From Chitinophaga sp. MM2321 (GTDB lineage: Bacteria > Bacteroidota > Bacteroidia > Chitinophagales > Chitinophagaceae), in NCBI RefSeq assembly GCF_964033635.1, contig NZ_OZ035533.1:5208001-5272000 (forward strand): a DNA stretch of 64,000 nt. The letters are read 5' to 3'. Below the pieces are notes generated by a model, which was not told where the DNA came from, ran no database searches, and saw only the letters and a list, made by a program, of their open reading frames with translations. Within the stretch, counting starts at the first letter, position 1. Each line of letters opens with the position of its first letter. Below are positions 1 to 64,000 of this stretch, piece by piece. A program made the translations under genes and the position numbers.

Positions 1-956
1 GGGGCGTTGTGCTGATCAATCACATTTTCCAGTGCGGCAGGGATCAGGATTTCGCAATCCAGTTCCAGGCCATCGGTATTTTTATTCAGGTTGGTAGCGC
101 CGGGGAAGTTGACGATAGAACCGGTTTCTTTCTTGTGTTTCTGTACTTCTTCGGGGTTGATGCCGGCTTCATTGTAGATAGCGCCATCCCATTCTATCAG
201 GCAGGTAATTTTAGCACCTGCTTCATGAAAATACCGGGCAGCGTGATAACCTACGTTACCCATCCCCTGTACAATCACTCTTTTACCTTCGATGCCGGTA
301 GACAGGCCCAAACGGTCCATATCTTCCTTGATATTACACAGCTCGCGCAAACCGTAGAATACACCCAGGCCGGTAGCTTCGGTACGACCACGCACGCCAC
401 CCTGGGAAACAGGTTTACCGGTAACGCAGCCATAACCATCAATTTCGCCGGGACGTAAGCTCATGTAAGTGTCGAGTATCCAGCTCATTTCTCTTTCACC
501 TGTACCGTAGTCAGGAGCAGGAACGTCTGTACCGGGTCCGATGAAGTTTTTCTTTACCAGTTCGGCGGTGTAGCGACGGGTAATCGCTTCCAGCTGGAAG
601 GGGGTATAGTTGCGGGGATTGATCTTTAAACCGCCTTTGGCGCCGCCAAAAGGCACGTTTACGATGGCGCACTTATAGGTCATCAGGGCAGCCAGCGCCA
701 TTACTTCATCCTGATTCACTTCATCGCTGAAACGGATCCCGCCTTTACAAGGCAGTTTGTGATGGGAATGTTGTACGCGGTATGCTTCAATAACCTGAAC
801 GGAATCGCCTATCCTCACCGGGAACTTGATCTGGTATACCGCATTGCAGGCTTTGATCTGCTCCAGGATACCCTTGTCCCATTTGGTGAATGCAGCTGCT
901 TTGTCGAAGCTCTTTTCCACACTCTGGAAAAAGCTATAATGCTGATCTTGCGACAT
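1..956 (-). CDS. Glu/Leu/Phe/Val dehydrogenase family protein, C-terminus cut by window edge
   Basis: NAD(P)-dependent amino-acid dehydrogenase, most likely glutamate dehydrogenase, interconverting glutamate and 2-oxoglutarate plus ammonia in the cytosol. About 318 residues are present. The dimerisation/catalytic domain shows PCKGGIRF near residue 70, the catalytic lysine region [17 protein letters not shown] near 92-108 and [10 protein letters not shown] near 140. The Rossmann domain follows with a GMGNVG dinucleotide motif near 230. The start is the ATG at 956-954 ([10 protein letters not shown]). It lies last on the minus strand after ccmB/C/D, about 48 bp behind ccmD, but function gives no link between them. 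Leucine dehydrogenase is the main alternative; substrate cannot be settled from the visible part. Confidence 0.93.
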
Positions 957-1004
957 AATATGTATTGTTTTGGTATAACGATTAGATGATCACAGTTGTT
1001 CAGA

Positions 1005-1244
1005 TCATGGCGTGTTCTTCTCGCGCTGTTCCAGCTTGTTAATCTTTCTTTCCAACCTGATGAGGAATAATATGATACCCAGGAAGATGATCAACAATAC
1101 ACCTACAATCACATAAATTTTACCATTGCTCCGGAAAAATTCATTCACGGCTCCTGATTCGGTATCCTGCTGTTGTGCATTTGCCAGCACTGATATAAAC
1201 AACAGCGCCAGGGTAAAGCAAAATGAAAACGCTCTATTAATCAT
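1005..1244 (-). CDS. CcmD family small membrane protein
   Basis: 79-residue protein with an N-terminal signal-like segment ending in ANAQQQ, a short polar stretch, one strong membrane helix (about residues 43-63) and a charged cytoplasmic tail (RLERKINKLEQREK). This is the plan of CcmD, the small partner of the CcmABC haem-handling complex in cytochrome c maturation. Its ATG overlaps the ccmC stop (ATGA-type, 1241-1244), so the two are translationally coupled. The call rests on shape and position more than on residue identity, as is normal for this family. Confidence 0.75.
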   Translation of the reverse strand: MINRAFSFCFTLALLFISVLANAQQQDTESGAVNEFFRSNGKIYVIVGVLLIIFLGIILFLIRLERKINKLEQREKNTP

Positions 1245-1903
1245 TTAAAAATATTTTTAAGCTCAATTTTTTTGAAGCGTACCATAAGGGTATAGATCCA
1301 CACACTTAACAAGGTCCAACCAATGAATGCCGGATACAGTACCATTTTCATGGACCCACTGGTATCTTTTGATGCAAAACCCGGTGTGCTGGCACTTCCC
1401 GGATGCAGGGATTCTACCATACGGGGAATAATATAAGTGAGGGGAATGAGCAATGCGAAAGCAAAGATGTTGAAAACTGCGGAGATGCGTGCCCGTTTGT
1501 CGATATCATGAATAGACATCCGCAATACCAGGTATGCCATGTAGATCAGCAGCGCAATAGCGGTACAAATCTGCTTGGGATCATCTGTCAGCGTACCTCC
1601 CCAGGTATAGGTGGCCCAGAGGGAACCCGTTGCAAATCCCAATACCCCAAAGAAAATACCTACGTTAGCGGCACTGGATGCATACACATCCCTCCGGAGG
1701 TCGTATTTTGAAAGGTAACGTAAAGAGTTTACAACAGATATGCTAAACATGGTATACATACATATCCACATCGGTACATGAAAAAACAATCCTCGGGATG
1801 ATTGTCCATTGGTTCCTATTATAGGTATCTTAACAGTAAACCCGGCGATAATTACGTAAATCAGGAGCAGTATCGCTAATGCTTTCCACCAATGTCTGGG
1901 CAT
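1241..1903 (-). CDS. ccmC: Cytochrome c biogenesis protein, CcmC/CcsA type
   Basis: Polytopic inner-membrane protein with about six helices that presents haem for cytochrome c maturation. The family's tryptophan-rich periplasmic segment is present in reduced form (GSLWATYTWGGTLTDDPKQ), with the conserved-type histidines in FFHVPMW and SLHPG. The start is placed at the ATG at 1903 (MPRHWWK). A longer frame to a TTG at 1930 exists, but that TTG lies inside a near-perfect promoter -7 box (1928-1935), so it cannot be in the mRNA. Length from the ATG is 220 residues, usual for CcmC. ccmB lies upstream on the same strand and ccmD overlaps its end. Confidence 0.88.
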   Translation of the reverse strand: MPRHWWKALAILLLIYVIIAGFTVKIPIIGTNGQSSRGLFFHVPMWICMYTMFSISVVNSLRYLSKYDLRRDVYASSAANVGIFFGVLGFATGSLWATYTWGGTLTDDPKQICTAIALLIYMAYLVLRMSIHDIDKRARISAVFNIFAFALLIPLTYIIPRMVESLHPGSASTPGFASKDTSGSMKMVLYPAFIGWTLLSVWIYTLMVRFKKIELKNIFK

Positions 1904-1927
1904 TTTTTTAACAGCTATATTCGGGGG

Positions 1928-1958
1928 CAAACCTACACGTTTTATACCTAATCACAAA
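1928..1958 (-). promoter_or_regulatory. Bacteroidota-type promoter for ccmC-ccmD
   Basis: On the minus strand TTTG (1958-1955) is followed after exactly 19 nt by TAGGTTTG (1935-1928), matching the primary sigma factor consensus TTTG-N19-21-TAnnTTTG of this phylum. Transcription would start near 1922, about 20 nt before the ccmC ATG at 1903. It implies ccmC has its own promoter and need not depend on ccmB. Confidence 0.75.
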
Positions 1959-2047
1959 GATTTTAAGGAATTTTAAGTGTATCAAACATCCTTAAATCCT
2001 GATTAAAAATCCTTTACATAAGTGATCCTTTTATTGGATATTTCGAA

Positions 2048-2716
2048 TTAGTCCTTCCACAGGAAAGGAAAGAGCACCATCGTGAGCGCGACTATCAGCA
2101 CATCCATGCCACCCAATAGTAGGAACATTTTTGGCAATCCTGGCTGATATACGGTTACAAAAGCAGACAAAGAGATATTTGCCAGCAACATGAGTACCGG
2201 CATAATAAGGGGGAACCCCATCACCGCCATCAGGGCTGCATTATGGTTGGCCTGTGCCGCAATAGCCGCCAGTACGGTGAATAAAAACGATAAACTGGCT
2301 CCTCCCAGCAGCACAATACCGATAAAGTAAGGGGCATTCGTGAGCGGGTTGCCCAGGAACATCAGGCTGCATACCAGTGCAATGAGGCTCATTAACGTCA
2401 TCAGCACTACATTATAAATAAGCTTGGCAGCAATAAAACAACGGGGATGGACCAACGAATAGAAATACAACAACCGTCCCCGGCTTTCCTGCATGAAACT
2501 TTTGGCAATCGCATTCACCGCCACAAACAACTGGATCACCCAGAAAAGGGCATTCCACATTTTCTCTTCCGGCTTGCCCGTCATCAGGTTAATGATAAAA
2601 ACGGTAGACAAAATATAGAGCAGCACCCCGTAAAAAGCATACTGCTGGCGTAATTCCAGCAATAAATCCTTTTTAACAAGGGTAAACGTCTGATGTATAA
2701 TACTTGTAGACTTCAT
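2048..2716 (-). CDS. ccmB: Haem exporter ABC permease CcmB
   Basis: 222-residue membrane protein with a short basic N-terminus (TLVKKDLLLELRQQYAF) and about six membrane helices, as in CcmB, the permease of the CcmAB transporter needed for holo-CcmE release in cytochrome c maturation. The ATG at 2716 (MKSTSIIHQ) is chosen. A TTG four codons upstream lies within the probable -7 box TATCTTTG (2733-2726) and is unlikely. ccmC follows 144 bp downstream on the same strand; ccmA and ccmE are not in this window. Confidence 0.88.
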   Translation of the reverse strand: MKSTSIIHQTFTLVKKDLLLELRQQYAFYGVLLYILSTVFIINLMTGKPEEKMWNALFWVIQLFVAVNAIAKSFMQESRGRLLYFYSLVHPRCFIAAKLIYNVVLMTLMSLIALVCSLMFLGNPLTNAPYFIGIVLLGGASLSFLFTVLAAIAAQANHNAALMAVMGFPLIMPVLMLLANISLSAFVTVYQPGLPKMFLLLGGMDVLIVALTMVLFPFLWKD

Positions 2717-2725
2717 GATCAGCGG

Positions 2726-2733
2726 CAAAGATA
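2726..2733 (-). promoter_or_regulatory. Probable -7 box of ccmB promoter
   Basis: TATCTTTG on the minus strand fits TAnnTTTG. Transcription would begin about 2720, leaving only a few bases before the ATG at 2716, so the ccmB message may be leaderless or nearly so. No good -33 TTTG is seen at the proper distance. Confidence 0.5.
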
Positions 2734-2779
2734 GGAATTACGGATTACGAATCAGACCGGGATCCGCCTGATTTTAATG

Positions 2780-2808
2780 ATTAGCCGTTTAATAGTATAT
2801 TAGCCGTT
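2780..2808. promoter_or_regulatory. Direct repeat upstream of accC
   Basis: The 10-mer ATTAGCCGTT occurs at 2780-2789 and again at 2799-2808, a 19-nt step close to two helical turns, ending 16 nt before the accC ATG. Tandem sites on one helix face are typical of a DNA-binding activator or repressor. No regulator gene lies beside it, so the binding protein is unknown. Confidence 0.35.
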
Positions 2809-2824
2809 GGTTTAAATTTTTTGC

Positions 2825-4315
2825 ATGGAAAAAATCCTGGTTGCCAATCGTGGTGAAATAGCATTGCGGATTATGCGCTCTGCACGTGAGATGGGCATTA
2901 AAACTGTAGCGGTATATTCTGAAGCCGATCGTACCATGCCTTTTGTGCAATACGCCGATGAGGCAGTATGTATTGGCCCGGCTCCTTCCAACCAGTCTTA
3001 TTTGCTGGGAGAAAAGATCATCGCTGTAGCAAAGGAAAAGGGCGCGGATGGCATTCATCCGGGTTACGGCTTTTTAAGTGAGAATGCTCGTTTTGCTGAA
3101 CAGGTAACTGCTGCCGGGATTACTTTTATTGGTCCTTCAGCGGCTTCTATTGAGGTGATGGGTAGCAAGCTGGCAGCCAAACAGGCGGCACAAAAGTTTG
3201 GTGTACCGATGGTACCCGGAACAGAAACACCGTTGCGCAGTGTAGCAGAAGCCCACGAAGTAGTGAAGGTAACCGGATTCCCCATTCTTATCAAGGCCTC
3301 TGCCGGTGGTGGTGGTAAAGGAATGCGGGTGGTAAATGTTCCGGAGGAACTGGATGAACAGATCAGGATGGCTAAAAGTGAAGCCCTGAGCGCATTTGGA
3401 GATGATGCCGTTTTTATTGAGAAATACGTGGGATCACCCCGCCATATAGAAATACAGGTGCTGGGCGACCAGCAGGGCAATTGTGTATATCTCTTTGAAA
3501 GAGAATGTTCTATTCAGCGTCGTCATCAGAAGCTGATAGAAGAAGCCCCTTCTTCCTCGCTTACACCGGATATCCGTGCCGCCATGGGGCAATGTGCCGT
3601 AGCGGTAGCCAAAGCCTGTAATTATTACGGGGCAGGCACGGTAGAATTTCTGGTAGATGAAAAACTGAATTTTTATTTCCTGGAGATGAATACCCGTTTA
3701 CAGGTAGAACATCCGGTAACAGAGCTGATCACGGGTCTGGACCTGGTGAAGGAACAGATAAAGATTGCCCGTGGTGAAAAGCTCTCCTTTACACAGGAAA
3801 GCCTTAAAATAAACGGTCATGCTATTGAGTTACGTATCTGTGCGGAAGATCCGGCCAACAACTTTCTACCGGATACGGGTAAACTGGAAACCTATATCCG
3901 CCCGCAAGGCTATGGTGTACGGGTAGATGATGGCTACGAACAAGGTATGGACATTCCCATTTATTATGATCCGATGATTGCCAAACTCATTGCCTGGGGC
4001 AGCAACCGTGAAGAAGCGCGTCACCGCCTGCTGCGTGCCATTGAAGAATACCAGATAAAAGGGATCCGTACCACGCTTCCCTTTGGCCGCTGGGCATTGC
4101 AGCAACCTGCTTTCATTGAAGGAAATTTCGACACTAATTTTATAGGGAAATATTTTACGCCACAAGCCCTACAGGAGCGATCTGAAGAGGTGGATAAACT
4201 GGCAGCCATCCTGGCTGCACAGGTATGGCAGCAGCAAATGATAACTTTACAACAGGCCGCCGGTACAGAAAACCAACAACCCGCTGCCTGGAAAAAAAGA
4301 AATATGTTAAGATAA
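2825..4315 (+). CDS. accC: Acyl-CoA carboxylase biotin carboxylase subunit
   Basis: 496-residue ATP-grasp enzyme that carboxylates biotin on its carrier protein using ATP and bicarbonate, the first half-reaction of acetyl- or propionyl-CoA carboxylase. The N-terminal domain starts EKILVANRGEIALR; the ATP-grasp glycine loop is SAGGGGKGMR near residue 160; the catalytic stretch FLEMNTRLQVEHPVTE lies near 290-305 and the C-terminal subdomain follows to about 450. A further ~45 residues ending AWKKRNMLR exceed the usual 450 of bacterial AccC and resemble the tail of acyl/propionyl-CoA carboxylase subunits. No biotin carrier or carboxyltransferase gene lies beside it, so the acyl-CoA partner is not fixed. 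Confidence 0.93.
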   Translation: MEKILVANRGEIALRIMRSAREMGIKTVAVYSEADRTMPFVQYADEAVCIGPAPSNQSYLLGEKIIAVAKEKGADGIHPGYGFLSENARFAEQVTAAGITFIGPSAASIEVMGSKLAAKQAAQKFGVPMVPGTETPLRSVAEAHEVVKVTGFPILIKASAGGGGKGMRVVNVPEELDEQIRMAKSEALSAFGDDAVFIEKYVGSPRHIEIQVLGDQQGNCVYLFERECSIQRRHQKLIEEAPSSSLTPDIRAAMGQCAVAVAKACNYYGAGTVEFLVDEKLNFYFLEMNTRLQVEHPVTELITGLDLVKEQIKIARGEKLSFTQESLKINGHAIELRICAEDPANNFLPDTGKLETYIRPQGYGVRVDDGYEQGMDIPIYYDPMIAKLIAWGSNREEARHRLLRAIEEYQIKGIRTTLPFGRWALQQPAFIEGNFDTNFIGKYFTPQALQERSEEVDKLAAILAAQVWQQQMITLQQAAGTENQQPAAWKKRNMLR

Positions 4316-4349
4316 GATTAAAAGTGCTGCTATAAAACCCGGAATCAAC

Positions 4350-4357
4350 TAAATTTG
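4350..4357 (+). promoter_or_regulatory. Probable -7 box before the GtrA-family gene
   Basis: TAAATTTG matches TAnnTTTG and sits 14 nt before the ATG at 4372, as expected for a short 5' leader. No convincing -33 element is present. Confidence 0.45.
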
Positions 4358-4371
4358 CGCCAATTTTACAT

Positions 4372-4872
4372 ATGATACGCAAGATCATACTTCAGATAAT
4401 TGACTTTTTTTATCAGCCGTTTGCAAAGGTAATGCCGCTGCAAACATTCCGCTACCTTGCCTGTGGCGGAGGAAATACCGCATTGGATATATTACTTTAT
4501 TTTGTTTGCTATAATTTTGTATTGCATCAACAAATGGTACACCTGCCTTTCGTCAATATGAGTGCGCACATTGCGGCCCTGTTTATGTCTATGGCAGTTA
4601 CTTTTCCTACCGGTTTCCTCCTGAGTAAATATGTGGTGTTTTCCGAATCCAACCTGCGCGGACACACGCAGCTTTTCCGCTATTTTGTGCTGGTAGGGAT
4701 TTGTATCCTGCTCAATTATGCCTTTATGAAGCTGTTTGTAGACCACCTGCACTTTTATCCTACAGTAGGCAAGATCTGTACTACAGCCCTGGTAGTAACG
4801 TTCAGCTATCTCACACAAAAGAAATTTACGTTTAAAGTAAAACAAACACATCCCGGGAAATTATCTTCCTGA
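4372..4872 (+). CDS. GtrA family membrane protein
   Basis: 166-residue integral membrane protein with four predicted helices (about residues 25-45, 60-82, 97-117 and 127-145) and the family's features: an early CGGGNTALDILLY segment, a GFLLSKYVVF segment after helix 2 and a basic aromatic end (TQKKFTFK). GtrA-like proteins are thought to move undecaprenyl-linked sugars or assist glycan decoration of the envelope. No partner glycosyltransferase is adjacent, although a polysaccharide cluster lies 3 kb downstream. It converges with tdk, leaving 18 bp between the stops. Confidence 0.85.
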   Translation: MIRKIILQIIDFFYQPFAKVMPLQTFRYLACGGGNTALDILLYFVCYNFVLHQQMVHLPFVNMSAHIAALFMSMAVTFPTGFLLSKYVVFSESNLRGHTQLFRYFVLVGICILLNYAFMKLFVDHLHFYPTVGKICTTALVVTFSYLTQKKFTFKVKQTHPGKLSS

Positions 4873-4890
4873 AATCAGCTAACGTGAAAA

Positions 4891-5457
4891 CTATTGCTGA
4901 TAATAACAATGCCGGCATCTGGGCTCATAGAGATCCATTTCTCCCAGTAATAAGGTTTCAGTTTCTGCCGACTTACGATAAGAGTAGTTGGCAATATTGC
5001 CGCATTTTACACAAATAGCGTGCAGCTTGGTAATATAGTCGGCTTTTGCCAGCAGGAAAGGCATTTGCCCAAAAGGCTTGCCGGTATAGTCCATATCCAG
5101 CCCCGCTACAATTACGCGGATGCCATGCAGCGCCAGTTGATCACATACATTCGGGAGTTCTGCATCAAAAAATTGCGCCTCATCAATACCGATCACATCT
5201 GCGTCCTGCGCCAGTAATAAAAGTTGCTGAGAATTATCTATCGGGGTAGATATAATTCTATTTTCATCGTGAGATACAATACTACCTTCCTCGTAACGGG
5301 TGTCCACAGCGGGTTTAAAGATTTCCACCTTTAAATTGGCAATGCGCGCACGTTTCAGCCGGCGGATCAGTTCTTCGGTTTTTCCCGAGAACATAGAGCC
5401 GCAAATTACTTCTATCCAGCCCCTCCGTCCTCCTGCAAGAGAAGGTTCAATAAACAT
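4891..5457 (-). CDS. tdk: Thymidine kinase (type II)
   Basis: 188-residue cytosolic enzyme that phosphorylates thymidine to dTMP with ATP in nucleotide salvage. It has the P-loop [15 protein letters not shown] near residue 19, the Walker B/lid region [10 protein letters not shown] near 90, and the zinc-binding pair CVKCGN...CRHC at the C-terminal end, as in bacterial tetrameric TK1-type kinases. The N-terminal [17 protein letters not shown] agrees with Bacteroidota homologues. It is divergent from the following gene, sharing an AT-rich 89-bp spacer. Confidence 0.95.
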
Positions 5458-5546
5458 ATTGTAGTATTTTGATTATTAATTAATTAAAAAATTCTAATTT
5501 TATGCAAATAAAATAAATTCTCTCACAAAGCGTTAACAATTAAGGC

Positions 5547-6443
5547 ATGGAGAAAATAAGTGCATTAATTGAGAAGTTGCAGGAATTGAAAAATTCCGGC
5601 GCAGACCTGCAGGCAATATCGTACTATGTACAATTGCTACAGGCCGAGGTGTTACATGTCCGTAACCGGCAGCATCAGCAGGATATGCAGGAAAGGCAAG
5701 GTCAGATCGCTGTGATCATGCCTGCACAACATAGCGTGCCGGCACCTGCGCCTGTTACACCCGCCGCGGAACCTGTGGCCACTACACCTGTAACGCCAGC
5801 ACCTGTGGCTCCGGCCGAGGAACCAGTTGTAAATACACCTGCTACTATCGCAGCGCAAACTACAACTTTACCAGCAGAAAAAACGACGGTACCAGCCACA
5901 GATCTGCCACAAGCACCGGCAGCTGCGGACCCAATACCCGCCAAACCGGAACCGGTAGTGACACCGCAACCCATACCTACGCTGGCAGCACATAAACCTG
6001 TGCCTCCCACGGAGAGAGAAAGAACAGCCACAACTTCCACCCTTTTTGACCTGGCAGAAGCACCCGCTAAAAACGGCTATAAAGGCCAGGACGCCAAGGC
6101 TATCCGCAAAGACCTGAATGATCTCGTTGGCAATAGCAACGCCTCCATCAATGACCAGCTGCGGCAGCAGCAAAAAGTGGAAGTAGCGCAAAAGCTGGGC
6201 GAAATGCCTATCAACGACCTGCGTCATGCCATCGGCATCAATGATAAATACCAGTTTATCCAGGAACTTTTCCGGGGTGATAAAGACCTTTACGAACGTT
6301 CTGTAAAAACCATCAACGAATGCAATTCCATGCAGGAAGCGGATTACTGGATCCAGCGGGAAATAAAAATTATACAGGGATGGCAGGATGACCATCACCT
6401 CGTTCAACACTTCTACTCATTGCTGAGAAAGCGGTTTTCCTGA
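5547..6443 (+). CDS. Hypothetical protein with Pro/Ala/Thr-rich linker and conserved C-terminal helical region
   Basis: 298 residues in three parts: a helical N-terminus (residues 1-50, with an Asn/Gln-rich end), a low-complexity linker of Pro, Ala, Thr and Val (about 55-160), and a charged helical C-terminal region (about 165-298) with NDLVGNSNASINDQLR, LRHAIGINDKYQFI and IIQGWQDDH. There is no signal peptide or membrane helix, so it should be cytoplasmic. The plan is two interaction modules on a flexible tether. Function is unknown. Its last 31 bp overlap the end of the convergent Kdo transferase gene. Confidence 0.75.
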   Translation: MEKISALIEKLQELKNSGADLQAISYYVQLLQAEVLHVRNRQHQQDMQERQGQIAVIMPAQHSVPAPAPVTPAAEPVATTPVTPAPVAPAEEPVVNTPATIAAQTTTLPAEKTTVPATDLPQAPAAADPIPAKPEPVVTPQPIPTLAAHKPVPPTERERTATTSTLFDLAEAPAKNGYKGQDAKAIRKDLNDLVGNSNASINDQLRQQQKVEVAQKLGEMPINDLRHAIGINDKYQFIQELFRGDKDLYERSVKTINECNSMQEADYWIQREIKIIQGWQDDHHLVQHFYSLLRKRFS

Positions 6444-7675
6444 ATATAATCTAATATTTTTGCTGTTGCCCCCTTATTGTCGTGTACATAGTTACCGGCG
6501 ATGGCAGCTGTTTTCTGATAAAAGGCACTATCGTCCAGCAGCAAATTCATATAGGCATGAAAGTTAGACAGCCCGCTTACCACCAGGGCGCCGTGTAGTG
6601 CCACCAGTTCCACCGCTTCAAAGTATTTACTGAACTCCGGCCCTATCAGCACCGGCTTACTATAGGCAGCTGGTTCCAGCAGGTTATGAATACCGTCTTT
6701 TCCAAATCCCCCACCTACATACGTAATATGGGCATAGCGGTACAGGGTTGTCAACATCCCGATATTATCTATAATCAATACAGTTGCTGCTCCGGCAGCC
6801 GCGCTGCTCAGCTCCGACCAGGTAATAGCCCCTGGAAACCGGCTTCTGATACTGCTGATATGATTTTCATGGATTTCATGCGGGGCGATGATCAGCTTTA
6901 CCGCCGCCTGGGATCTCAGGTACCACCATTCCGACAGCAACTGCTCATCTTCCGGCCAGGTGCTGCCCGCAACGATCAGTGTACTGTCACCGGCAAACTG
7001 TTCAATCAGCGGCAGGGTCTGGCGTTCCATCGGCAGGGCCGATACCCTGTCAAACCGCGTATCCCCGCTGATACTGACATTAGTGAGCCGGATACCCTGC
7101 AACAAATGAAGAGAAGCCTCATTTTGAACAAAAATGTGCGTAAACTGCTGCAAAAGGCGCCGGAACATGCCGCCATAGCCTTTAAAGAATACCTGCTCCT
7201 GCCGGAAGATCCCCGACACCAGCAAAGTAGGCACCTGACGTATATGCAAGTCCGTGAGGAAATGATACCAGAATTCATATTTTATGAAGATGGCTAGCGC
7301 CGGCTTCACAATATCCATGAAATCACGGGCATTGCCTTTGGTATCCAGGGGGAGATAATACACAAAATCAGCCCCTTTATAGTCTTTTCGCACTTCGTAG
7401 CCGGAGGGAGAAAAGAAAGTTAATAAAATTTTATAGGCCGGATACCGGGCACGGATAGCCTCCAACACGGGCCTTCCCTGCTCAAATTCTCCCAGGGAGG
7501 CCGCATGGACCCATACCAGCGGATGCGTACCTATCCCGTCCTGTTGCATACGCAACTGCCAGTGCTGCCTGCCTTTGAGCCAGCGGGCCGCTTTGGTCTT
7601 GCCGCTGAAAGCAGCCAGCCGTACGCCTCCTTTGTATAATTGAATCGCTGCATTATAAATTGCTGTTGCTATCAT
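6413..7675 (-). CDS. waaA: 3-deoxy-D-manno-octulosonic acid transferase
   Basis: 420-residue inner-membrane-associated GT-B glycosyltransferase that adds Kdo from CMP-Kdo to lipid A precursor. Visible family features are WVHAASLGEFEQGRPV near residue 55, LTFFSPSGYEVR near 85, SGDTRFDRV near 205 and the donor-binding YVGGGFGKDGIHNLLEPAAY near 318-337. The first residues (MIATAIYNAAIQLYKGGVRL) supply the usual membrane-contact helix. It is divergent from the nucleotide-sugar cluster, which also serves the envelope, and overlaps the convergent hypothetical gene by 31 bp. Confidence 0.95.
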   Translation of the reverse strand: MIATAIYNAAIQLYKGGVRLAAFSGKTKAARWLKGRQHWQLRMQQDGIGTHPLVWVHAASLGEFEQGRPVLEAIRARYPAYKILLTFFSPSGYEVRKDYKGADFVYYLPLDTKGNARDFMDIVKPALAIFIKYEFWYHFLTDLHIRQVPTLLVSGIFRQEQVFFKGYGGMFRRLLQQFTHIFVQNEASLHLLQGIRLTNVSISGDTRFDRVSALPMERQTLPLIEQFAGDSTLIVAGSTWPEDEQLLSEWWYLRSQAAVKLIIAPHEIHENHISSIRSRFPGAITWSELSSAAAGAATVLIIDNIGMLTTLYRYAHITYVGGGFGKDGIHNLLEPAAYSKPVLIGPEFSKYFEAVELVALHGALVVSGLSNFHAYMNLLLDDSAFYQKTAAIAGNYVHDNKGATAKILDYIQENRFLSNE

Positions 7676-7711
7676 CCGCCTGCGTACTTTTACTGAATTT
7701 TTATTGTGTTA

Positions 7712-7751
7712 CAAAGATAATCCCCAGCCAATCTCAAAATTTGTAAATTTG
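7712..7751. promoter_or_regulatory. Divergent promoter elements between waaA and the nucleotide-sugar cluster
   Basis: On the plus strand TAAATTTG (7744-7751) fits the -7 consensus for the DegT gene at 7786. On the minus strand TATCTTTG (7719-7712) fits it for waaA, with TTTTG (7739-7735) upstream at a short 15-nt spacing. The two promoters face away from each other and partly interleave. Confidence 0.5.
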
Positions 7752-7785
7752 CACACTTTAAACAAAATAAAAATATACATTTCAT

Positions 7786-8925
7786 ATGGTGCCTATTCAG
7801 ATGGTCGACTTGAAACGCCAGTACGCGAAAATTAAACCGCAGGTTGATGCTGCCATCCAGGAAGTACTGGAAAGTTCCGCTTTTATCAACGGCGGGGCGG
7901 TGCAAAAATTTACGGAAGAGTTGCAGCAGTACCTGGATATCAGGCACGTAATCCCCTGCGCCAATGGCACCGACGCGCTACAAATAGCCATGATGGCACT
8001 GGGTCTGCAACCCGGCGACGAAGTGATCACTCCTTCTTTTACCTTTATAGCTACGGCAGAAGTAATTGCCCTGTTACAACTGAAACCGGTATTTGTGGAC
8101 ATTGATCCGCTGACTTACTGCCTGGACGTAGCGGCTGTAGAAAGGGCCATCACACCTAAAACAAAGGCAATTGTGCCGGTACACCTCTACGGACATGTGA
8201 CCGATATGGAACCGCTGATGGCCGTAGCTGCAAAACATCATCTCTATGTAATTGAAGATAACGCACAGGCCATAGGCGCCGATTATACTTTTAAAGATGG
8301 CAGCAAAAAGAAAGCAGGAACTATTGGCCACATTGGCTGTACCTCCTTTTTCCCCTCCAAAAACCTGGGCTGTTATGGCGATGGCGGGGCTTTATTCACC
8401 AATGATGATGCACTGGCCGCTCAGATCAGGATGGTTGCCAATCACGGACAATCCGCCCGTTATTATCATGATGTAGTAGGCTGTAACTCCCGCCTGGACA
8501 CTGTACAAGCGGCTATATTACGTATTAAACTACCCTTACTGGATAAATACGTGGCTGCCCGTCGTGCTGTAGCCGATGCCTATGATGCTGCATTTGCCGG
8601 TATCCCACAGATCATTACCCCTTACAGGGCAGCTAACAGCTACCATGTATTTCACCAATATACGCTTCAATTGGATGGAGCAGACAGGAATGAACTGCAA
8701 AAGTACCTCCAGGAAAAACAGGTACCTGCCATGATTTATTACCCTGTACCGGCTCACCGTCAGAAAATGTTTGAACATTTTGGCGGCGCTGCTTTCAACT
8801 TACCCGTAACCGATAATCTCACCACCAGGGTGATTTCCTTACCGATACATACTGAAATGGACACTGATCAACTCGATCACATTATTCAATCCGTTAAATC
8901 ATTCCTAAACTCTCACCCCGCATGA
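7786..8925 (+). CDS. DegT/DnrJ/EryC1/StrS family sugar aminotransferase
   Basis: 379-residue PLP enzyme of fold type I that transaminates nucleotide-linked keto-sugars. It has the N-terminal QMVDLKRQYAKIKP, the PLP phosphate region NGTDALQIAM, the IEDNAQAIGADY segment and the PLP-binding lysine in FFPSKNLGCYGDGG near residue 190. It resembles the WbpE/PglE branch. It is the first gene of the cluster and its stop overlaps the ugd start by 4 bp, so a UDP-glucuronate-derived keto-sugar is a reasonable substrate by context, although the oxidase making a 3-keto sugar is not in the window. Confidence 0.92.
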   Translation: MVPIQMVDLKRQYAKIKPQVDAAIQEVLESSAFINGGAVQKFTEELQQYLDIRHVIPCANGTDALQIAMMALGLQPGDEVITPSFTFIATAEVIALLQLKPVFVDIDPLTYCLDVAAVERAITPKTKAIVPVHLYGHVTDMEPLMAVAAKHHLYVIEDNAQAIGADYTFKDGSKKKAGTIGHIGCTSFFPSKNLGCYGDGGALFTNDDALAAQIRMVANHGQSARYYHDVVGCNSRLDTVQAAILRIKLPLLDKYVAARRAVADAYDAAFAGIPQIITPYRAANSYHVFHQYTLQLDGADRNELQKYLQEKQVPAMIYYPVPAHRQKMFEHFGGAAFNLPVTDNLTTRVISLPIHTEMDTDQLDHIIQSVKSFLNSHPA

Positions 8926-10235
8926 AGATCACAGTAGTAGGCACCGGCTATGTAGGCCTGGTAACGGGCACTTGTTTTGCCGAAACAGGAAACGAAGTAG
9001 TCTGCGTAGACATAGATGCCAACAAAGTAAAAAAACTATCCGCCGGTCAGATCACGATTTATGAACCGGGACTGGAAAAACTATTTGAACGTAACCTGAA
9101 AGAAGGGCGTTTATCTTTTACCACCAGTCTGGAAGAAGGCATTAAAGACGCTGAAGTTATTTTCCTGGCACTCCCTACACCTCCGGGTGCTGATGGATCG
9201 GCAGACCTTTCTTTCGTACTCAGGGTAGCAGAACAGTTGGGAACTATCCTTACCGACTACAAGGTAATCGTAGATAAAAGCACCGTGCCGGTAGGTACCG
9301 CAGATAAAGTAATCGCCGCAGTGGCAAAAAACTGCAAAACGGAATTTGATGTGGTATCCAATCCTGAATTTTTGCGGGAAGGGGTTGCCGTGGATGATTT
9401 CATGAAACCTGACCGTGTGGTAATAGGTACCAATTCAGAACGTGCCCGCAAAGTAATGGGCGATCTGTATGCCCCATTTGTAAGACAGGGAAACCCAATC
9501 ATATACATGGATGAAAAGTCGGCCGAACTCACCAAATACGCCGCCAATTCATTCCTGGCAACCAAAATTTCATTCATGAATGAAGTGGCGGTGCTGTGTG
9601 AAAAACTGGGTGCCGATGTAGACATGGTACGCAAGGGAATGGGTAGTGATGACCGTATAGGTAAACGCTTTTTGTTTCCAGGCATCGGTTATGGCGGAAG
9701 TTGTTTTCCAAAAGATGTACAGGCACTGGTGAAATCATCCGAAGACGCAGAGTACGACTTTAAAATACTGAATGCCGTAATGGATGTGAATGAGAAACAA
9801 AAACTTTTTCTTCTCCCTAAAATAAAAGCCTATTTCAACGGCGACGTTAAAGGCAAACATTTTGCCTTGTGGGGCCTGGCTTTCAAACCGAATACAGATG
9901 ACATCCGCGAAGCGCCGGCGTTGTATATTATTGATGCCTTACTGGCAGCAGGTGCTACTGTAAGCGTTTTTGATCCGGAAGCAATGGAGAATGTACGCCA
10001 GTTGCTGGGAGATAAAATCACCTATGCAGATCACCAATATACATGTCTTGATAATGCGGATGCACTGATCATAGCCACCGAATGGAGCGTTTTCCGAACG
10101 CCCGATTTCAATAAAATTTCTGCTTCACTGAACAATAATGTGATCTTTGATGGCAGAAATCTTTTTGAAGTGGCCCGCATGAAGGAACTGGGATATCACT
10201 ATGAAAGTGTAGGCCGCACACCCGTTTTATCATAA
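8922..10235 (+). CDS. ugd: UDP-glucose 6-dehydrogenase
   Basis: 437-residue enzyme oxidising UDP-glucose to UDP-glucuronate with two NAD+. It has the N-terminal NAD motif [15 protein letters not shown], the STVPVGT segment near 125 and the catalytic cysteine in [10 protein letters not shown] near residue 260, then the C-terminal UDP-binding domain ([16 protein letters not shown] near 325). It is translationally coupled to the aminotransferase (ATGA overlap) and feeds the decarboxylase encoded 16 bp downstream. Confidence 0.97.
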
Positions 10236-10251
10236 TATTATAACTTACCTC

Positions 10252-11196
10252 ATGGAGAAAAAAAGAATATTGATAGCTGGTGCTGCCGGCTTCCTGGGAT
10301 CACATCTGTGTGATCGCTTTATAAAAGAAGGCTTTCATGTAATTGGCATGGATAACCTCCTTACCGGTAATATCAAAAACATAGAACACCTTTTCCCTTC
10401 ACCGGATTTTGAATACTATCATCACGATGTAACCAAATTCGTACATGTTCCCGGTAAACTGGACTACATCCTTAACTTCGCCTCTCCGGCCAGCCCGATA
10501 GATTACTTAAAGATGCCCATACAGACCCTGAAAGTAGGCTCCCTGGGCACACACAACCTGCTGGGACTGGCAAAGGAAAAGAAGGCGAGGATACTGGTAG
10601 CTTCTACTTCTGAAGTATATGGCGATCCTAATGTACATCCGCAACCGGAAGAATACTGGGGAAATGTAAACCCGGTAGGTCCAAGAGGTGTATACGATGA
10701 AGCAAAAAGATTCCTGGAATCCATCACGATGGCCTATCATAATTTCCATGGTGTGGAAACACGTATCATCCGTATCTTCAACACTTACGGTCCGCGGATG
10801 CGCCTCAATGATGGCCGCGCCTTACCGGCATTTATGAGCCAGGCACTGAACGGACAGGATCTTACCGTTTTTGGTGATGGTAGCCAGACACGTTCTTTCT
10901 GTTATGTAGATGACCTGGTAGAAGGTATTTATCGCTTACTACTGAGCGACTATCACCTGCCTGTAAACATTGGCAATCCACAGGAAATCACCCTGAACCA
11001 GTTTGCAGAAGAGATCATCGCTTTAACAGGATCCAAACAAAAAATTGTTTATCATCCGTTGCCAAAAGATGATCCGAAACAACGCCAGCCTGATATCACC
11101 AAAGCCCGGGCCATACTGGGATGGGAGCCGAAGGTAAACAGACAGGAAGGATTAAAAATCACCTATGAGTACTTTAAAGAAGCATTGTTAAAATAA
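10252..11196 (+). CDS. uxs: UDP-glucuronate decarboxylase (UDP-xylose synthase)
   Basis: 314-residue extended short-chain dehydrogenase converting UDP-glucuronate to UDP-xylose with bound NAD. It has [14 protein letters not shown] at the N-terminus, the catalytic STSEVYGDP near 118, the family-typical [14 protein letters not shown] carrying the YxxxK pair near 148 and [10 protein letters not shown] near 178. Arginine-rich substrate contacts and length match UXS rather than UDP-glucose 4-epimerase. Sitting directly after ugd, it completes a two-step UDP-xylose route. Confidence 0.94.
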
Positions 11197-11217
11197 ATTC
11201 TAAATCTTTTTACCGGC

Positions 11218-12273
11218 ATGAAGCGGACACTTTTAATTACAGGCGGAGCAGGTTTTATCGGTTCACACGTGGTGCGGCTATTCGTCAACAAATATCCCGA
11301 CTACCAGATTGTGAACCTGGATGCGCTTACCTACGCCGGTAACCTGGAAAACCTGGCAGACGTAAAAGATAAGGCCAATTATATTTTTGAGAAAGGAGAT
11401 ATCACAGATGAGGCTTTCATCGATCAGCTTTTCCTGCAATATAAATTTGACGGGGTGATACACCTGGCAGCAGAAAGCCATGTAGACCGCTCTATCATGG
11501 AGCCTTTGGCATTTATTAAAACCAATGTACTGGGTACAGCTGTATTGTTGAATGTAGCCAGGAAATACTGGAAAGATGATATGAATGGTAAGCTATTCTA
11601 TCACGTGTCTACCGATGAAGTGTATGGTTCACTGGGCGAAGAAGGTTTCTTCCATGAAACAACCGCCTACGACCCACGCTCTCCGTATTCTGCTTCCAAA
11701 GCCAGTTCTGATCACTTTGTGATGGCATATTATCATACTTATCATTTGCCTGTCATCATTTCCAATTGCTCTAACAACTACGGCTCTCACCATTTTCCGG
11801 AGAAGCTGATCCCGTTGGCGATTCATAATATCAAAAATAATAAGCCGGTACCGGTATATGGTAAAGGTGAAAATGTCCGCGACTGGTTATTTGTAAATGA
11901 CCATGCGCGGGCCATCGACACCATCTTCCATCAGGGCAGAACCGGCGAAACATATAACATCGGCGGATTTAACGAGTGGAAGAACATCGACCTTATTCAC
12001 CTCCTGTGCAACATCATGGATAAAAAGCTGGGACGTCCCGAAGGTACTTCTGCACAGCTCATCACTTATGTGAAAGACCGTGCAGGACATGATCTGCGCT
12101 ATGCCATTGATGCCACCAAACTGAATAAGGAACTGGGCTGGGAGCCATCCCTCCAGTTTGAAGAAGGGTTGGAAAAAACAGTAGACTGGTACCTGGCCAA
12201 TGAAGAATGGCTGGATCATGTTACCAGTGGCGACTATACGAAGTATTACCAGGACCAATACCAAAAGAGATAG
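11218..12273 (+). CDS. rmlB: dTDP-glucose 4,6-dehydratase
   Basis: 351-residue short-chain dehydrogenase forming dTDP-4-keto-6-deoxyglucose, step two of dTDP-rhamnose synthesis. It shows GGAGFIGSHVVRLF, HLAAESHVDRS, the catalytic STDEVYGSL near 135, YSASKASSDH (YxxxK) near 160 and NCSNNYGSHHFPEKLIP near 182, all diagnostic of RmlB. It lies 21 bp after uxs and 7 bp before rmlC. Confidence 0.97.
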   Translation: MKRTLLITGGAGFIGSHVVRLFVNKYPDYQIVNLDALTYAGNLENLADVKDKANYIFEKGDITDEAFIDQLFLQYKFDGVIHLAAESHVDRSIMEPLAFIKTNVLGTAVLLNVARKYWKDDMNGKLFYHVSTDEVYGSLGEEGFFHETTAYDPRSPYSASKASSDHFVMAYYHTYHLPVIISNCSNNYGSHHFPEKLIPLAIHNIKNNKPVPVYGKGENVRDWLFVNDHARAIDTIFHQGRTGETYNIGGFNEWKNIDLIHLLCNIMDKKLGRPEGTSAQLITYVKDRAGHDLRYAIDATKLNKELGWEPSLQFEEGLEKTVDWYLANEEWLDHVTSGDYTKYYQDQYQKR

Positions 12274-12280
12274 CACTATT

Positions 12281-12841
12281 ATGCCTTTTACAGCAACAGG
12301 ATTACCGGGACTTTTAATTTATGAACCGAAAGTGTTTGGTGATCATCGCGGATATTTTTTTGAAAGCTATAACGCCAACACCTTTCAGGCGGAAGGTATT
12401 GACTATAACTTTGTTCAGGACAACCAGGCCCGCTCTACTTACGGCGTGTTACGGGGACTGCATTACCAGCTGGAACCCTATGCCCAAACGAAACTAATCC
12501 GCGTACTCGAAGGCCGTATCATTGATGTAGTGGTAGACATCCGTACAGGATCACCCACCTATGGTAAATCATTTACCATTGAACTGAATGCTGACAATAA
12601 GTTGCAGCTGCTCGTGCCTAAAGGTTTTGCACATGGCTACGCCGTTATCAGTGATACAGCAGAAGTGATGTACAAATGCGATAACTTCTACCAGAAAGGC
12701 AGCGAAGGAGGTATCATCTTCAATGATCCTGCACTGGGTATCGATTGGGGTATTGACCTCAAAGATGCCGTAGTATCAGAGAAAGACCTGATCCTGCCAA
12801 AGCTGGCAGATATTACCCATAATTTTGTTTTTAACAGCTGA
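12281..12841 (+). CDS. rmlC: dTDP-4-dehydrorhamnose 3,5-epimerase
   Basis: 186-residue cupin enzyme, step three of dTDP-rhamnose synthesis. It has YEPKVFGDHRGYFFESY, the catalytic histidine in RGLHYQ, PKGFAHGYAV and the C-terminal GGIIFNDPALGIDW. The ATG at 12281 (MPFTATGLPG) is chosen because homology begins there; an upstream in-frame codon at 12200 would lie inside rmlB. Length is normal. Confidence 0.96.
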   Translation: MPFTATGLPGLLIYEPKVFGDHRGYFFESYNANTFQAEGIDYNFVQDNQARSTYGVLRGLHYQLEPYAQTKLIRVLEGRIIDVVVDIRTGSPTYGKSFTIELNADNKLQLLVPKGFAHGYAVISDTAEVMYKCDNFYQKGSEGGIIFNDPALGIDWGIDLKDAVVSEKDLILPKLADITHNFVFNS

Positions 12842-12850
12842 TTATTTGCT

Positions 12851-13717
12851 ATGAAAAATATTCTTGTTACCGGCGGAAACGGACAATTAGGACAAGCCCT
12901 GAAAAAGGCTGCTGACGCTTATCCACAGTTCAACCTGCTGTATACTGATTACCAGGACCTGGACATTACGGATGCTGCTGCACTGGCCAGTTACTTCTCT
13001 GCCCAAACCATTGACGCCTGTATTAACTGTGCCGCCTATACGGCGGTGGATAAAGCAGAAACAGATGAAGAAAAAGCGTTCCAGCTCAACTTCCAGGCCG
13101 CATTAAGCCTGGCTGAAGTGTGTGCGGAACACAATACCCAGCTTGTTCAGATCTCCACCGACTATGTATTCAGCGGAAAACAGAATGTGCCCTACACAGA
13201 AGAAGACGACACCGATCCGCAAAGTATTTATGGTGCATCCAAACTGCGCGGGGAAGCAGCTGCTGCCGGCTACAACCCTGAAACCATCGTCATCCGTACC
13301 TCCTGGCTGTACTCTGAGTATGCTGTCAACTTTGTAAAACGCATGCGCGAACTGATGCAGGAAAAACAGGAACTGAATGTAGTATTTGATCAAACCGGCA
13401 CCCCTACTTATGCCGGTGATCTGGCCGCTGCTATCCTGGATGTGTTACTGTACAAGGCTGAACACCCTGATGCTGCCATTGGTGGCGTATATCACTACAG
13501 CAACGAAGGCGTTACCAGCTGGTACGACTTTGCCGTTACCATCAAAGAGATGACCAACGCCACCACCACGATCCTCCCTGTTACTTCAGATAAATACAAA
13601 ACAGCGGCAATACGCCCTGCATATAGTGTACTGAACAAAGAAAAGATAAAAAACACCTTCGGCATCGCTATTCCTTACTGGAGAGACAGCCTCACGAAGT
13701 GTCTGAAGAATATGTAA
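12851..13717 (+). CDS. rmlD: dTDP-4-dehydrorhamnose reductase
   Basis: 288-residue reductase, the last step to dTDP-L-rhamnose. It has the NAD(P) motif GGNGQLGQALKKA, CAAYTAVDKAE near 60, STDYVFSG near 103 and YGASKLRGE (YxxxK) near 127, plus TGTPTYAGDLA near 180. It is the last of the six co-directional sugar genes. The thymidylyltransferase RmlA needed for step one is not in the window. Confidence 0.96.
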   Translation: MKNILVTGGNGQLGQALKKAADAYPQFNLLYTDYQDLDITDAAALASYFSAQTIDACINCAAYTAVDKAETDEEKAFQLNFQAALSLAEVCAEHNTQLVQISTDYVFSGKQNVPYTEEDDTDPQSIYGASKLRGEAAAAGYNPETIVIRTSWLYSEYAVNFVKRMRELMQEKQELNVVFDQTGTPTYAGDLAAAILDVLLYKAEHPDAAIGGVYHYSNEGVTSWYDFAVTIKEMTNATTTILPVTSDKYKTAAIRPAYSVLNKEKIKNTFGIAIPYWRDSLTKCLKNM

Positions 13718-13722
13718 CATGC

Positions 13723-13768
13723 AATATCCATGTACGGCTTCCTGCTGAAGGAAACGTACATGGATATT
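13723..13768. repeat. Long hairpin between rmlD and tyrS
   Basis: The 14-nt arm AATATCCATGTACG (13723-13736) is repeated inverted at 13755-13768, and the intervening 18 nt contain a second short stem (TTCCT/AGGAA, 739-743 and 749-753), giving one nearly continuous rod. It follows the rmlD stop by 5 bp. No T-run follows on either strand, so a standard intrinsic terminator is not obvious. It may end or protect the cluster's mRNA. Confidence 0.6.
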
Positions 13769-13839
13769 CAAATACCAATTAAATATAATTTCAGGCAGAT
13801 AACTTCCCCCATCATCCGGCAGTTCAGACATTTTTTGTG

Positions 13840-13847
13840 TAGGTTTG
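13840..13847 (+). promoter_or_regulatory. Probable -7 box of tyrS promoter
   Basis: TAGGTTTG matches TAnnTTTG and lies 20 nt before the tyrS ATG at 13868, implying a leader of about 15 nt. This also argues against the longer reading frame beginning at 13730. Confidence 0.55.
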
Positions 13848-13867
13848 CAAAAATTGTTATTAAAATC

Positions 13868-15157
13868 ATGAATCTGATAGAAGAACTGCGCTGGCGGGGT
13901 ATGCTTCAGGATATGATGCCTGGCACTGAAGAGCAACTGCAAAAAGAAATGACTACTGCATATATAGGTTTTGATCCTACTGCAGCATCATTGCACATTG
14001 GCAGCCTGGTACCTATCTTGCTGCTGGTGCACCTGCAAAAGGCAGGACATAAGCCCCTGGCGCTGGTAGGCGGTGCTACCGGTATGGTAGGCGACCCCTC
14101 ATTCAAAGCGGAAGAAAGGAAAATGCTGGACAACGATACCCTGCAGATAAATGTAGCCGGCATCAAAAAACAGCTGGAACGCTTCCTGGACTTCGATCCT
14201 GCCAAACCCAATGCGGCGGAAATGGTGAATAACTACGACTGGTTTCAACATATTTCCTTCCTCGACTTTATCCGCGATACCGGCAAACACATTACCGTTA
14301 ACTATATGATGGCCAAAGATTCCGTTAAAAAAAGGATCGAAGGCGATAGCGGTATGTCCTTTACTGAATTTACTTATCAGCTCATTCAGGGTTACGACTT
14401 CTTTCATTTGTATACAGCCAAAAACTGTAAGCTGCAAATGGGTGGTTCCGACCAGTGGGGTAATATCGTTACAGGTACGGAACTGGTGCGTCGTAAAGCT
14501 GGCGGAGAAGCCTTTGCTTTCACCTGTCCGCTTATCAAAAAAGCAGATGGCACCAAATTCGGTAAAACAGAACAAGGCACAGTATGGCTCGATGCCAGCC
14601 GGACTTCTCCTTACATGTTTTACCAGTTCTGGCTCAACACAACAGATGCGGATGCGGAAAGCTATATCAAGATATTCACCTTCATGGAACAACCGGAAGT
14701 GGAAGAACTGATTGCTGCACACCGGCTCAATCCGGGTCAACGCCAACTACAAAAACGACTCGCACAAGAAGTAACTGTTTTCATCCATGGCGAAGAAAAC
14801 TACAACTTTGCGGTAAAAGCATCCTCCATATTATTCAGCAATGACACCGCAGCACTGCTGGCATCACTCACAGAAGAACAATTACTGGATGTGATGTCAG
14901 GCGTTCCCCAGTATGAGATTGCAAAATCTGCACTGGAAACAGGTAAAGACATCATCAGCCTCCTTGCTGAAACAGGCATCTTCCCAAGTAAGGGAGAAGC
15001 CCGCAAAACAGTACAGGGCGGTGGCGTAAGCATGAATAAAAACAAAATAGAAAGCATCGATACCATCGTGGATACTTCCGCTTTGTTACGCGGTAAATAC
15101 ATTCTCTTCCAGAAAGGGAAAAAGAATTATTATCTCGTAAAAACGAACCAGGATTAA
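13868..15157 (+). CDS. tyrS: Tyrosyl-tRNA synthetase
   Basis: 429-residue class I aminoacyl-tRNA synthetase charging tRNA-Tyr. From the ATG at 13868 ([15 protein letters not shown]) it shows the [18 protein letters not shown] signature (HIGH-type motif HIGS near residue 42), [18 protein letters not shown] near 190 and the KMSKS-type KFGKT near 235. The C-terminal S4-like RNA-binding domain includes [15 protein letters not shown]. Its last codons form part of the long inverted repeat that follows. Confidence 0.97.
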
Positions 15158-15317
15158 AAGATTACAGGATTTAAAAGGATGGGTGTTTTGTTGTTTGAAA
15201 ATTTAAAAAGACAAACAACAAAACACCCATCCTTTTAAATCCTGTAATCTTTTAATCCTGGTCCGTAAACAACAAAACGCCCATCCGGCAAATCTTTTAA
15301 TCCTTTAATCATGGTCT
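15147..15317. repeat. Perfect 51-bp inverted repeat plus a third half-arm (family A)
   Basis: Arms 15147-15197 and 15212-15262 are perfect reverse complements over 51 nt around a 14-nt loop. The arm is phased in 8-nt units (GGATTAAA, AGATTACA, GGATTTAA) and ends GGGTGTTTTGTTGTTTG. A further degenerate copy of the right arm covers about 15264-15317. The first arm contains the tyrS stop and the third copy reaches into the end of the convergent amidohydrolase gene. Close relatives lie at 60424-60649. Confidence 0.9.
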
Positions 15318-16604
15318 GTACTTCTTCTCATATTTCTCATACAACTGATGCTGTTTATTATCCAGGTTAATTTCCCTGCCCTGGATAAATGCATGGGTAA
15401 TGTTGCTCGACTTCATATCCAGCATATCACCGGTGCTGACTGCAATGTTAGCATCCTTACCTGTTTCAAGGGAACCGGTCATTTTATCAATACCTAATAT
15501 TTTAGCGGCATTCAGGGTGACGGCAGATAAAGCTTCTTCCTTTGTGAGGCCATAAGCGGCGGTGGTACCAGCTTCAAAGCCCAGGTTACGCTGCTGCCAG
15601 AAGCCTTCATTACTGATACAAAATAATACGCCCGCCTTTTGCAGTTGCGCCGCCGTTTTATAGGGTTGGTCCACATCATCATCCTGCATCAATGGTAAAC
15701 TATGCGGCTGTGTTAATATGACCGGGATATTGTGCTGTTTCAGGAGATCCGCTATCAGCCAGGAATCAGACCCGCCTACAATGGTCACATTCACATTAAA
15801 TTCCTTCGCAAAATCGAGCGCAATCAGCATCTCTTTTACCAGCTCACAGTGAATAAAAAGTTGCTGTTCCTTGTTAAACAGTTTACGCATGGATTCATAC
15901 TTCAGGTTGGTGGCCGCATGCTTGCTCTCTTGCAGGTACGCCTTTGCTTCCCGGAAAAAGACACGCACCTTTTCGATCTGCTCCATTTTGACCTTCAGCG
16001 GATCGATGGCGGGTGGCGTGGCACTACGATTGTTGCCGACGCTGATGAGCCTTGGAATATAAAAATGCAGGGCATTATCTGTTTTATAAGCTGCGTCTTC
16101 CCAGTTCCAGGCATCCAGCTGTACTACGGAGGAAGTGCCGCTTATGATCCCACCTTCCGGTGTAATCTGTGCCAGCAGGATTCCATTGGAACGTAGTGTA
16201 TTAATAACTTTGGAATCAGTATTATAGGAGATGATGGACCGGATAGATGGATTGATCTCTCCTACCTCCCTCACGTCAACGGTTGCACGTACACTTCCGA
16301 ACTCCACGAGACCGAGACTGGATTCCGGTGCGATGATGCCGGGATATACATGTTGTCCTTTCAGATCCAGTATAGTAGCGTTGTTACCCGCAGCGGGAAC
16401 ATTGGTGCCCACGGCGGTGATCTTTCCTTTTTCAAAAGCGATGGTGCCGTTTTCTATCACCTGTCCATTGCCTACATGAATAAAAGCATTGGTGAGGTAC
16501 ACGGGTTTATCCTGCGGAGGCGCCGGCGAGATGGTTTCCTGTGCCCGGGCCGTTTGTAAGCCCATAGCCAGTACCATCAGATATAATAAGTTGTATTTTC
16601 TCAT
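15309..16604 (-). CDS. Secreted amidohydrolase-family protein lacking the metal-binding His-x-His
   Basis: 431 residues with a signal peptide (MRKYNLLYLMVLAMGLQTARAQ) and the composite beta-sandwich/TIM-barrel plan of imidazolonepropionase-like amidohydrolases: AFIHVGNGQVIENGTI early and the C-terminal GLTKEEALSAVTLNAAKILGID followed by GSLETGKDANI. Where active members have PGLIDxHxH, near residue 90, this has PGIIAPESSLGLVE with no histidines. Later metal ligands are also not evident (LFCISNEGF in place of an aspartate segment). It is likely non-hydrolytic or divergent. It follows the double-domain paralogue by 25 bp, so the two should be co-transcribed and perhaps form a complex. Confidence 0.85.
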   Translation of the reverse strand: MRKYNLLYLMVLAMGLQTARAQETISPAPPQDKPVYLTNAFIHVGNGQVIENGTIAFEKGKITAVGTNVPAAGNNATILDLKGQHVYPGIIAPESSLGLVEFGSVRATVDVREVGEINPSIRSIISYNTDSKVINTLRSNGILLAQITPEGGIISGTSSVVQLDAWNWEDAAYKTDNALHFYIPRLISVGNNRSATPPAIDPLKVKMEQIEKVRVFFREAKAYLQESKHAATNLKYESMRKLFNKEQQLFIHCELVKEMLIALDFAKEFNVNVTIVGGSDSWLIADLLKQHNIPVILTQPHSLPLMQDDDVDQPYKTAAQLQKAGVLFCISNEGFWQQRNLGFEAGTTAAYGLTKEEALSAVTLNAAKILGIDKMTGSLETGKDANIAVSTGDMLDMKSSNITHAFIQGREINLDNKQHQLYEKYEKKYRP

Positions 16605-16629
16605 GTTATTATTTATTTAAGATAAACGC

Positions 16630-19600
16630 TTACCGGATAATACCCAGTTGATGACCGCCCTGCAAATCTTCGCAGTGGTATGTTTCATCCGGTTCATAAG
16701 CTGCTTTCTGTGTAGGGGTACCCTTCTTCTTTTCGCCCAGCAGTTTCTGGGTAAGCCGGTTACGCTCTGCTGCAATACGTTTGCGCAGTTGTATATCGTA
16801 ATCCAGGTCAAACTCCACGATACCATCTACGATGGTCTTCTCTGCTTTTGCGTAAATACTCAGCGGATGATCACTCCATAATACCAGGTCCGCATCTTTG
16901 CCTACCTTGATACTTCCCATGCGGTTATCCACATGCAGCAGTTTCGCGGGGTTGATGGTGACCATATTGAGCGCATCTTCTTCCGCTACACCACCGTATT
17001 TCACGATCTTGGCGGCTTCCTGGTTCAGGCGGCGGGCCATCTCCGCATCATCGGAATTGATCGCGGTAACAATCCCCACACGGCTCATGATAGCGGCATT
17101 GTAAGGAATAGCATCCTGTACTTCCATTTTATACGCCCACCAGTCGGCGAAGGTACCGGCGCCGGCGCCATGCGCTTTCATCTTATCAGCGACCTTATAT
17201 CCTTCGAGGATGTGCGTGAAAGTATTTACCTTAAAATGGAAGCTGTCTGCCACATGCATCAGCATATTAATTTCACTCTGTACATAAGAATGACAAGTAA
17301 TAAAACGTTTGCTGTTCAATATTTCCACCAACGCATCCAGTTCCAGATCACGGCGTTTGTCAGCGCCTTGTTTTTCATAGTCACGGGCACGGGTAAACGC
17401 ATCTACGTACACCTGCTCTACTCCCATTCTTGTTTGCGGGAAACGTACGGTATTACGCTCGCCCCAGTTGGATTGCTTCACATTTTCACCCAGTGCAAAC
17501 TTGATGAATGGGTCCCAGTTGGTTACTTTCATCGCTTCTGCATTCTGTCCCCAGCGGAGCTTGATCAGCTGTGACTGTCCGCCGATGGGGTTGGCGCTGC
17601 CATGCAATATATGCGAGGTGGTGACGCCACCGCCCAGTTGCCGGTAGATGTTGATGTCGTCCGGATTGATTACATCCGCGATGCGCACTTCTGAGGTAAC
17701 CGCTTGCGACGATTCATTAACACCATTGGAAATGGCAATGTGTGAGTGCTCGTCGATGATGCCGGCAGACAGGTGTTTACCGGTACCATCAATTACGCGG
17801 GCATTACCGGCAGAAAGGTTTTTACCTATCTGCGCTATTTTGCCGTTGCGCACCAGTACATCTGTATTCTCCAGCTTCCCTTCTTTTTCGCTGGTCCATA
17901 CGGTGGCATTTTTGATGATAAGATCCTGTTGCTGTGGTAATTTATCCCAGCCATAACCATTGAACGGATAATAGAGTGCACCCATTTCCACCGGTTCCGT
18001 TTTCTTGATGGAATCTGCTTTCGGCAAACCGGCTTTTACGAATACGGCGTCCCATCTTACCGGTGTGCCGGTTGTATCCGAGCCGGTACCTGTCCAGCCG
18101 TTATCGCTGATCACACCACTCAGGCGTACATTTTTTTTACTGTTCTTTGCCAGCGGTAAAGACAAAGACACCAGCTTACCATCCACATCAATGCGGCCTG
18201 AAAGGGTATCCTTTTGTATTACTGCCAGCAAAGGTGCGGTAGCTGTACCTTTTATTTCAATGGTGACGTTATTACCGGGTGTAAGCCGCACGGTATAAAT
18301 ACCCCGGATGTCATTCCATCCATCCTCTTTGATAACATAGCGGTTGCCCTGTACCCAGTTCTGAAACAGGATGGTATTTTCCTTGAACACCGGGCCGGAA
18401 GTAATCAGGAAATTAGCTAGTTTACCGGCTTCCAGGCTACCTACTTTGTCATATATCTTTAAAATGGTGGCAGGCGTTTTTGTCAGTGCTTCCAAAGCTT
18501 TCTGTTCACTGAGGCCATATTCAATGGCTTTGCGCAGGTTGCCCGGAAAAGATTTCACATCTTTCAGATCAGCGGCGGTTAAACAAAACGGGATATTGGC
18601 TTTTTCAAAAGCGCCGGGTTGTGAGGGCGCCATCTCCCAGTTTTTCATGGCTGCCAGCGATACAAACCGTGCATCTCCGGGGTCTTCCATATCTATAACA
18701 CCAGGATAGTTCAGTGGCAGGATGAAGGTGGCTTTGGTAGCGGCCATCTCAGGTATCCGCTGGTATTCATTGCCACCTGCTTTGATAATGTATTGAACAC
18801 CAAATTCATCACCTATTTTATCTGCTCTCAGCGCATCCCATTTATCGGTTACGGCAAAGATCTGTGGCAGTTGCTGGTTGGCATTCCAGGCCTCCAGGCT
18901 CAGGTTTACCCCTTCTTTTGCGGGTTGTGATTTATACCACCGGGCATCCAGGAAAGTCTGGCGCAGCAGGGCGATATACCCCATCAATGAGTTTGGGTTA
19001 TTTTGTGTGGAGCTACCTTTTTCAAGCGAATAGGCTGCTGCCGCTTTTTCCCGGATAATCACCTTGTTTTCTTTGGCAGTGGCCAGTGTTACCAGGGCTG
19101 CGGTGCCCCGTGCAATACCATCTGCCTGCTGGGTGAGCACCATGCCGAAACCCGCTTCCCGCAATGTGGCAGCCTTTTTTTCGTCTGTATTAAACAATTC
19201 TACGGCATTCACTTCACTTTTAATGGCCTGGTTCCAGCCGTACGCACCCTTGGTATTTGATAAAAACTGCGGCGGCGCATTCCAGGCAGCGGCCCCGTGT
19301 TTGGCTTCCGACAAGCCGTAGCTGCTGTAAGCATCTACAAAAGAGGGATAGATATACTTCCCTTTACAATCCACTACTACTGCATCTTTTGGAATGGTGG
19401 CAGCAGGGCCGGCCGCTACAATTTTGCCGTCGCGGATCACCAGCGTAGCGTTATTAAACGTTGTTTGTGCGTCTTTTACGATGGTGGCATGGGTGAAGGC
19501 GAAGCACCCTTCTTTTGGGTCTGCAATCCCGTTGACCGGATAGGTTTCCTGTGCACGGACGTAGGAGCCTGCCAACAAGAACGACAGCAGCAGCAATTTA

Positions 19601-19677
19601 CTGCGGTGCCGGTTCAAGGCATAGGCTACACCCCTGCATGACAGGGCCATCCAGGGTTTCTCAAAAGCTTTTTTCAT
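16630..19677 (-). CDS. Secreted double amidohydrolase: degenerate N-terminal domain and intact C-terminal domain
   Basis: 1015 residues. A signal segment (LLLLSFLLAGSYVRAQ) is followed by a first amidohydrolase domain to about 450 in which the metal motif reads PSFVDAYSSYGLSE (near 114), without His-x-His. A beta-rich linker covers about 450-590. A second domain follows with AGIIDEHSHIAIS near 640 (true HxH), histidines in FITCHSYVQ (about 795) and NTFTHILEG (about 817) and the aspartate in AINSDDAEM (about 877). It should act in the periplasm on a cyclic amide or peptide-like substrate, not identifiable here. The gene is first in an operon with 15309-16604. Such tandem proteins are known in Bacteroidota, but their substrate is unclear. 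Confidence 0.87.
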   Translation of the reverse strand: MKKAFEKPWMALSCRGVAYALNRHRSKLLLLSFLLAGSYVRAQETYPVNGIADPKEGCFAFTHATIVKDAQTTFNNATLVIRDGKIVAAGPAATIPKDAVVVDCKGKYIYPSFVDAYSSYGLSEAKHGAAAWNAPPQFLSNTKGAYGWNQAIKSEVNAVELFNTDEKKAATLREAGFGMVLTQQADGIARGTAALVTLATAKENKVIIREKAAAAYSLEKGSSTQNNPNSLMGYIALLRQTFLDARWYKSQPAKEGVNLSLEAWNANQQLPQIFAVTDKWDALRADKIGDEFGVQYIIKAGGNEYQRIPEMAATKATFILPLNYPGVIDMEDPGDARFVSLAAMKNWEMAPSQPGAFEKANIPFCLTAADLKDVKSFPGNLRKAIEYGLSEQKALEALTKTPATILKIYDKVGSLEAGKLANFLITSGPVFKENTILFQNWVQGNRYVIKEDGWNDIRGIYTVRLTPGNNVTIEIKGTATAPLLAVIQKDTLSGRIDVDGKLVSLSLPLAKNSKKNVRLSGVISDNGWTGTGSDTTGTPVRWDAVFVKAGLPKADSIKKTEPVEMGALYYPFNGYGWDKLPQQQDLIIKNATVWTSEKEGKLENTDVLVRNGKIAQIGKNLSAGNARVIDGTGKHLSAGIIDEHSHIAISNGVNESSQAVTSEVRIADVINPDDINIYRQLGGGVTTSHILHGSANPIGGQSQLIKLRWGQNAEAMKVTNWDPFIKFALGENVKQSNWGERNTVRFPQTRMGVEQVYVDAFTRARDYEKQGADKRRDLELDALVEILNSKRFITCHSYVQSEINMLMHVADSFHFKVNTFTHILEGYKVADKMKAHGAGAGTFADWWAYKMEVQDAIPYNAAIMSRVGIVTAINSDDAEMARRLNQEAAKIVKYGGVAEEDALNMVTINPAKLLHVDNRMGSIKVGKDADLVLWSDHPLSIYAKAEKTIVDGIVEFDLDYDIQLRKRIAAERNRLTQKLLGEKKKGTPTQKAAYEPDETYHCEDLQGGHQLGIIR

Positions 19678-19829
19678 GTACTTTTTTTTATTTTATTTCG
19701 ATCCAGATTTAGTTGTAATGTTAAATGTAGGAAATCATTAAAGCAGGTTCCGCTTATTTCCGCTTTTTTTTATGAATGGTATCAATCTTGCTGTAATGAG
19801 TTTTTTGCATTCACACTAAAAAGAAATAA

Positions 19830-19857
19830 TTTGACAAGGGTTTATCCAGTAAGTTTG
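19830..19857 (+). promoter_or_regulatory. Promoter of the Spy-like gene
   Basis: TTTG (19830-19833) and TAAGTTTG (19850-19857) are separated by 16 nt, slightly short for the phylum consensus. Transcription would begin near 19863, 20 nt before the ATG at 19883. Confidence 0.5.
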
Positions 19858-19882
19858 TCTAATTATTATAATACTGCTGACT

Positions 19883-20314
19883 ATGAAGTTATTTTCCGTT
19901 TTTACAGGGATGCTCTTTTGCCTGCTTTCCGGCATCAGTATCCAGGCTACAGCACAAATCGCTGATAGCGCCAACGCGGGCGGCCGCCGCTGGGGGGTGG
20001 AAGGAAGAGCAGACAAAATCAGTGATAAGATATCACGCCAGGTGGGGTTAAACAAAGACCAGTATAAAAAAATATATGTCATCAATGAAGACATCATCCG
20101 TCGCACAGATGCCATCCACGCTAATAAAATCCTCTCTAAAAAAGAACGGATGCAACAGCTGAAAGTGTTGGATACAGAGCGTAATCAACGTTTCAAAGAT
20201 GTGTTTTCAGCCACCCAGTATAAGAAATGGAACGACTGGGAAATAAACAAGAAAGAACAACTGGAAGCCAAAATGGAAAAGAAAAGACAGAAAAAAGAGG
20301 GCATCCAGGAGTAA
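19883..20314 (+). CDS. Small secreted Spy/CpxP-like helical protein
   Basis: 143 residues: a signal peptide (MKLFSVFTGMLFCLLSGISIQATAQ) and then a highly charged, helical mature part with LNKDQYKKIYVINEDIIRRTD and QYKKWNDWEINKKEQ, ending in a Lys/Glu-rich tail. The plan of Q/N-D-Q-Y-x-K-I helical pairs resembles periplasmic metal-sensor or chaperone-like proteins of the Spy/CpxP/DUF4890 type. No cysteine or metal cluster is seen. The assignment rests on general form. Confidence 0.65.
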   Translation: MKLFSVFTGMLFCLLSGISIQATAQIADSANAGGRRWGVEGRADKISDKISRQVGLNKDQYKKIYVINEDIIRRTDAIHANKILSKKERMQQLKVLDTERNQRFKDVFSATQYKKWNDWEINKKEQLEAKMEKKRQKKEGIQE

Positions 20315-20327
20315 AAAAATATTTAGA

Positions 20328-20427
20328 GATTTAGTTATTTACGAATTTAGGGATTTGAAATGCAGCGAAGATGATCAATTAGGTCTCCGCTGCATTTCAA
20401 ATCCCTAAATTCGTAAATAACTAAATC
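20328..20427. repeat. Perfect 40-bp inverted repeat (family B) filling the gap before glycerate kinase
   Basis: Arms 20328-20367 and 20388-20427 are perfect reverse complements with a 20-nt loop. The left arm is built from consecutive 8-mers AGATTTAG, TTATTTAC, GAATTTAG, GGATTTGA (20327-20358). It begins 13 bp after the upstream stop and ends 13 bp before the glycerate kinase ATG, so in a read-through message it would fold next to the ribosome entry site. Confidence 0.9.
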
Positions 20428-20440
20428 AAAAAATCTCCAC

Positions 20441-21754
20441 ATGGGGTTTCAGCCAATAAAGGACATCCAATCCATTTTCCTTCATGCGGTGGCAGCGGTG
20501 CATCCGGCGCAGCTGATGCGTAATAATGTGCGCGTACAGGATAATATCATTTTTATTTCGGGAGATAAATATGTGTTGCCTGCCAATGGCCGGGTCCTGG
20601 TTATCGGGGCGGGCAAGGCGGCGGCAGCAATGGCGCAGGAACTGGAATATCTCCTGGGCGCGCACTTTCCCCTGCAAGGGATGGTGGTGACCAAATATGA
20701 ACACGCCTTACCATTACAATACATTCAGTTGCTGGAAGCAGGGCACCCGGTACCGGACGAAAACAGTGTAGCCGCTACCGTTAAGCTGCTGGAAATAGCC
20801 GCACAGGCGCAATCCGGCGACCTGGTGATCTTTCTTTTGTCTGGTGGTGCCTCTGCCCTGCTGGCCGATTTCCCCGAGGGAAGCAATTTAGCGGAAGTGC
20901 AGCAACTGTTTGACCTGCTGCTGAAAAGCGGGGCCGAAATACAGGAGATGAATGTAGTGCGCAAACATCTTTCACAGATCAAAGGCGGGCAGCTGGCAAA
21001 AAGCATATATCCGGCAACGTTATGCACGCTGATACTGAGCGATGTGGTAGGAGATGATATGAGTATCATCGGCTCCGGTCCTACCGTGCCCGACCCCTCT
21101 ACTTTTGCTGATACCCTGGCTATCCTCCGCAAATATCATCTCACCGGAAAAATACCTGATAGCTTACAGCAACATATCGAGAAAGGCGTTGCGGGAAAAC
21201 TGCCCGACACCCCCAAACCGGGGGCAGCAGGATTCCGGCACGTACACAATTATCTTACCGGTACCAACCACATTGCGCTGGAAGCCGCGGCTGATAAAGC
21301 CCGTGAGCTGGGATATCATCCGCAGGTATTATCTTCCGGTACTACCGGTGAAGTACATACGGTGGCAACAGCCCTGGTAAAAAAAGCTATTGACTATAAA
21401 GGCCCCCTGCCTGCCTGTTTGCTGATGGGGGGCGAAACTACTGTGAATGTTACCGGTACAGGTGTTGGCGGTCGTAACCAGCAACTGGCACTGGCAGCAG
21501 GAATAGCCTTATCCGGCCACGCCAACATCACCGTTTTAAGTGGTGGTACCGATGGTACGGATGGTCCAACGAATGCAGCCGGCGCACTGGTAAATGAAGC
21601 CATCATGAAAAATGCGGCGGCATTACAACTCGACGCAAATAGTTTTTTACACAACAACGATGCCTGGCATTTCTTCTCAAAAGCAGGCGGGTTGATCGTT
21701 ACAGGCCCTACACAAACCAATGTAATGGACCTCATGATCGTATTAATTGAATAG
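20441..21754 (+). CDS. Glycerate 2-kinase (DUF4147/MOFRL family)
   Basis: 437-residue cytosolic kinase phosphorylating D-glycerate, of the GckA/TtuD class. The N-terminal domain shows VIGAGKAAAAMAQELE near 52, VTKYEHALP, LLSGGASALLADFPEG near 131 and LSDVVGDDMSIIGSGPTVPDPS near 200. The C-terminal MOFRL domain has GGETTVNVTGTGVGGRNQQLALAAG near 330 and SGGTDGTDGPTNAAGA near 370. With uxuA downstream it may serve sugar-acid catabolism. Confidence 0.93.
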   Translation: MGFQPIKDIQSIFLHAVAAVHPAQLMRNNVRVQDNIIFISGDKYVLPANGRVLVIGAGKAAAAMAQELEYLLGAHFPLQGMVVTKYEHALPLQYIQLLEAGHPVPDENSVAATVKLLEIAAQAQSGDLVIFLLSGGASALLADFPEGSNLAEVQQLFDLLLKSGAEIQEMNVVRKHLSQIKGGQLAKSIYPATLCTLILSDVVGDDMSIIGSGPTVPDPSTFADTLAILRKYHLTGKIPDSLQQHIEKGVAGKLPDTPKPGAAGFRHVHNYLTGTNHIALEAAADKARELGYHPQVLSSGTTGEVHTVATALVKKAIDYKGPLPACLLMGGETTVNVTGTGVGGRNQQLALAAGIALSGHANITVLSGGTDGTDGPTNAAGALVNEAIMKNAAALQLDANSFLHNNDAWHFFSKAGGLIVTGPTQTNVMDLMIVLIE

Positions 21755-21791
21755 CTTTCTGTAGCCGGCTTTTAGCTTTTCTCATTTAAAG

Positions 21792-21822
21792 TTTGAATAT
21801 CTGCCGATAGATTTTATTTTTG
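21792..21822 (+). promoter_or_regulatory. Promoter of uxuA
   Basis: TTTG (21792-21795), a 19-nt spacer and TATTTTTG (21815-21822) reproduce the Bacteroidota consensus exactly. Transcription would start near 21828, giving a leader of roughly 50 nt before the ATG at 21882. uxuA is therefore probably not dependent on the upstream kinase promoter. Confidence 0.7.
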
Positions 21823-21881
21823 GGTCTTGAATTCATCAATTTTGTTTTGGATTTACTAAATCAATATGCATTATGCTGAGA

Positions 21882-23048
21882 ATGGAACAGACATGGCGAT
21901 GGTTCGGGCCTGATGATCCGGTTAGCTTGTCTGATGTTAAACAGGCAGGAGCTACCGGTATTGTTACAGCGTTGCACCATGTGCCAAATGGGGAAGTGTG
22001 GACGAAAGAGGAGATATTACAACGTAAAGCAATCATTGAAGCAGCCAGCCTTACCTGGTCCGTTGTGGAAAGCGTGCCCGTACATGAAGATATTAAAACG
22101 CAGAGCGGCCGTTTCCGGGAATATATTGCCAATTATCAGCAAACGCTGCGTAACCTGGCTGCCTGCAGCATCCCCGTGGTTACGTATAATTTTATGCCTG
22201 TTCTTGACTGGACACGCACTGATCTCGCCTACACCGTAGCCGACGGGTCCAAAGCACTGCGCTTTGAAAAGGCCGCCTACATGGCTTTCGACCTGTTTAT
22301 CCTGCAAAGACCTGCTGCTGAAAAAGATTATACCGACGAGGAAATATCCCGTGCGAAGGAACATTTCGACAGCATGACGGAAGAAGCCCGCGCTTTATTA
22401 CAGAAAAACATTATTGCCGGATTGCCCGGATCAGAGGCGAGCTTTGGTTTGCAGCAGTTTCAGGCAGCTCTCGATAAATATAAAGGCATTGACGCTACAC
22501 AGCTGAAGCTACACCTGTTTTATTTTTTACAGCAGATAGCTCCCGTAGCGGAAGAAGTGGGCGTGAAACTGGCCATCCACCCGGATGATCCTCCATTCCC
22601 TATCTTCGGACTACCCCGTGTGGTAAGCACGGAACAGGATGCAAAAGAACTGCTGATTGCAGCGCCTTATGCTGCCAATGGGTTGTGCTTCTGTACCGGC
22701 TCCTATGGCGCACGTGCGGATAATGATCTTCCCGGCATGATTGAACGCCTGGGCGATCATATTCACTTCCTTCACCTGCGCAGCACCCAACGCGATGCAC
22801 AGGGTAACTTCTACGAAGCCAACCACCTGGAAGGCAACGTCGATATGTTTGCCGTAGTAAAGAACATCCTCACCACCATGAAAAGACGCCGTGTATCCAT
22901 TCCGATGCGGCCCGATCATGGACACCAGATGCTGGATGACTTACATAAAAGAACAAATCCAGGCTACAGCGGTATTGGCCGTCTGCGTGGCCTGGCAGAG
23001 ATACGTGGTCTGGAAATGGGCATTGCCGGAGCTTTAGGCGTTGATTGA
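21882..23048 (+). CDS. uxuA: Mannonate dehydratase
   Basis: 388-residue TIM-barrel enzyme that dehydrates D-mannonate to 2-keto-3-deoxygluconate in glucuronate catabolism. The N-terminus [19 protein letters not shown] is nearly that of Escherichia coli UxuA, which fixes the start at 21882; an ATG three codons upstream (21873) is possible. Further features are [48 protein letters not shown] near 230 and the metal-binding MRPDHGHQM near 345. It suits the uronate-releasing lyase encoded 3.4 kb downstream. Confidence 0.96.
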
Positions 23049-23264
23049 CTGACATCTACCAGCATCAGGTCCACACAACGTGTAAAGGTGGGGATAAGCA
23101 ATACCATCGTCGGACTGAGATGCTATGCCAGGGCAGAAAGCGTTTTTGAAACAATACCGTAATGGCTGATTACGTGTACAAAAAGCACTGCCAATAAATA
23201 ATTAGGGAGAAGGGTTGACACAACGTCAGCCCTTTCCTCTTTAATAGCTTACTAAACCTACAAC

Positions 23265-23738
23265 ATGATGAGCAATTCAATTGATGCAAAGTACGAGGCG
23301 TCTCTTGCCAGAAGGCCCAATAGCCTCGCACGCCTGCTAAACCTCCTTAAAAAAGATGTGGACCTCCGCCTCATAGAAAAGATCCAGGAACGTGGATACA
23401 TCAATTTTAAGCTGGGAGAAATGGTGTTACTGGTAAATATAGACGCCCAGGGCACCATCAATAATGAACTGGCCAAAAAGGCCCGTATCAGCAAACAAGC
23501 CATGAGTAAGGTGGTGAAAAGCCTGGAGGCAGCAGGTTATATCAGTACCCGCAAACACGATACAGACAATCGCGCCAGTATCATTTTCCTGACAGAAAAA
23601 GGAAAGGAGCTGATGATCAATGCATCAGATGCGGTAGAAGAAATTCATGCCCGTTATACAGCCATGATCGGGGAAGAAGATATGTTACAGCTGAAGCGCA
23701 TCATGGCAAAACTGTATAACAGCCTGGATGAAAAGTAA
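23265..23738 (+). CDS. MarR family transcriptional regulator
   Basis: 157-residue winged-helix repressor-like protein. The DNA-binding part has NNELAKKARISKQAMSKVVKSLE (helix-turn-helix, about 68-90) and the wing YISTRKHDTDNRASIIFLTEKG with the family aspartate and arginine. Flanking helices form the dimer interface. Start may be the first or second Met (23265 or 23268). It converges end-to-end with the FecR gene (stops adjacent). The 216 bp before it contain no recognised element, and its target is unknown. Confidence 0.88.
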   Translation: MMSNSIDAKYEASLARRPNSLARLLNLLKKDVDLRLIEKIQERGYINFKLGEMVLLVNIDAQGTINNELAKKARISKQAMSKVVKSLEAAGYISTRKHDTDNRASIIFLTEKGKELMINASDAVEEIHARYTAMIGEEDMLQLKRIMAKLYNSLDEK

Positions 23739-24707
23739 TTATTTCAAGGTTACATAATACGCATTGGTACTGTCTTTAACGATATATACCAACAAGCTTT
23801 TCTGCAACTGCGCTATCATTTCTTTTTCAGATTTCGTCCTGAAATCAACGGTCAGCTTTTTCTTATACAGCTTCCTGGCAGCAGACGGCGGCACATGGAT
23901 ATCAATGGAATAGTAGCCGCTTACCGCATCCAGTACTTCTTCCAGCGGCACGTTCCTGAAACGGAGGGCGCCTGTTCTCCAGGCCAGCGGCGCCTGGCTT
24001 TTCAGCAGTTGCGTTTTCAACGGTTGTGCATCAGCAAGCTTTCCCTGCATGTTGGTGGAAAGCACCGTTTCCTTTCCATCCTCCTTTACGATTGTCAGCT
24101 TTCCCCGTGCAACAAAAACGCCGGTGGTTGTTTTTGTTTTATGAACGTTGAAAGCAGCGCCTGTAGCCAGCAGGATGTTTTGCGAATCGGCCGTTACCCT
24201 GCAAGCCGATTGCTGCTTCAGATCAAAATATACATCTCCGGCCAATACCGCTATCTCATGATCATTCTCCGGCCGTACACCATGAGAGATAATCGCATTT
24301 TTATTCAGCACAACCTTGCTGCCATCAGCCAGCAGGAAGGAATCAAGATGATCGCTTGTATTGTTGCGCACCGCCATTTTCGGGGGCGCCTGCAGGTGAT
24401 AAAAAGTAATACCGCCCGCTACAAGGATAACAGCAGCCGCTGCTATCCACAACCAGCGGGAATAGGCAGGAAAGCGATGTGTAAAGGGATTGCGGCCACG
24501 GGAAGGGGCACGCTTTTTCAATGTACCGGTTGTGATAACAGCACCCGCATCATCTTTCAACCAGGCTTCCAGCCTGCTTTCCAGATAACGCGATTGAGCT
24601 GGTCCACTAGCTTTCAATACAGCAATTTGTTCCTGTAATACAGGATCTTGCGGTGATTGAATGAAGCGTGTTATCAGCTCATTTATTTCTGGTGAAGGTT
24701 GATCCAT
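23739..24707 (-). CDS. FecR-type anti-sigma factor, orphan
   Basis: 322 residues from the ATG at 24707 (MDQPSPEINELI). A cytoplasmic N-terminal segment of about 85 residues is followed by one membrane helix (WLWIAAAAVILVAGGITFY). The periplasmic FecR domain has SFLLADGSKVVLNKNAIISH, AVLAGDVYFDLK and ATGAAFNVH, and the C-terminal domain of the DUF4974 type has FRNVPLEEVLDAVSGYYSIDI. Such proteins normally relay a TonB-dependent receptor signal to an ECF sigma factor in SusCD loci. No receptor lies here, and the only sigma-like gene nearby is the divergent fusion at 24833. The upstream TTG at 24743 is less likely as a start. Confidence 0.9.
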   Translation of the reverse strand: MDQPSPEINELITRFIQSPQDPVLQEQIAVLKASGPAQSRYLESRLEAWLKDDAGAVITTGTLKKRAPSRGRNPFTHRFPAYSRWLWIAAAAVILVAGGITFYHLQAPPKMAVRNNTSDHLDSFLLADGSKVVLNKNAIISHGVRPENDHEIAVLAGDVYFDLKQQSACRVTADSQNILLATGAAFNVHKTKTTTGVFVARGKLTIVKEDGKETVLSTNMQGKLADAQPLKTQLLKSQAPLAWRTGALRFRNVPLEEVLDAVSGYYSIDIHVPPSAARKLYKKKLTVDFRTKSEKEMIAQLQKSLLVYIVKDSTNAYYVTLK

Positions 24708-24832
24708 AGTGCTGTCCCGTACAATGCTGTAGATGATTTGCAAGATACTTAACTTCGCAAAGAATAAATAATTAGGTCACCTCAGTGAGGTTTAATATTT
24801 TTAATGCAGCGGAACAGGCAAAAACGATAAAT

Positions 24833-26128
24833 ATGTCACCTGAAACTTTGCTAAATAATGACCAGGAATATATTGAGGGATTGCTGCATCATACACCGGT
24901 AGTAATTGAAAATATTTACCAGCGTTTTGCCTCCAAGGAAAAACGTTTCATCCTGCAAAAGAGCGGTACTGTAAAAGACGCAGCTCATATTTTTGAAGAG
25001 GCGCTGATGGATATCTATTTCTACGCCCGCCAGCATACACTAAAAGTAAGCTCTTTTGAACCCTTTCTGCAACTGCTGTGCAAGCGCATCTGGGAGCGGG
25101 AACTGGAACGGCGGGGACAACGTATAGCCGGCATGGAAGCAGAAGAGAATGCCGCCCTTAGCCGCGAAGACCTCCAAGATGTGGAAGATATTCTGAAAGA
25201 AGGCGAAAAAAGAAGACTCGTTTATTACTATTTTCTCCAGTTAAGCGATAGCTGTAAAGAACTCCTCCGCTGGTCACTCACCGACTGTTTACAGGAAGAT
25301 ATTTCCGTAGAAACAAAGATCCCCGTAAAAGATTTACCCGCTAAAAGATGTGATTGCTATAGTATCCTGTTCAATAACCTGGATACGAAACTCAAGACAG
25401 GTAGTCTTTCTGCCGAAGATCTGCGTACCAGCGACTGTTTCCTCGCTGGGCAAATGAATGAAAGTGAAAAGAAAGCCTTTGGTGAACGTATCAAGGCAGA
25501 ACCGGCACTCAACCAGCAGGTGAAACGTTTCGATCTGCTCCGGCAGCTGCTTTCACAAAAGATCTGCAACGACAATGCCCGGGATGAACTGATGCAACAA
25601 CTGTTCTCCCACCGCAACGCCTGGTATACCCTGAAAGGAAGTACGCCAACGCCTATACGCAATTTCGTGATACTGACGGCTATCATTGCAGCAGGGTTGG
25701 CGATCATGTTATATGTAAGCCCGTGGCGGAAAAATATTTACCGCCAGTTTGCCTCCACAGAAATGCAGATCCCTGACATCGATAGCCTGCAAGTGCCTGA
25801 TGAAGCCATCAGCCAGTTCAATCACGGACATTTCGATAATGCAGTGGTTGTACTCAACAAAACCCTCCAGGCAAATCCCGGCAACCTCTACGCACGGTAT
25901 TACCGCGGCGTGGCCCTGATAGACCTGAACCAGCAGCAGCCTGCACGCACAGACCTGGCCGTTGTTTACAACAACAGCACCGACCTCCGTTATGAAGCCG
26001 CGTTTTACATGGCATTAAGCTATCTGAAAGAAGGACATAAGCAGGAGTGCCTGGACTGGTTGATGAAAATTCCTCCGGGCGCTGCTAATTATCTCAAAGT
26101 ACAGAAACTGATAGAAGAACTAAAGTGA
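24833..26128 (+). CDS. Sigma-like / anti-sigma-like / transmembrane / TPR fusion protein
   Basis: 431 residues from the ATG at 24833 (a GTG at 24785 is in frame but less likely). Residues about 14-95 resemble sigma-70 region 2 of Bacteroidota ECF factors (QKSGTVKDAAHIFEEAL, LLCKRIWERELERRG). About 122-190 resemble region 4 (LVYYYFLQLSDSCKELLRWSL) with a degenerate recognition helix. About 196-245 (SDCFLAGQMNESEKKAFGER, EPALNQQVKRFDLLRQLL) match the compact cytoplasmic helical module of anti-sigma factors. One membrane helix lies at about 277-294 (FVILTAIIAAGLAIMLY), then TPR-like repeats to the end (ALIDLNQQQPARTDLA, AAFYMALSYLKEGHKQECL). It looks like a membrane-held sigma factor carrying its own inhibitor and a periplasmic TPR sensor. 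Loss of sigma activity is an alternative. Confidence 0.75.
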   Translation: MSPETLLNNDQEYIEGLLHHTPVVIENIYQRFASKEKRFILQKSGTVKDAAHIFEEALMDIYFYARQHTLKVSSFEPFLQLLCKRIWERELERRGQRIAGMEAEENAALSREDLQDVEDILKEGEKRRLVYYYFLQLSDSCKELLRWSLTDCLQEDISVETKIPVKDLPAKRCDCYSILFNNLDTKLKTGSLSAEDLRTSDCFLAGQMNESEKKAFGERIKAEPALNQQVKRFDLLRQLLSQKICNDNARDELMQQLFSHRNAWYTLKGSTPTPIRNFVILTAIIAAGLAIMLYVSPWRKNIYRQFASTEMQIPDIDSLQVPDEAISQFNHGHFDNAVVVLNKTLQANPGNLYARYYRGVALIDLNQQQPARTDLAVVYNNSTDLRYEAAFYMALSYLKEGHKQECLDWLMKIPPGAANYLKVQKLIEELK

Positions 26129-26365
26129 TCAGTTCAGGTATTGTTCCCTGCTGTACTGGATGATATTTTCTACCTCTCCTTTAATCAGTTCGTATACAGG
26201 CGCCTTTTCTACTTTAATGTGCACCAGCTGCTGTAATACAGAGAAATAAATCTCGCCCCTGTTACAGCCATCAATCTGGGCTTTAAGAATGTTATGTTTT
26301 ACCTCTTCGCAACCGGGAGCATCCAGTTTCTGGTAAATAACATACAAGTGGTTTATCCAGCTCAT
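26129..26365 (-). CDS. Small hypothetical protein
   Basis: 78 residues, soluble, predicted helical, with two cysteines and no recognised motif (MSWINHLYVIYQKLDAPG...). It converges exactly with the fusion gene, the two stop codons being adjacent. ATG start and codon use look ordinary, which supports a real gene. Function unknown. Confidence 0.6.
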   Translation of the reverse strand: MSWINHLYVIYQKLDAPGCEEVKHNILKAQIDGCNRGEIYFSVLQQLVHIKVEKAPVYELIKGEVENIIQYSREQYLN

Positions 26366-26417
26366 ATCGCTACATTTTTTTCATAGGAACCTAAATATAT
26401 TAATAAAATTCATTATT

Positions 26418-27575
26418 TCATAAAAATATTATCGGATTCCTGACAGGGATATTTCTCAGAACTTCTTCCACCTGCGGATCATGGTTCCCGGATAACCAAA
26501 GTTGGTAATAATCATTGTTTTTAAAAGCGGCTGCACTGAAAATCAGGAAGGGTTGTGCTACCGGCCATTCATCCCAGTACATCACATCCTTTGCATAGGG
26601 CCAGGTATTCTTATCTTTTACAAAAGGATACATGAAAGCCGCTCCTTTACGCATATTCTTTTCTTTATCTGCCGTATAGCGCCACAGGTCATGATCTGCA
26701 TCACTCAACAGCTGGCAGATGGTACTCATGGCATCGAGGTTAAACAGCGAGTAGCCGTAAGGTTTAGTTCTTTTTAGTTCCAGCGGAAAGCTGCCATTAT
26801 CAGCCATTTGCGCCGGTAACAACACTGTTTTGTAGCGGTTAATACAGAAATCCGTCCACTCCCGGCTGTGTACAAACAGCGCAAATGCCGCCACCTGCAT
26901 TACCCAGCAGGTACCATGATTATTAGCGGCATTCATTTCATCTTTACCATAAGGATGGGTAGTAAGCCACTGCAGATACGCAGTGAACCACTCCCTTATG
27001 GCAACCAGGTCGGCAGGGGGAATCACACCCGCTTTCTCCATGATACGCAAAGCCTGCACAACTTCCAGGAAATGGATGGTATCAATGATACCGATACCAC
27101 GCCCGGTAACTTTACCTTTAATTGCCTGCGCATACAACAGACTGGGATTCATGCGGGTAGTGCTGTCTGTAAACCATGCTTTGGCATGCAGCAATGCCTG
27201 TTGCAGATATGTTTTATCCTTGCTTGCCACGTATCCCGCCGCCAGTGCGCCCATTACGCGGCTAAACCGGATCATCACCTGCCGGTGCGCTACAAAATTA
27301 TCAGGATTGGTTTGCCCGTCACGCTGCACATAAGGGCCATCCGGATGCGCGGGGTCCGGCCACCAATAGTCCCCTTCCGAATAAAAATCATGTTTACCGC
27401 CGGCACTACGGTCACAGCTAAACGCAGTTATCGTTTGTGGCACCTGCTGCATTGCCCAGCCTGCACGCGCCATGATAGCAGATTTTGTGTCTTTGATAAG
27501 CTGCTTCGCATAAGGCGACTGCGCCTGTATGCCTACAGCAACACCCAGTAACAGGATCAATAAGTAACCGCGCAT
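26418..27575 (-). CDS. Secreted alginate-lyase-domain polysaccharide lyase (PL38-like)
   Basis: 385 residues: a signal peptide (MRGYLLILLLGVAVGIQAQ) then an (alpha/alpha)-toroid domain of the alginate_lyase type. Visible features are SEGDYWWPDPAHPDGPYVQRDG near 70, NPDNFVAHRQVMIRFSR near 93 and the catalytic-type Asn-His segment AANNHGTCWVMQ near 215. Members cleave uronic-acid-containing glycans such as alginate or glucuronan by beta-elimination. It is the last gene of the operon GH95-GH36-lyase (37-bp gap). The exact substrate cannot be read from the sequence. Confidence 0.82.
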   Translation of the reverse strand: MRGYLLILLLGVAVGIQAQSPYAKQLIKDTKSAIMARAGWAMQQVPQTITAFSCDRSAGGKHDFYSEGDYWWPDPAHPDGPYVQRDGQTNPDNFVAHRQVMIRFSRVMGALAAGYVASKDKTYLQQALLHAKAWFTDSTTRMNPSLLYAQAIKGKVTGRGIGIIDTIHFLEVVQALRIMEKAGVIPPADLVAIREWFTAYLQWLTTHPYGKDEMNAANNHGTCWVMQVAAFALFVHSREWTDFCINRYKTVLLPAQMADNGSFPLELKRTKPYGYSLFNLDAMSTICQLLSDADHDLWRYTADKEKNMRKGAAFMYPFVKDKNTWPYAKDVMYWDEWPVAQPFLIFSAAAFKNNDYYQLWLSGNHDPQVEEVLRNIPVRNPIIFL

Positions 27576-27612
27576 AAAAATATTTTAAACAGCTAGTTCA
27601 CGTAGCGTATCG

Positions 27613-29403
27613 CTATTTCAATGTCAATACTTTTCCGTCATGTCCGTCGAGTTCCAGTGTAAAGCTACCGTTATGTCTGCCCAAACTCTTACCTGTCCAG
27701 TAATCCAGCACTTCACAAGGTTTATCCAGTTTTACCGTTAATTTTTTGGGAGATGATTGCCAGTTGAGTAACACGACCTGTTTACCTGCTACTGTATTTA
27801 TCTGTCCTACTTCAAAACCGGTATTGGTAAATGCCGCTGCATGGGCTGTTGGCGGTACCGCCTTACGCAAAATATTCAGGCGTTCAGGGGAGATTTTTGT
27901 TAAATCATCCCCACTCAATAACATACCACCGGTAGCATAAATCAGTGCTGCATGGAAATTAAATTCGTTGTCGGGCATATCGCCGGTCAGTACGAGGCAA
28001 TCGGGATCATTCCACCACAAACGGCCGTTTTGCCAGGAGCGGTACAGGTTTTCGCGGCCCGAACGTTCAAACACAGACCAGCTCCGGTTGATATCCATAC
28101 TGCTGCGGGAGCCGTGCACCAGCCCCAGTGAAGGCCACAGCGGATGATTGCAACCGAGGATAAACGCATCCCTGCTTCCTTTGAGAATAGCCGTCATACC
28201 ACGCCGGTAGGCTTCTACGCGCGTAGCATTTTTATCATAAAAATAACCGCCATGAATAGCGCCCCAGAAGTTGGCGTCCAGTTTAAAATAGGTAACGCCC
28301 CAATCGTTGCGCATGGTGCGGAACAGTTTCTCCAAATGTTGCTGCACCGCCGGATTGGTACCATCCAGTACATACCAGGGCTTCATCCGCCAACCGCCAA
28401 AGGAAACATCATCGCTTCGCAAAGGCTTGCCTGCTGCATCTTTCACCAGCCAGTCTTTATGCGTTTTATAAATAGTGGAATTGCTATCACAGATAAACGG
28501 CGCTACCCAGATAGCCGGCTCAAAACCTTTCTCACGGATAGTATGCAGCACCTGCTGTACATTACCGCCAAAAGAATTACCTACTTCCAGCCAGTCGCCC
28601 ATATGCGGCTGATAGCCATCATCGATCTGAATATATTTTAAGGCCGGAAGATTGTTTTTGATATAGTCGAGGTTGTCGTAAATGTTCTGCGCCGTTACTT
28701 TCGGACCAAAACAATACCAGGAACACCAGCCGGTGGGTGGCTGTTTAAATTCCAGGCGTGGATGAAAATGATGAATACGGTCTGCAAAACGATCCAGTAA
28801 AAGGTTGCCATTACTGCCCCTCAGCAACATTAGTTCTTCCAGCTTAAACTCCTTCCCCGGCGCCAGTTCCAGGTTCTCCAGGTCTATCGCTGCCTTGATA
28901 GTATCCGCCGACAAATAAAACCTGCCAACGAAACGATTGCTGGAAGTATAGCCCAGCAGCAACTCCGCATCCCCTGCGGGATACAGGCGTAACAGGTTGT
29001 ATACGGCGAGGTAGCCCGCCGGCTGCGGTATTTTATAATGACCGACATCCGTGTAGTTGCCAAGGGTAACCGGTTTCTCCAGTGTGCCCGCGGTTTGCGT
29101 CAGCATCTGGAAACCTTCTGCATAAAAGGGTGTGGAAGATGGCAATACTTTACCTACCGATCCCACGACCACTTCTTTCAGCCGTACCGGCACACTACCG
29201 GTGTTGACTACACGCACATCACACACATCACCGTTCCATTTGCGGATCACTTTAATATAAGCAGGCGCCACAGCCCCATCTGCCTGATAAGCAGTGGCAG
29301 CACTGCCTTTCAACGAACGGATAAAGCGGTCTGTTTCGCCCGCATATGTTTGTAGGCTACACAGCAGCAAACCAACCGATAACAGGAAACAATTTTTTTT
29401 CAT
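27613..29403 (-). CDS. Secreted GH36-type alpha-galactosidase
   Basis: 596 residues with signal peptide (LLSVGLLLCSLQTYAG). An N-terminal beta-sandwich (to about 235) is followed by the TIM barrel starting PPTGWCSWYCFGPKVTAQ. Substrate-binding YIQIDDGYQ lies near 262, the nucleophile aspartate in TYFKLDANFWG near 375 and the acid/base aspartate in SRSSMDINRSW near 435; a C-terminal beta domain ends the chain. It hydrolyses terminal alpha-galactosides (or a related alpha-linked residue). GH95 lies 5 bp upstream in the same operon. Confidence 0.9.
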   Translation of the reverse strand: MKKNCFLLSVGLLLCSLQTYAGETDRFIRSLKGSAATAYQADGAVAPAYIKVIRKWNGDVCDVRVVNTGSVPVRLKEVVVGSVGKVLPSSTPFYAEGFQMLTQTAGTLEKPVTLGNYTDVGHYKIPQPAGYLAVYNLLRLYPAGDAELLLGYTSSNRFVGRFYLSADTIKAAIDLENLELAPGKEFKLEELMLLRGSNGNLLLDRFADRIHHFHPRLEFKQPPTGWCSWYCFGPKVTAQNIYDNLDYIKNNLPALKYIQIDDGYQPHMGDWLEVGNSFGGNVQQVLHTIREKGFEPAIWVAPFICDSNSTIYKTHKDWLVKDAAGKPLRSDDVSFGGWRMKPWYVLDGTNPAVQQHLEKLFRTMRNDWGVTYFKLDANFWGAIHGGYFYDKNATRVEAYRRGMTAILKGSRDAFILGCNHPLWPSLGLVHGSRSSMDINRSWSVFERSGRENLYRSWQNGRLWWNDPDCLVLTGDMPDNEFNFHAALIYATGGMLLSGDDLTKISPERLNILRKAVPPTAHAAAFTNTGFEVGQINTVAGKQVVLLNWQSSPKKLTVKLDKPCEVLDYWTGKSLGRHNGSFTLELDGHDGKVLTLK

Positions 29404-29408
29404 CGTGG

Positions 29409-31952
29409 TCAGATATTTGGTTGCATGATTATCTCATATAATTTACCTGCCATGGTAGGTACATCATATTCATGTACTTTTTTTAATGACAGGGCAGGTA
29501 GTTTGCCCGGATCTTTCACAATTGTTTTAACAGGAATGGGTAGCGGATAAAAGGCGTTGGTATTCGCGCCGGTAGCTACCGTAGCTGCAATGCCGTTCAC
29601 CTTAACGGTACCGGCCGTACGAATACGACAGTTACCACCCAGTGCTGACCTGATTACGGCATGCGTCAACTTACCATCTTTCCAGGTCATATCTACTTCA
29701 AAACCACCTCTTGCTTTCAGCCCTTTTACCGAGCCGGAAGGCCATGCATCCGGCAGCGCGGGTAGCAGATGTAACACACCGTCATGGCTCTGCAACAGCA
29801 TCTCGGTGATACCGGAAGTTACGCCAAAATTACCATCGATCTGGAAAGGGGGATGTGCATCAAACAGGTTGGGGTAAGAACCGCCGCTGTTATCTGCTAC
29901 ACTCATTTCCTGCCCACCGGCCAGAAAAAGCTGTTTGTTCAGCATAGTATAGGCGTGGTTGCCATCTTCCAGGCGCGCCCACCAATTGATTTTCCAGGAT
30001 TTGGACCAACCGGTACCGCCATCGCCGCGCAACAGCAAACTACGTTTAGCCGCTGCCGCTAGTACCCCATCCCGGCGCGGATTAATGAAGTTGCCGGGAA
30101 ACAAGCCATACACATGCGATACATGGCGATGCGAATCTTCCGGATCATCCCAGTCCTTATACCATTCCTGCAACTGTCCATATTGTCCTACGTGAAAAGG
30201 ATAGATATCTTTCATCTTATTTTTCATACGTACTACGAGGTCTGTATCCAGCTGCAACACTTCCGCAGCGCGGATCGTATTGGTAAACAGGTCGTGGATG
30301 ATAGACAAATCCATTGTGCTGGCAATGCTTACAGAGCCTTCCCGTTTGCCATTGATTAAGAAATTATTTTCCGGCGTAGTGGATGGATTGGTTACCCACT
30401 GTCCTTCTTTGTTTTTAATCAGCCAGTCCAGCATAAATTCCGCGGCGCCTTTCAGGTCAGGATATACCTGAGCCAGCATCTTTTTATCGCCGGTAAACAG
30501 GTAATGTTCCCACAGGTGACGACTCAGCCAGGCGCCACCCATAGGCCAGATAGCCCATTTGGGATTGCCGCTGGGATCTCCAAAATCAAAACCACCTGCG
30601 GGGTTTGTCATGGCCCATATGTCTGTATTGTGGTGTGCGGTCCAACCTTTTGCGCCGTAGTTAACGGCAGCGGTTATACGTCCTCTTTTAGCCATCTTAC
30701 CAATAAAATCAAACAGGGGTGCTCCACACTCCGACAGATTGGCCGTTTCGGAAGGCCAGTAATTCATTTCCGTGTTGATATTGATGGTATAATTAGAACC
30801 CCACGGTGGCTGCATCTCTTTATTCCACAACCCTTGTAAAGTCATGGCAGGACCACCTTTCCGGGAGCCGGCTATCATCAGGTAACGGCCATACTGATAC
30901 AATAAAGTGGTCAGTTGTGGGTCGCGGTGACCACCATTCGCGGTGTATAACTTTAACCGTTCATCGGTAGGCAGTTTTTCGGAATTGTCCACGCCCAGGT
31001 TTAGTGATACTTTACTAAACAACCGTTGGTAATCGGCCAGGTGCGCCTGCAACAGCGCCGCGTAACTAACTGACTGTGCACGTTTCAACGGGGCCACAGC
31101 AGCAGCATTCGGGTCACCGACCCAATCATCCGGGCTTTTGTAACCAGTGCCTACGGATACCAGCAATACCGCAGCAGAAGCGCCGGACACGGTGATGCCC
31201 GCAGTGTCGGTACTTACTTTCCCGCCGGTAGCCCGTGCTTCAACATGTACTTCATAGTTGATGCCTTTGTCGCCATAAACAATTTGTTTAGGCTCATAAG
31301 CGCGGCTGGCAACGTATTCCGGGCATCGGCCCTTCATCACCAGGTAGTGGTTATTCACTACATGATTTACATGCGGCATGGGGTTAGCAAACGATGTATG
31401 AAAACGTAGTGCGCCCGGCTTACTGGTTGTATAACGTACTACCAGCAACTGAGCGGGGTAACTGGAAAAAACTTCTCTCGTATAGTCTACACCGTTAGCA
31501 GTATAGGTCACCTTACTGATACCGGTGTTCAGGTTCAGCTCCCGCCTGTAATTAACAGCGTCCCGGGGGATGTCGCTATCGATAAACATACTGCCCAGCG
31601 TCAGATACCTGGCACTGTAGGTGCCCATCATCTTTTTGGCCAGCTTGTCGGCTTCCATATATTTCTCCTCAAACAGCAGTTTCCGCATTTGCGGAAGTGT
31701 TTCTTTTGCCAGCGGATTATCGCCCTCACGTGGCACACCAGACCACAGATAGCCTTCATTTAATTGCAGTTCTTCCCGTTGTACACCGCCAAAAACCATG
31801 GCGCCAATCCGTCCGTTACCTACGGGTAGGGCTTCTACCCATTGCGTGGCCGGTTGTTTATACCATAATTTCAACAGGGAGTCTGCCGGCTGTGCTGCGT
31901 AAGCATTCCAGGAGAGAAGCAAACATCCGAATCCTAAGAAATATTTTATCAT
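29409..31952 (-). CDS. Secreted GH95 alpha-L-fucosidase (or alpha-L-galactosidase)
   Basis: 847 residues: signal peptide ([20 protein letters not shown]), N-terminal beta domain with [19 protein letters not shown] and [12 protein letters not shown], then an (alpha/alpha)6 barrel with [20 protein letters not shown] and [18 protein letters not shown] near 450 that is typical of GH95, and a C-terminal beta domain. GH95 enzymes invert alpha-1,2-L-fucosides, some preferring L-galactose. It is the first gene of a three-gene operon, with a LacI-type palindrome about 105 bp before its start. Confidence 0.94.
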
Positions 31953-32056
31953 CCGTATAAATTGTTGCTGTTCTAACGATTAATAACAGCGCAGAAGCCG
32001 TTTTTCATTCCTTTCACTGTGGCGGTAATCCCATAAATTATCACCATGTTGAAATT

Positions 32057-32072
32057 ATGCAATCGTTTGCAT
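32057..32072. promoter_or_regulatory. LacI/PurR-type operator-like palindrome
   Basis: ATGCAATCGTTTGCAT is a near-perfect 16-bp palindrome centred on CG, differing between halves at one position, of the form bound by LacI-family regulators. It lies 105 bp upstream of the GH95 start (minus strand), in the spacer before the operon. No LacI-family gene is in the window. Confidence 0.5.
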
Positions 32073-32231
32073 TTATTATCCATTATTTTACCTTTTACCG
32101 GTATTTTTTTGTTTCATGTTACCCCACAGGACATCACCTGCCAGGAAGCAGGTAACTACTAACGGGTTGTGTTCATCCATAAAATAATACGGCAACAGGT
32201 AGACAAGTAAAGGGGGACAGGGGTTTTGGGA

Positions 32232-32834
32232 TTAAACCAGGTGTTCCTTCATAGCCTTTACAATGGCATTTGACCGGGAATTTACTTCCAGCTTACGATA
32301 AATATTCATGATGTGTGAACGGACAGTACCTACACTGATATGACAACCTGTGGCTATCTGTTTGTAGGTATTTCCATTTACCAGGCAACGCAGCACTTCT
32401 TTTTCACGCGGCGACAGCCCATAGGGATCATGATAATTTATATGCTCTTTCCGGAAAAAAGCCAATACTTTGTTTACTGCTATCAAGTTTGATTGCAGCG
32501 CAGTTTCATACACCTGCGTAATAAATTCCGACAGGGAAACCGGTGGAATATGCTCCACCTCAAAACCATCTTCTAAAATTGGCACCTGCGTCAGGGACTC
32601 TCCTTTCTCGTTCAAAGTAAGCAAAATCACATTTATATCCGGGTATGCAGCTTTGACTATACTGGCAGCCTCAATCGCAGTCAATCCAGGTATCTCTATA
32701 TCCATAAGAACCAGGTTACAGATATCTTTCGCTATTTGTTGTAACTCTTTGGTTGATCCGCTGTGCAATCCTGCAACCTCATAAACACTCCCTTCTCCCA
32801 AATGACCAGCACTTATAGCCCGCACTTTTTTCAT
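32232..32834 (-). CDS. LuxR-type response-regulator-like protein with shortened receiver
   Basis: 200 residues. The C-terminus is a clear LuxR/NarL helix-turn-helix (LSPREKEVLRCLVNGNTYKQ, then VGTVRSHIMNIYRKLEVNSR, about 138-190). The N-terminal part looks like a receiver domain retaining the phospho-acceptor segment VLMDIEIPGLTAIEA near 45 and the threonine strand NVILLTLNE near 73. The first beta strand and the usual acidic pair are not recognisable, so phosphorylation is doubtful. It sits alone between the two CAZyme operons on the same strand and may control them. No histidine kinase is adjacent. Confidence 0.85.
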   Translation of the reverse strand: MKKVRAISAGHLGEGSVYEVAGLHSGSTKELQQIAKDICNLVLMDIEIPGLTAIEAASIVKAAYPDINVILLTLNEKGESLTQVPILEDGFEVEHIPPVSLSEFITQVYETALQSNLIAVNKVLAFFRKEHINYHDPYGLSPREKEVLRCLVNGNTYKQIATGCHISVGTVRSHIMNIYRKLEVNSRSNAIVKAMKEHLV

Positions 32835-33409
32835 ATTATTCCTTTTGGGTTATGTATATTTCGTATGAAAATCTCCCTTTTGAAATGACAAATCCGGAAG
32901 CTGGTATGGCTAATTAATTGTATAATGGAAAGTTCACACGACTCCCATACCCAAACAAATTTGAAACAATTACAAGCAGCAGTCAATCGGATACGTATAT
33001 GGTTTTTCAATAAATATTAATATACAATTTGTTTTATATTATGATAATAACTAAATTATAACGTGGTGATTCATATATAATAATGGATTAACAGACTTGC
33101 AATCAACTAGCTATCAACCAGTTGAAAGTTGACACTTCTTTCATTTATCACAAATTATATTTAACTACATATATCATAATTGCACCTTTCCGGCAATATG
33201 ACGACCACAATTTGGTTGCTTAGCCGGTGTTACCGGCAACATAGAAACTAAGTGAAATGCCCGCCAATAGAAATATTGCTGCAATAAACTGAACTGGATG
33301 TTTCATCAGGAATGTTTAACAAAAAAGATAATGGTGACTATAAAAATATACATTTATTGAAGAAATACATTAAAACTTTACAGATCGTTCCTATACGGAC
33401 AAAAAGAAA
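32835..33409. other. AT-rich spacer between CAZyme operons
   Basis: 575 bp, markedly AT-rich, with no gene of normal size. Contents seen are a partial inverted repeat CAACT...AGTTG near 33105-33125 and a possible 28-codon reading frame at 33220-33306 (separate entry). It presumably includes the promoter of the LuxR-type gene. Nothing else was recognised. Confidence 0.5.
33220..33306 (-). CDS. Possible 28-residue hydrophobic peptide
   Basis: ATG-initiated frame encoding MKHPVQFIAAIFLLAGISLS followed by FYVAGNTG. It has a basic start and a hydrophobic core, like a small membrane peptide or an isolated signal peptide. It lies between the end of the GH29 operon terminator and the LuxR-type gene. 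Chance is possible in such AT-rich DNA. Confidence 0.3.
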   Translation of the reverse strand: MKHPVQFIAAIFLLAGISLSFYVAGNTG

Positions 33410-33461
33410 GCAAAGAAGCCGGATTTTATTAAAATAATTTAATAAAATCCGGCCTCTTTGC
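33410..33461 (-). terminator. Strong hairpin after the GH29 operon
   Basis: GCCGGATTTTATTAAA (33418-33433) pairs perfectly with 33438-33453 across the loop ATAA. One mismatch outward, GCAAAGA/TCTTTGC extends the stem by 7 bp. It begins 27 bp after the stop of the minus-strand GH29 gene, so it most likely ends that operon's transcript. Confidence 0.8.
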
Positions 33462-33487
33462 CAGCTATACGGCTTGCGTACAATCAT

Positions 33488-34840
33488 TTATTCCATCACC
33501 AGCTCAATTACCGGTATTTCCACATCCGGCTTGAGTACCGGCAGGTTCAGTGTTATGTCGCCTTTGTCGGTGGTACGCATCTTGATTTCAGAACCATCAT
33601 GCAGGAACTGTGCATATTTTACTTTGCCTTTCAAACCTGGCAGATCGAAACGCTGCAACGGATAATCCAGCAAGTGTACATACAAACGTTTTGTAGTAGG
33701 GTTGTAAGTCAGCAAGGTATTATCAGGGCGTTTGATGTCTGCCGGCGCTTCTGTACAACCGTAAATAGAACGGCTATTTACCTTCATCCAGTCACCCATT
33801 CCCTGCAACCTGCTTTGTGCCCGCGCATCAATAAGCCCGCGGGAGGTAGGTCCTACGTTCAGCAACAGGTTACCGCCTTTGCTTACTGATTCTATCAGCA
33901 GCACCAGTAATTGCTTGTTATCTTTCCAGGAAGTTTCATCGCGGAAGTAACCCCATGAACCGGAAAAGGTCTGACAGGTTTCCCAATGAATACGCTTGCC
34001 ATTACGCGTAGGCCATTCTGATACTTTGACCTGTTCCGGTGTTACAAAGTCGCCGCCATCATCGTATTCATTCAGATCCATGCGGTCGTTGATAATAATG
34101 CCCGGTTGCAGCTTGCGCACCATTTTGATCAGCTCCAGTGAGTTCCAGTCGTTATGATCTTTACCATGTTCGCCGGGGAAAGAGAAATCTGTCCACAGGA
34201 TATCTATCTTACCATAATTTGTCATCAGTTCTTTCAGCTGATTTTGAAGATAAGTACGGTACTTCGCCATATCACGGCCTTTATTCAGCTCGTCATATTC
34301 TTTTGGATCTTTGGGGCGCTGCGGATGTACGCGGTCAATGGTGTAATCAGGATGATGCCAGTCGATCAGTGAATAGTAGAAGCCCACCTTCAGCCCTTCG
34401 GCGCGGAAAGCATCCACCCATTCCTTTATAAGGTCTTTTTTTATGGGGGTGTTAGTGGCCTTGTAATCTGTGAATTTTGAATCAAACAGGCAGAAACCTT
34501 CATGGTGTTTGGTGGTGATCACGGCATATTTCATACCGGCGTTCTTAGCCATGCGGGCCCATTCCTTGGGATTGTACAGGTCCGGGTTGAACAGCTCGAA
34601 ATATTTCTGATAGGCACTGTCGGTCATGCGTTCATAGTTCTTCACCCATTCGTGACGGGCAGGCATGGAGTATAATCCCCAGTGAATGAACATACCAAAG
34701 CGGTCATTTAACCACCAGCCGAGCCGTTGCTCTTTCTGTTGGTCGGTTTCATTAAAGATCTTTTTATGCTGTGCCTGTACCTGCAACAGGAACAGTAAAA
34801 AAGTGATCGCACAGAGTGTCATTTTTTTCATAACATCCAA
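33488..34840 (-). CDS. Secreted GH29 alpha-L-fucosidase, short form
   Basis: 450 residues with signal peptide (LCAITFLLFLLQVQAQ). The GH29 barrel is clear: RFGMFIHWGLYSMPA near 50, AVITTKHHEGFCLFDSKFTDY near 107, GFYYSLIDWHHPDY near 150 and the nucleophile aspartate in DILWTDFSFPG near 215; GGNLLLNVGPTSRG near 325 closes the domain. A short beta-sandwich end (about 380-450) follows. It retains alpha-fucose configuration. It is the last gene of a three-gene operon, 15 bp after the GH-D-like gene, and is followed by a strong terminator. Confidence 0.94.
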   Translation of the reverse strand: MDVMKKMTLCAITFLLFLLQVQAQHKKIFNETDQQKEQRLGWWLNDRFGMFIHWGLYSMPARHEWVKNYERMTDSAYQKYFELFNPDLYNPKEWARMAKNAGMKYAVITTKHHEGFCLFDSKFTDYKATNTPIKKDLIKEWVDAFRAEGLKVGFYYSLIDWHHPDYTIDRVHPQRPKDPKEYDELNKGRDMAKYRTYLQNQLKELMTNYGKIDILWTDFSFPGEHGKDHNDWNSLELIKMVRKLQPGIIINDRMDLNEYDDGGDFVTPEQVKVSEWPTRNGKRIHWETCQTFSGSWGYFRDETSWKDNKQLLVLLIESVSKGGNLLLNVGPTSRGLIDARAQSRLQGMGDWMKVNSRSIYGCTEAPADIKRPDNTLLTYNPTTKRLYVHLLDYPLQRFDLPGLKGKVKYAQFLHDGSEIKMRTTDKGDITLNLPVLKPDVEIPVIELVME

Positions 34841-34855
34841 AATTTAAAGATTTGA

Positions 34856-37018
34856 TTATTCTGCTACAAGCCAGGTATAACCTGCAGCTGGTATAGTTAT
34901 AGTTACATGTGCCGTATAGGCACGGTCAAGGGTATACGTTTTAGCAGCGCCTTCCTTTTCCCGGATACGTACCGTTCTTGTAAGGCCGCTGTAATACAGT
35001 GGCAGCGCAACTTCGCGGGTAACCGGCTGCTGCGTTGGATTATACAGCATCACCATTGCCTTTTGCGGCAACTGCGCACTTACATGCATGATCCCATCCC
35101 AGTCGCGGCCATCAGGACGGCGCAGGTGGATAATATCCGTATTGAGGATATCCCGGTATTTTTTGTACCAGCTAACTACGCGCTGTACCAATTGTTGGGT
35201 ACTAACGGCATCGTATAAACGGGGACCACGGTAACAGGCCTGTACCCCGGCGCCGTAATATTGCATCATCAGCTGTTCATAAGTATCCAGGTGATCTTTG
35301 AGCGGCTCCAGCGTGGCAGCGGCGCCGCCGCCCTGGTATTCACTCAGCGGTACAAATCCCCAGCTCATGGCGGGTGTTTTTTCCCAGGTGCCATCAAAAA
35401 TATTCTGCCTGTTGAGGATCAGCTGTTCAGCCCTGGGAAGGGAGAAATTTACTTCACGGTAGCCCAGTGCTATTTTGTTGGTACCATCCATAAAGTACCA
35501 ATCGGGTGCATTAATATACACACCCTTTTCATTCAGGAAGTGGTATAATCCTTTCTGCAATTCCATCTGTTTCCATTGGGAGTCGTCAAGACCGGTATGT
35601 CCCGGATGCGTTACGGATGCGCATACATCTCCCGGATAGGGTCCATCATTTTCAAAAATATCGAAGCCGGTGGTGGTAATAAAGTGCCTGATCTTTTCCA
35701 GGTAACCGAGTCCCCATTTGCTACCCAGGCAGGGAGCATTGCCAAAGAAAGCACCGCCGGGCTTGCCGGTAGCGGGGTTGATCACATCATCTTCATCACT
35801 GATACGCCTGCTCGAAAACAGGGAGTAGCCTCCCAGCAAAATATTTTTACTATGCGCATAATCTGCCAGGGCCTTGTATTTGCCGATATTGGCCGCGCTG
35901 GTATCTTCCATATTCAATCCGCTGCCAAAGCTCAGGATAACGCCTTCATAGCCGGTAGCGGCGCATTGATCAATGATGTTTTTCACCTTCACCGGGTCTG
36001 TGCTCACCAGGTGCATGAAGATGGGGTTTTCTGTTGTCCAGGGGGCAAGGGTGCGGTACATGCGACGTTGCGCCAGACCATTACGTTCACGATCATAGCC
36101 ATCGAACAACAGTTCATAGGTGCGGATAGATTCGTATTGTTCACCGGCAGCCATGCTGATACCTACAGGTACTATAGGATGTACTTCCAGCAGGCAAGGC
36201 GTTTGCAGGTCATAATTTACCTGTGAAGTATAGGTGCTATCGGCTTTCCAATGTGTTGTCTGATCGCTCAGGTTAGCCTTCATCGCATTATTGAAAGCGT
36301 AGTTACTTTCAATATAAATACCGTGTGGAGTGGCCATATGTTTCACACTCCCTACCACGGCAGATTCTTCTTCAGGGGTGGCGAGTATTTCGTTTACCAC
36401 CTGGTTGAGTTTTATGCTTTGTCCGCTATGGTTAATAACTTCCAGCCATTTCGCCAGCAGCGGAATGCCATCAAATAGCTCGTAATGCACCTTTACAGCA
36501 ATGCCTTGCAGTTCCGGCGCCTGTGCTTTGTAGGTAAAGATGATAGCCTTTCCTGTGGGCTGATTTGGATTGGCGCACCAGCCGTGTGGCTGCCATTTTA
36601 AATAAGGTTGAATAGTAGTAACCTGGTGGCTGGTGTACATAAAATCCGACTTGCCAGCGGTGAGCTTATCCAGCCATACGGGCAACAGGTAAGCATTTTG
36701 AGGCTGACCGTAAGCGCCACCAATCATATAGTCGTGACCGTTAATAACCAGCCGGGCTTCCGGTTTAACAGCCCGCAGCAGTTGTTCACCACTTACCAGG
36801 TTACGGTAATCTGCGCATATTACGTTGGGGGATATACGAAAACTGCGGCTCAGTAAACCATTACTGAGTACAATTTCATTTCCCTTTTCCGCAATAACGG
36901 CACGATAGCCGCTATGATCTATCAGCCAGTCCTTTGCGGGAGGAGCCTTTGTTTGTGCCGCCGCCACAGTGGCGTACAGGCTACATGCTACGAGTGTAAT
37001 TTTACGGATCATTTTCAT
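34856..37018 (-). CDS. Secreted clan GH-D-like putative glycoside hydrolase
   Basis: 720 residues from the ATG at 37018 (MKMIRKITLV), with signal peptide ending VAAAQ. A beta-sandwich front (about 25-300, with a GIPLLAKWLEVINHSGQSIKLNQ segment like GH36 N-domains) precedes a TIM-barrel-like part. That part has EGVILSFGSGLNMED near 358, NILLGGYSLF near 390 and GFDIFENDGPYPGD near 455, where a barrel-strand aspartate could be the nucleophile; a beta C-terminal domain completes it. The overall plan recalls alpha-galactosidases, but the sequence does not match a family I can name. Flanking GH29 genes point to an accessory fucosylated-glycan enzyme. A start at the TTG-like codon 37057 is less likely. 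Confidence 0.7.
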   Translation of the reverse strand: MKMIRKITLVACSLYATVAAAQTKAPPAKDWLIDHSGYRAVIAEKGNEIVLSNGLLSRSFRISPNVICADYRNLVSGEQLLRAVKPEARLVINGHDYMIGGAYGQPQNAYLLPVWLDKLTAGKSDFMYTSHQVTTIQPYLKWQPHGWCANPNQPTGKAIIFTYKAQAPELQGIAVKVHYELFDGIPLLAKWLEVINHSGQSIKLNQVVNEILATPEEESAVVGSVKHMATPHGIYIESNYAFNNAMKANLSDQTTHWKADSTYTSQVNYDLQTPCLLEVHPIVPVGISMAAGEQYESIRTYELLFDGYDRERNGLAQRRMYRTLAPWTTENPIFMHLVSTDPVKVKNIIDQCAATGYEGVILSFGSGLNMEDTSAANIGKYKALADYAHSKNILLGGYSLFSSRRISDEDDVINPATGKPGGAFFGNAPCLGSKWGLGYLEKIRHFITTTGFDIFENDGPYPGDVCASVTHPGHTGLDDSQWKQMELQKGLYHFLNEKGVYINAPDWYFMDGTNKIALGYREVNFSLPRAEQLILNRQNIFDGTWEKTPAMSWGFVPLSEYQGGGAAATLEPLKDHLDTYEQLMMQYYGAGVQACYRGPRLYDAVSTQQLVQRVVSWYKKYRDILNTDIIHLRRPDGRDWDGIMHVSAQLPQKAMVMLYNPTQQPVTREVALPLYYSGLTRTVRIREKEGAAKTYTLDRAYTAHVTITIPAAGYTWLVAE

Positions 37019-37079
37019 TTGGTCACGATACTTATTTAATAAGAATGCTTTCACCACGAGTATTATTTGTCAGGATAAA

Positions 37080-38870
37080 TTATTTTACCGGTTGCAGTAT
37101 GATTTTCCGCAGCCAGAAAAGTTCTTTTTTGTTCCCGGCTACAGGTCTTACTGCAAGGTTTTGTTTACCCGCCTTATCTATATGAATAATCCCCACTGCG
37201 TGCTGGATAAACAGCAGTGGCTGATGACTGTTGTAGGTGCCGGTATTCAGCGTCAGGAAAGACAATTGTTGCCCGTAGAGTGTTACCACGCCCTGTTGGG
37301 AAGCACTGGCAGGTTCGCATGCATAATCGAGTATTATTTTATAGTCGCCGGCATCCTGTACTTCCAGGGGAAATACCAGGGCATCGCCGGCATCCTGCAT
37401 ACCGGTAGCGCAGTTGTCGTGTTTCCAGTCGCCGAAGTAGTGGGAATAAGTAAACAGTTTATTTTTAGCAGCGCCATTGAATACGGCCCATACAGCGGGT
37501 ATTTCTGCCTGTGGATAATCGCTGCTCACCGTTTGGGTGCGTAGCTGCGACAGGTCCGGTTGTATGCCGCTGTATTCCATTACCAGTACCGTATTGCGGC
37601 TATCCGGCAATGTAGCTGGCAGCGTGATCACAGTTTCTTCCGGCAATTGTTTCCAGGTCAATTTTTTAGCCGTACCCAATATTTTCACTGACTTTATTTT
37701 CGCTGTAATACCCGGCACACGTAACTGTCCATTAGATGGTTTTTGCCATACATGCAGGAATAATTTACCGGGTTTGCTGGTAGTAACACCCCAGGGTTGT
37801 GCGGAGATTAATCCATAGGTGGTACCATAAATGCTTTCACCATATTGTTCCAGCCATTTGCCGGTAGCTTTGAGGTAGGCAATAGAATAGGCCGGCCACT
37901 TCCCGTCACCATCGGGGCCTACATTGAGCATGAGGTTACCGCCTTTAGACGCCACATTGGATAAAAGATGAATGATTTCTCCCGGAGATTTAAAATTGAG
38001 ATCGTGTTGAATATAGCCCCAGGAGTCGTTATGTGTGTAGATAGATTCCCATGCGCCGGCAATGGGCACTGGCGGCACTTCAGAGTCGCCGAAATCGCGG
38101 TAATCGCCCAGGTCATGCCCTACGCGGCTGCTGAACAGGCAGTTGGGCTGCAGCAGCCGGAGACTGTCTATCATTTGTTTGGTCTGGGCAGTTGTGAGGC
38201 CGCCCGGCATATCAAACCATACCAGACCCAGGGGGCCGTAGTTGGTTAGGAGTTCTTTCAATTGCGGGATGGACTTGGTCCGGTAGTATTGCTGGTAATC
38301 TTTTTCTTTGGTGGTAAAGTCCCAGCTGTTGCCACCACCATTGGGTTCATGCCAATCCAGGAACTGTGAATAATAGAATCCGAACCGGATGCCTGCTGCA
38401 TTGCAGGCCCGGGATAATGCTTTCATGGGGTCTTTCCTATAGGGGGAAGCGTCTACGATATCAAAATCGGTTACTTTGGAATCATACATACTGAAGCCTT
38501 CATGGTGCTTGGCGGTGATCACCATGTACCGGATACCAGATTCTTTGGCGGTCTGCGCCCACGTTGTTGCATCAAAGCCGGTGGGGTTGAATGTTTTTGC
38601 CACCCTGGCATATTCCGCTGCCGGTGCTTTGGCGCGGTTCATGATCCATTCCCCGCTGCCGTAGTAGCTGCTGTCTTTCCACCGGCCAGCCAGTTTTGAA
38701 TATAGCCCCCAGTGAATAAACAAGCCGAATTTAGCATCCTGAAACCACTGCAAACCAGGATGGGAATTGTTATTTCCAGCGGATTTAGTCCACATATCAG
38801 GCACGTCCTGCGCCTGCGCATGCCAGCACGTACACAACAATAAAAATACTAATGGGATTTTGTGGAACAT
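37080..38870 (-). CDS. Secreted GH29 alpha-L-fucosidase, long form with C-terminal beta module
   Basis: 596 residues: signal peptide (MFHKIPLVFLLLCTCWHAQAQ), GH29 barrel with KFGLFIHWGLYSKLAGRW, YMVITAKHHEGFSMYDS near 115, GFYYSQFLDWHEPNGGG near 157 and nucleophile aspartate in GLVWFDMPGG near 215, GGNLMLNVGPDGDG near 310, then a beta domain (about 345-430) and an extra module of roughly 150 residues (ADGD-like, EVQDAGDYKIILDYACEP) resembling a carbohydrate-binding sandwich. It is the first gene of the operon. It differs enough from the 33488 paralogue that different linkage specificity is likely. Confidence 0.93.
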   Translation of the reverse strand: MFHKIPLVFLLLCTCWHAQAQDVPDMWTKSAGNNNSHPGLQWFQDAKFGLFIHWGLYSKLAGRWKDSSYYGSGEWIMNRAKAPAAEYARVAKTFNPTGFDATTWAQTAKESGIRYMVITAKHHEGFSMYDSKVTDFDIVDASPYRKDPMKALSRACNAAGIRFGFYYSQFLDWHEPNGGGNSWDFTTKEKDYQQYYRTKSIPQLKELLTNYGPLGLVWFDMPGGLTTAQTKQMIDSLRLLQPNCLFSSRVGHDLGDYRDFGDSEVPPVPIAGAWESIYTHNDSWGYIQHDLNFKSPGEIIHLLSNVASKGGNLMLNVGPDGDGKWPAYSIAYLKATGKWLEQYGESIYGTTYGLISAQPWGVTTSKPGKLFLHVWQKPSNGQLRVPGITAKIKSVKILGTAKKLTWKQLPEETVITLPATLPDSRNTVLVMEYSGIQPDLSQLRTQTVSSDYPQAEIPAVWAVFNGAAKNKLFTYSHYFGDWKHDNCATGMQDAGDALVFPLEVQDAGDYKIILDYACEPASASQQGVVTLYGQQLSFLTLNTGTYNSHQPLLFIQHAVGIIHIDKAGKQNLAVRPVAGNKKELFWLRKIILQPVK

Positions 38871-39179
38871 AAAGACTGTTTTTTAAAGCAACGCATAAAA
38901 AATATACATTACTACCCGTATGTGCAAGTGCTTGGAAAATGCTATCAGGGAAAGGGAAAATGGTATGAGGAAACACGGGGAACAGGCATGTATTGATATT
39001 AACGAACGGTTAACTAATTATCCCGGCAGGAACCGTTATCTTAGGTAAAGATCGGTTATTCTACCTATCAGGATGACTTAACCAATCATTTTAATATTAT
39101 TACTAGGCGTCAATTCTATATCAACATCTGCCAGCTTGCCCTCTAATACTGCAGATGACATGTGAATGTTTTTTTAATG

Positions 39180-39217
39180 ACCCTTGCTGGATTGTCATCA
39201 GCAAGGGTTTCTTTTTG
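39180..39217 (+). terminator. Intrinsic terminator of an unidentified plus-strand transcript
   Basis: ACCCTTGCTG (39180-39189) pairs perfectly with 39199-39208 over a 9-nt loop, followed by TTCTTTTT. No gene with a normal start precedes it: the nearest upstream plus-strand gene is over 16 kb away. A frame without a usable start codon encodes about 20 residues ending at 39165. The terminator therefore suggests a small RNA or a very short peptide gene in about 39060-39180. Confidence 0.7.
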
Positions 39218-39424
39218 CTCCATTCTCATCATGAGCTATTCCCCCAATTACACGCTCATACAGCTTTCCCGAAAAAACGGTTCATTTTCTGTTAATCCTG
39301 TTTTCGTTAAGATTTAATTAACCAATTGGTTTTGAATTGCACTTAATATTGTTTGTCGGGATGATCATCTGCTGAAAAAAATTATTACAGCTATTGAAAA
39401 GAAGTTAATGCATACATCTAACAA

Positions 39425-39650
39425 ATATTGTAGTTCCCTGTCAGCTTATCCAGGCCGATGGGATTTTTATTAGGTTGACTAAAATCGTAAGTCCGGACAA
39501 GAGTCTTATCCGTTGGCTTTCGTTCGGTTCATCACCTGATGAATAGCTCCTCGCAGTTTCCACTACGGGGATTTTATACTTCCCTGATAGCAACGACCAC
39601 GCGGCTTTAGCCCCGGGCCATTTTTCAAGGATGCACAATGACAAGAGCCA
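39425..39650 (-). ncRNA. Candidate structured RNA element, possibly a group II intron 5' remnant
   Basis: This stretch is richer in G+C than its flanks and holds strong hairpins. Arms 549-557 and 562-570 (offset 39000) form 8 of 9 pairs around a loop that reads GGAA, a GNRA tetraloop, on the minus strand. TTCATC/GATGAA (39528-39533 and 39538-39543) closes the loop AGGU, and GTCCGGAC is self-complementary at 39491. A 67-codon frame across it has no protein character. On the minus strand it starts near GTGCAT, close to the GUGYG start of group II introns, but no reverse transcriptase follows. Confidence 0.4.
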
Positions 39651-39691
39651 TCATAACGAAGTTTAAAAAAACATGTTTTTCATCTCTTTAG

Positions 39692-39705
39692 TGAATACTT
39701 ATTCA
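39692..39705. promoter_or_regulatory. TetR operator overlapping its own promoter
   Basis: TGAATACTTATTCA is an inverted repeat (extending to GTG...CAC at 39691-39706). It lies just upstream of the -7 box TATATTTG (39708-39715) and 14 nt before the GTG start at 39720. Binding here would block RNA polymerase, giving autorepression. A copy with one difference lies before the UspA gene. Confidence 0.7.
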
Positions 39706-39719
39706 CTTATATTTGTATA

Positions 39720-40292
39720 GTGAAACTGAAAGACGATAAAAAATCAGTGGAAATATGCCGTGCTGTACTCAGCCTTGTGGCTAAGAAGGGGCTTTCCGGC
39801 ATTACCATGAGCGACATTTCCCGGGAGGCCGGTATTGCCACCGGTACTTTGTATGTTTACTATAAAAGTAAGGATGAGCTGATCAATGCCTTGTTTGCCG
39901 CCTGCCGGGAGAACTCGGTGCAGGTATCTTTCAAAGGTTATAATCCACAACTGCCATATAAGCCCGGATTTAAAAATATCTGGCTCAATATATTCAGGTA
40001 CCGGTTACAAAATTTTGAGGAGGCCGTTTTCCTGGAGCAATGTTACCACTCTCCCTATATTACGGCAGACACCCGGGAGAAGGCCCAGCAGCTGGCGGCT
40101 CCCTTTTATGCACTGATAGAAAGAGGACAGGCAGAACAACTGATTAAAAAGGTGGAACCAGGACTGTTGCTCACCTTTATGATGGGCGCGATGAATGAAC
40201 TGGTAAGGCAAACACATTACAGTGGTATTACCCTCAACAGCACAAAAATCAACATCACTTTTGATCTTTGCTGGGATGCCTTAAAAGCCTGA
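39720..40292 (+). CDS. TetR/AcrR family regulator
   Basis: 190 residues. The N-terminal TetR helix-turn-helix is EICRAVLSLVAKKGLSGITM then SDISREAGIATGTLYVYYKS, about residues 10-50, followed by a helical ligand domain of unknown specificity. The DNA-binding domain begins seven residues after the GTG at 39720, so this start, or one very close, must be right. With the -7 box ending at 39715 the message may be leaderless. An operator lies before this gene and another before the UspA gene, which should make one regulon. Confidence 0.9.
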   Translation: MKLKDDKKSVEICRAVLSLVAKKGLSGITMSDISREAGIATGTLYVYYKSKDELINALFAACRENSVQVSFKGYNPQLPYKPGFKNIWLNIFRYRLQNFEEAVFLEQCYHSPYITADTREKAQQLAAPFYALIERGQAEQLIKKVEPGLLLTFMMGAMNELVRQTHYSGITLNSTKINITFDLCWDALKA

Positions 40293-40309
40293 TACCTGAT
40301 CATAATAAA

Positions 40310-40323
40310 TGAATAATTATTCA
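40310..40323. promoter_or_regulatory. Second TetR operator, before the UspA gene
   Basis: TGAATAATTATTCA is a perfect palindrome matching 13 of 14 positions of the site at 39692-39705. It lies between the TetR stop (40292) and the UspA ATG (40342). Shared spacing and sequence indicate control by the adjacent TetR protein. Confidence 0.7.
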
Positions 40324-40341
40324 CAATAAATACAATCCGAT

Positions 40342-40779
40342 ATGTCAGAAATATTAATTGCAGTGGATCTGAGCAGCCAATCTGAAACCCTGATCAGCAC
40401 CGGCGTTGAACTGGCCAGGAAAATGAATGCACCTGTTACCCTTTTTTCAGTGGTGGAAATAGGTATTGGTATTGGTCTTCCTGAAGCCGGACCTGTTTTT
40501 ACAGATGATATCCCTTCCAGGATCAGCGAGGTAGAAGGCATCCTCCAACAATATAAAAGCCGTTACCCCGATGCCGATATTAAAGTACTGGTGGCTACCG
40601 GCAATGCCAAAAGCGAAATACTTGACCAGACACATGCCGGCGAAACGGCGATGCTCGTAGTAGGAACACATGGACGTACCGGCCTCAATCACATGCTGGT
40701 TGGCAGCACGGCAGAATATATCATCCGTCATGCACGTATACCCGTACTCGTAGTACCCTATAACCAGGAAGAACACTAG
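40342..40779 (+). CDS. Universal stress protein, UspA family
   Basis: 145 residues, single Usp domain. It starts SEILIAVDLSSQSE and has the ATP-binding signature of the nucleotide-binding subclass: VVGTHGRTGLNHMLVGSTAE (G-x2-G-x9-G-S/T) near 107-126, then IIRHARIPVLVVP. Members are small cytosolic dimers induced under stress. It is last in a TetR-UspA pair and followed by a clear terminator at 40835. Confidence 0.93.
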   Translation: MSEILIAVDLSSQSETLISTGVELARKMNAPVTLFSVVEIGIGIGLPEAGPVFTDDIPSRISEVEGILQQYKSRYPDADIKVLVATGNAKSEILDQTHAGETAMLVVGTHGRTGLNHMLVGSTAEYIIRHARIPVLVVPYNQEEH

Positions 40780-40834
40780 TTTATAACACCGTACAATCTC
40801 TTCTGATAATAACTATAACAACTGCCTGTTACAG

Positions 40835-40863
40835 ATCCCGGCTTTTATTGCCGGGATTTTTTT
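40835..40863 (+). terminator. Intrinsic terminator after the UspA gene
   Basis: ATCCCGGC (40835-40842) pairs with GCCGGGAT (40850-40857) across a 7-nt loop and is followed by a run of T to 40863. It closes the TetR-UspA unit. Confidence 0.9.
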
Positions 40864-41001
40864 ATACTGATTAATAACAGAAGCGTTATATTTATTACGA
40901 ATAATTAAAACATTACCTGCATCCCCACTCCCCTATTCCAGCGCCCACACTCCCGGATTCCGGATACTACCCTTGCCCCGCTTAATAATGCGCCCGACGG
41001 G

Positions 41002-42048
41002 ATGATTATTTATTATACCGGAACCAAAAGTCTGCTGATCCGAAGCAATGGTTTCTGGTCTAAACTGGCAGACAGTCTCTCCGTTTCCAACAACAACTGG
41101 CAGCTGAAAGGAAATGCCGGTACTACCGCCGCCCAGTACCTGGGTACTTCCGACGGACAACCGCTTTCCATCCGGACCAACGCAGCGGAAGCCATCAACA
41201 TCAGTGCTACCCAAACCGTTGCTCTGAAACAGGTACCGGTCAGTACCTCTCTCATCAGTGTACTGGTGATTGATCCTACTACGGGAACAGTTAACCAACG
41301 GGATCTTTCTACGGCAGCCTTCTCCGACGCCATCCGCAGCCTCAACGGCTTAGCGCGGCAGGGCTTCACCATCAAGGCGGATACGGCAGATGCAGCTTAT
41401 GGGGTCAACACTTCCCCAGTGGATAGTACCATCACAATGAATGTCCCCATTGTAAACGGCGCCTCTCAAAAAACAGGGTTGCTCACTTATGCCGACTGGG
41501 CTGCTTTCAGCAGCAAACAGCAGGCAATCACTATCGGCGCATTCCTGGGTGCACCAAATGCAAACGGACTATTGCTGGATAATACGACGGGGACCCTGCA
41601 TCTCGCACCTGCCGATGCTTCCAACCCCGGTGGCGTATCTACAACCACCCAAACATTTGCAGGTTTTAAAACGCTGCGGGACACGCTGTCCGTAGGTAAA
41701 GCTGCCAACATTGGCGATGTAGCAAAAGCTAATTCCACCTTGCAGGTGAGCGGCTCCATGTCTATGAATATCCGGTCTGTCAGCGCCACCGGCTCCCTGA
41801 CAGAAACAGATAACACCTTGCTGGTAGATGCTTCCGGCGGAGCAGTAACCATTACACTACCGCCTGGTACCAATATCACCGGCCGTGTGTACACCATCAA
41901 AAAGATAGGCGGTACTATTGACAACAGCGTCACCATTCAGCCTACCGGCGGACAAATAGAAGGCGGCAGCTCCTATATCATCTATAATAATTACACGTAC
42001 GTAACCCTGCAAACAGATGGTAACAACTGGTATGTGATCAAAAAGTAA
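41002..42048 (+). CDS. Repetitive beta-rich secreted-type protein, 5' end probably lost
   Basis: 348 residues from the first ATG, rich in Thr, Ser, Gly and Asn, with fibre-like segments (ALKQVPVSTSLISVLVIDPT, GAVTITLPPGTNITGRVYTIKK) like those of tail-fibre or adhesin stalk proteins. The in-frame stretch before the ATG (open from 40909, no usable start) encodes RIPDTTLAPLNNAPDG, closely matching RILDTTLAPLNTSPDG of the downstream paralogue. Homology therefore runs upstream of the start and the signal peptide is missing. It is a truncated gene, or begins at a non-standard codon. Confidence 0.6.
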   Translation: MIIYYTGTKSLLIRSNGFWSKLADSLSVSNNNWQLKGNAGTTAAQYLGTSDGQPLSIRTNAAEAINISATQTVALKQVPVSTSLISVLVIDPTTGTVNQRDLSTAAFSDAIRSLNGLARQGFTIKADTADAAYGVNTSPVDSTITMNVPIVNGASQKTGLLTYADWAAFSSKQQAITIGAFLGAPNANGLLLDNTTGTLHLAPADASNPGGVSTTTQTFAGFKTLRDTLSVGKAANIGDVAKANSTLQVSGSMSMNIRSVSATGSLTETDNTLLVDASGGAVTITLPPGTNITGRVYTIKKIGGTIDNSVTIQPTGGQIEGGSSYIIYNNYTYVTLQTDGNNWYVIKK

Positions 42049-42070
42049 CAAGATTATTATACCCGTTAAA

Positions 42071-42718
42071 TTGTTATACATGCTGAAAGCAATGTTTAGA
42101 TACAGCGCATTCCCTTGCCTGTTATGGCTGCTGTTGTGCGGACAAGCGCAGGCACAGCAGCTGTTACTGAGTGATACCATCTGGAGCAGCAGCAAAGCCG
42201 CCTTACTGGAACTAAAAGCCAGTAAGCAGGGATTATTATTACCAAGGATACTGGACACAACACTCGCGCCGCTGAATACTTCTCCCGACGGCATGGTTAT
42301 TTACTACACCCCGCTGAAAAGCCTGATGGTGCGACGGAATGGTTACTGGTCACGGGTGGCCGACAGCCTTTCTACTGCGGGGCCTGTATTTTATAATGGC
42401 GCAGGGATGATTTCCAAACGCATAAAAATATGGGCCGATTCTGTATCCAATACCCCGGCAGGATTACCACAGGTAGATATTTCCAGCGCAGGATTCAGCA
42501 AGATCCTGAGCGTTAATGTTACGGCCAGGGGAGGTACGGATGTTACAAGCGCGCCTTCAGCAGCAGTATTGGGCTATACTCTATCAAGGCTCTACCTGAT
42601 CCTGATGGAAAGTAAAACAACTCCCATCGTGCTACTGAATACAGCTGAAGGACTGGAATTACATAACAATGCGGCAGCAGCAGCTACAAAAATATTTGTC
42701 ACGGTAATAGGCTATTAA
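42071..42718 (+). CDS. Secreted protein with a segment shared with the preceding gene
   Basis: 215 residues with a signal peptide (CLLWLLLCGQAQAQQ). The early part has SSKAALLELKASKQGLLLPR and MVIYYTPLKSLMVRRNGYWS, the second matching MIIYYTGTKSLLIRSNGFWS in the gene before it. This pattern is common at the start of Bacteroidota surface proteins with repeated stalks. The rest is beta-prone and of unknown role. It lies 22 bp after the preceding gene and in the same direction as the T9SS protein downstream. Confidence 0.7.
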   Translation: MLYMLKAMFRYSAFPCLLWLLLCGQAQAQQLLLSDTIWSSSKAALLELKASKQGLLLPRILDTTLAPLNTSPDGMVIYYTPLKSLMVRRNGYWSRVADSLSTAGPVFYNGAGMISKRIKIWADSVSNTPAGLPQVDISSAGFSKILSVNVTARGGTDVTSAPSAAVLGYTLSRLYLILMESKTTPIVLLNTAEGLELHNNAAAAATKIFVTVIGY

Positions 42719-42758
42719 CATATTCATCATACGACAGCAACACGTCATATTAACCATT

Positions 42759-44351
42759 TTGTTTTTTTTCCTTTCCCTCCGGGGAATGCAGGCGCAGTCT
42801 GCCACCTGGCTCCATCCCAACGGCAACATCGCTGTCTTTGGCGCCGATACCATAGCCGTTTTTGGCGACATGATCAATGAGGGCAATATCCTTTCTCCCA
42901 CCGGATCGGTTGTCAACTTTTACGGACTACGCTGGCGTAATACCAGCCATGCCGTAATACGTGATGAAAGCGCAGATGGTTACAGCGCAGGTGGTGGACT
43001 GTTTCGTTTCCTGCAACCCAATCCGGCTGTATACCAATATATCAGCGGCGGCTTCAGCGCCGTCATGAACGAGGGTCCCAGCTTCCCGAATATCAGCATA
43101 GAAAATTCACCAGGCGTTGTACTCGACGACCTGAGTGACCTGAAAATAGTAAACATGCTGGATCTCCGTAAAGGATACCTGTTCCTCAATGGCTGGAACC
43201 TCGTGATGGGACATCATACGGCAGGGGATATACGTAATTATTCTTCCCGGAATTTTATCGTCACAGGCACTACAACGGGTAGCGGATCTTTATACAGAAA
43301 TAATATTTCCGCCAGTGATAAAGAGGTTGTTTTCCCCGTAGGAACAAAACCTTCCAGCTTTACCCCTGCCATCATAGAAAATCGCGGCGCCTCCGCTGAT
43401 TTTCGTGTAGGCGTTTCAGATAGTACGTACCAGCATCTCACCACAGGTGATAATCTCTATCTCACCAGTATCAACAAAACCTGGCAGATAGCTATATCAC
43501 AACCGGATGCGGCCATCAACCTGACGCTGGTACACGGCTTCGGTGACGAAGGCCCCGCCTATGAAGCCAACCGCAACACCAGTTATATTGCCCGGTTTAT
43601 AGACACTGCCTGGGATGTTGCCGCACGGCGTGCTGCACCAAAATCGCCCAGCCCTTATACTACGGGTGTCACGGATCATCAATCAACGTATGAGGTACGC
43701 TCCTTTCAACATCTTACAGCCACCAATTATTTCACCAGCCTGGTAGCAGAAACCGTAAACAGTCCCGGTAAAACGACGCTGGCTTTTTTTGAAGCCTATC
43801 GCAGCCAAACAAATGAAGACAGCGTTCTCCTTCGCTGGATCATGAGCAGGGAATACTTTTGTCTTGGCTTTACGATAGAACGCAAATTCGCCGGAGGCGC
43901 CACATTCGATTCTGTCGGATTTGTAAAAAGCAGTGCGCCCGGTGGCATCAGCTTTTATCCAACCGGTTATGATGCCGTAGACCTCCCGGCCAATGAATCC
44001 TTCATTTTCTACCGGCTGAAAGTCAGCATGAGCGATGGCACTTTTTTCTATAGCCCGATACGTATCGTGAAAGGCAAAAATATAAGAGCCGATATTGCTG
44101 TATGGCCCAACCCCGTCCGCGGAGGGGTGATTCACATTTATTATGGCGCCAGTCAACATGTAAAAGCCCTTTCATTAATGGATGTTCCAGGCAGAAGAAT
44201 CTTATGGCAGGAATTCGGACAACCACTGCAAACCCGCAATTACTACGAACTGAATATACCGGCAGGGCTTGCCAGGGGCACTTATTTCCTTCAATTCCTG
44301 GGTGAAGACGGAACGATTATTCATGTCGAGAAAATCCTCTTACAGGAATAA
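42759..44351 (+). CDS. T9SS-exported surface protein with C-terminal sorting domain
   Basis: 530 residues from the TTG at 42759. The mature part is beta-rich, and the last ~80 residues form a type A sorting domain: ADIAVWPNPVRGGVIHIYYG, then VKALSLMDVPGRRIL, ending AGLARGTYFLQFLGEDG and VEKILLQE, which directs export by the type IX (Por) system to the cell surface. The signal peptide core continues upstream of the TTG in frame (RQQHVILTILFFFLSLRGMQ), with only ATA/ATC/ATT codons available, so the true start is uncertain. Function beyond surface exposure is unknown. Confidence 0.75.
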   Translation: MFFFLSLRGMQAQSATWLHPNGNIAVFGADTIAVFGDMINEGNILSPTGSVVNFYGLRWRNTSHAVIRDESADGYSAGGGLFRFLQPNPAVYQYISGGFSAVMNEGPSFPNISIENSPGVVLDDLSDLKIVNMLDLRKGYLFLNGWNLVMGHHTAGDIRNYSSRNFIVTGTTTGSGSLYRNNISASDKEVVFPVGTKPSSFTPAIIENRGASADFRVGVSDSTYQHLTTGDNLYLTSINKTWQIAISQPDAAINLTLVHGFGDEGPAYEANRNTSYIARFIDTAWDVAARRAAPKSPSPYTTGVTDHQSTYEVRSFQHLTATNYFTSLVAETVNSPGKTTLAFFEAYRSQTNEDSVLLRWIMSREYFCLGFTIERKFAGGATFDSVGFVKSSAPGGISFYPTGYDAVDLPANESFIFYRLKVSMSDGTFFYSPIRIVKGKNIRADIAVWPNPVRGGVIHIYYGASQHVKALSLMDVPGRRILWQEFGQPLQTRNYYELNIPAGLARGTYFLQFLGEDGTIIHVEKILLQE

Positions 44352-44415
44352 TCCGTGGTAATATTAAAATCCGCTTAAACTCTCTCTACAAGCGGGCATC
44401 CTTTCAATCTTGGCG

Positions 44416-44423
44416 TAACTTTG
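44416..44423 (+). promoter_or_regulatory. Probable -7 box before mprF
   Basis: TAACTTTG fits TAnnTTTG, 36 nt before the mprF ATG at 44459. No good -33 box is seen. Confidence 0.4.
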
Positions 44424-44458
44424 GCAGTTAAATAAAAATAAAGAACAACCAATTTACC

Positions 44459-47053
44459 ATGCCTATAGGAAAAAAAATGCTGTCTGCAACTTTTCTGCGA
44501 AAACTCCACTGGAAGGAGCTGCTAGCTGTATTATTCATTTTATTAGCTATCTATTTCTTTCGTTCACAGCGTCATGAGTTATACGCGCTGGTACCTGCCA
44601 TAAAAAGTGCAAACCGCAGTTGGGTAATCATGGGCGTATTGGTAACGGCTATCTATATACTTTTACAGGCACTCATGTATGTCTTCAGCTTCCGGGCCAT
44701 AGGCGCCAGGTTAAATACTTATCTGAGTACAGAACTTTTTCTGAAACGGAATCTTTTATCCGTATTCCTGCCGGCAGGAGGTATCAGTTCGCTGGCCTAT
44801 GTGCCGCAGCGTTTGCGTCACACTTCGTTGCATAAGCAGCAAATACACCAGGCATCCGGTATTTATGGATTTGTGGGGATCTTATCCGTATTCCTTGTGG
44901 GTATTCCGGTAGTGTTGTATGCCATGCTGCACACTACCAGCATACAGGGTGCAGTATGGGGACTGGCCGCCATTTGTGTGTTGCTGGGATTGGTGGTATG
45001 GTTGGTACGCTCCATGCAATCAAAAGGGAAAGCGTATCAGTTGCTGTTAAAATATTTTCCGGGAGCCGCCCAACAGGTAGATGAAATATTCACCTTTCAA
45101 CTATCTGTACCTGCTTTTATGAATACCGTCATTGCCTCCGTACTGATTGAAGTAGCTGGTGTGGCGCATCTGTACCTGAGCATGCTGGCAGTAGGCGTAA
45201 CACCCTCACTGGAAGCGGCTTGCGTAGGATATATTGTTGCTACCATCTTTCTCATAATTTCTCCTTTTTTACGCGGACTGGGCGCCATTGAATTATCGCT
45301 GGCTTACCTGTTGAGCAATTATGGCTTTACTACTTTACAGGCATTGGAGATTACCTTGTTATTCCGTTTGTTTGAGTTCTGGCTGCCGCTGATAGCCGGT
45401 ATGCTGGCCTTTGCATTAAAAGGCCGCGACCTGGTACTGCGGTTGCTGCCGCCTATCCTGATCTTTTTATTGGGGATGGTGAATATTTTTTCAGTACTCA
45501 CACCACCACTGGCCAGTCGTATGCACCTGCTGCGCGCTTACATTCCCGGCACTTCTATTCACGCTTCCAACCTGCTCGTGGTATTCCTCGGGCTGATCCT
45601 GCTGGTGACTGCCACCTTCCTTTTCAGGGGCTTGCGTAGTGCGTGGATAGTAGCTTTATCGGTATCGTTACTGTCTGTAATAGGCCATATCAGTAAAGCA
45701 CTGGATTATGAAGAAGCTTCACTGGCACTGATTACATGTATCATCCTGCTGATAACAGCGAAGCAGTACCGTGTTAAAAGCAATCCGCAGCTGGTAAATA
45801 TCGGCGTAGTAACCGCCGTTGCCACTTTCCTGCTGGTGCTAACTTTTGGCACTATCGGTTTTTATTTTCTGAATGTGCGTCATTTTGGAATTGATTTTAC
45901 ATGGCTGCAATCCCTTCGTCATGCCTTCCATTGTTTTATGCTGCTGGAAGATGACGGGCTACAGCCGGTAACCCGTTTCGGACGGGAGTTTATGTCGGCC
46001 ATCCGGTTCCTGGGAGTGAGCTCATGGGCTTTCCTTTTTTATACGATCATCCGGCCTTACCTGCATGTGACGCGGCAAACAAATACCGCACTTGAAAAAG
46101 CCCGGTTCTACCTGAGCCAGCATGGCGATTCTCCCATGGATTATTTTAAAGTAGGACAGGATAAATTATTATTTGTATCCAAACAGTATGAAGGGTTTAT
46201 TGCTTACCGGGTAGCCAGCAGCTTCGCTATTGTGCTGGAAGAACCGGTGTGTAGTGAAGAACATAAAATACCACTGTTGGAAGAGTTTGAGCAACAATGC
46301 CGTAAAATGGGCCTGCGGCCCGCGTTTTACAGGGTTGATGAAGATAGCACCTACTACTTCAGCCAGCTGAAGAAAAAGAAAATGCTGATAGGCCAGGAAG
46401 CGATTATGGATATCCGTTCGTTTACCCTGAGTGGGAAAGATAAAAAATCGTTGCGCAACGGCCTGAACAGCCTGGCTAATAAAGGTTATGTCACCGCCCT
46501 GCATCCTGCTCCGCAAACACCAGCAATGATCGCAGCGTTGAAGGAAGTGAGTGATGAATGGCTGGCGCAATATGAAGTAAAAGAAATGACTTTTTCACAA
46601 GGACTGTTTGATGAAGCGGCCATCTATGAACAGGATATTATTACAGTGACAGATGCAACCGGCAGTGTGGCCGCATTCCTGAATATTATCCCTGATTATG
46701 CGCCGGGAGAATGCACTTATGACCTGATCCGTAAGCGTACCAGTGCGCCGGGAGGCGTGATGGATGCGCTGATCATTGCACTGATCCTGGATGCACAACA
46801 AAAAGGGTTGCAATTCCTCAACCTGGGCATGGTACCTATGTCCGGTATTATTCAGCCGCAAAACACGGCAGAAAAGATGGTGAAGTATGCCTATGAGAAA
46901 TTACGTTTCTTCCGTCACTACCAGGGACTGCGGGAGTTCAAGGATAAATATGCAACGGAGTGGACCAACAAATACCTTATCTATGGACATGATTTTGATC
47001 TGATTCAGTTACCCGCTGCGTTGAGCAAGGTCATGCAACCTAACCAGGATTAA
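44459..47053 (+). CDS. mprF: Phosphatidylglycerol lysyltransferase MprF
   Basis: 864-residue inner-membrane protein that transfers lysine (or another amino acid) from aminoacyl-tRNA to phosphatidylglycerol and flips the product, lowering envelope negative charge. About the first 530 residues hold some 12-14 membrane helices, including FLPAGGISSLAYVPQRLRH and ISPFLRGLGAIELSLAYLL typical of the flippase part. The C-terminal DUF2156 synthase domain follows (FYLSQHGDSPMDYFKVGQD, KKSLRNGLNSLANKGY, LNLGMVPMSGI). Length is usual for full-length MprF. An AcvB/VirJ-type hydrolase gene follows within 20 bp. Confidence 0.93.
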   Translation: MPIGKKMLSATFLRKLHWKELLAVLFILLAIYFFRSQRHELYALVPAIKSANRSWVIMGVLVTAIYILLQALMYVFSFRAIGARLNTYLSTELFLKRNLLSVFLPAGGISSLAYVPQRLRHTSLHKQQIHQASGIYGFVGILSVFLVGIPVVLYAMLHTTSIQGAVWGLAAICVLLGLVVWLVRSMQSKGKAYQLLLKYFPGAAQQVDEIFTFQLSVPAFMNTVIASVLIEVAGVAHLYLSMLAVGVTPSLEAACVGYIVATIFLIISPFLRGLGAIELSLAYLLSNYGFTTLQALEITLLFRLFEFWLPLIAGMLAFALKGRDLVLRLLPPILIFLLGMVNIFSVLTPPLASRMHLLRAYIPGTSIHASNLLVVFLGLILLVTATFLFRGLRSAWIVALSVSLLSVIGHISKALDYEEASLALITCIILLITAKQYRVKSNPQLVNIGVVTAVATFLLVLTFGTIGFYFLNVRHFGIDFTWLQSLRHAFHCFMLLEDDGLQPVTRFGREFMSAIRFLGVSSWAFLFYTIIRPYLHVTRQTNTALEKARFYLSQHGDSPMDYFKVGQDKLLFVSKQYEGFIAYRVASSFAIVLEEPVCSEEHKIPLLEEFEQQCRKMGLRPAFYRVDEDSTYYFSQLKKKKMLIGQEAIMDIRSFTLSGKDKKSLRNGLNSLANKGYVTALHPAPQTPAMIAALKEVSDEWLAQYEVKEMTFSQGLFDEAAIYEQDIITVTDATGSVAAFLNIIPDYAPGECTYDLIRKRTSAPGGVMDALIIALILDAQQKGLQFLNLGMVPMSGIIQPQNTAEKMVKYAYEKLRFFRHYQGLREFKDKYATEWTNKYLIYGHDFDLIQLPAALSKVMQPNQD

Positions 47054-47073
47054 ACTGATTATATTCGTTGTAT

Positions 47074-47781
47074 ATGACCTTGATGCGCAATATATGTAAG
47101 CTGCTTGTTTGTTTATTATTTTCCGGCTTCCTTTCCGCAAGCGGGCAAAGCAGCATCAATAACCTACCGGTGCTGATAAAAGCGCCGGCAGCCGGCAATA
47201 CAGCGCCGTTGATCCTGTACATCACAGGAGATGGTGGCATGAAAAAGTTTTCTGCCAATATGATAGAAGCTTTTTATCAGCAGAACTATCCTGTAGTTGC
47301 CCTTAACGCCCTGAAATATTTCTGGAATAAAAAAAATCCACAGCAGGCTGCTGATGATGTAACAGCACTGATCCGGCATTATCAGGCTACATGGAACCAT
47401 AATCATGGCGTTGTGCTGATCGGCTATTCACTGGGGGCCGATGTGTTGCCGTTTATCTACAATCATCTGCCTGCTAATATTGAAAACCAGGTGCAGCAGG
47501 TGGTGTTTTTATCTCCCTCCCGCTTCACTGATATGGAAGTACATATTGCTGATATGCTGGGAAAGTCGGGCAGCAAAGGGATGAGCGTCATCACAGAAAT
47601 CAATAAGATCAAGGAGAAGCCGATGCTGCTTGTTTTTGGGGCAGAAGAAAAAGATTTCAACCTGATGGATCTCACGATTCAACATTACAGAAAACTTATT
47701 TTACCAGGCGGACATACCTATGATGAAGATGCCAGCGGTGTAGCCAGCAAGATCCTGGCTGCTATCGGGCAGGGGAAATAA
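47074..47781 (+). CDS. AcvB/VirJ-type periplasmic hydrolase
   Basis: 235 residues from the ATG at 47074 (47083 also possible), with signal peptide (LLVCLLFSGFLSASGQ) and an alpha/beta-hydrolase fold: LILYITGDGGMKKFSANM, the nucleophile elbow LIGYSLGADVLPF near 122, an aspartate region and the histidine in LPGGHTYDEDASG near 215. It matches the VirJ/AcvB C-terminal domain; AcvB of Agrobacterium removes lysine from lysyl-phosphatidylglycerol. Placement 20 bp after mprF supports that role here and suggests a synthesis/turnover pair. Confidence 0.85.
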   Translation: MTLMRNICKLLVCLLFSGFLSASGQSSINNLPVLIKAPAAGNTAPLILYITGDGGMKKFSANMIEAFYQQNYPVVALNALKYFWNKKNPQQAADDVTALIRHYQATWNHNHGVVLIGYSLGADVLPFIYNHLPANIENQVQQVVFLSPSRFTDMEVHIADMLGKSGSKGMSVITEINKIKEKPMLLVFGAEEKDFNLMDLTIQHYRKLILPGGHTYDEDASGVASKILAAIGQGK

Positions 47782-47819
47782 AAATGCAGCCCATCACAAT
47801 GTTTTTAGAGAACTGATTT

Positions 47820-47857
47820 GGACAGAGCCGGTATTTTGTACAATACCCGCTCTGTCC
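47820..47857 (+). terminator. Hairpin after the mprF operon
   Basis: GGACAGAGCCGGTATT (47820-47835) pairs with 47842-47857 with one mismatch over a 6-nt loop, then ATTTCTTTG. It starts 39 bp after the hydrolase stop and should end the mprF-hydrolase transcript. Confidence 0.75.
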
Positions 47858-47999
47858 ATTTCTTTGAAATGAAAGTTGCAAATGATTCCGCGGTGACTGG
47901 TGAGGCAGTCAGGGTGAAATCCATGTGCCCACCTGGGGCGGCTCGGGCGCGGCGATGCTAACGGGAAGGCCGGTTAACAGATCATGGCGCGGACCATGT

Positions 48000-48275
48000 T
48001 TACCATAAATTCATCAGGAAAAAAAGTACCATACTCACGGAAGCCAGGTTCCTGGCAAACCGCATGTTAAATCCACCCTTTTCAGAGTAGTAGTAACTTT
48101 CCTTGTACCGGTCGTACTCAATGGGAGCACCTAACTCCTTCATCATTTTGAGGAATTCATAGAGTGTTCTTTCGGAAATACGAAGCCGCTTGGCTAACTG
48201 AGCGGGCTTACCGGTGCCTTTGATCCTGATAAGGTAATCAATGGTCTGAAGTCGGTCAAAATAACGCTTTGGCAT
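48000..48275 (-). CDS. Small HTH protein with hydrophobic C-terminus
   Basis: 91 residues. About 1-60 form a winged-helix/HTH_11-like unit (RLQTIDYLIRIKGTGKPAQLA, then KRLRISERTLYEFLKMMKEL). The end is a short hydrophobic tail (ASVSMVLFFLMNLW) that could touch the membrane. It resembles the N-terminal HTH of DeoR/WYL regulators without a ligand domain. It stands alone; the DNA between it and the mprF terminator has no gene. Function unknown. Confidence 0.65.
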   Translation of the reverse strand: MPKRYFDRLQTIDYLIRIKGTGKPAQLAKRLRISERTLYEFLKMMKELGAPIEYDRYKESYYYSEKGGFNMRFARNLASVSMVLFFLMNLW

Positions 48276-48883
48276 GTGGCATAGAGGGGCTTAACGGTTA
48301 TATACTGAATATACGATAATGTGTATGATTAAACCAAGATTCTCATATATATATTTGGATTTAAATATTAAAAGACTGATTTAAACGGGTTTCACAAAAA
48401 CAGGGAATAGGAAAATAGTGCAGATGCGATTGTTTTGCGTGTAATAATACTCATACAAAGATGGGAAAAATATTGAAATATCAAGAAAAATAAATCTACT
48501 GCAAAAATGCCGCATAGACAATATCAACAAGGGTTTTAATGCGCGAGGCTTCTCACTTTTCAAGCAGGCACCGATTTGTTTATACAAGGGAAAACAAGCA
48601 GCAGGAGAAGGGTATTTTTCCCGGTACAAAACCCGCTAAAAAAACAGGTAGCAAAAAAAATCCCCGTGGTAAAAACCAGGGGGAATTATTTTACAACGAT
48701 AGTAAATGAAAAATAATATATGGTTTGATATCTCTTATTTCGTCTTACAATAATAAAAATAAAATTCTGGCAGAATGTTAATGATTTCTAAACGTTCTTG
48801 CTTTAACTTTTCCCGCCCGGCACACGAAATCCGCTGCCAGCAAAGCGATCAGCATATATCAGTATATAACACCGGAAAAAATC
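48276..48883. other. Intergenic stretch with a minus-strand terminator
   Basis: 608 bp with only short unconvincing frames. It is AT-rich near 48300-48500. The one clear element is the terminator at 48652-48686. The part between 48687 and 48883 would be the 3' UTR of the DUF5916 gene. No other structure was recognised. Confidence 0.5.
48652..48686 (-). terminator. Intrinsic terminator downstream of the DUF5916 gene
   Basis: On the minus strand a C-rich arm pairs with its G-rich partner (48661-48684) around the loop TTTT, followed by eight T. It lies about 200 bp past the DUF5916 stop, so it may end that transcript with a long 3' UTR. Confidence 0.65.
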
Positions 48884-51064
48884 TTATAAATTCAACCAGT
48901 ACACCATCTTCAACACCAGCGCACGGTTCCTTACATAAAAAGGTTCCGGCAGGTAATTGTCTGTATACACAATAAACAGGTCGGAGGCCGGCCTGTAACG
49001 CCATTGGAAACGGGTATTCAGATTCATGTTCTTCTGCTGCCCGTTGTACTGCATAAAGCCGGTAAAGAACAAGGTATTGGTCATAGTAACATCCAGCCTC
49101 GGACCTACCAGCCAGAAAGAATTATTCCCCCAGGGCTTCGGAAGATTAATATGATTGTAGTTGGCGCTTAAAGCAATACTTACATAGGGCTGAAAACGAT
49201 ACCCCAGCTCTGTATTGGTCATCAGCCGTGTACCATCTGCATAGTAGCCACCATAGCGCGCAGAAAGCGCGTATGTAAACAGGCTTTGCGGTTTGGATAC
49301 ATAATCCGCACCCACCGTACTCCAGCTATGTTTGGTACCCGCCATCAGGCTGTCCTTACCGGTATTGGTAGGATCAAAAGGCAGCAGGAGTTTGATATAA
49401 GTATTAGATCCCCATATATTTAGTGTATTACGCTTACGGAACACGATACCATAATTCAGCAACGTTTCATTATCCGTGCTCTTGAAGTTTTCGTCCATAA
49501 AGTAAGTAGTACTCAGCTGCGGGCCATGACTCAACACAGCGCCGGACAACGGGAAGAACAGGCGGGTAACCTGCGGTACCATTTTAATATAACCCTGCCG
49601 TGGCACATAGCCCACTTCCGCATTGTAATTACGCCCTACATATTCATGCTGCCAGCTGATGTTCCATACCTTGCTGGTATATTGCAGGTTAGCCGCATGC
49701 GCCATATCATGGCCTTTCTTGCCAGGGCTATACGATTTCAGGAACAATGCTTTACCCGTCCAGAAATTATTGGAAGAAGCCAGGTTATATTCCATTCCCA
49801 TGTTACGGTTGTATTGTGAATACACCGGCTTATCCACCACCTTCTCAGGATCATAGTTTACAGACTCTTTATTGATAAACATAAATCCCAGGTTGGAACG
49901 GGAAAACACCCGGCGCTGCAATGCAGCCACGGTAAAATTCTGCGCAGGCAAACCTGTTTCCTCCTGCTTCCCCGTTTGCATATTCATTACGCCCAAACGC
50001 CAGTCCTTATTGATTTTACCGCTAAGCCGCGCACCAAAATGAATGGGCACGCCAAGGCCTATACGTCGTGAGAAGAAAGGCCGGAGCGTAGAATAACCGA
50101 AATTAGAAAACTGGTCGCCGTTCTCCAGGAAGAATTGCCGTTTCTCCGGAAAAAATAGTTCAAACCGATCCAGGTTGGTCACCTGCTTATCCACATCCAC
50201 CTGCGAGAAATCGGGGTTTACAGTAAGGTCCAGGTTTAAGGAAGATGTAATGGCTACTTTGGCATCCATGCCTATATCGCCACGGTATTTTGGAACCGTT
50301 CCTTTTTCATAGTCTTTGGAAATACCGCCCAGTGCATAAGGAATCAATGAAATATTGGGACCTGCTTCCGGCGGAGGTGCATCCCAATCCAGGCTGCCCG
50401 TATAGGCCAGCGAAGCGGTGGGAAACTGTCGTGGCACAGGCGCCCAGGCCGATTTCTCCGTTGTCTTGAGATCATTGCGGCTAAAGTTGATCCCCCATTT
50501 GGTGATTCCCTTTTTGTAGCGGATAGATTTAAACGGGATAGCCGCTTCAAACACCCACTTATCATCATAGTTCTTTACAACCGATGCCCATTTGTTATCC
50601 CAGCTCAGATCCACTTTTCCACCATCATACATCAATCCGTCCCACTGGGCTCCCGCAGCATTAGCGCCAAAAGTGAAGCCGTTGGTCTGGTCATCAAAAG
50701 GGTCCATGAAGAGGAGGAAGTTATCATTTTTCAGGAACGAGAAATCACGCCGCAGCGACTCCACCATATAAGGCCCGTCACCCTGTTTGTAGTTCTCTAC
50801 CAACAGGTAAATATTCTGCTGATCATAGGTCATACGCACATCCGTGCGTAAGTTAGCACCACTGGTATCCATAGGTAATACCATGTGAAAACTGGTCGTT
50901 ACATCTGCATCTCTCCAGGCCTGTTCATCAACAACACCATCAATCTTAACAGGTGAAGAAGCCTTGCGCATCTGCAGATGATAAGACTCGTTTTTCTTTT
51001 GCTTTTGGGCCATTGCCGGCACACTGAGCAAACAACAGCATAATATACGTGGGATGATTCGCAC
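48884..51064 (-). CDS. Secreted CBM9-like/DUF5916 outer-membrane-type protein
   Basis: 726 residues: signal peptide (RILCCCLLSVPAMAQ), an N-terminal CBM9-like sandwich (VKIDGVVDEQAWRDADV near 40, YLLVENYKQGDG near 90) and then a large DUF5916 domain (LNLDLTVNPDFSQVDVDKQV, FFPEKRQFFLENGDQF near 310) ending in many amphipathic beta strands and a terminal aromatic residue pattern (KMVYWLNL), which suggests a barrel in the outer membrane. Function is not established for the family. It follows GH20 on the same strand, with a family B inverted repeat between them. Confidence 0.85.
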   Translation of the reverse strand: MRIIPRILCCCLLSVPAMAQKQKKNESYHLQMRKASSPVKIDGVVDEQAWRDADVTTSFHMVLPMDTSGANLRTDVRMTYDQQNIYLLVENYKQGDGPYMVESLRRDFSFLKNDNFLLFMDPFDDQTNGFTFGANAAGAQWDGLMYDGGKVDLSWDNKWASVVKNYDDKWVFEAAIPFKSIRYKKGITKWGINFSRNDLKTTEKSAWAPVPRQFPTASLAYTGSLDWDAPPPEAGPNISLIPYALGGISKDYEKGTVPKYRGDIGMDAKVAITSSLNLDLTVNPDFSQVDVDKQVTNLDRFELFFPEKRQFFLENGDQFSNFGYSTLRPFFSRRIGLGVPIHFGARLSGKINKDWRLGVMNMQTGKQEETGLPAQNFTVAALQRRVFSRSNLGFMFINKESVNYDPEKVVDKPVYSQYNRNMGMEYNLASSNNFWTGKALFLKSYSPGKKGHDMAHAANLQYTSKVWNISWQHEYVGRNYNAEVGYVPRQGYIKMVPQVTRLFFPLSGAVLSHGPQLSTTYFMDENFKSTDNETLLNYGIVFRKRNTLNIWGSNTYIKLLLPFDPTNTGKDSLMAGTKHSWSTVGADYVSKPQSLFTYALSARYGGYYADGTRLMTNTELGYRFQPYVSIALSANYNHINLPKPWGNNSFWLVGPRLDVTMTNTLFFTGFMQYNGQQKNMNLNTRFQWRYRPASDLFIVYTDNYLPEPFYVRNRALVLKMVYWLNL

Positions 51065-51101
51065 AATCAGTAATTATGGGTTTAACGGACAAAATACAAA
51101 A

Positions 51102-51212
51102 AGAGATTTACGAATTTTGAGATTTCGGGATTTCGGGATTTTGTTTTTAACAGTAAACAAGTTGTTGAAACAAAACCCAAAAATTCGTAAATCTCTAAAT
51201 TCGTAAATCTCT
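51102..51212. repeat. Imperfect inverted repeat of family B
   Basis: The left part is five consecutive 8-mers, AGATTTAC, GAATTTTG, AGATTTCG, GGATTTCG, GGATTTTG (51104-51143). The right part reads as their complement in altered order (AATTCGTAAATCTCT twice, ending 51212). It fills the gap between the GH20 stop and the DUF5916 start. Relatives lie at 20328 and 56443. Confidence 0.8.
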
Positions 51213-51223
51213 AAATATTTTCT

Positions 51224-53827
51224 TTAGTTTTTATTGCCTTTCAACTGCGCCGACGGCTGCGGTACTTTCACAGTGGTTGTTCTGCTGCTGCGGCCACGGG
51301 CATCAAATACCCGGAGCTTAACGGTTTTACCACCGGCCTTTACAGGAGCGGTATAAACGGTGCTTTTATTCGTAGGCTCTTCACCGTTAGTAGTATAGCG
51401 GATCGTTAAACCGGGTAGTTGTACATTGGCGCTCAGCACATCATCATCCACAGCTGCACCGGCGGTAGGAATGCGCCAGTTGTATCCACCATTGTAGTAG
51501 TCCAGACGGGGCATCTCCCGCTTGCCCAGTACATTGGCAAATACACTCCAGGCCTGGTCATATAATGCCGCTGCTTTGGCACTGTCTTTCTCGGTAGCCC
51601 ATGCCGGGTCCTGTGCCCATGCACGTTCTGCAAGTCCCAGCAACTTGGGCAGCATCATATATTCCATACGATCGGGGGTCGTCACGGTTTCACTCCATAA
51701 CAAGCCCTGAATGCCCCTGATATTGGACTGACCAAAACCTGTTAGCCGGTCCTTACCCCGAAACAACTCCGGCGTTACGGGGTTACCCCTGCCATCTACC
51801 TTTGAATTTTTATAGTAATCAAAAGGAATGAAGTAAAAAGGTTTATCTACATCTACAAATCCACCCCAGTAAAACCCGGGTTCATCAAAGGCTTTCATGT
51901 AAGCCATATCAAAATAAAAATTACTCACCCCGGATAAAATAACTTTATAACCGGCATTGGCCAAACGGTAAGACAAGTCTTCCTGTCCATCACCGATCAC
52001 GTTATTCCACACGTTCAACTGAAAATTATTATTCACAAAATCAGGATTGGGAATACTTTGTGATTCGCCATCCAGCGTGGTTTTTCGCATCCCTGCCTCT
52101 TCCCAGCCGGCTACTTCTATACCGCGGGCGTTGAGCAGGTTATTCACTTTCCGGAAGTAATAATACCACAGGTCATTTACATTTTTCAGGGTGCTATCCT
52201 GTTGCATCAGGGCGATACAGGCAGGCGATTTTTCGAAAACGCCATTAGGTACTTCATCACCGCCCATATGGATGGAAGGCAACGGGGCACCCGCTTCCTT
52301 GTACATCCCCTGCAACTCTTCCACCACTTTATCCAGGAAACGGTAAGTAGATGGCAATGCCACATTCATCACATTATCGTTCCAGTATTGTACAGAGTGA
52401 TATACAGATTTATCTTCCAGATCTGTCAACAGGAACTCCGTTGCTTCCTTTTCTTTACCTGCTGCTTTCAGGTGGTAGTAGCGGGATTCCATGGATTTAA
52501 CCGCTGCGCGGGCGTGACCGGGACTTTCTATTTCAGGCAATACACGTATATGCCTTTCCGTGGCATAACGCAGTATTTCTATAAAATCGTTGCGGGTCAG
52601 GTAACCGGAACCGGCATTAACGGTATCAGGGCCGGAGCCGTAGGAAGGTTGCAACATATTTTTCCAGCCGGTGTTGTGACCGCGTTTGGCGCCCACTTCT
52701 GTGAGTTCGGGGAGCGAAGGTATTTCCACGCGCCAGCCTTCATCATCACTGAAGTGAAAGTGTAATATGTTTAGTTTGTACAGGGCCATCAGGTCCAGGA
52801 TACGGAGCAGATCACGCTTGTCGTGGAAATTGCGGGCCACATCAATCATGAAAGCACGGTAACCGAACCGGGGATAGTCTTTCACCTGCACTGCCGGTAT
52901 GCTAATGGATTTCTGCACACCGGCCCATGCCGCAGGTGTTATGAGGGATTTCAGGGACTGTATACCGTAAAAAGCGCCTTCGTTGCTGCCTGCCGCAATA
53001 GTAATACCCTGTGGTGTTACATCCAGCGTATAGGCATTGGCCGCGAGGGTAGCATCCTGTTTCAGCGTAATGGTGGCTTTACCGGGATTTCGTTTACCCA
53101 GTAACGTTACCATTTCATTACCCAGAAATTTTGCACTGGGTTCCAGCTCAGGGTCCGCTACCACAGCGGGAGGCGCATCCAGCACCAGTTTACCGCCCGT
53201 AGCGATATAAGATGCCGGTGTAGGAAATATTAAAGGTAATTGAGCAGCCGGAATATTTTTGATCCCGGCATTCTGTTTAAATATATCCGTTGGCGTTACT
53301 ACGGCAGATTTATCGCCGGGATAACGCATCAGTTGTTTTGCAGTAGTAGAAGGACGGATGGTATAGTTTTTTATTGACAGTCCTTTCTCCGGTTGTGCGT
53401 CCCATACCAGGTAAAGGCCGGTGGGTGCATCCGTAAAATTTACGGCCCAGGCATCGCCTGTCATCCCCAGTTTCAGTGAATCTCCTGGGGCAATACCTGT
53501 AAAATTATCTGCCGGTGTTAACCGGTACAAGTCACCATTAATATGTTCCACTTTCACATTGCCCGGTAAGATACCAGGGGTAACCATGCGTATAAAATTG
53601 AAATAAAGCTGCCACCCTTTTGCAGGGAAAGCTTTCTTCCCGGTATTAATAAATGTAAATGCCGATAAAAAATTATCCTTTCCCTCGTAGTGGTTTTCCA
53701 CCACTTCCCAACTGGACTTTAAGCTGGCAGCATCAAACGGTGTTTGCTGCGCCTGCGCACCTGCTACTGTACTTACCAGTAATATGCCGGTTGTCATCAG
53801 TTTTCCTAAAAACTTATGCCTGATCAT
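51224..53827 (-). CDS. GH20 beta-N-acetylhexosaminidase, chitobiase type
   Basis: 867 residues from the ATG at 53827 (MIRHKFLGKLMTTG); the frame continues upstream but without signal character. Order: signal peptide to about 28, CHB_HEX N-domain (SSWEVVENHYEGKDNFLSAF), GH20b (VVADPELEPSAKFLGNEMV), catalytic barrel with RGYRAFMIDVARNFHDK-like strand 1 and the acid/base pair in IHMGGDEVPNG, then a C-terminal sandwich (RYTTNGEEPTNKSTVYTAPV). It removes terminal GlcNAc from chitin oligomers or glycans in the periplasm. Chitin use fits the likely host group. Confidence 0.94.
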   Translation of the reverse strand: MIRHKFLGKLMTTGILLVSTVAGAQAQQTPFDAASLKSSWEVVENHYEGKDNFLSAFTFINTGKKAFPAKGWQLYFNFIRMVTPGILPGNVKVEHINGDLYRLTPADNFTGIAPGDSLKLGMTGDAWAVNFTDAPTGLYLVWDAQPEKGLSIKNYTIRPSTTAKQLMRYPGDKSAVVTPTDIFKQNAGIKNIPAAQLPLIFPTPASYIATGGKLVLDAPPAVVADPELEPSAKFLGNEMVTLLGKRNPGKATITLKQDATLAANAYTLDVTPQGITIAAGSNEGAFYGIQSLKSLITPAAWAGVQKSISIPAVQVKDYPRFGYRAFMIDVARNFHDKRDLLRILDLMALYKLNILHFHFSDDEGWRVEIPSLPELTEVGAKRGHNTGWKNMLQPSYGSGPDTVNAGSGYLTRNDFIEILRYATERHIRVLPEIESPGHARAAVKSMESRYYHLKAAGKEKEATEFLLTDLEDKSVYHSVQYWNDNVMNVALPSTYRFLDKVVEELQGMYKEAGAPLPSIHMGGDEVPNGVFEKSPACIALMQQDSTLKNVNDLWYYYFRKVNNLLNARGIEVAGWEEAGMRKTTLDGESQSIPNPDFVNNNFQLNVWNNVIGDGQEDLSYRLANAGYKVILSGVSNFYFDMAYMKAFDEPGFYWGGFVDVDKPFYFIPFDYYKNSKVDGRGNPVTPELFRGKDRLTGFGQSNIRGIQGLLWSETVTTPDRMEYMMLPKLLGLAERAWAQDPAWATEKDSAKAAALYDQAWSVFANVLGKREMPRLDYYNGGYNWRIPTAGAAVDDDVLSANVQLPGLTIRYTTNGEEPTNKSTVYTAPVKAGGKTVKLRVFDARGRSSRTTTVKVPQPSAQLKGNKN

Positions 53828-54043
53828 GTTTTGGTTAGATTTGAGAAATATCGATATAATGAAATGCAAAAAGTGGCAATATAAATAATGCAGGCGGTTG
53901 ATGAAAGTATTTATACCCAGGTTATCACTGCCACCGGTAATTACGTGGCGCTCCGTAAGATAAATACTATAATGCAAATATGCAAATACGTGGATCACTG
54001 CTACTGTATTATTCTTTAACTTTAAATAAATAAAGATTGATCT

Positions 54044-55624
54044 ATGGCAAAGGCATTTATTGGATTTTCATGTGTAAGTCTGCTTCTGATTATTGGCTTG
54101 GGTTTATTTTTTCCGTGGGTATTCTGGCTACTGATTCCCGTGCTGCCAGTGATTATTATGGGCGTCCTGGATATGACGCAGACCAAACACGCCATCATCC
54201 GCAACTACCCTGTTGTGGGGCGTGCACGCTACTGGATGGAAGCATTGCGTCCTAAAATTTACCAGTATTTTGTTGAAAGTGATATAGACGGAAGTCCGGT
54301 GAACCGGGTAGACCGTTCCACCATATACCAGCGGGCCAAGCGGGAGCTGGACTCACAGCCATTTGGCACCCAGTTTAATGTATATGCAGAAGGTTATGAG
54401 TGGATGGCACATTCCATTCAGCCACATGATTTTGATCTGATGGAGAAAGATCCACGTGTTATCATCGGCGGGAAAGACTGTCTGCAGCCCTATTCCGCCA
54501 GCATTTTAAATGTGAGCGCCATGAGTTATGGATCGCTCAGTTCCAATGCTGTAGAAGCATTAAACGGCGGTGCGAAGATCGGCAACTTTGCACACAACAC
54601 CGGCGAAGGTGGTATCAGCGATTTTCACCTGAAACAGGGCGGCGATATTATCTGGCAGATAGGCACCGGATACTTCGGTTGCCGGCAGGAAGATGGTAAT
54701 TTTTCGGAGACGCTTTTTGCAGAAAAAAGTGCGCTGCCACAAATTAAAATGATTGAACTGAAATTATCGCAGGGCGCCAAACCCGGCCATGGCGGCATCT
54801 TACCGGCTGCCAAAAATACGCCGGAGATAGCAGCCATCCGGCACGTGACACCTCATACTACTGTATTCTCTCCCCCTTTTCATAAAGCATTTGGCAGCCC
54901 CCGTGAAATGATGTTGTTCATTGCACGCCTGCGCACACTGAGCAAAGGCAAACCCATAGGGTTCAAATTATGTATAGGTCAGCAGCGTGAATTTTATGCA
55001 CTCTGTAAAGCCATGATAGAAACAGACATTTACCCCGACTTTATTACAGTAGATGGCGGCGAAGGCGGTACCGGCGCAGCGCCGCCGGAATTTTCCAACT
55101 CAGTGGGCATGCCACTCATGGATGCACTACCATTTGTACACGATACCCTCACGGGCTTCAACATCAGAAAACAGGTAAAAATAATTGCCTCCGGTAAAGT
55201 GCTCACCGGTTATCACATCCTCCGTGCCATTGCACTCGGTGCGGATACCTGCAACAGCGCCCGCGCCATGATGATGGCCCTTGGCTGTATCCAGGCATTA
55301 GTGTGTAATACGAATAAATGTCCTACGGGTGTGGCTACACAAGACAAATGGCTTTCTGCCGGTCTCGTGGTAGATGAGAAAAAACACCGCGTTGCCAATT
55401 ACCACCGCGATACTGTTGAAAGTGCCATAGAACTTACTGCTGCAGCAGGATTAAAAGATCCGCACCAGATCACACGCAGGCATATTTTCCGCCGCGTGTT
55501 CATGAACCAGGTACGTAGTTTTGAAGATATTTATCCCAGCACGGTTCCGGGATGCTTTGCAAACGGGCAAACACCGGAACATAATATAGGGATGATTGAA
55601 ATTGATAGCTGGGGCCAGGGTTAA
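54044..55624 (+). CDS. FMN-binding glutamate-synthase-domain protein
   Basis: 526 residues. One or two membrane-spanning helices at the N-terminus (SLLLIIGLGLFFPWVFWLLI) anchor a glutamate synthase FMN/TIM-barrel domain: LNVSAMSYGSLSSNAVEALN, AKPGHGGILPAAK, TVDGGEGGTGAAPPEF near 340 and the iron-sulphur cysteines in GCIQALVCNTNKCPTG near 410-425. It lacks the glutaminase and FAD domains, so it is not a full GltB. Stand-alone members are widespread with unproven reactions. It overlaps the following convergent gene by 4 bp. Confidence 0.92.
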   Translation: MAKAFIGFSCVSLLLIIGLGLFFPWVFWLLIPVLPVIIMGVLDMTQTKHAIIRNYPVVGRARYWMEALRPKIYQYFVESDIDGSPVNRVDRSTIYQRAKRELDSQPFGTQFNVYAEGYEWMAHSIQPHDFDLMEKDPRVIIGGKDCLQPYSASILNVSAMSYGSLSSNAVEALNGGAKIGNFAHNTGEGGISDFHLKQGGDIIWQIGTGYFGCRQEDGNFSETLFAEKSALPQIKMIELKLSQGAKPGHGGILPAAKNTPEIAAIRHVTPHTTVFSPPFHKAFGSPREMMLFIARLRTLSKGKPIGFKLCIGQQREFYALCKAMIETDIYPDFITVDGGEGGTGAAPPEFSNSVGMPLMDALPFVHDTLTGFNIRKQVKIIASGKVLTGYHILRAIALGADTCNSARAMMMALGCIQALVCNTNKCPTGVATQDKWLSAGLVVDEKKHRVANYHRDTVESAIELTAAAGLKDPHQITRRHIFRRVFMNQVRSFEDIYPSTVPGCFANGQTPEHNIGMIEIDSWGQG

Positions 55625-56388
55625 ACGGTTCCGTTTCCTGGTTGGTACAATGCCAATGCATTCTCCCGGCATATTTTCGCTGCCAGTGCAGGTGAAAAAT
55701 TATTGATGATCAGGTTCAGGTCTGCCACATCAAACGGCCTGGGAGCACGCGTAGAAGGAAGATCCGTACCAAAAAGCAAAGCTGCCGGGTTGATCGCAGT
55801 GATTTGCCGCATAGCGGTTAACACATCAAAATCGCAGCGGCCAAAACCGGTGGCTTTTACAATGGCGCCCTTTTCTACCAGGGGCAGCAAATATTTAAAT
55901 CCAGCCTTGGATAATCCGAGGTGGTCGATCACAACTTTGGGCAATTTTTGCAAGGTGTTGGACAGGCCGGGCAACTGCCTGGAATCCACATACAATTCCA
56001 CATGCCATTTCACCAGTTCATGTACACGCAATCCCAGTTTTTCCAGGTATTTGGTGTTTTCAGAACCGCCACTCTGCACATTGAATCTCACGGCGCGTAC
56101 GCCTGCATTATGTAAAGCGATAATTTCCTCATCAGTGGCGCTGGCGGGGATCTGGGTCACGCCAACATAATCCGGCCCCAATATTTTTAGTGCAGCCAGC
56201 AGATATTGCTGATCAAATCCATGAAATGATCCTGATACAACAGCGCCCCCGCTAATGTTTAGTTCGGCAGCCCGCTGCTGGTAATCAGCAACAGTAAACG
56301 AAGGTGGCAAATATCCCTGGTTCGGCTGCAAGGGGTACTGGTGGTCTGTTATATGCAAATGTGCATCAAATACGGGCTTATCAAACAT
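55621..56388 (-). CDS. Metal-dependent TIM-barrel hydrolase (amidohydrolase 2 type)
   Basis: 255 residues, cytosolic. Metal motif FDAHLHITDHQ at the N-terminus (HxH), VRFNVQSG near 115, VIDHLGLSK near 172 and LLFGTDLPSTRAPRPF near 218 with the catalytic aspartate. The family includes lactone hydrolases and decarboxylases of aromatic or sugar-acid pathways. The start MFDKPVFDAH is the family norm. Its position before pgl could fit a sugar-lactone role, which is inference only. Confidence 0.85.
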   Translation of the reverse strand: MFDKPVFDAHLHITDHQYPLQPNQGYLPPSFTVADYQQRAAELNISGGAVVSGSFHGFDQQYLLAALKILGPDYVGVTQIPASATDEEIIALHNAGVRAVRFNVQSGGSENTKYLEKLGLRVHELVKWHVELYVDSRQLPGLSNTLQKLPKVVIDHLGLSKAGFKYLLPLVEKGAIVKATGFGRCDFDVLTAMRQITAINPAALLFGTDLPSTRAPRPFDVADLNLIINNFSPALAAKICRENALALYQPGNGTV

Positions 56389-56442
56389 ACGCTATGGCTT
56401 ATGTAGCACAAGCTACAGAATAATTATGAATTGGAGACGGAA

Positions 56443-56526
56443 GGGGATTTGGTGATTTAGTTATTTTGTTTCAATGGTATATGTTCCTTTGAAACAAAAT
56501 AACTAAATCACTAAATAATCAAATCC
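56443..56526. repeat. Inverted repeat of family B between the TIM-barrel hydrolase and pgl
   Basis: A perfect 23-bp stem (56452-56474 with 56489-56511) around a 14-nt loop is extended by imperfect flanks. The left arm runs GGATTTGG, TGATTTAG, TTATTTTG in 8-nt steps (56445-56468). It lies within the same-strand gap, ending about 10 bp before the pgl stop. Confidence 0.85.
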
Positions 56527-56536
56527 AAAAATCTCA

Positions 56537-57262
56537 TTATAGTTCCATGGCGGATGCTGCTGCTTCATCTACAAACCAGTGCAGTTCACCGTCCTGGGGC
56601 CTTATCAGCTGGGAAGGGAATTTTTCGGCATCGAAGGTGCCTTCGATCACATTTTTCAGGGTAAACGCTTTGCCTGCGCCGGTGGTAAGGAAAAGCACAC
56701 AGGCGGCATTGTTTACTACCGGTGCAGTTAAGGTAATCCGGTACATATCCTGTGCCTGCAGGAAAAATGCCTTCACCCAGGATTTTTGCTCATGAACCAC
56801 GGCTGTACCGGGAAACAGCGACAGGGTATGCCCGTCATCTCCCATACCCAACAACACCAGATCAAAAGTATTTTCTTCCTTTTTGAAATAGCTTTTCAGG
56901 ATCTTTTCATATTCCGCAGCAGCAGCTTCCGGCTCAATGTCCGTACGCATGATGTGGATATGATCCGGATTCACGCCTACTTTATCCAGCAAAACATCAA
57001 AAGCCATGCGGGCGTTATTGCGCTCATCCTCAAAGGGAACGGCTCTTTCATCTCCCCAGAAAAAATGTATTTTTTCCCATGGAATAATTTGATTGTAGGG
57101 CGCTTTAGCCAACAACGCATATAATTGTTTGGGGGTATTGCCACCAGACAGCACAAATGTAAACCGCTCCTGCTCCTGCAATACATCCTGTATATAATTG
57201 CTGATCCACGCAGCCACGTTTTCACTTAATTGTGCGGGATCTTTTGCGATATGTAATTCCAT
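56537..57262 (-). CDS. pgl: 6-phosphogluconolactonase
   Basis: 241-residue cytosolic enzyme hydrolysing 6-phosphogluconolactone, step two of the oxidative pentose phosphate pathway. It has FVLSGGNTPKQLYALL near 40, FFWGDERAVPFEDERNN near 68 and LLGMGDDGHTLSLFPGT near 137, standard for the DevB/SOL type. Transcription runs ppc, gnd, zwf, pgl on this strand. Confidence 0.95.
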   Translation of the reverse strand: MELHIAKDPAQLSENVAAWISNYIQDVLQEQERFTFVLSGGNTPKQLYALLAKAPYNQIIPWEKIHFFWGDERAVPFEDERNNARMAFDVLLDKVGVNPDHIHIMRTDIEPEAAAAEYEKILKSYFKKEENTFDLVLLGMGDDGHTLSLFPGTAVVHEQKSWVKAFFLQAQDMYRITLTAPVVNNAACVLFLTTGAGKAFTLKNVIEGTFDAEKFPSQLIRPQDGELHWFVDEAAASAMEL

Positions 57263-57297
57263 AAAAAAGTAATTACTGATCAGACCAGGATTTATTT

Positions 57298-57402
57298 GAT
57301 TTATTTATATGATAAACCTGGTTAGTGAAGATAGAAATGGATCATATTATATTTTTCTCCAGCTTTTTATCTCTGCTAACCAGGTTCATTTTTATATAAA
57401 TC
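57298..57402. repeat. Imperfect inverted repeat between zwf and pgl
   Basis: AACCTGGTTAG (57315-57325) pairs with CTAACCAGGTT (57376-57386). Flanking GATTTATTTATAT and ATATAAATC continue the pairing imperfectly. Upstream ACCAGGATTTATTTGATTTA resembles the head of the family A arms. It fills the spacer between zwf and pgl on the minus strand. Confidence 0.65.
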
Positions 57403-57422
57403 AGTTTAATCTGTAGGCTGAT

Positions 57423-58928
57423 TTATTTAGTAGGTAAATTAATCCAGGTATGTCCATCACGGGCGATGAGTGCATCGGCATCATCCGGGCCCCATGAATC
57501 CGGTGCATAGTTGGGAAAGTCCTGCGGTACGCGGTTCTCCCATGTTTCCAGGATAGGCATGATCACTTTCCAGGCGGCATCTACCTGGTCACCACGCATG
57601 AACAGGGTAGCATCGCCTTCCATTACATCCAGGAGCAGTGTTTCGTATGCTTCCGGTGCATGTTCGCCGTTGGCGGCTTCATAGTTGAAGGTCATATCTA
57701 CCGGGTCCAGGGTCATGGTCTGACCGGGGCGTTTGGCCTGAAAGCGGATACGGATATCCATTTCCGGCTGTATGCTGATGGTGAGCCTGTTAGGGCGCCA
57801 TGTTTGTGCAGCTTCCTGTGGAAACGCGTAGTGAGGCGCTTCTTTAAACTGAAGGATAATATTGGTGGCCTTCTGGTGCAGGAATTTACCTGTACGCACG
57901 TAGATAGGCACGCCTTGCCAACGCCAGTTATCTATGTAAAACTTAACAGCAGCATAGGTTTCAATATTGGATTTCGGATCTACTCCTTTTTCCTGGCGGT
58001 AAGCCGGTACTTTATCTCCCTTCATCCAGCCGGCGGAATACTGTCCGCGTACCGCGCTTTCATGCACTTTATCAGGCGTAATGCGGCGGATAGCATTCAG
58101 TACATCCACTTTTTTGTTGCGGATTTCGTTGGCATCAAAGGATACCGGCGCTTCCATACCTACCATACAGAGGATTTGCAGGATATGGTTCTGCACCATA
58201 TCGCGCAGGGCCCCTGCTCTTTCATAGTAGCCACCACGGCCTTCAAGACCCACACTTTCTGCGGCAGTGATCTGTATGTTATCTATGAAATTGCGGTTCC
58301 ATACCGGTTCAAAAAGTGCATTCGCAAAGCGGAAAGCCAGGATGTTCTGTACCGTTTCTTTACCCAGGTAGTGATCTATACGATAGATCTGCTCTTCTGT
58401 AAATTTCACGCCCAGCAACTTGTTCAGCTCATGTGCGCTGTCCAGGTCATGACCAAAAGGCTTTTCTATAACGATGCGGGTACAGTGTTTGTCGCTGCAC
58501 AGGTTAAGATCACCCAGTCTTGTAGCGATGTTCGGTACCAGCTGAGGCGCTACGGCCAGGTAAAAGATTACATTGGGATGTACACCCCATTCTTCTTCTT
58601 TTTCTTTTACCAGGTCTGTGATCTTACTGTAGGAAGCTGCATCTTCTGCATCCATCTGGATGTAGGATACATGTTTGTTGAAATCCTTCCAGTGACCGTT
58701 CTGCTCTCCCTTCCGGCGGGAAAACTTACTGATACCATCCAGCAGGTGGTTGTGGTATTCTTCGTTACTATAAGGGCTGCGACCCAGGCCTGCAATAGCA
58801 AATTGCTCAGGCATCCAATCATCTAAAAAAAGATTGTATAACGCAGGTGTTAGTTTCCGGTAGTTTAAATCGCCGCTGCCTCCGAAAATAAAGAGAATCG
58901 AAGCAGGAGGGCGTTTATGGATCTGCAT
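57423..58928 (-). CDS. zwf: Glucose-6-phosphate 1-dehydrogenase
   Basis: 501-residue enzyme oxidising glucose 6-phosphate with NADP+. It shows [19 protein letters not shown] near 14, the active-site [13 protein letters not shown] near 182-194, the [19 protein letters not shown] stretch near 228 and the C-terminal [13 protein letters not shown] region. The ATG at 58928 ([10 protein letters not shown]) is the natural start. It lies 29 bp after gnd, so the two are probably co-transcribed. Confidence 0.97.
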
Positions 58929-58957
58929 ATATTGAATTGAAGATGAACTTTATTTTA

Positions 58958-60373
58958 TTATTGCTGCCATTCCGTGTGGAAGGTGCCCTCCATATCCGTA
59001 CGCTGGTAGGTATGGGCGCCAAAATAATCACGTTGGGCCTGGATCAGGTTAGTAGCCATTCTTCCGGTGCGGAAAGCATCAAAGTATGACAGCGCCGACA
59101 TGAATCCGGCGGCAGGAATACCTGCCTGTGCAGCCTGTGCTACTACACTCCTGGTATTACTTTCCACAGAAGCAACGAGGTAGGCAACCCCTTTATCCAG
59201 CAGAATGTTGGCCAGATCTGTATTTTGCTGATATGCCTGTGTAAATACTTCCAGCAGGGTAGAGCGGATGATACAACCGCCTCTCCATACTTTCACTACT
59301 TCCGGCAACGGTATTTCCATTTGCAGGTCGCGGGATGCTTCATACAGCATCGCCAATCCCTGTGCATAGCTCAGGATGGTGGCAAAATACAGGGCATCAT
59401 GCACTTGTTTGATCCACATTTCGGTATCCGCATGAATGGTAGCATCCGGTGCTTTATACAGGGATGCTGCCTGCAGGCGCTGGTCTTTAAAACCAGAGAG
59501 GGTACGCATCGCTACGGCAGTGTCAATTACCGGTACGGCTACCGGCAACTCCATCGCATCCTGTGAAGTCCACTTACCGGTGCCTTTGGAGCCGGCTTTG
59601 TCGGAAATCACATCTACCAGGTGAGCATCGGTTTTATCGTCTTTCTGTTTAAAAATATCTGCGGTAATCTCAACAAGAAAGGATTGTAAAGCACCCTGGT
59701 TCCAGCTTTTAAACACTTCGTGCAGCTGGTCATTGGTCAATCCTGCACCTTTTTGCAACAAAGCATAGCTTTCACTGATCAGTTGCATAATGGAATATTC
59801 AATACCATTGTGCACCATTTTCACGTAATGCCCTGCTCCTTCTTTACCCAGGTAGGCAACACAAGGCGTTTCTTTTACTTTGGCCGCAATGGCTTCCAGC
59901 ATAGGTTTTACCTTGGCATATGCCTCCAGGTCACCACCCGGCATAATACTCGGACCGGTACGGGCGCCCTGTTCTCCACCGGAAACACCGATACCCATAA
60001 AGTGGATACCTTTTTCGCGGAGGAACTTTACACGGCGTAACGTGTCGGTATAATGGGAGTTACCGCCGTCTATTACCACATCGCCCTGCTCCAGCAGCGG
60101 CAAGAGGGAAGCGATCACGTCATCTACCGGCTGACCCGCAGGTACCAGCATCATCAACTTGCGCGGACGTTCCAGCAGCTGTACCATAGTGGCCAGCTCG
60201 CCAACGCCTTTAACAGTTGTACCGGCAGTAGCGGCCGATTCCAGCGCAGCGTTCTTGGCAGCGTCTTTATCAAAGCCAATAACGGAAAAGCCATGATCCG
60301 CCATATTGAGCAACAGGTTTCTACCCATTACCCCAAGACCGATCATTCCAAAGTCATATAAGCTGTTTGCCAT
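58958..60373 (-). CDS. gnd: 6-phosphogluconate dehydrogenase, decarboxylating
   Basis: 471-residue enzyme giving ribulose 5-phosphate, NADPH and CO2. The Rossmann motif is MIGLGVMGRNLLLNMADHGF, with VIDGGNSHYTDTLRR near 100, GIGVSGGEQGARTGPSIMPGG near 127, HYVKMVHNGIEYSIMQLISE near 185 and the C-terminal tail domain GGCIIRSTLL near 365. Full length, of the longer dimeric type. It is upstream of zwf. Confidence 0.97.
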   Translation of the reverse strand: MANSLYDFGMIGLGVMGRNLLLNMADHGFSVIGFDKDAAKNAALESAATAGTTVKGVGELATMVQLLERPRKLMMLVPAGQPVDDVIASLLPLLEQGDVVIDGGNSHYTDTLRRVKFLREKGIHFMGIGVSGGEQGARTGPSIMPGGDLEAYAKVKPMLEAIAAKVKETPCVAYLGKEGAGHYVKMVHNGIEYSIMQLISESYALLQKGAGLTNDQLHEVFKSWNQGALQSFLVEITADIFKQKDDKTDAHLVDVISDKAGSKGTGKWTSQDAMELPVAVPVIDTAVAMRTLSGFKDQRLQAASLYKAPDATIHADTEMWIKQVHDALYFATILSYAQGLAMLYEASRDLQMEIPLPEVVKVWRGGCIIRSTLLEVFTQAYQQNTDLANILLDKGVAYLVASVESNTRSVVAQAAQAGIPAAGFMSALSYFDAFRTGRMATNLIQAQRDYFGAHTYQRTDMEGTFHTEWQQ

Positions 60374-60423
60374 AATGTTGTTACTTAAAGAGTGTAAAAG
60401 TAGAAAAGAATTACCAATTGCAG

Positions 60424-60649
60424 ACCAGGATTAAAGGATTAAAAGATTTACTTGATGGGTGTTTTGTTGGTTGTAGTTATATATATGTGCTGTTTCAGCT
60501 ATATCAGCGGTTTAGTGTAGATTTTTTACAATCAAACAACAAATACCAGGATTAAAGGATTAAAAGATTTACTTGATGGGTGTTTTGTTGTTTGATTTTT
60601 AAAAAATAAAACACCTATCAGGTAAATCTTTTAATCCTTTAATCCTGGT
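60424..60649. repeat. Family A repeats: 46-bp direct repeat and inverted arm
   Basis: A 46-bp sequence (beginning ACCAGGATTAAAGGATT) occurs perfectly at 60424-60469 and 60545-60590, 121 bp apart. Its inverted copy with two changes lies at 60608-60649. Like the 15147 locus it contains GGATTAAA, GGATTAAA, AGATTTAC in 8-nt steps and GGGTGTTTTGTTG. It fills the gap between ppc and gnd on the minus strand. Confidence 0.9.
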
Positions 60650-60654
60650 CTGGT

Positions 60655-63231
60655 TTAGGCTGAGTTTCTTCCTGCATTGATAATCCCAAATGAGCAGCGC
60701 ATAATCAGCTTCTCGTATGTTTCTTTATCCGGACTATCAGGTGCAGTATCCAGTTCGCGGATACTGGTCAGTGCGTATTGTTGAATGGTCAGCAACGGCA
60801 ACACGATCCTTTCCCGCATCTGTATAGAGAGCTGATCTATAGGGCTGGCCTCCATCAGTTCGGATTCGCCGGTCAGGAGGAGCAGGTATTTTTTAGTGAG
60901 TTCAAATTCATCATAGATCATCTGCCATACTTCCCCATACTGCGGATGTTTGGCCAGATAGGCTGTCAACGGGAAATAGCTTTTCTTCATCGCCATCTCA
61001 CAGTTATCCAGCAATGTTCTGAAAAACAGCGAGTGCTGGTAAAGATGTGTCAACGCTTTCCATTGTCCCTGGGCTTCCAGTTGCTGTAACGCGCTACCCA
61101 CGCCATAGTAACCTGGTACATTCTGTTTCAGCTGGCTCCAGGCGCCTACATACGGCACTGCCCTCAGATCATTGAGATTCAGCTTGGCAGAAGAATTACG
61201 CTTGCTGGGACGACTGCCGATATTAGCCTCCGCATAATAACGAAGCGGGCTCGCATGATCCAGGTAAGCCAGGAAATGCGGATGGGTCTTTAATTTATTA
61301 TAGGACTCATAACCCGCATCTGCCAGGGATTGCAGTAATCCTTCCTCTGCCTTGGTGAGGGTGACCGTCTTGGGTGAGAACAGCTCATTGCTGATGCCGG
61401 CATGTACCAGCTGCTCCATATTGAACTGTGCAGCATCCACGGTGCCGAAGTTGGAACTGATTGTTTGCCCCTGGATCGTTTGCTGAATTTCCTGGTTGGC
61501 AATGTTTCTGCCCATAGAAGCATAGAACTGGTGCGTTTTTCCACCACCACGTGCGGGAGGACCGCCACGCCCGTCGAAGAACACCACATCAATATCATAT
61601 TCTTTAGAGATAGCAGACAATTCTTCTTTGGCTTTATAGATGCTCCAGTTGGCCATCAGGTAACCGCCATCTTTGGTACCATCCGAAAAGCCCAGCATAA
61701 TCGTTTGTTTGCACTGACGACGGTTCAGGTGCTTGCGGTATTCAACATTTTCGTATAATGACTTCATCACCTGCCCAGCCATACGCAGGTCATCGATTGT
61801 TTCAAACAAGGGCACGATGTCCATTGTGATGCTATCCTTTTGCCAGCCAGCCAGCAGGAACATGCCATATACTTCCATCACACTCAGCACACAGGTACTG
61901 TGACTGATGATATAGCGGTTACAGCCATCTTCTCCGTTTACTTCCTGGATCTGCTTAACGGCCGCAATGGTTTGCAGGCAATCCCGGTGCAACGGATCTT
62001 CCAGCACCAAAGGATCTATAGCATGATCAATACGTAACAGGGCTTCAATTTTTGCCGCATCGTCCAATGATTCATAATTGTCGGGTAATGCGTCCGTCTT
62101 TTCTGCCACTGCACTCAGCAATGTTTCATGAATGGAGCTGTCCTGGCGTATATCCAGCGAAGCGAAGAAGAGTCCGAAGATCTCTACTTTGCTGATCAGG
62201 TTATCTACCAGGTGAACAAAAAGTCCGTTATGTTCGGTTACAATTGTTTGACGAATAGCTGTTAAGGTGTCCAGGATTTCCTGGCGGCTGATATCGGCTT
62301 TATGTCCCGGTATAAACAGGTTGCGGGATAATTTGGCTTCCAGTGCGGCCACTACGTTTTCCACCCCTTTGAAGGTGAGCCTGCGCCGGAGGTTACGCAC
62401 CTCGCGGAAATAGCATTTCATCACCGAAGCGCGCAATGCAGCGGCCACTTCCACGGTGATAGCAGCATTCACAAAAGGATTCCCGTCACGGTCACCACCA
62501 GGCCAGAAGCCCATGCGGATTACCGGGTTATCGCTACTGATGGCACCGGGGAACTGCGCCCGCATAAAGGAGAGGATGCGTCCGCCGGCCCGGTAAAATA
62601 TATTTTCAAGGAACCATACCAGGCTGATAGCTTCATCATATGGTGTAGGCTTTTCTTTTTTGAAGAAGGGTGTTTTACCCAGTTGCTGGAGGTACATATT
62701 TACCTCCGAAGTATTTTCTTCGATCAGTGCTTTAGAGAGATCATTAATAATACCCAGTACTTCGCCGGGATAAAACTGTGTAGGGTGTGCGGTGAGTACC
62801 AGTCTTACAGAAAAATCCTTCAGCTTCTCTTTTAGCTTATCCTGCGCCTGCTCCTGCATCACTTCTGATTGCAGGTGCCGGAGAGTGCCCGTACCCTGGA
62901 GGTCGCGGATATAGCGGAATGCGGCATCTTCCAGTGCATCAAATAATACCACCTGCCTTTCTGCATATTGTACAAAGCGGAATAAAAGATCCGTTTTCTG
63001 CTTTTCCTGCTGGAAGGTAGTGTACTGTTTAAAAAAGGAATCCATTATTTCCTGAGGGCTGTTGCCTTTGGCATAGCCCTCCTCACAATGCAGGAGGAAT
63101 AAGGAAAGAAAAACACCTGTCTTTTCCACCCGGTGAAAAGGTAACGAGGTGAAAAGGCTATTATAAAGCTGGAACTTTGTACCAACAAGGTTCTTGAATT
63201 GTTGCAACGAGTTATTTACCGGCGCTTCCAT
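60655..63231 (-). CDS. ppc: Phosphoenolpyruvate carboxylase
   Basis: 858-residue enzyme making oxaloacetate from PEP and bicarbonate. The catalytic histidine motif is VLTAHPTQFYPGEV near residue 147, GFWPGGDRDGNPFV near 240 and the glycine loop FFDGRGGPPARGGG near 557; RPSKRNSSAKLNLNDLRAVPYVGAWSQ-type segments lie near 690 and the chain ends FGIINAGRNSA. It is somewhat shorter than Escherichia coli Ppc (883). It replenishes TCA intermediates. It is the first gene on the strand that continues into gnd-zwf-pgl. Confidence 0.96.
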   Translation of the reverse strand: MEAPVNNSLQQFKNLVGTKFQLYNSLFTSLPFHRVEKTGVFLSLFLLHCEEGYAKGNSPQEIMDSFFKQYTTFQQEKQKTDLLFRFVQYAERQVVLFDALEDAAFRYIRDLQGTGTLRHLQSEVMQEQAQDKLKEKLKDFSVRLVLTAHPTQFYPGEVLGIINDLSKALIEENTSEVNMYLQQLGKTPFFKKEKPTPYDEAISLVWFLENIFYRAGGRILSFMRAQFPGAISSDNPVIRMGFWPGGDRDGNPFVNAAITVEVAAALRASVMKCYFREVRNLRRRLTFKGVENVVAALEAKLSRNLFIPGHKADISRQEILDTLTAIRQTIVTEHNGLFVHLVDNLISKVEIFGLFFASLDIRQDSSIHETLLSAVAEKTDALPDNYESLDDAAKIEALLRIDHAIDPLVLEDPLHRDCLQTIAAVKQIQEVNGEDGCNRYIISHSTCVLSVMEVYGMFLLAGWQKDSITMDIVPLFETIDDLRMAGQVMKSLYENVEYRKHLNRRQCKQTIMLGFSDGTKDGGYLMANWSIYKAKEELSAISKEYDIDVVFFDGRGGPPARGGGKTHQFYASMGRNIANQEIQQTIQGQTISSNFGTVDAAQFNMEQLVHAGISNELFSPKTVTLTKAEEGLLQSLADAGYESYNKLKTHPHFLAYLDHASPLRYYAEANIGSRPSKRNSSAKLNLNDLRAVPYVGAWSQLKQNVPGYYGVGSALQQLEAQGQWKALTHLYQHSLFFRTLLDNCEMAMKKSYFPLTAYLAKHPQYGEVWQMIYDEFELTKKYLLLLTGESELMEASPIDQLSIQMRERIVLPLLTIQQYALTSIRELDTAPDSPDKETYEKLIMRCSFGIINAGRNSA

Positions 63232-63380
63232 ACTAAAAATCCGTTTATAGTGCTGAAGAAGAGAACTAAGCGGCCGTTAAATTAATAATTATTCCGTTTA
63301 GTTGTTTATATATTAAACGCTTTATTCCTTGATTATTTTCCCACAGATGGTTTAAATGTTTGAATATTTTCTAATGAGAC

Positions 63381-63424
63381 TTTAAAAAACAGGTATCCCG
63401 GCCGCGAAAAGCAGACCGGGATAT
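63381..63424 (-). terminator. Intrinsic terminator after the TonB-type gene
   Basis: On the minus strand ATCCCGG pairs with CCGGGAT (63395-63401 and 63416-63422) over a 14-nt loop, then CTGTTTTTTAAAG. It lies about 70 bp after the TonB-type stop. Confidence 0.7.
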
Positions 63425-63492
63425 GTTAGAATGGCGAATAAAGATTCCTACAGATTACAGCAAATGGATGCAGGCCGGGATAAGTAATTTTA

Positions 63493-64000
63493 CTATTGCG
63501 CTAATATGAAATTTACGGGGAGGTTAAAAAATACAGCCACCTGTTGCCCGCTTTGTTTACCGGGTTTCCATTTAGGCATATTCCGCACTACGCGCATCGC
63601 TTCTTCTTCCAGGCCGCCACCTTTGACTGCACCCCTTGTTTTAACATCGGTGATGCTGCCATCACGATTTACAACAAACTGGATATACACCGTGCCCTGG
63701 ATTTCATTGGACTGGGCCAATGAAGGATAACGCATATTTTTTTGCAGGTATTTCATTAACGCAGCTTGCCCACCGGGAAATTCCGGCTTAATATCCACAA
63801 AGGTCAGTGGTCCTTCCCTATCAGGTGCCAGCGGTGCTTCCACTACACTCCCACCCGGCTTACCGAACTCGGGTAATCCATCTGCCAAACCATCCGGATT
63901 GCCTACCTTATTTTCAAGACCAATTGCTTTATTTCCGATGTCGCTGAGCTTTGGTGGTTCGTCTTCCGGTCTTACCTCTTTATCTGGTGTTACCACCATT
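63493..64000 (-). CDS. TonB-type energy transducer, N-terminus outside window
   Basis: The last 168 residues of a TonB-family protein. The visible part begins in a linker rich in Pro, Glu and Gly and ends with a TonB C-terminal domain: PEFPGGQAALMKYLQKNMRYP, GTVYIQFVVNRDGSITDVK near 100, EEEAMRVVRNMPKWKPGKQ near 130 and the end VFFNLPVNFILAQ. Such proteins contact TonB-dependent receptors in the periplasm. The membrane helix and possibly an upstream M56-like or receptor part lie beyond the edge. Confidence 0.9.
   Translation of the reverse strand, partial: MVVTPDKEVRPEDEPPKLSDIGNKAIGLENKVGNPDGLADGLPEFGKPGGSVVEAPLAPDREGPLTFVDIKPEFPGGQAALMKYLQKNMRYPSLAQSNEIQGTVYIQFVVNRDGSITDVKTRGAVKGGGLEEEAMRVVRNMPKWKPGKQSGQQVAVFFNLPVNFILAQ

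Follow-up and report, generated by a model that had tools for sequence, protein, structure and literature searches.

The window, a stretch of 64,000 bp at C1:5208001-5272000 of the single-contig 6.78-Mb genome of Chitinophaga sp. MM2321, contains one open reading frame encoding a sigma-like part, an anti-sigma-like part, a membrane helix and tetratricopeptide repeats (TPRs), with an ATG at position 24833 and a stop codon ending at 26128. An alternative GTG start 16 codons upstream keeps the frame open in the window; the 24833 ATG was the aligned start in 14 of 14 window-like fused loci in the upstream alignment. The features of the locus, in window positions and residues of the fused protein, are listed below; split sigma factors are those encoded by separate genes in relatives.

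23265..23738, plus strand: gene of a MarR-family regulator, a neighbour in most relatives read (locus comparison)
23739..24743, minus strand: orphan FecR-type anti-sigma gene, divergent from the fused gene (PF04773, E 2e-6)
24788..24807, plus strand: conserved A/T-rich block (GGTTTAATATTTTTAAT-type) upstream of window-like fused genes, a candidate promoter that may replace the ECF-type one (upstream alignment)
24833..26128, plus strand: fused pseudo-sigma/anti-sigma-like/membrane/TPR gene, 431 aa plus stop (single ORF, full-length homologues, purifying selection)
24863..25111, plus strand: sigma region 2-like domain, residues 11-93, four helices (selection, AlphaFold helices, profile-profile comparison)
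24986..24997, plus strand: altered region 2.2 signature, residues 52-55, H-I-F-E versus D-I-F-Q in split sigma factors (aligned to SigH, SigW and SigL)
25247..25393, plus strand: sigma region 4-like domain, residues 139-187 (alignment, model helices)
25325..25366, plus strand: degenerate recognition helix, residues 165-178; the Y-x-Y-x-RKKK invariant in split sigma factors is gone and residues 171-172 are often still K/R (alignment)
25412..25624, plus strand: anti-sigma-like helical domain, residues 194-264 (homology to separate anti-sigma/TPR proteins; model helices 194-264)
25649..25717, plus strand: predicted membrane helix, residues 273-295 (hydrophobic stretch, matching model helix)
25775..26125, plus strand: TPR domain, residues 315-431, presumed periplasmic

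The AlphaFold model of the fused protein (mean pLDDT 87.3, pTM 0.60) contained helices fitting sigma2, sigma4, a four-helix anti-sigma-like part, the membrane helix and the TPRs; the sigma4 shape may be borrowed, because split sigma factors sat in the alignment of this model. It was confirmed that one chain joins ECF sigma-derived regions 2 and 4, an anti-sigma-like domain, one membrane helix and TPRs, with a predicted cytoplasmic/periplasmic topology. This order of domains, with a degenerate region 4 and a single membrane helix, had been proposed in the original prediction made from the sequence alone, and the scans, the alignment and the model bore it out.

The profile search of 79 Chitinophaga genomes, counted at E ≤ 1e-20 (weaker copies may be missed, and kinship among the genomes inflates all counts), found the full fusion as one open frame in 34 of them. 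A compact fusion without region 4 and the anti-sigma domain, comprising query residues 1 to about 122 plus about 247-431 (324-326 aa long at the five loci that were read; AlphaFold mean pLDDT 81.7, pTM 0.46), was present in 21 genomes, none of the 79 having both forms. Two adjacent halves (splitA, about residues 3-194 and 191-431) were detected in 13 genomes and were two ORFs in the nine read, overlapping by 16 nt in different frames in 9/9 operons when the longest ORFs were taken. A second, paralogous two-gene copy (splitB) occurred in 15 genomes, 12 fused and 3 compact, among them the window's own genome, where it lies about 62 kb away. These two-gene operons support the proposal that proteins separate in relatives had been fused. 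The original prediction had held that a stop codon lying consistently between the sigma and TPR parts in homologues would mark an artefact; the fused ORF is not a sequencing artefact, because 34/79 genomes carry it as one open frame, and the split copies (13 split-only, 15 splitB) form a separate state.

Of the remaining genomes, five had the C-half sequence only, five had neither half and one (G121) was ambiguous. The C-half-only genomes (G005, G009, G012, G025 and G070), in which the anti-sigma/TPR half is complete or partial, gave no sigma-half match, and at the four such loci read (L072-L075, from G005, G012, G025 and G009) a search for the sigma gene produced short chance-level matches only. 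The L074 locus keeps just the membrane/TPR part of the anti-sigma/TPR gene, with no detectable sigma gene, and at L073 the anti-sigma/TPR gene begins 8 nt after a MarR-like ORF. A search of 5.8 billion proteins gave 43 full-length fused proteins including the window's own, the others being 38-75% identical to it, and a second search brought the total to 45. All fused homologues with an organism name were from Chitinophaga; no fusion was found in other genera among the matches listed or in 395 sampled genomes of the class (E ≤ 1e-12, at most four candidates scored per genome).

The sigma origin of the N-half was hardly visible in the fused protein itself. A Pfam scan revealed no sigma model at E ≤ 10 and TPR-type families only, TPR matches having E values of 5e-6 to 6e-5, and TIGR02937 did not match. 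The best NCBIfam sigma match was Sig70_bacteroi1 (E 0.008, residues 26-163), far under the cut-off, and the match to the anti-sigma model NF052375 was weak (E 0.016). The fused gene was missing from the 105 Pfam region 2 matches of its own genome, and neither PHROGs nor PADLOC gave a match for its product. Foldseek searches against the PDB with whole-protein models of the fused and compact proteins, and a VIA search with the fused model, were dominated by TPR and other repeat proteins and thus bear on the TPR half. As no Pfam sigma model detects the fused protein, profile-based counts of sigma factors can miss such proteins. As a separate observation, sigma region 2 matches at C1:81426, 4051738 and 4295120 of the same genome lie in ORFs 422-449 codons long, which may encode other ECF factors with long extensions.

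The relatives gave a clearer picture. The split N-halves matched TIGR02937 with E 1e-14 (L002) and 7e-16 (L039) and Pfam region 2 above the cut-off, and the split C-halves matched NF052375 with E 4e-9 (L002) and 2e-8 (L039), below the curated cut-off, as well as TPR models; judged by these matches, the split partners are a real ECF sigma factor and an anti-sigma factor. In hhalign, the 45 fused N-halves aligned to 141 split relatives with a probability of 100 (E 1e-48) and to 26 other ECF factors of the window's own genome (taken from its best 30 region 2 matches, four being excluded because of their length or because they gave no match) with a probability of 96.5 (E 9e-10, 168 columns). A split-sigma profile (A2, 13 rows, the window being one of them) found sigma-H (6e-12), SigW (3e-9) and RpoE (2e-6) among the PDB sequences and aligned to sigma-H, SigW and SigL through the D-x-x-Q-E of region 2.2. 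The profile built from fused proteins only (A1) found no sigma factor among the PDB sequences up to E 1 and, because A2 did, homology was rested on the intermediates and on hhalign. The sigma ancestry of the N-half thus appears weak from its own sequence and firm through its relatives; the similarity to regions 2 and 4 expected in the original prediction failed in the Pfam scan and at the NCBIfam cut-off, and held in the profile-profile comparison with the 26 ECF factors.

Residues were counted in 45 fused proteins, 20 compact proteins and 141 split sigma factors, the latter being 120 listed of 1543 plus 21 weaker ones, with two start variants of one protein among them and 15 other proteins dropped. 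In region 2.2, D52 was present in 141/141 split, 0/45 fused (40 H, 4 Y and 1 R) and 1/20 compact sequences and Q55 in 141/141 split sequences but in none of the 45 fused or 20 compact ones, all of which have E; one of the 31 split sigma factors of a wider set compared earlier has H for Q at residue 55. The 26 other ECF factors of the window's genome had D or E at residue 52 without exception and Q at residue 55 in 23 cases, the other three having H, N and E. It is mainly through the region 2.2 helix that a sigma factor touches the beta-prime coiled coil (PMC4598750). Elsewhere in region 2, N89 fell from 141/141 split to 3/45 fused, E56 was kept in 32/45 fused and K84 and W87 in 45/45, and the median net charge of regions 2.3-2.4 went from +5 to +2. 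In the recognition helix, Y165, Y167, R169 and K172 were each found in 141/141 split versus 0/45 fused sequences, residue 169 being a proline in 38 of the latter, and the median net charge went from +3 to 0; residue 171 was still K or R in 26/45 and residue 172 in 32/45 (R in 32). These changes suggest that the fused sigma half lost its transcription-initiating activity. Separately, C141 and C175 in the region 4-like part were kept in 45/45 fused and 141/141 split sequences despite the degenerate recognition helix.

The promoter was also different. The genus split operons read (9 splitA and 11 splitB) carry an ECF-type site, AT(A/C)NNC-N12-14-TGTTACC, with the core in 20/20 and the bipartite form in 19/20, and the split sigma factor therefore probably autoregulates its own operon. 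Such a promoter was found in none of the 32 fused loci read (of 34), none of the five compact loci read (of 21) and none of 10 more distant split loci; the bipartite site was also seen at 3/18 sigma loci from other genera (L098, L099 and L102). The fused and compact genes share a different, conserved A/T-rich upstream block. An attempt to derive a regulon from the ECF motif was given up, as the search of the window's own genome returned two matches, one being the splitB promoter, and a control pattern also returned two.

The rate of change was estimated as dN/dS (Nei-Gojobori) pooled over 10 non-overlapping close pairs of 32 distinct fused genes. The values were 0.042 for residues 1-100 (region 2), 0.080 for the linker, 0.091 for the region 4-like part, 0.099 for the anti-sigma-like part, 0.069 for the juxtamembrane and membrane segments and 0.087 for the TPRs. 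The whole fused gene is under purifying selection and its region 2-derived part is the slowest to change; the region 4-like part is not in plain decay, because it is still constrained.

To follow the history of the locus, the neighbourhoods of 17 wider loci and the window (7 fused, 6 compact and 5 splitA) were compared. On one side, two genes whose products we take from their sequences to be UxuA-like and glycerate kinase-like were found at 5/7 fused and 6/6 compact loci, and the MarR cluster lay near 6/7 fused, 4/6 compact and 5/5 splitA loci. On the opposite side, a 78-aa ORF was present at 48/48 fused and compact loci in a translated search in which some genomes count twice. Four of the five splitA loci had on their far side, as at fused loci, a group with what is presumably an alginate lyase-like gene, with two divergent genes inserted before MarR. 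By this gene order, splitA occupies the same locus as the fusion in the five loci read and is likely the ancestral form.

In a maximum-likelihood tree of the C-half (87 rows), the fused and compact proteins fell on one side of a branch (support 97/91), with the splitA and splitB rows outside. The compact proteins were one clade (100/99) within this group, sister to nine fused rows (99/92), and region 4 was scrambled in those of the nine that were aligned. The root is unsure because the outgroup branches are long. The simplest reading is one fusion, followed by the scrambling of region 4 and then by the loss of region 4 and the inhibitor. At the level of compared sequences, it can be regarded as established that the proteins were fused, that the fused forms make up a single clade, that sigma features were lost and that the gene is under selection.

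Candidate partners were sought among the neighbouring genes. The FecR-type gene was present at 27/27 window-like fused loci besides the window, being intact in 25 and broken in two, and at none of five other fused loci (L036, L037, L076, L077 and L080) or seven compact genomes read. The gene immediately upstream of the orphan FecR is the fused gene itself, and the intact FecR genes are constrained (dN/dS 0.067-0.198 in eight pairs). At the two loci with a broken FecR (L009 and L010, from G002 and G004), the adjoining fused gene is intact and the pair has a dN/dS of 0.024, which rules out FecR as an obligatory partner. The splitB anti-sigma factor was likewise ruled out in this role, as splitB occurs in only 12/34 fused and 3/21 compact genomes.

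A gene of the DUF7849 type was present in 28/79 genomes (13/13 split-only, 14/15 with splitB, and G121) and in 0/40 fused or compact genomes without splitB, 0/5 with the C-half only and 0/5 with neither half. It tracks the split sigma factor, and therefore the fusion does not travel with it. Of the two divergent genes at split loci, one encodes a PKD-DUF7619-DUF7849 protein (Pfam matches in L091 and L007) and the other a TPR-CHAT protein (Pfam matches in L091). By cluster, both were present at 5/5 splitA loci, and among the splitB loci read, where locus ends may hide some, the former was seen at 3/4 and the latter at 2/4; over the split loci L090-L097 and L007 together, the counts were 8/9 and 7/9. 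The set of split sigma factor, anti-sigma factor and TPR-CHAT protein is reminiscent of type III-E CRISPR loci, where a sigma factor and an inhibitor likewise occur with a TPR-CHAT protein and this protease acts on a sigma inhibitor (PMC10028731); the parallel applies to the Chitinophaga split operon and does not extend to the fusion. Another, distant ECF sigma gene was noticed in the window's own genome at C1:about 4720800-4722500 (L003, L005 and L006) and in relatives (L068 and L071), where a larger protein follows it. In L068, the one scanned, this protein has both an anti-sigma-like part (NF052375, E 1e-8) and an HtrA-like trypsin domain (PF13365, E 7e-24); inhibitor and protease thus seem to be combined in a single chain.

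The reading that we prefer, with a probability of about 0.6, is that the fused protein is a membrane-anchored pseudo-sigma factor, PhyR-like in its working and probably a protein-binding module, whose partner in the window clade would most likely be another anti-sigma factor. An ECF sigma gene and the adjacent anti-sigma/TPR gene would have fused once, in the ancestor of part of Chitinophaga, and the sigma half would then have lost the core-binding signature, most of the promoter-reading helix and the sigma-type promoter. The region 2 fold would have been retained under strong selection as a cytoplasmic protein-binding module of a protein that crosses the membrane once, and the TPRs may bind or sense something on the far side. 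In the window clade the first candidate among anti-sigma factors would be the orphan FecR alongside, making the fusion a PhyR-like sigma mimic; both this partner and the signal are putative. Several observations count against the reading: H and E in place of D and Q may be a rewired core contact, E55 being found in 1/26 of the other ECF factors, several region 2 positions and residues 171-172 are partly kept, the region 4-like part is still constrained, and FecR, as partner, is broken at two loci with a constrained fused gene and, among the loci read, occurs only in the window-like clade. A more detailed scheme would make the fusion a second, independent case of sigma mimicry, in Bacteroidota and membrane-bound, in which a signal at the periplasmic TPRs alters the in-cis anti-sigma hold and the pseudo-sigma part takes or releases another anti-sigma factor (in the window clade FecR), freeing or restraining a real sigma factor. 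This scheme is tentative and, as a whole, rather doubtful; sigma region 2 genes number roughly 100 in the window's own genome.

The original prediction had seen in the gene, if functional, a membrane-tethered sigma factor with its own inhibitor. A working ECF factor of this kind, held in cis and freed by regulated proteolysis, would share its general plan with Pseudomonas putida IutY, which is cleaved by Prc and RseP (PMC8999054, PMC5411451), and would agree with the constraint on every part of the fused gene. It is nevertheless unlikely, because the region 2.2 residues, most of the region 4 helix and the sigma-type promoter are lost (D52, Q55, Y165, Y167 and R169 in 45/45 fused proteins, the ECF promoter at 32/32 fused loci read) and because region 4 and the inhibitor are gone in the compact sister clade; the lack of co-occurrence with the divergent DUF7849 gene also speaks against it, and this part of the prediction was not supported.

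The strong constraint on region 2, and its survival as the sole sigma part in the compact clade, could also be explained by a protein that binds core RNA polymerase without promoter specificity, the pseudo-region 2 holding the beta-prime clamp and tethering or competing for polymerase at the membrane. The region 2.2 positions that are near-universal in other ECF factors are changed in 45/45 fused proteins, which makes such binding distinctly unlikely. If the function resided in the membrane TPR half alone, with the pseudo-sigma part as a structural leftover, the five genomes that keep the anti-sigma/TPR half without a sigma-half match would be accounted for; region 2, however, changes more slowly than the TPRs (0.042 versus 0.087) and stays when region 4 and the inhibitor are missing, and we regard a mere leftover as very improbable.

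The periplasmic anti-sigma domain of IutY is FecR-like, and no FecR-like periplasmic domain was found in the Pfam scan of the Chitinophaga fused protein, which gave TPR-type families only. The likeness to IutY (ECF243) lies in a cytosolic sigma factor and a membrane anti-sigma factor in one chain with one membrane segment (PMC8999054, PMC5411451). IutY, however, has an active sigma factor and a periplasmic anti-sigma domain and is freed by Prc/RseP, whereas the Chitinophaga fusion has lost the sigma signatures and ends in TPRs. Outside Bacteroidota, a sigma factor fused to a membrane anti-sigma factor is given as shown for IutY and predicted for ECF48/52/53 and ECF36 (PMC8999054); a search of the titles and opening lines of abstracts of open-licence papers found no description of such a fusion in Bacteroidota. 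In ECF42, too, TPRs follow a sigma-like part within a single chain, with no membrane or anti-sigma part in the description of PMC8999054; the Chitinophaga TPR half, in contrast, has its homologue in a separate anti-sigma/TPR protein. The splitA and splitB operons of Chitinophaga have matching domains, splitA at the same locus in the five read, and differ from the fusion in their separate genes, intact sigma signatures and ECF-type promoter. PhyR of the alphaproteobacterial general stress response shares an ECF-like domain with degenerate core- and promoter-binding parts, in Chitinophaga by sequence signature only, and this domain of PhyR has lost the ability to initiate transcription (PMC8103513). 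Whereas PhyR is a response regulator, the Chitinophaga fusion has no receiver domain in the Pfam scan, is predicted to be membrane-bound and carries an anti-sigma-like domain and TPRs.

Most work on sigma factors treats them as functional switches, and PhyR is one clear example of a sigma fold without promoter reading (PMC8103513). The combination of parts described here, together with their graded decay in one genus, seems new. Within Chitinophaga, and at one locus where read, the series runs through an intact two-gene operon, a fusion without the sigma signatures, a fusion with a scrambled region 4, the compact form and the membrane half alone, and it provides material on a sigma fold that no longer reads promoters. 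The series suggests an order in which a sigma factor gives up its functions, region 2 being the part that is kept.
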